Shown: piece after piece, positions 1 through 15,036 of the stretch
Layout of the letters: the number at the start of each line of letters is the position of its first letter
Numbering within the stretch: position 1 is the stretch's first letter
Source of the DNA: Lachnospiraceae bacterium UBA6403
GTDB taxonomy: Bacteria; Bacillota; Clostridia; Lachnospirales; Lachnospiraceae
Reading direction: 5' to 3'
Length of the DNA stretch: 15,036 bases
Assembly: GCA_002437435.1 (NCBI GenBank)
Contig: DJPV01000024.1
Location: 1 to 15,036, forward strand
Made by a program: the position numbers and the translations under genes
The notes under the pieces: model-generated
The model's database searches: none
Seen by the model: only the letters and a program-made list of their open reading frames with translations
What the model was told of the DNA's origin: nothing

Positions 1-40
1 AATAACCGCTCACAGTTTGCAGGCTGGGCGGTTATTTTTT
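1..40. terminator. Intrinsic terminator at the window edge
   Basis: A perfect 9-bp stem (AATAACCGC at 1-9 and GCGGTTATT at 28-36) is followed by a T run to 40. In plus orientation it would end a gene lying left of the window. It may also stop the minus-strand acetyltransferase gene that ends at 59, but the sequence beyond base 1 cannot be seen. Confidence 0.8.
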
Positions 41-58
41 ATACTTATAGTGTGCTGG

Positions 59-760
59 TTAGCGTGTTCCGAATGAATCCGTCCAGAGTGGCATATAACC
101 GCTTCGGATGGCTACTGCTTGGGAAGCCAGATTTGTAACAGATGCACTATAAAATGGAATCATATCTCGTTCCAGAATTTCGACTGTCAGATTTCTAACC
201 AGCAAACGGGCTAGACCATATCCTCTCCATTTCTTTTTTACATCAATTCCAACTTCCATCAGTTTACCAGTGGGAGCAGCACCCGCAATGGCTATTATTT
301 CGTTATCTTTTATTGCACATAAAACGATGGTTGTATTTGTATTTCCTTCTGCATCAAAAGCCAGTGAATTTTCAAAGCCCTCGATATCACATAATGTTTT
401 AAGGTTGTTACCTTCATATAATTTGAACAAAAAGGTATCTGAAAGAGGTAATTTAACCATTTGTTTCAGGTCAGGAATGTAATGAATAGTCTGACCAAAA
501 ATCAAGGTACTTTCATATAATTCATCTCGAGTTTTACCTGATAACAGTTGTTTTCCAAGTTCATATTTTTCTTCAGACAGAGAAATGATATTTGTATCTC
601 TGATGCTGAGAATTTTAACATAATTTTTAGCAGCGTTTTCGTTCTTTACGAAATGTGTGCCTTCTTCTTTTAATTGATTTGTCGAACAATTTATATAGCT
701 GGCAATATAATCGTATATTTTATTATTTATATCATCTTTATTGATATAAGAATTATTCAT
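59..760 (-). CDS. GNAT-family N-acetyltransferase
   Basis: Predicted acetyl-CoA-dependent N-acetyltransferase of 233 residues; the substrate is unknown. The C-terminal third carries the GNAT acetyl-CoA site: a beta strand (EVGIDV) leads into KKWRGYGLARLL, with the R-x-x-G-x-G/A type loop RGYGLA at about residues 179-184, then a long helix and the NLASQAVAIRSGY segment typical of the last GNAT motif. The first roughly 120 residues are less recognisable and may be a separate substrate-binding region. I chose ATG at 760 because GGAG lies 6 nt upstream; the TTG at 784 and the ATG at 772 have no comparable site. The gene stands alone and faces away from the DUF3800 remnant. Family call is firm, specific function is not. 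Confidence 0.85.
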   Translation of the reverse strand: MNNSYINKDDINNKIYDYIASYINCSTNQLKEEGTHFVKNENAAKNYVKILSIRDTNIISLSEEKYELGKQLLSGKTRDELYESTLIFGQTIHYIPDLKQMVKLPLSDTFLFKLYEGNNLKTLCDIEGFENSLAFDAEGNTNTTIVLCAIKDNEIIAIAGAAPTGKLMEVGIDVKKKWRGYGLARLLVRNLTVEILERDMIPFYSASVTNLASQAVAIRSGYMPLWTDSFGTR

Positions 761-786
761 AATTTTCTCCATAAGTATAGTCAAAC

Positions 787-810
787 AGGGAGATAAAAAC
801 TTATCTCTCT
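787..810. other. Hairpin in the leader of the acetyltransferase gene
   Basis: AGGGAGATAA (787-796) and TTATCTCTCT (801-810) form a roughly 10-bp stem with one wobble and an AAAC loop. It lies 27-50 nt upstream of the acetyltransferase ATG on the minus strand. There is no T run on the plus strand. It may be a leader structure or a leftover terminator arm. A separate inverted repeat (TTTGAAC 828-834, GTTCAAA 851-857) lies just beyond and could be an operator. Confidence 0.4.
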
Positions 811-874
811 GAAATTAATGAGTTGCATTTGAACTGTAGAACACTGATATGTTCAAAGGAGTAATTCACTTGAA

Positions 875-1234
875 TTGAGCAATAGTTTTACTTATATTAA
901 GTATATTTTAATTGTACGGAAAAAGCAATTTAAACGGTTTCAAAATATACGTTTGTTTTGCTTTTTAATTTATTGGGAATATGAACTATGTGGCTACCTT
1001 AATCAACAACTAACATTGAAAAATCCTATTTGTGATTTATTTAATGTTTCTTATATGGATTCAAAAAATGAGAAACTTGTTCAATTGGCGGATTTTGTTG
1101 CAAATACATTTTATCGAAATATTGAAAAGAAAAATCAGGAGAGTAGGGAAACTGTTGGAATGTGGATGCATACATTATGTAATGGAGATATATTTGATTT
1201 TTCTGAAAGCCGTGATATTAGATTAAACCTTTAG
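875..1234 (+). pseudogene. C-terminal remnant of a DUF3800-like protein
   Basis: The open frame gives 119 residues from a TTG with a poorly spaced AAGGAG. The second half reads like the end of DUF3800 proteins, an RNase-H-like family of unknown role often found in mobile or defence neighbourhoods: a VSYMDSKNEKLVQLADFVANTFYR-type stretch (about residues 58-81) with the hallmark DSK...QLADFVAN. The expected N-terminal part with its acidic YxDESG-type motif is absent, and intact members are usually over 200 residues. The first roughly 40 residues are low-complexity and may only be read-through of degraded DNA. I call it a truncated relic; family assignment is from motif recognition. Confidence 0.6.
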
Positions 1235-1252
1235 TGAATATAAGTATTTGAA

Positions 1253-1281
1253 TTGACAAATAATTAATAGGATGTTATCAT
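1253..1281 (+). promoter_or_regulatory. Strong sigma-A promoter with no ORF downstream
   Basis: TTGACA (1253-1258), a 17-nt spacer, then TATCAT (1276-1281, 5 of 6 consensus). It fires rightward from just after the DUF3800 remnant. The only gene to the right is on the opposite strand, so the transcript would be non-coding. Confidence 0.6.
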
Positions 1282-1287
1282 AATCTT

Positions 1288-1395
1288 AGCAAAGTAAATC
1301 GTTGATAACCGCATGAGGATGTAAGGCAGATGTAAGCTGTCCGGTTTAACGTATTTGTTAGAGAGACATTCCAGATATGGGATGTTCTTTTGTTA
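1288..1395 (+). ncRNA. Candidate small RNA
   Basis: A good promoter (1253-1281) predicts a start near 1288, and a terminator-like hairpin (GACATTCC 1365-1372, 6-nt loop, GGGATGTT 1379-1386, then CTTTT) ends it near 1395. No credible ORF with a ribosome site lies between. The interior can fold: AACCG (about 1307-1311) pairs with CGGTT (about 1342-1346), enclosing a small CAG/CTG stem and two copies of GATGTAAG. I do not recognise a known riboswitch or sRNA family, and nothing coding lies downstream on this strand, so a free-standing RNA is likelier than a riboswitch. Confidence 0.4.
1365..1395 (+). terminator. Intrinsic terminator of the candidate small RNA
   Basis: An 8-bp stem with two G-T wobbles (GACATTCC 1365-1372, GGGATGTT 1379-1386) and a 6-nt loop is followed by CTTTTGTT. 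Confidence 0.5.
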
Positions 1396-1410
1396 TATAG
1401 GATTATTAAC

Positions 1411-1437
1411 ATTAAGGAGCAGTCAAAAGACTGCTCC
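1411..1437 (-). terminator. Terminator hairpin of the secreted-protein gene
   Basis: A perfect 9-bp stem (GGAGCAGTC 1416-1424, AAAA loop, GACTGCTCC 1429-1437) begins 7 nt beyond the stop codon of the minus-strand gene. On the minus strand it is followed only by TTAATG, a weak U tract; plus-strand use for the small RNA is also possible. Confidence 0.6.
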
Positions 1438-1444
1438 TGTTTGC

Positions 1445-2338
1445 TTAATACCGTGTATCTACTGAAAAGCCTGTTTGCTGCAGAGAAGATTTCGTTATGG
1501 TTCGGAACCAGTGGATGGAGGAGTTATAGTTTCCCTCTACTACCGTTACGGAATCGTTTGTATGTGAGATGACGATAACGGAATGATAATTACCGATCCG
1601 AATATGGTCGCCACTCTTGATCGCGGAGAAATCTTTATGCGTTTTTACAGGTGCATCTTTGCCGAATACAGTGTCACTGATCTTTCCGGCAAGGGCGATA
1701 CAGCCGTAGCAGTACATGTTCTTTGCTTTCCAGAAGTAGAAGTCGTCATTCGTCCATGTTGTACCTTCTTTATATGTGTTTTGTAATGCAAGGATTTTCT
1801 TCTTTACAGTCTCTTCACGGGATTCTTTTTTCGCTGCTGTGACAGTGACCTTGCACTTTAATGTCTTTACTTTTCCATTCTTTTTATAGGAAGCTTTAAT
1901 GACAGTGGAGCCTGCCTTTTTTGCAGTAACCTTACCTTTCTTTGAAACTGTGGCAATCTTCTTATTAGAAGACTTCCATGTTACCGTTCCCTTTACATTT
2001 TTTATTTTTAACTGGTAAGTTTTGCCCTTCTTCAGCTTTAAAGATGTTTTATTCAATGCAGCTTTCTTGGTCGTAGTTTTGCTTGCGGCAAGGGTAGCAT
2101 CATTTGTATTTGTAGTAGGAGTGGCAGCATTTATAGCTGCGTTCTTACTTGTGGCAAGGGCAGCATTGGTGGTATTTGTAGATGCAAGGACTGCACCGGT
2201 GTCTGTATATGTACTGACAGCGGAAACTGTGCGCTCATTTAAAGTTGCTGCCTGAACTGGCAATACAGTTACGGTAACCATACCGAGCAGGCTGCATCCG
2301 ATGATCGTACGTTTCCAGAAAGAATTGAAATGTTTCAT
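1445..2338 (-). CDS. Secreted BIG2-domain protein with C-terminal Cys/His domain
   Basis: Predicted exported 297-residue protein. Residues 1-30 form a signal peptide (KRT, hydrophobic core, then a VQA-A cleavage site near 30). A Thr/Ala/Asn-rich linker follows to about residue 92. Next is a bacterial Ig-like BIG2 domain at about 95-170 (LKLKKGKTYQLKI, WKSSNKKIATVSKKGKVTAKKAG). The C-terminal domain has cysteines near 210 and 213 (CYGCIAL), a GDHIRI strand, His near 252 (GNYHSVIV) and EGN near 268. This order resembles papain-like NlpC/P60 or CHAP hydrolases, so a wall-directed cysteine peptidase or amidase is my inference. ATG at 2338 is chosen because GGAGGT lies 7 nt upstream; the TTG at 2353 is not supported. 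No LPXTG or other anchor is visible. Confidence 0.8.
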   Translation of the reverse strand: MKHFNSFWKRTIIGCSLLGMVTVTVLPVQAATLNERTVSAVSTYTDTGAVLASTNTTNAALATSKNAAINAATPTTNTNDATLAASKTTTKKAALNKTSLKLKKGKTYQLKIKNVKGTVTWKSSNKKIATVSKKGKVTAKKAGSTVIKASYKKNGKVKTLKCKVTVTAAKKESREETVKKKILALQNTYKEGTTWTNDDFYFWKAKNMYCYGCIALAGKISDTVFGKDAPVKTHKDFSAIKSGDHIRIGNYHSVIVISHTNDSVTVVEGNYNSSIHWFRTITKSSLQQTGFSVDTRY

Positions 2339-2422
2339 AGAAATTACCTCCAAATTATGTAATTAGAATATTTGATCTGTTAAATTAATAAGTCCCCCGC
2401 ATCAGCTAATGCAGATATTTAT

Positions 2423-2451
2423 ATTATATATGTAATTTTAGACAGGAACAA
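2423..2451 (-). promoter_or_regulatory. Promoter of the secreted-protein gene
   Basis: On the minus strand: TTGTTC (2451-2446), 17 nt, TATAAT (2428-2423). The -10 is perfect and the -35 weak, as expected of an activator-dependent promoter. The leader of about 80 nt includes a small hairpin (GCATTAGCTGATGC, 2412-2399). Confidence 0.6.
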
Positions 2452-2456
2452 CTGGA

Positions 2457-2502
2457 AATGTATGGTGACATTGTATTTTAATGTATGGGAACATTGCATT
2501 TT
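2457..2502. repeat. Two tandem 23-bp repeats upstream of the -35
   Basis: Copies at 2457-2479 and 2480-2502 abut exactly and match at 20 of 23 positions. Each contains AATGTATGG, then ACATTG, then ATTTT. They begin 6 bp upstream of the -35 of the secreted-protein promoter. Two-turn periodicity at that place is typical of a dimeric activator site; a LytTR-type regulator is one possibility, unproven. Confidence 0.6.
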
Positions 2503-2565
2503 ATATTTTGAAATTATTTGATTACATACTGGATAAAACTAAAATTTTGAAATATATTCAATAAT

Positions 2566-2593
2566 TTGCAAATGCATGGAACTATGCTATAAT
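2566..2593 (+). promoter_or_regulatory. Promoter of the membrane-protein gene pair
   Basis: TTGCAA (2566-2571), 16 nt, TATAAT (2588-2593) preceded by TGC, giving an extended -10. A start near 2600 falls inside the TTAG-N6-CTAA motif shared with the TetR promoter, and leaves a leader of about 100 nt before the ATG at 2705. Confidence 0.65.
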
Positions 2594-2599
2594 AAAAAT

Positions 2600-2623
2600 G
2601 TTAGATTAAACTAACTGCTGTTA
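2600..2623. promoter_or_regulatory. Candidate TetR operator, copy 1
   Basis: GTTAG (2600-2604), 6 nt and CTAAC (2611-2615) form a dyad at the predicted transcription start. The segment 2601-2619 matches 4881-4899 in the TetR promoter at 16 of 19 positions, including an unbroken AACTAACTGCT. The dyad plus the match to an autoregulated-looking promoter support control by the TetR protein encoded at 4939. Confidence 0.5.
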
Positions 2624-2704
2624 TAGATGAAATATTCATGTAATGGACAGTTTTGACAGGGAAAATATAAATCGTATGGTTTGATTTTTAAGTGGGAGAA
2701 AAAG

Positions 2705-3409
2705 ATGGAGAAAGATGAATTTAACTCAATTGGCATTGATGGGAAGTTGGATTGGAAACGGATCAGGAAGCTGCTTTTGATCGGACTGGTGGCGTCGATA
2801 GCACATTTGACAGCCGATATGCTGCTTGGATGGGGAGTACAGGACGAATCGTTATCCGGTATAAGACGTATGTTTTCTGCATATGGTCAATTGGGCAACC
2901 GGGCGATTTACACTGCGGCAGTGGTCGGCATGCTCAGTATTATCCTTGAAGCATTAAGCTATTTTGGTGTGTACCGCCTGATGGCAGAGCAGTCACCAAA
3001 ACATGCACATAGCTATCGTTCCGGTATACTTGGATATATGATATTTTGTCCATTTGGATTTCATGCAGCAGTTTGTGTGATGGTTTATCTTGACCGAAAT
3101 GGTGCAGGTAATCTTCTGAATGGAATTATACGGCATTTCTTTATGCTGGGATACATATTATTCTGGATTTTCTTTATCGTACTCATTGGAACGCAGATAT
3201 CCGCATTTGCAAAGGGGAAGACTCCATATCCAAAGTGGGCATGGATCTTTTCTATCCTGACAGGCATGCTTATCACCAAGGTTGTAAATGTATTTGGAAA
3301 TGTGCCGATTGTAAATGCAATTGACTGTGCATGGATCGCAATCGGAAATCTCTGGATGTTTGCAGGTTTGTTGTGCCTTATGAAGAAAGCTGCGTTGAAA
3401 GATCGATAA
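2705..3409 (+). CDS. Six-helix membrane protein, DUF6796-like
   Basis: A 234-residue integral membrane protein of unknown function. Hydrophobic segments lie at about residues 24-44, 69-92, 106-128, 144-166, 177-196 and 202-226, with a charged N-terminus of about 23 residues. The pattern LTADMLLGWG, SGIRRMFSAYGQLGNR, then HSYRSGILGYMIFCPFGFH agrees with what I recall of DUF6796 proteins of Lachnospiraceae; no enzymatic motif is evident. ATG at 2705 has GGGAG 6 nt upstream and is preferred to the TTG at 2681. It heads a two-gene unit with the membrane protein at 3488 and is preceded by a candidate TetR operator. Confidence 0.75.
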   Translation: MEKDEFNSIGIDGKLDWKRIRKLLLIGLVASIAHLTADMLLGWGVQDESLSGIRRMFSAYGQLGNRAIYTAAVVGMLSIILEALSYFGVYRLMAEQSPKHAHSYRSGILGYMIFCPFGFHAAVCVMVYLDRNGAGNLLNGIIRHFFMLGYILFWIFFIVLIGTQISAFAKGKTPYPKWAWIFSILTGMLITKVVNVFGNVPIVNAIDCAWIAIGNLWMFAGLLCLMKKAALKDR

Positions 3410-3487
3410 TGGATATGGTTTTGGTGGCTGTTTATTTCTGCTGCCTGATTCCATATGGTATTGTAAATAAAAGGAGATGGATAATTA

Positions 3488-3979
3488 ATGTTATTGACTG
3501 TAATTGTGGCACTGGTTTTATGTGTGCTAGAAATAACGGCATTGGTTGTAGCAAGCCCAATGATGAAACCGGCATTTCTGTTAGGTTTTCTTCCTGAGGA
3601 TGTAAGGCTTGCGGCAAAGGATCATCCGGAGCCACCGAAAAGTAAACAGATACTGGCATATCTGATCTTCGCTGTATTTATCATCGCCATGATCGGTGGA
3701 ATTATTTTCGTTGGTATGGACGGTGTTCGAAGCGGCTGTGGATTCTGGAAACTGACCATGCGTTTTCTGGTTGTGCTTTATATCAATAAGGCATTTGATA
3801 TTCTTGTTCAGGATCAGTGGCTTGTTATGACAGTTGGATTTTATAAGAAAATCTTCCCGGAGACAGCCGACTGCGAAGGATGGAAGAACAGAGGATTTAA
3901 CAACAAAAAGCAGATCGTCAGGATCGTTGCTTATCCTTTCCTGTGTATGCTGACAGCGGGGATATTTGTACTGCTGTAG
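3488..3979 (+). CDS. Small hypothetical membrane protein
   Basis: A 163-residue protein I cannot assign to a family. Hydrophobic segments lie at about residues 2-23, 57-79 (ILAYLIFAVFIIAMIGGIIF), 90-105 and 145-162, suggesting three or four membrane helices; the loop at about 35-55 is charged (PEDVRLAAKDHPEPPKS). It begins 78 nt after the upstream membrane gene with AGGAG 11 nt before the ATG and no terminator between, so the two are probably co-transcribed and may act together. Whether it transports, senses or detoxifies cannot be told from the sequence. Confidence 0.7.
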   Translation: MLLTVIVALVLCVLEITALVVASPMMKPAFLLGFLPEDVRLAAKDHPEPPKSKQILAYLIFAVFIIAMIGGIIFVGMDGVRSGCGFWKLTMRFLVVLYINKAFDILVQDQWLVMTVGFYKKIFPETADCEGWKNRGFNNKKQIVRIVAYPFLCMLTAGIFVLL

Positions 3980-4013
3980 AATTCGATATAAAGAATTTAT
4001 TTTTAATTGTGAA

Positions 4014-4050
4014 GAGTTGTATATGGGAAAAACACATGTACGGTTCGGGG
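4014..4050 (+). other. Group II intron-like hairpin scrap
   Basis: The stretch resembles the hairpin of bacterial group II introns with consensus GAGCCGUAU...GAAA...AUGUACGGUUC. Here GAGTT pairs with GGTTC and GTATATG with CATGTAC (with wobbles), the loop is GGAAAAACA, and CGGTTCGGGGAG follows. No reverse transcriptase, domain V or other intron part is visible nearby. It could be a relic or a chance likeness. Confidence 0.35.
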
Positions 4051-4087
4051 AGTTGCAGGTCTGCTCGACCAGTGAGGATATGAGGTA

Positions 4088-4710
4088 ATGGATATTGAAA
4101 AACGATAAATAATTATACGAAAATATACCACAAGGCACTTAGTGAGGCAAAAATATCGGATATTGACGGTGAAATCGCAGCATATGAGAAAAGGCTCAAA
4201 GAAATGTATCTTTCTGACAATTTCAAGAAGCATAGTAAATATCCATCAACAAATGCAGTCCATGTTTATGCTGTAATTGCAATGTGCCTTGGACTCAAGA
4301 ACTTTAATCTGAATGATTCTCAGATTATTGATGACGTAAACAACGGTTTTGAAACGAGAAGAAAATTTTTCAGGAGATTGCTGCGGTGTATAGATATGCT
4401 GCCAAATGCATATCAGGTTGCACAGAAATGGAACATATCCGATCATGACAAGCGAGTGAAGGACGGTAGTCTCACATATGATTATTTTAATGTTTCGGAA
4501 GGGAAAATTGAATATTGCATTTTAAAGTGTGTGTATATTGAGATGTTTGAGCAATATGGAATTAGGAGCTTATGCAAGATTTTCTGTATGACGGATACAA
4601 CATCATACGAAAATCTGCCAAAGCATGTGCGATTCATCAGGCATTCAGATCTGTCAGATGGCAGTTGTTGTCATGATGAGGTTATAGATAAACGGAGGAT
4701 AAGAGAGTGA
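4088..4710 (+). pseudogene. ATC-hydrolase-like gene with N-terminal frameshift
   Basis: The frame from the ATG at 4204 gives 168 residues whose C-terminal half resembles the L-2-amino-thiazoline-4-carboxylic acid hydrolase family (cysteine/thiazoline breakdown): ILKCVYIEMFEQYG, a CKIFCMTDTTSY stretch and a terminal GSCC. Upstream, the same frame stays open to 4099 with coherent residues (IYHKALSEAKISDID) but no start codon. An ATG at 4088, with GAGG motifs at 4073-4076 and 4082-4085, reads MDIEKR then stops. One added base in the AAAAA at 4098-4102 would join the frames into about 207 residues, a more natural length and start. I therefore infer a 1-nt deletion; sequencing error, slippage or a shortened protein from 4204 remain possible. 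Confidence 0.55.
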
Positions 4711-4713
4711 TAG

Positions 4714-4745
4714 ATTCCAGCGTTTAGAGTTAAACAAACTGGAAT
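4714..4745 (+). other. Hairpin after the ATC-hydrolase-like gene
   Basis: ATTCCAG (4714-4720) pairs with CTGGAAT (4739-4745), enclosing GTTTA/TAAAC (4722-4726, 4731-4735). Only TTTG follows, so it is at most a weak terminator ahead of the strong one at 4794. Confidence 0.4.
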
Positions 4746-4793
4746 TTGTCGAACTGACGACATACAGAAAAACAGCATAAAATTAATTAACCG

Positions 4794-4827
4794 GCAGGCG
4801 GTCTTATAACGAGACCGCCTGCTTTTT
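4794..4827 (+). terminator. Intrinsic terminator, copy A
   Basis: A perfect 11-bp stem (GCAGGCGGTCT 4794-4804, AGACCGCCTGC 4812-4822) with a TATAACG loop is followed by TTTTT. It ends transcription before the TetR promoter. It is nearly identical to the terminator at 6389-6425. Confidence 0.9.
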
Positions 4828-4875
4828 ATATGCAACAATAATCCGCCTGTTATGTAAATGAAGGGATATAAAATC

Positions 4876-4904
4876 TTGACTTAGACACAACTAACTGCTA
4901 TAAT
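4876..4904 (+). promoter_or_regulatory. Promoter of the TetR gene
   Basis: TTGACT (4876-4881), 17 nt, TATAAT (4899-4904) with TGC before the -10. Expected start is near 4911. Confidence 0.8.
4881..4903. promoter_or_regulatory. Candidate TetR operator, copy 2
   Basis: TTAG (4881-4884), 6 nt, CTAA (4891-4894) lies entirely between the -35 and -10, where a bound repressor would block polymerase. It shares AACTAACTGCT with the motif at 2600-2623. Confidence 0.5.
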
Positions 4905-4919
4905 GACAAAAAGTCATTA
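4901..4919. promoter_or_regulatory. Perfect 7-bp dyad at the TetR transcription start
   Basis: TAATGAC (4901-4907), AAAAA, GTCATTA (4913-4919) overlaps the end of the -10 and the predicted start. It could be the main autoregulatory operator or a leader hairpin. No copy is seen at the membrane-gene promoter. Confidence 0.45.
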
Positions 4920-4938
4920 AGGAGATGACAGCTTATAT

Positions 4939-5556
4939 ATGCAAAAAAGAATCAATGATACAGAAGTAAGAAAAAAACAAATACTGGAGAAAGCATCCGC
5001 ATTGTTTTTGGAGAAAGGATATGCCGGAGTTGGAATTGACGAGATTGCAGCAGCATGTGGTGTTGTCCGTGGAACGATATTGCGATACTTTCACAGCAAA
5101 AAAGAACTCTATAATGAGATCCTTTTTGGAAGAGGCAATGCCGCCGGAACGATTTTAGGGGAATACTGCGAGGATAAGAGCATTCCTGTAACAGAGATCA
5201 TCCAGAAACTGCTGATGGTTACGGAAGCGCAGTTTACTGAGGTTATTCATGGATACAGGGACAAATTGACAAATGAAGAATTTCGCCAGAATTTTGATGT
5301 GTTCCGGTTGCCGATATTCAGAAATGAAGCGGAAATGCTGGAGAAAATATTGATCCGTGGCAATGAAGAAGGTGTATGGAATATCCGTGATCCACATATA
5401 CGGGCATACAGTTACATTTTCGCGATGTTTGGTCTGGCAGAGACACCGGAGCTGGATACCGAAATGATGAAGCAGGAAATCCGGGAGATAACAAAGCTTA
5501 TGCTGCAGATAGAAATTTCAGAAGAAAATACGGAAGGAGAACAAAAATGTCATTAA
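4939..5556 (+). CDS. TetR/AcrR-family transcriptional regulator
   Basis: A 205-residue regulator. The N-terminal DNA-binding domain (about residues 10-58) is textbook: ILEKASALFLEKGYAGVGIDEIAAACGV is the first part, and VVRGTILRYFHSKKELYNEIL contains the recognition helix. Residues 60-190 form the helical ligand-binding and dimer region; its ligand is unknown. GGAG at 4921-4924 is 14 nt before the ATG, unusually far, so translation may be weak. The stop overlaps the start of the hydrolase gene by 10 bp, indicating co-translation. The promoter carries two dyads, arguing for autorepression, and one motif recurs at the membrane-gene promoter, arguing that it also controls that pair. Confidence 0.9.
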   Translation: MQKRINDTEVRKKQILEKASALFLEKGYAGVGIDEIAAACGVVRGTILRYFHSKKELYNEILFGRGNAAGTILGEYCEDKSIPVTEIIQKLLMVTEAQFTEVIHGYRDKLTNEEFRQNFDVFRLPIFRNEAEMLEKILIRGNEEGVWNIRDPHIRAYSYIFAMFGLAETPELDTEMMKQEIREITKLMLQIEISEENTEGEQKCH

Positions 5557-6297
5557 AATATACGATTATAAAAAGATTGTTTCATATCATACCAATACAG
5601 AAGGTGATGGCAAAACCATATGATGAACTCACAAAGACGTTTCATACAGCAGAGGCAAAGCCATCTCAGGCAAAGGAATTAATACCGTTGGCAAAAGAAA
5701 CCGGAAGAGATATGCTGCTTCCGTATTTTCCACTTGCGCCGGAGCATGATCTGATCGATGCACTGAATATGCTGTATGCGACTTATAAGATGGCATTAGA
5801 GCATTATCCGGCAGAGAATATTGCAATTTTAGGAGGTTCCTCCGGAGCAGCTATGACCCTTTGGCTGATGTCATATATCAATAAACAGGGAGAAGGTGTT
5901 CCGATGCCGGGAAAACTTGCGCTTAGTTCTCCGGGATCGGCATTGACAGCAGAAGAAAGAAAACGTGCAGAAGAACTTAACAAGACGGATTTGATCATGA
6001 GTACTTGCAGCACTTGATAATATTTTCAAAGGAATGGTAGGCGGAAAAAAACTTCCGGATGAATTGCTGTATATTTCAAGGGGGATTTACGATGGCATAA
6101 AGGATGTATATCTTTCATATGGCGGAGACGAAGTCTTTTCAGCGGCGGCACAGTCAACAGCAGAACGGTTAAGAAGTTATGGTGCAAAGGTTACGCTGGA
6201 GATCGAAGAAGGCATGTATCATACTTATGCAGTGATGCCGCTTGTAAAAGAAGCAATACCGGGACATCAGAGACTGGTTGCGTATCTGACAGTATAA
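5547..6297 (+). pseudogene. Broken alpha/beta hydrolase (HSL/Abhydrolase_3-type esterase)
   Basis: Remnant of an esterase of about 300 residues. The first open part (to 6017) holds GRDMLLPYFPLAPEHD and the nucleophile motif GGSSGA (about residues 96-101); the second frame (to 6297) holds the acid motif YGGDE and the histidine region EGMYHTYA. Two lesions are visible. The HGGG oxyanion strand expected before LAKETGRD is missing: only about 50 residues precede it, against roughly 90-110 in intact relatives, suggesting an in-frame deletion. Second, near 6003-6007 one extra T shifts the frame; reading ACTGCAGCA instead of ACTTGCAGCA gives MSTAALDNIFKGMVGGKK. The joined length would be about 250 residues. 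The start at 5547 overlaps the TetR stop and has GGAG nearby. All three triad positions are recognisable, so decay looks recent. Confidence 0.75.
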
Positions 6298-6388
6298 TAA
6301 ACATAGTAAAGCAGTTTCGAAAAATGAAAAAAATTAAAATTTTGAAAGAGAATCAGCAATATTCAATATAGCAGATTGATATCATCAG

Positions 6389-6425
6389 GCAGGTAGTCTT
6401 ATAACGAGACTGCCTGCTTTCTTTT
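6389..6425 (+). terminator. Intrinsic terminator, copy B
   Basis: GCAGGTAGTCT (6389-6399) and AGACTGCCTGC (6407-6417) form an 11-bp stem with one T-G wobble and the same TATAACG loop as copy A; TTTCTTTT follows. It closes the TetR/hydrolase unit. Similarity to copy A continues into the flank (TATGCAA). Confidence 0.9.
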
Positions 6426-6503
6426 ATGCAAATAACTGCAGACATACAGATTATGAAATTATCAAAAAGTTGGAGCAGATATTTCATTCTATTTCCATCA
6501 TAC

Positions 6504-6606
6504 TCATTCAAAAAACTTCAAAAAAATGCAAATTAATGACTGGTCTTGAATGAAGTGTGCGGTAATATAAACCCAAGTTGAACGAATATGATTGATTTTG
6601 AACGAA
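6504..6606. promoter_or_regulatory. Cluster of TTGAAYGAA boxes, likely FruR sites
   Basis: Boxes occur at 6546-6554 (TTGAATGAA), 6578-6586 and 6598-6606 (both TTGAACGAA), with an inverted copy TCATTCAA at 6504-6511. The last box lies in the promoter spacer, and the two identical boxes are 20 bp apart, about two helical turns. DeoR-family sugar repressors often use such repeated sites, so autorepression by FruR relieved by fructose-1-phosphate is the likely logic. No CcpA cre site was seen. Confidence 0.5.
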
Positions 6607-6620
6607 ATATCGGTTATAAT
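6593..6620 (+). promoter_or_regulatory. Promoter of the fru-pts operon
   Basis: TTGATT (6593-6598), 16 nt, TATAAT (6615-6620). It predicts a start near 6627 and a leader of about 50 nt before fruR. Confidence 0.7.
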
Positions 6621-6679
6621 GCATATATATGAATTTAATTGCAAATAATAAAATGATTTGATAATAAGGAGACATATAT

Positions 6680-7432
6680 ATGCTGACGGAAGAAAGATAT
6701 AACAAGATACTGGAAGCTCTGAAGAATAAGGGAACGATCACAGTTGCAGAAATGACAGAGTGCACAGGAGCATCAGAATCAACCATACGGCGGGATCTTA
6801 TCGCTCTCGATGAAATGGGAAAACTGAATAAAGTACACGGAGGAGCTACAGCAGTTGCACATCAGTTTATTGCAGATGAGATTGCAGTCAGTGTAAAAGA
6901 GCAGCTCTGTGTGGAGGAAAAGAAAGCAATCGCACGGTATGCGGTGAATATGATCAATGATGACGACTTTATTTTCATAGATGCAGGAACAAGTACCGGA
7001 TGGATGATCGAATATCTGGAATCAACCAGAGCGACATTTGTCACAAATGGAATTGCACATATCAAACGGCTGATAAACAAAGGTCTTCGGGCATACATGA
7101 TCGGAGGACTTGGAAAGCCGGTTACAGAATCTACGGTAGGCGCAGATTCTGTAAATAATATGAAGATGTTCAATTTCTCAAAATGCTTCCTTGGAACCAA
7201 CGGTGTACATACAGATTACGGTTTCACGACAGTCGATGTAGAAGAAGCACTTGTAAAGATGGAAGCGATCAACCGCTCTTATGCGAGTGTTGTCCTTGCC
7301 GATCACACGAAGTTTGACAAGGTTACAGCGGTTACATTTGCAGGAATCAAGAAGGCGTGTATTATCACCGACCGACTTGTAAATGATAAGTATGCAGATG
7401 CAACAGTCATTAAGGAGGTAATGAAGGAATGA
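6680..7432 (+). CDS. fruR: DeoR-family transcriptional regulator, probable fructose operon repressor
   Basis: A 250-residue DeoR-type repressor. Residues 1-57 form the winged helix-turn-helix (RYNKILEALKNKGTITVAEMTE, then ASESTIRRDLIALDEMGKL and the family-typical KVHGGA at 52-57). The C-terminal sugar-phosphate sensor, about 75-235, shows DAGTSTGWMIEYL, a VTNG motif, an IGG loop and FLGTNGV, as usual in this isomerase-like domain. GGAG lies 8 nt before the ATG. The stop overlaps the fruK start as ATGA, so the genes are translationally coupled. First place in a fruK-fruA operon makes fructose-1-phosphate the expected inducer, by family knowledge rather than visible residues. Confidence 0.92.
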   Translation: MLTEERYNKILEALKNKGTITVAEMTECTGASESTIRRDLIALDEMGKLNKVHGGATAVAHQFIADEIAVSVKEQLCVEEKKAIARYAVNMINDDDFIFIDAGTSTGWMIEYLESTRATFVTNGIAHIKRLINKGLRAYMIGGLGKPVTESTVGADSVNNMKMFNFSKCFLGTNGVHTDYGFTTVDVEEALVKMEAINRSYASVVLADHTKFDKVTAVTFAGIKKACIITDRLVNDKYADATVIKEVMKE

Positions 7433-8331
7433 TCTACACAGTGACTTTCAATCCGGCAATTGATTATGTTGTCAGAATGGAAAAACTGAAAATCGGTTCG
7501 GTAAACAGAAGCAGAGAAGAAGCCCTGTTCTACGGTGGAAAGGGAATCAATGTTTCGACAGTCCTTAAGAATCTCAGCGTGGATTCTGTAGCACTTGGAT
7601 TTGTCGCAGGCTTTACCGGAAAAGCGATCGAAGAAGGAGTCGCTGCCCTTGGTGTAAAAGCTGATTTCATCATGGTTTCAGATGGCGTTAGCAGAATCAA
7701 TGTTAAGCTGAAAGCCGGAGAAGAAACAGAGATCAATGGAAAAGGACCAAATATCAGCGATGCAGAACTGGAAGAACTTTATAAGAAGTTAGATGGTTTA
7801 ACAGACGGTGACTGCCTGGTTCTGGCAGGAGCGATCCCACCATCTTTACCATCTGATGTGTACGAGAAGATCATGGCAAGACTTGCAGACAAAAAGGTTG
7901 ATATCGTAGTCGATGCTACGAAGGATCTCCTGTTAAATGTTCTCAAATATCATCCATTTCTTATCAAGCCAAATAACTTCGAGCTTGGAGAAATGTTTGG
8001 TGTAACACTTCATTCCGATGAGGAGATTGAAGAATATGCAAAGAGATTACAGGCACTTGGAGCAAGAAACGTAGTGATCTCCATGGCGGGAGACGGATCT
8101 ATGCTGACCACAGAGACCGGAAAGACATACAGAATGGGCGTTCCAAAAGGAAAAGTTGTTAATTCTGTAGGAGCCGGAGATTCTATGGTGGCAGGATTTA
8201 TCGCAAGCTATTTTGCAGAGCATGATTACAAGAAAGCATTAAAGTACGGCGCAGCAACAGGCAGTGCAACCGCATTTTCAGAAGGACTTGCAACAAAAGA
8301 CCAGGTTGAAAAACTTTTAGGACAATTTTAA
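7429..8331 (+). CDS. fruK: 1-phosphofructokinase
   Basis: Phosphorylates fructose-1-phosphate, the product of the PTS, to fructose-1,6-bisphosphate with ATP in the cytoplasm. At 300 residues it has the usual length for this PfkB (ribokinase-like) enzyme. Visible marks: N-terminal TVTFNPAIDY, the substrate-side GGKGINVS at about 36-43, KPNNFELGEMFG in the middle, and the ATP-site signature GAGDSMVAGF near 248-257 with catalytic Asp near 251. The start overlaps the fruR stop by 4 nt, and AAGGAGG lies 10 nt upstream. Its place between repressor and fructose permease separates it from tagatose-6-phosphate kinase (LacC), its closest alternative. Confidence 0.95.
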   Translation: MIYTVTFNPAIDYVVRMEKLKIGSVNRSREEALFYGGKGINVSTVLKNLSVDSVALGFVAGFTGKAIEEGVAALGVKADFIMVSDGVSRINVKLKAGEETEINGKGPNISDAELEELYKKLDGLTDGDCLVLAGAIPPSLPSDVYEKIMARLADKKVDIVVDATKDLLLNVLKYHPFLIKPNNFELGEMFGVTLHSDEEIEEYAKRLQALGARNVVISMAGDGSMLTTETGKTYRMGVPKGKVVNSVGAGDSMVAGFIASYFAEHDYKKALKYGAATGSATAFSEGLATKDQVEKLLGQF

Positions 8332-8409
8332 CAGTTGGGGAAAAGGGAGTAGAACCGACTGACCTGACCAGATCCTGATAAACCAGTATTTGAGTAAAGG
8401 AGAATGAGT

Positions 8410-10473
8410 ATGAGAATAAGGGAGTTATTGAAAAAAGAAGGAATTGCCCTCGGTGTAAAAGTAGATTCTAAAGATGCGGCAATCGATTATCTGATCGATC
8501 TTCATGCAAAATCGGGCAATATAACAGATAAGGCAGAATTCAAGAAAGGAATTCTTGCAAGAGAAGAATCAGGTTCGACCGGAGTTGGAGAAGGAATCGC
8601 AATTCCTCATTCTAAGAATGCAGCAGTTAAGCAACCGGGACTTGCAGCTATGACAGTACCGGACGGTGTAGATTATGATTCATTAGACGGACAGCCTGCA
8701 AACCTGTTCTTCATGATCGCAGCACCGGAAAAAGGCGCAGATGTACATCTGGAAGTATTATCAAGACTCAGCATGCTGCTGATGGATGAGAATTTCAGAG
8801 CAGAACTTCTTGCAGCAAAGGATGCAGACCAGTTCTTAGATATCTGCAGCAAATATGAGATGGAAAAGTTCGCAGATGAACTTGGAGAAGCAACAGAAGA
8901 AAAGAAAGAAGATGTACCGGAAAAGACAGGATACAGAGTCCTTGCAGTTACAGCATGTCCGACCGGTATTGCACATACATTTATGGCAGCGGAAGCCCTT
9001 GAGAAAAAAGGAAATGAAATGGGCATCACGATCAAGGTTGAAACAAATGGCTCCGGCGGTGTTAAGAATCGTCTGACAGCAAAAGAGATTGAAGAATGTG
9101 ACGGTATCATCGTAGCCGCCGATAAGAACGTGGAGACGGCAAGATTTGATGGCAAGCCTGTTATTTTCACAAAGGTGGCAGATGGTATCCATAAGCCGGA
9201 AGAACTCATCAATAAGGTGATCGAGGGTAAGGCTCCGATCCATCATGAGAGTGGAAAGAAAGAAGAGGAAGAAAGCGCAGGCGGCGTTGGAAGTCAGATT
9301 TACAAGCATCTGATGAGTGGTGTATCCCACATGCTTCCATTCGTTATCGGCGGCGGTATCATGATCGCACTGGCATTCCTGATCGATACGATCTGTGGAT
9401 ACGGTTCAACCGGTGGTTCAAACTTCGGTACCTGTACACCTCTTTCTGCATTCTTTAAATATGTCGGAGATCTGTCCATGGGACTGATGGTTCCGGTACT
9501 TGCAGGTTATATCGCATATTCGATCGCAGACCGCCCGGGTCTTGCAGTTGGATTTACCGGCGGGCTTCTTGCATCATCCGGTAATGCAGCGATCGCAAAA
9601 TATATATGGGCAGGCGCAAGCCTTTCCCCATTCCAGAATTTTATCGCAAAATTCGGTTTCGTAGGCGAAGGCTTCGGTAATACAGTATCTGGTTTCTTAG
9701 GTGGTATTCTTGCAGGTTTCCTTGCAGGTTATATCGTACTTTTATTAAAGAAGATGTGTTCAAAGTTCCCTCAGTCATTAGAGGGTATCAAGCCGACACT
9801 GATCTATCCGTTAGTTGGTATTTTCCTTGTAGGCGTATTGATGGTATTTATCTTTAATCCATTGATCGGTCTTGTAAATACAGGACTTTCCAATATGCTT
9901 ACAGCACTTGCAGATAAGAATCTGTTAGCTCTCCTTGGTCTGATCCTCGGAGCAATGATGGCGATCGACATGGGCGGTCCTATCAACAAGGCAGCTTATG
10001 TATTTGGCTCAGGAATGCTTTCTACAGCAGCAGACCTTGTATCAGCCGGTGCATCCCAGAGTGATGCAGCCGTTCAGACATGCTATATTTCCATGGCAGC
10101 CGTAATGATCGGTGGTATGGTTCCACCAATGGGAATTGCACTTGCATGTAAGCTGTTCCCTAAGAAATTCACAAAGGCAGAAAGAGGCTCAGCCGTTTCA
10201 AACTTTGTAATGGGTTGTTCCTTCATCACAGAAGGTGCGATTCCATTTGCAGCAGCAGATCCACTTCACGTTATTCCATGTACCTTGGTTGGTGCAGGTG
10301 CAGCAGGAGCATTATCAGCTGCATTCAAATGTACACTGATGGCTCCACACGGAGGAATCTTCGTATTTGCAACAGTAGGACATCCATTATTCTACATTCT
10401 TTCATGGGTGATCGGTTCTGTAGTAACCTGTTTAATGCTTGGTCTGATCAAGAAAAATGTAGTAGAGGAATAA
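8410..10473 (+). CDS. fruA: PTS fructose transporter, EIIABC fusion
   Basis: Membrane permease that imports fructose and phosphorylates it to fructose-1-phosphate. All three PTS parts are in one 687-residue chain. EIIA (about 1-150) has the phospho-His in IPHSKN at residue 67; EIIB (about 174-275) has the phospho-Cys in CPTGIAHT at residue 183; EIIC (about 295-687) starts at IYKHLMSGVSHMLPF and has about nine hydrophobic segments and the conserved DMGGPINKAAYVFG and APHGG. A charged linker (about 158-173) joins EIIA to EIIB. I chose ATG at 8410: GGAG at 8399-8402 is 7 nt before it but only 1 nt before the ATG at 8404. It lies 78 nt after fruK in the same operon; no catalytic residue is missing. 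Confidence 0.96.
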   Translation: MRIRELLKKEGIALGVKVDSKDAAIDYLIDLHAKSGNITDKAEFKKGILAREESGSTGVGEGIAIPHSKNAAVKQPGLAAMTVPDGVDYDSLDGQPANLFFMIAAPEKGADVHLEVLSRLSMLLMDENFRAELLAAKDADQFLDICSKYEMEKFADELGEATEEKKEDVPEKTGYRVLAVTACPTGIAHTFMAAEALEKKGNEMGITIKVETNGSGGVKNRLTAKEIEECDGIIVAADKNVETARFDGKPVIFTKVADGIHKPEELINKVIEGKAPIHHESGKKEEEESAGGVGSQIYKHLMSGVSHMLPFVIGGGIMIALAFLIDTICGYGSTGGSNFGTCTPLSAFFKYVGDLSMGLMVPVLAGYIAYSIADRPGLAVGFTGGLLASSGNAAIAKYIWAGASLSPFQNFIAKFGFVGEGFGNTVSGFLGGILAGFLAGYIVLLLKKMCSKFPQSLEGIKPTLIYPLVGIFLVGVLMVFIFNPLIGLVNTGLSNMLTALADKNLLALLGLILGAMMAIDMGGPINKAAYVFGSGMLSTAADLVSAGASQSDAAVQTCYISMAAVMIGGMVPPMGIALACKLFPKKFTKAERGSAVSNFVMGCSFITEGAIPFAAADPLHVIPCTLVGAGAAGALSAAFKCTLMAPHGGIFVFATVGHPLFYILSWVIGSVVTCLMLGLIKKNVVEE

Positions 10474-10499
10474 AACAAAAACCCTATCCTTTTTAATAA

Positions 10500-10531
10500 C
10501 GGCGGGAACGGAAAAGAATCTGTTCCTGCCG
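10500..10531 (+). other. Stable hairpin after fruA without a T tract
   Basis: CGGCGGGAAC (10500-10509) and GTTCCTGCCG (10522-10531) form a 10-bp stem with one wobble and a 12-nt loop. GGATATAAA follows, not a T run, so it is not a classical terminator. It may stabilise the fruA 3' end or mark a processing site. Confidence 0.6.
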
Positions 10532-10581
10532 GATATAAATAAAACAGGGATATTTCAAATATTAAATTAAAAGCAACAGTA

Positions 10582-10604
10582 CATTTGTCCAATTGGGGCA
10601 AATG
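10582..10604 (+). other. Second hairpin upstream of ptsH
   Basis: CATTTGTCC (10582-10590), loop AATTG, GGGCAAATG (10596-10604), a 9-bp stem with one G-T wobble, about 18 nt before the ptsH ribosome site. No T tract follows. Confidence 0.5.
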
Positions 10605-10635
10605 ATAAAAGACATATAAAAAGGAGAAGATAATT

Positions 10636-10899
10636 ATGGTATCACAGACAGTTAAAGTTATTAATGAGCAGGGATTACACATGAGACCGGCAGGAGTATT
10701 TGCAAAGGAAATGACAAAGTTCAAGTGCAACGTAACAATTGATATTGCCGGTAAGAGAATCAACGCAAAGAGCGTTATGCTGATCATTGCAGCATGTATT
10801 AAGTGTGGAACAGAGATGACAATTGAGTGTGATGGTGAAGACGAGCAGGCAGCTCTTGCAAAGGCAGTAGAGCTGGTTGAATCCGGTCTTGGCGAATAG
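10636..10899 (+). CDS. ptsH: HPr family phosphocarrier protein
   Basis: Small cytoplasmic carrier that takes phosphate from enzyme I and passes it to the EIIA domain of FruA and other PTS permeases. At 87 residues it has normal HPr length. The active site GLHMRPAG places His at 15 and Arg at 17; INAKS places Ser at 46, the residue that HPr kinase phosphorylates in Firmicutes for catabolite repression. The helix after Ser46 (VMLIIAACIKCG) departs from the common SIMGVMSLGV pattern, with two cysteines, so interaction with CcpA or the kinase may differ. AAGGAG lies about 10 nt before the ATG. It follows fruA after 162 nt with two hairpins. Confidence 0.95.
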   Translation: MVSQTVKVINEQGLHMRPAGVFAKEMTKFKCNVTIDIAGKRINAKSVMLIIAACIKCGTEMTIECDGEDEQAALAKAVELVESGLGE

Positions 10900-10939
10900 T
10901 CAGACAGCATTCTTTCATCTGGAAAGCGGGGTAGAAGAT

Positions 10940-12643
10940 ATGTTAAAAGGAATAGGCGGCTCAGCCGGTTATGGCATCGGAAAGGTTGTCATCATCAGTG
11001 ATGGCAAACCGGAATATAAGCAGCATACAGTAACAGATACAGATGCTGAACTTCAGAGATTTGAGAATGCTATGGAAGTCTTTGTTGAAAAGACCCAGAA
11101 AATGGCAGATGCAATGAAAGAAAAGGTTGGAGAACATAATGCGGAGATTCTGGAAGGACATATCGTTCTGATGAGCGATCCATTTATGCAGGATCAGGTC
11201 AAGGAGCTGATCAGCAATGGCGAATGTGCAGAAGCAGCTGTTGACAGTGTATGCGATATGTTCGTATCCATGTTCTCTCAGGTAGATGATGAACTGACCA
11301 GACAGAGAGCAACTGACGTAGGAGATATCCGTGTCCGTATGCTTAAGATCCTGACCGGTACACCGGATATCAATATCGGTGATGTTCCTGCAGGTACAGT
11401 GATCGTTGCGAAGGATCTGACACCATCCATGACAGCAGGAATCGTAAAGGAAAATGTAGCAGGTATCATTACCGAGATCGGTGGTAAGACTTCTCATTCA
11501 GCTATCCTTGCAAGAGCACTTGAGATCCCGGCGGTACTTAGTGTAGATGGTATCGTAGATCAGGTGTCCGATGGTATGATGGCAGTTGTAGACGGATGTG
11601 AAGGCATCTGTATCCTAGAACCTGCAATGGACGAGATTGCAGAATATGAGACAAAGCGTGCAGACTATCTGAAAGAGAAGGAACTGCTTCAGATTTACAG
11701 AGGAAAAGATACAGTAACTGCTGATGGAACAAAGGTTGCTTTATATGGCAATATCGGCAATCCGGAGGATGCCAAAGGTGTTGTGGCAGCGGATGGTGAG
11801 GGTGTAGGCTTATTTCGTACCGAGTTCCTGTTCATGGGAACAGACAGACTTCCAACAGAGGACGAGCAGTTTGAAGCATATAAGGCAGCAGCCGAGACGA
11901 TGCAGGGCAAGGAAGTTATTATCCGTACACTGGATGTCGGCGGTGATAAGAATATTCCATATCTGGGATTGGAGAAAGAAGACAATCCGTTCCTTGGTTT
12001 CCGTGCAGTCAGATATTGTCTGAAGAATGAGGACAGCTACAAGGTACAGCTTCGTGCATTGCTTCGTGCGAGTGCATTTGGCAACATCAAGATCATGGTT
12101 CCGCTTGTGACCTGTGTAGATGAGATCCGACGGGTAAAAGAACTGGTAGCGGAACTTAAGAAGGAGTTAGATGTAGAGGAAATAGCATATAACAAGGACA
12201 TTCAGGTCGGCGTTATGATTGAGACTCCTGCGGCCAGTCTGATCGCAGATCTTCTGGCAAAGGAAGCTGATTTCTTCAGTATCGGTACAAATGATCTGAC
12301 CCAGTACACAATGGCGGTTGACAGAGGAAATGCTAAGGTTGCGTATCTGTATTCTGCATACAATCCTGCTGTTCTTCGTTCTATGAAGAATGTTATTGAA
12401 GCAGGAAATGCAGCAGGCATCATGGTAGGTATGTGTGGTGAAGCAGCCGCTGATCCATTACTGATCCCACTTCTGATCTCCTTTGGACTGGGAGAGTTCA
12501 GTGTATCAGCAACTTCTGTTTTAAGAACCAGAGGCACGATTGCCAAATGGTCAAAGGCAGATGCAGATGCTCTTGCAGCAAAAGCATTGTCCTTATCCAC
12601 AGAAGCCGAGGTGGCTGAACTGTTAAAAGCCTCCGCAAGATAA
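10940..12643 (+). CDS. ptsI: PTS enzyme I (phosphoenolpyruvate-protein phosphotransferase)
   Basis: Starts the PTS chain: autophosphorylates from phosphoenolpyruvate and hands phosphate to HPr. From ATG at 10940 the protein is 567 residues, close to the family norm of about 570; the frame extends to a TTG at 10877 inside ptsH, but its extra residues are not family-like and enzyme I proteins typically begin close to a GIGGSAGYGIGKV-type strand. Visible sites: phospho-His in GGKTSHSAILA at 186; PEP/Mg segment RTLDVGGDKNIPYL near 329-342; NPFLGFRAVR; IGTNDLTQYTMAVDR near 448-462; active-site Cys in GMCGEAAADP at 499. The ribosome site is poor (GGGG, then GTAGAAG), so coupling to ptsH is likely. 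It is the last gene of the operon; the foldback element starts 10 nt after the stop. Confidence 0.95.
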   Translation: MLKGIGGSAGYGIGKVVIISDGKPEYKQHTVTDTDAELQRFENAMEVFVEKTQKMADAMKEKVGEHNAEILEGHIVLMSDPFMQDQVKELISNGECAEAAVDSVCDMFVSMFSQVDDELTRQRATDVGDIRVRMLKILTGTPDINIGDVPAGTVIVAKDLTPSMTAGIVKENVAGIITEIGGKTSHSAILARALEIPAVLSVDGIVDQVSDGMMAVVDGCEGICILEPAMDEIAEYETKRADYLKEKELLQIYRGKDTVTADGTKVALYGNIGNPEDAKGVVAADGEGVGLFRTEFLFMGTDRLPTEDEQFEAYKAAAETMQGKEVIIRTLDVGGDKNIPYLGLEKEDNPFLGFRAVRYCLKNEDSYKVQLRALLRASAFGNIKIMVPLVTCVDEIRRVKELVAELKKELDVEEIAYNKDIQVGVMIETPAASLIADLLAKEADFFSIGTNDLTQYTMAVDRGNAKVAYLYSAYNPAVLRSMKNVIEAGNAAGIMVGMCGEAAADPLLIPLLISFGLGEFSVSATSVLRTRGTIAKWSKADADALAAKALSLSTEAEVAELLKASAR

Positions 12644-12652
12644 GAGAGGGTT

Positions 12653-12879
12653 ATGTCCATTCTATCGTGGACTGACAGCATATAAAACAACCATCCCTGT
12701 ACAGCATACCTATTATTTCGCAAGTCGTTTGCACTCTATTTCAACGCAACGGTACTAAGAGCTTCTTGCCCATGGCAACTCGCTAAGGACCGGCGTTGAA
12801 AAAGGCTTGCTACATAATAGTATACTATACAGGGATGGTTGTTTTTATATACATTGTTAATTCACGATAGAATGGACAT
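12653..12879. repeat. Nested foldback element or structured RNA
   Basis: About 227 bp fold as concentric arms: ATGTCCATTCTATCGTG (12653-12669) with its perfect complement at 12863-12879 (17 bp); an 18-bp arm at 12684-12701 with 12828-12845 (AAAACAACCATCCCTGTA); CTATTAT with ATAATAG and GCAAG with CTTGC further in; TTCAACGC (12740-12747) with GCGTTGAA (12792-12799) plus CGGT/ACCG; and a central TTGCC-CAT-GGCAA (12767-12779) loop. There is no ORF. On the plus strand the 18-bp arm ends in GTTTTTATATA, so it should also terminate the ptsI transcript. It could be a MITE-like insertion or a structured RNA such as a 6S-like molecule; neither is proven. Confidence 0.65.
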
Positions 12880-13184
12880 GAAAAGATTAGGCTAACGCAG
12901 ACAGTCTTTAAAAGTGCATTATTTTCCGAGGCCGTTTTCTGCATATTTGAACAACGCTTTAAATGTCAAGAATTAATATTTGCTAAATTTTAGGAAAATG
13001 TGTAGAGGTTTTCACGAAATTCTTACGAATATAAATTTACACTGGAATTTTCTGGTTGAAATTTGGTAATATTTTATTATAGAAGTCTGAAAAGGGAAAT
13101 GAATTTGAGCCTTAAGGGTAGGACGAGATTTGGCACATATCGACAGTTGGAGATGTTTTCAATAAGTAGAGAGGAAGATTAGTT
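12880..13184. other. Non-coding stretch before the small basic protein
   Basis: AT-rich, with no convincing ORF and no terminator. A weak promoter for the next gene may be TTGAAA (13056-13061), 16 nt, TATAGA (13078-13083). That leaves a leader of about 95 nt containing a purine-rich segment; nothing else is recognisable. Confidence 0.4.
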
Positions 13185-13487
13185 ATGTTTGAAAACGAAA
13201 AAGTGAAACATGTAAAATTTGGTGAGGGAAACGTAGTTGAATGTGATGGTACACACATCCGTATTTTATTTCAGTGTGAGAATATAGAAAAGACTTTCAC
13301 TTATCCGACCGTATTTGAGAAATTTGTAAGATTTGACAGTCAGGACGCACAGGACAAGGTCACAGATGATCTGAATACCGCAAAAGAGGAAGCCGCAAAG
13401 CTGGAAAATCTGAGAAAATTATTCATGGCTGAGCAGGCAAAGAAGCGAAAGCTGGAGAAAGCAGCCAAGGCAGCAAAGAAAAGATAA
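13185..13487 (+). CDS. Small protein with beta-barrel-like N-terminus and basic tail
   Basis: A 100-residue protein of uncertain family. Residues 5-55 (VKHVKFGEGNVVECDGTHIRILFQ, then KTFTYPTVFEKFVRF) look like the small barrel found in several clostridial nucleic-acid proteins and helicase tails, where xHxxFGEGxV starts the fold. Residues 60-100 form a charged helix ending in a Lys/Ala-rich run (about 12 of the last 20 residues are Lys or Arg), which suggests nucleic-acid binding. GAGG lies about 11 nt before the ATG, and a terminator follows within 10 nt of the stop, so it is a single-gene unit. Function is inference only. Confidence 0.75.
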   Translation: MFENEKVKHVKFGEGNVVECDGTHIRILFQCENIEKTFTYPTVFEKFVRFDSQDAQDKVTDDLNTAKEEAAKLENLRKLFMAEQAKKRKLEKAAKAAKKR

Positions 13488-13493
13488 AGCAAG

Positions 13494-13516
13494 AGCACCC
13501 GGTCGGGTGCTTTTTT
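13494..13516 (+). terminator. Intrinsic terminator
   Basis: AGCACCC (13494-13500), loop GGTC, GGGTGCT (13505-13511), then a T run to 13516. It ends the small basic protein gene. Confidence 0.9.
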
Positions 13517-13556
13517 CAATTCCGGATTTTTACAAAATATCTGCCATTGTTTTGTC

Positions 13557-13585
13557 TTGTGTTCTTCTCGGATATCCGTTACAAT
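13557..13585 (+). promoter_or_regulatory. Possible promoter of the nuclease pseudogene
   Basis: TTGTGT (13557-13562), 17 nt, TACAAT (13580-13585). The -10 is good and the -35 poor. Confidence 0.4.
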
Positions 13586-13670
13586 CAGACTTGGAGAGAT
13601 GGCGGCAATATACTAAGTAAAAAATACGCATGTTATTCTGTTCTGTCAGTATCGAGAAAGGAGATGGAAC

Positions 13671-14229
13671 ATGGATAACGAAATTGTATATTCCTCCAAG
13701 GCAACTGATCAGAAAGTACAGTATGATGCCAGTGCCAAGCGGCTGCTAGGGCAGAAGATCATACTGGCGCATATACTGATACTCTATGTACGGCTGCGTG
13801 ATCGGATTGGCGAGTGAGATTCCGCCAAAGGAAGAAAGATATGAACTGCATCGATTACTGGGAGCGTTACTATCGCAGACAATGACGGCAGAACAAAAAT
13901 TGAAGCTTATGAAACAGGAGTATGACATACCGGTAGAGAGGCACGGTATAAGAGATGGGGTGAAAATCATGTGCAATCTGAGTGAAGGCGTAGAAGAAAT
14001 GGGATATGCCAAGGGCGAAGCCGCTGGCATAGCTGCTGGAAGGGCAGAAGGCGAAAAAATAGGCGAAGCACGAGGTAAGGTCATTGGAAGATCTGAAGGA
14101 AGATTAGAAGGAAAATCGGAAGAAAGAGCTGATATTATCCTGAAAATGCATAAGAAAGGCTATTCCTTAGAGCAGATCATGGATGTAACCGAAATGAGTG
14201 AAGCTGAAATCAAGGCAATTATAGGATAA
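13671..14229 (+). pseudogene. Rpn/PD-(D/E)XK nuclease-transposase family, internally deleted
   Basis: The start, MDNEIVYSSKATDQKVQYDASAKRLL-type (ATG 13671, with AAAGGAG upstream), is the signature N-terminus of a large Lachnospiraceae family of PD-(D/E)XK 'Rpn-like' proteins of about 300 or more residues. After about 36 residues it runs into unrelated frame and stops at 13817. The C-terminal part is present in another frame from about 13786: IPPKEERYELHRLLGALLSQ, EYDIPVE, MCNLSEGVEE, a Gly/Ala/Glu-rich repeat (GRAEGEKIGEARG) and the terminal GYSLEQIMDVTEMSEAEIKAI. The catalytic core between is gone, through an out-of-frame deletion near 13770-13790. It cannot encode an active nuclease. A C-terminal fragment could start at ATG 13786, but no ribosome site supports it. 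Confidence 0.8.
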
Positions 14230-14312
14230 AGACATAGACGGAACAGATAATGTGTATATCTTTTGGCGTGTATGAAATACATTAGACCATAAAAGCTTTC
14301 CATAGTAAAAAG

Positions 14313-14376
14313 CTGCCATACATTAATGGATTAATTTTTTTTAAGGTATTATCTCCACTATGTATGGCAGTTTTTT
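14313..14376. terminator. Bidirectional terminator
   Basis: CTGCCATACAT (14313-14323) and ATGTATGGCAG (14360-14370) form an 11-bp stem around a 36-nt AT-rich loop. T6 follows on the plus strand and CTTTTT on the minus strand. It serves the nuclease pseudogene and the HxlR gene, whose stop codon overlaps the T run. Confidence 0.8.
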
Positions 14377-14695
14377 ACATTTGTTTATAGGCGTTACCCC
14401 ATTCAACCATAGAGTCAAGGATTGGCTTTAAGGTCTGTCCGAGGTCGCTTAACGCATATTCTACACGTGGCGGAACTTCCGGATATACGGTTCGGGTGAT
14501 CAGCCCATCTTCTTCCATTGAGCGAAGGCTGTCGGTCAGAACCTTCTGGCTGATACCGGTCAGATCGCGTTTGAGTTCGTTGAATCGCCATGGACGCTGT
14601 AACAGATTTCTTATAATAAGCAGCTTCCATTTACTTCCGATCAGAGCAACGGTCGTTGCAACCGGACATTCAGGTAATTCTTCTTTTGTTAACAT
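14375..14695 (-). CDS. HxlR-family winged-helix transcriptional regulator
   Basis: A 106-residue HxlR/MarR-like regulator. CPVATTVALIGSKWKLLIIRNLL (about 10-32) includes the conserved N-terminal Cys and GSKW motif; RFNELKRDLTGISQKVLTDSLRSMEEDGLI (about 36-65) is the helix-turn-helix; EYALSDLGQTLKPIL ends the wing and dimer helix. Many relatives sense electrophiles or redox stress through that cysteine, as YodB and HypR do, so a similar role is possible. ATG at 14695 is chosen because AAGGAGG lies 7 nt upstream; the upstream frame to 14731 has no such site. It is divergent from the gene at 14945 and probably represses it and itself. Confidence 0.92.
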   Translation of the reverse strand: MLTKEELPECPVATTVALIGSKWKLLIIRNLLQRPWRFNELKRDLTGISQKVLTDSLRSMEEDGLITRTVYPEVPPRVEYALSDLGQTLKPILDSMVEWGNAYKQM

Positions 14696-14722
14696 AACAG
14701 TGCCTCCTTGTATTTGTTTTAT

Positions 14723-14785
14723 ATCTAACATTTATTTTGTATCTAATATTCTTTTTTTTTGTTACATCCAATTATAATCTAACAT
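14723..14785 (-). repeat. Three ATCTAAYAT boxes in the HxlR leader
   Basis: Direct repeats at 14723-14731, 14741-14749 and 14777-14785 start 18 and 36 bp apart. The last abuts the -10 of the HxlR promoter. They may be regulator sites separate from the palindromes further right. Confidence 0.45.
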
Positions 14786-14800
14786 CCCATGTGGGGTCAA
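14771..14800 (-). promoter_or_regulatory. Promoter of the HxlR gene
   Basis: On the minus strand: TTGACC (14800-14795), 18 nt, TATAAT (14776-14771). Confidence 0.7.
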
Positions 14801-14802
14801 TT

Positions 14803-14868
14803 AGTTACAAAAAGGTAACCGGGGTTACTTTTTGGTGACCAGGTAATAAAAAAGTGCGTACTTTTTTT
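14803..14868. promoter_or_regulatory. Operator-like palindromes between divergent genes
   Basis: GTTAC-N6-GTAAC (14804-14819) runs into a near-palindrome centred at about 14821 (AAAAAGGTAACC and GGGGTTACTTTTT). A second dyad, AAAAAAGT-GC-GTACTTTTTTT (about 14850-14868), reaches the -35 of the rightward promoter. HxlR proteins commonly bind AT-flanked GTAC-type dyads at divergent promoters, so these are the likely operators. Confidence 0.6.
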
Positions 14869-14896
14869 GAAAATCAGAATTTGTTATGTTGATAAT
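14867..14896 (+). promoter_or_regulatory. Promoter of the gene at the right edge
   Basis: TTGAAA (14867-14872), 18 nt, GATAAT (14891-14896). The -35 overlaps the dyad at 14850-14868, fitting repression by HxlR. Confidence 0.65.
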
Positions 14897-14944
14897 GCAA
14901 GAGGGCAACAGCCCAAAAATAAAATTATCAGGAGGTAACAGAAG

Positions 14945-15036
14945 ATGGCATTATCAAATATTGCAGATTGGAAAGACGATAAGGACAAGCGGGCAGGTGC
15001 AGCGTGCGGAACGGCATGCGGAGCATCCGACAAACC
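14945..15036 (+). CDS. Start of an unidentified gene, cut by the window edge
   Basis: Only 30 codons are visible (MALSNIADWKDDKDKRAG, then AACGTACGASDKP). AGGAGG lies 8 nt before the ATG, so translation should be strong. The segment has no signal peptide and carries a CGTACG cysteine pair. Because HxlR regulators often control flavin or quinone reductases, an oxidoreductase is possible, but the visible part does not identify one. Confidence 0.75.
   Translation, partial: MALSNIADWKDDKDKRAGAACGTACGASDK

What the first reader, a model, noticed from the sequence alone, without database searches (positions are those of the whole stretch)
12653..12879. Nested 227-bp foldback element directly after ptsI
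Perfect 17-bp outer arms and 18-bp second arms, further complementary segments (CTATTAT, GCAAG, TTCAACGC) and a central hairpin give one long concentric fold with no ORF. It starts 10 nt after the ptsI stop. Terminal inverted repeats suit a MITE-like element; bulged stems and a terminal U run suit a structured RNA. A TTCGCAAG motif at 12717-12724 faintly recalls 6S RNA, but I do not rely on it.
Basis: partly seen in the sequence, partly recalled or inferred. Interest (0 to 1): 0.7.

Follow-up and report, generated by a model that had tools for sequence, protein, structure and literature searches.

The report
Foldback terminator element after ptsI
Just after a sugar-transport gene of a Coprococcus-like gut bacterium lies a 227-base non-coding sequence that folds back on itself, probably a small mobile-type repeat that now serves as the operon's stop signal for transcription; it looks like a neat example of a known kind of element rather than a new system.

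Summary
The foldback is real. Outer arms (17 bp) and second arms (18 bp) are perfect at the stated places, and the fold is far from chance (z -12.2). It lies just past an intact ptsI in a Coprococcus-like window. The T run is not terminal: it follows the second arms, inside the outer arms, on both strands. The second arms therefore look like a bidirectional intrinsic terminator with a 126-nt structured loop, the only terminator-like stem found between ptsI and the next gene. A similar AACAACC...GGTTGTTTTT hairpin occurs in 3 of 10 relatives, one of them chosen for an earlier hit. If transcription stops there, the outer arms never pair in RNA, which points to DNA-level terminal repeats. In one relative (G155) a different nested foldback follows ptsI and belongs to a dispersed family (45 match rows at about 40 places). 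No second copy of the window element was found where searched, and no direct repeat flanks it (best 6/9). The host genome is not held, so copy number and covariation remain untested. Rfam gives no support for 6S. Best reading: a MITE/REP-like foldback now acting as the ptsHI-operon terminator. Modest interest.

The parts
10940..12643 (+). ptsI (enzyme I of the sugar phosphotransferase system), intact, last gene of the run deoR-pfkB-PTS EIIABC-HPr-ptsI
   Evidence: Pfam hits PF05524, PF00391, PF02896; by eye the C-terminus ends where those of the seven relatives fetched do
12653..12669 (+). outer left arm, ATGTCCATTCTATCGTG, candidate terminal inverted repeat
   Evidence: 17/17 complementary to 12863-12879
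12670..12683 (.). diverged spacer between outer and second left arm; its six substitutions against the other arm are all transitions, plus a 3-nt gap
   Evidence: read from the arm-against-arm alignment
12684..12701 (+). second left arm, AAAACAACCATCCCTGTA; on the minus strand this is the 3' half and start of the T run of the terminator
   Evidence: 18/18 perfect; minus-strand terminator-like stem with tail TTTATATG
12702..12827 (.). 126-nt structured loop with further partly paired arms (CTATTAT/ATAATAG, GCAAG/CTTGC, TTCAACGC/GCGTTGAA) and an apical hairpin
   Evidence: 12703-12826 folds at -37.8 kcal/mol (+) and -44.2 (-)
12828..12845 (+). second right arm, TACAGGGATGGTTGTTTT, continuing TATATACA: plus-strand terminator stem and T run
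   Evidence: only terminator-like stem found in 12644-13184; similar hairpins in 3 of 10 relatives
12846..12862 (.). diverged spacer between second and outer right arm
   Evidence: arm-against-arm alignment
12863..12879 (+). outer right arm, CACGATAGAATGGACAT, candidate terminal inverted repeat
   Evidence: 17/17 complementary to 12653-12669

Best explanation
The 227-bp sequence is a non-coding foldback element of the MITE/REP-like kind that sits directly behind ptsI and now supplies the 3' end of the ptsHI operon. Shown by sequence: intact ptsI, two concentric perfect arm pairs, a T run right after the second arms on both strands, and no other terminator-like stem found before the next gene. 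Inferred: RNA polymerase leaving ptsI transcribes the second arms, they pair across a compact folded 126-nt loop, and the UUGUUUUUAUAUA tract releases the transcript near 12845-12850; read from the other side the same arms stop antisense transcription. Since the transcript would end before 12863, the outer 17-bp arms would not pair in RNA and are best read as DNA-level ends (terminal inverted repeats) from the element's insertion. Insertion by a transposase acting in trans is inferred from anatomy only.
For: Exact arms and extreme fold. Under one loose rule (stem of 7 or more, 5 T in 8) the plus strand of 12644-13184 has no terminator-like stem with a loop of 40 or less and, with loops to 140, eight solutions that are all the second-arm stem; by the same rule (loop to 40, 200 nt) 22 of 30 relatives have one after ptsI, so one is expected here. 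AACAACC...GGTTGTTTTT hairpins: 3 of 10 genomes, 11 rows for 7 sites, against 0 of 10 for the pattern read backwards; G019 was put in that set because of its earlier hit, so 2 of 9 without it. That G019 hairpin shares 19/19 bases with 12835-12853. Perfect pairing is bunched: runs of 18 and 17; longest run of 18 or more in 1.5% of 20,000 shuffles, second-longest of 17 or more in 0.005%, as expected if ends and terminator stem are kept while the rest decays. No sign of selection for the plus-strand fold: minus folds better (-115.5 vs -105.8) with similar G-U counts (4 vs 5). Analogue: in G155 a different 181-nt nested foldback starts right after ptsI; 45 match rows at about 40 places in that genome, seven of the others about 100 nt long and the rest shorter pieces. 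A published MITE, QMITE2, has similar make-up: TIRs 23-29 bp, core 113-145 bp, predicted fold -113 (Figure 2 legend of PMC10969869, passage seen).
Against: No second copy where searched: the exact 16-mer gave 25 stretches in the genome contigs and 1 in viral contigs, none with a second arm within 3 mismatches in the stretch fetched; other viral-contig patterns gave 0 or 36 single-arm stretches without the element; plasmids and phages none; 3 of 397 family genomes and 1 of 295 order genomes gave short matches that are not elements. The genome searches scored only two candidates per genome. No target-site duplication (best 6/9, GAGAGGGTT/GAAAAGATT). No partner transposase was identified. The standard scan (loop 3-8) finds no terminator here; a 126-nt loop is very long for an intrinsic terminator, and termination is untested.
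Confidence: 0.5

Rival explanations
1. A lineage-specific, single-locus structured 3' UTR: an unusually long terminator hairpin of the ptsHI operon (possibly also an mRNA-stabilising or RNase III-processed 3' end), with no mobile past.
For: Position right after the last PTS gene; the only terminator-like stem found there; no other copy found; no duplication.
Against: An outer perfect 17-bp arm pair lying outside the terminator has no role in this reading; a nested palindromic layout is what foldback repeats look like, and a dispersed repeat of that layout sits at this very site in G155.
Confidence: 0.3
2. A functional trans-acting or riboswitch-like structured RNA using the whole 227 nt.
For: Strong fold with internal loops; a promoter-like site inside, TTGAAA-16-TAGTAT at 12796.
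Against: No Rfam match at gathering score and only a 19-nt match to a human lncRNA family (E 2) when the limit was raised to 5; T run inside rather than at the end; minus strand folds better than plus; promoter-like sites 4 found where 2.0 (sd 1.2) are expected; no relatives found for covariation.
Confidence: 0.1
3. An invertible segment: the 17-bp arms are recombination sites and the segment, with an internal promoter-like site, flips.
For: Perfect inverted arms 193 bp apart in an intergenic region; promoter-like site inside.
Against: The whole segment is palindromic (72% over 245 columns), so flipping changes little and leaves the terminator in place; no recombinase family hit among the ten window proteins scanned, but other ORFs of the window were not scanned.
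Confidence: 0.05

Closest known systems
[quoted passage not shown] QMITE2 of Coxiella burnetii
   Same: Size class (50-500 bp), terminal inverted repeats, intergenic, very stable predicted fold (passages of PMC10969869)
   Different: No second copy, no target-site duplication and no partner transposase shown here; GC equals the window's (0.40 both), not AT-richer
Terminator-like dispersed repeats such as SPRITE of Streptococcus pneumoniae
   Same: Repeat-like sequence with a rho-independent-terminator-like structure (named in passages of PMC10969869)
   Different: Sequences not compared; SPRITE is described among chromosomal repeats found bunched with BOX and RUP, this is one copy as far as seen
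The 181-nt nested foldback after ptsI in relative G155 (L108)
   Same: Same place, nested foldback, T run at its end; dispersed family in its own genome
   Different: No match of the window element to it was seen (one search did not list G155 among its hits; one search shows no hit to L038); it looks built of two dispersed pieces in opposite orientation
6S RNA
   Same: Long rod-like fold (resemblance recalled)
   Different: No Rfam match; T run inside the element

Membership tests
MITE | Terminal inverted repeats | tested here: met
   17/17 at the ends
MITE | Short (50-500 bp) and without a transposase gene | tested here: met
   227 bp; longest start-to-stop ORF within or nearly within is 27 aa
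MITE | Flanking target-site duplication (said to wane over time, PMC10969869) | tested here: inconclusive
   Best 9-mer 6/9 at the given ends; boundaries shifted by up to 3 gave nothing convincing
MITE | Multiple dispersed copies in the genome | not testable with these tools
   Host genome not held; within the window only a 17-nt, 88% match besides the element itself
MITE | Autonomous partner with matching ends | tested here: inconclusive
   26 stretches with the exact 16-mer, none with a second arm within 3 mismatches; partners with altered ends not excluded
Intrinsic (rho-independent) terminator | Stable stem followed at once by a T run | tested here: met
   16-bp stem then TTTATATA on plus; on minus a stem of up to 24 pairs then TTTATATG
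Intrinsic (rho-independent) terminator | Short loop, usually under about ten nucleotides (recalled) | tested here: not met
   Loop 126 nt, itself folded; standard scan finds none
Intrinsic (rho-independent) terminator | Transcripts end there | not testable with these tools
   No RNA data
6S RNA | Match to the Rfam covariance model | tested here: not met
   No match at gathering score, none at E up to 5

The most novel reading that the evidence does not exclude
The second arms form a terminator whose 126-nt loop is itself a folded RNA domain, so folding or binding of that domain could open or close the stem and gate read-through from the PTS operon: a sensor carried inside a terminator loop, possibly domesticated from a mobile foldback.
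Probability: 0.06. Interest if true: 0.65.

Novelty: new member of a known kind. Interest (0 to 1): 0.25.

Why it matters
If right, it is a clear case of a foldback repeat taking over the 3' end of a central sugar-uptake operon in a common gut genus; the G155 analogue hints that the spot behind ptsI has accepted such repeats more than once. It adds a candidate repeat family for Coprococcus-like genomes, not a new mechanism.

Tried and rejected
Rejected: 6S or another Rfam RNA. Rejected as relatives of the element: the three family hits (L029, a terminator hairpin downstream of an ABC-transporter ORF; L030, a promoter-like stretch between two ORFs; L031, a one-arm match with no partner in the stretch printed, not checked for coding), the order hit (G627; no partner arm in the stretch printed), and the near-identical L092/L103 (23 nt, no second arm in the stretch printed).

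Led nowhere: finding DNA of a close relative. ptsI in 397 family genomes is at best 68% identical. The protein database has copies at 98%, 93%, 88-89% and 82%; of the 120 listed (of 6,889), the three whose source names an organism say Coprococcus and are 82% identical. A smaller family draw gave DNA matches in 26 of 331 at 1e-60, all 72% or less; the order draw gave 0 of 392 at 1e-130; the relatives draw 1 of 145 at 1e-100, G096 again. The draws overlap and their counts cannot be added. Genus draws of G096 and G164 gave 0 of 3 each for the element. A viral-contig search with ptsI found no relative. Searching the protein database for stray ORFs across the element or its right edge found no candidate. 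Literature: searches found no paper; some searches listed general ones, of which passages of PMC10969869 and PMC2267715 were seen. Of PMC2229807 only the listing was seen (one search failed on a bad term and was not repeated).

Full report
What is there. The window looks like a Coprococcus-like Lachnospiraceae chromosome piece (inference): the listed ptsI relatives are 98%, 93%, 88-89% and 82% identical, and the three that name an organism, all at 82%, say Coprococcus (120 of 6,889 listed). Genes run deoR, pfkB, a PTS EIIABC, HPr, ptsI. ptsI ends at 12643, and by eye its C-terminus ends where those of the seven relatives fetched do, so the feature lies outside the gene.

The foldback. The fold is -108.9 kcal/mol for 12640-12890 against -52.2 (sd 4.7) in 200 shuffles, and the most stable of 296 sampled stretches of the window starts at 12651. 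Among 702,581 bases of other loci (L108-L119 left out, some loci overlapping), 8 perfect inverted repeats of comparable arm length and 0 concentric pairs were found. In an arm-against-arm alignment (84 of 126 columns identical) the matches are bunched into runs of 18 and 17: a longest run of 18 or more came up in 1.5% of 20,000 shuffles, a second-longest of 17 or more in 0.005%.

The T run is in the wrong place for one long RNA. GTTGTTTTTATATA follows the second right arm, with the outer right arm still downstream; on the minus strand the second arms are likewise followed by GTTTTATATG. A loose rule (stem of 7 or more with 3 G-C, 5 T in 8) finds nothing with a loop of 40 or less on the plus strand from ptsI to the next gene at 13185; with loops up to 140 it finds eight solutions, all of them the second-arm stem. 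The standard scan with loops of 3-8 finds no terminator. By the loose rule with loops to 40, 22 of 30 relatives have a terminator-like hairpin within 200 nt after ptsI; some of these may lie inside a following gene, and 8 have none. A closing motif AACAACC...GGTTGTTTTT occurs in 3 of 10 relatives (11 rows, 7 sites; five sites in G245, four of which read on both strands), 0 of 10 for the pattern read backwards; G019 was in the set because of its earlier hit. That G019 hairpin shares 19/19 bases with 12835-12853. So the second arms most likely are the operon's bidirectional terminator with a 126-nt folded loop. If so, the outer arms would not pair in the transcript and are easier to read as DNA-level ends.

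Mobile or not. The layout (17-bp ends, no ORF of note, intergenic, nested palindrome) suits a MITE or REP-like repeat; QMITE2 is described with a similar make-up and a similarly strong fold (figure legend in PMC10969869, passage seen). The best circumstantial support comes from relative G155: a different nested foldback of 181 nt starts directly after its ptsI. It has 45 match rows in that genome, itself included; five places are listed on both strands, so about 40 places, seven of the others about 100 nt long and the rest shorter pieces; only 40 of 66 candidates were scored. Five other genomes had none. Against mobility, no second copy of the window element was found: 25 stretches in genome contigs and one in viral contigs carry the 16-mer, none with a partner arm; 36 viral stretches with a second-arm 15-mer hold no element; four more viral patterns gave 0; no hit in plasmids or phages; 3 of 397 family genomes and 1 of 295 order genomes gave short matches that are not elements, with two candidates scored per genome. 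Flanks show no duplication beyond 6 of 9. The host genome is not held and no draw held a close relative, so these absences do not decide copy number in the host.

As an RNA gene. No Rfam family matches at gathering score; at E up to 5 only a 19-nt match to a human lncRNA family appears. The minus strand folds better than the plus strand (-115.5 against -105.8) with similar G-U counts, so there is no sign of selection for the plus-strand fold. Covariation could not be tested because no homologue was found. An invertible segment is possible but unlikely, since the segment is nearly its own reverse complement (72% over 245 columns).

Verdict. A real and striking foldback; most likely a MITE/REP-like repeat serving as ptsHI-operon terminator. 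The terminator part is better supported than the mobile part. Known kind, modest interest.

Noticed in passing
window 4786-4825 and 6381-6420: Two terminator-like hairpins 85% alike with an identical 9-nt loop (TTATAACGA) and, by eye, one compensatory stem change; no exact copy of the core 15-mer in the 130 loci held. Possibly a dispersed hairpin repeat of this genome.
   Followed up: partly
window 13672-14229: Looks like a decayed remnant of an Rpn/PD-(D/E)XK-type transposase with a shortened N-terminal part (resemblance recalled; the 147-aa ORF 13786-14229 has no Pfam match).
   Followed up: no
L108 (G155), directly after ptsI: A composite nested foldback of a dispersed repeat family (45 match rows, about 40 places); pieces of about 100 nt and about 50 nt occur singly elsewhere in that genome.
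   Followed up: partly
window 14305-14378: Another long-armed inverted repeat (19 nt, 95%, 36-nt loop) with a T run in its right arm, between the transposase remnant and an HxlR-type regulator gene, probably an ordinary bidirectional terminator.
   Followed up: no
G245 genome (L121, L124-L130): Five AACAACC...GGTTGTTTTT sites, four matching on both strands, with 14-34 nt between the fixed ends; suggests a favoured bidirectional terminator type.
   Followed up: no
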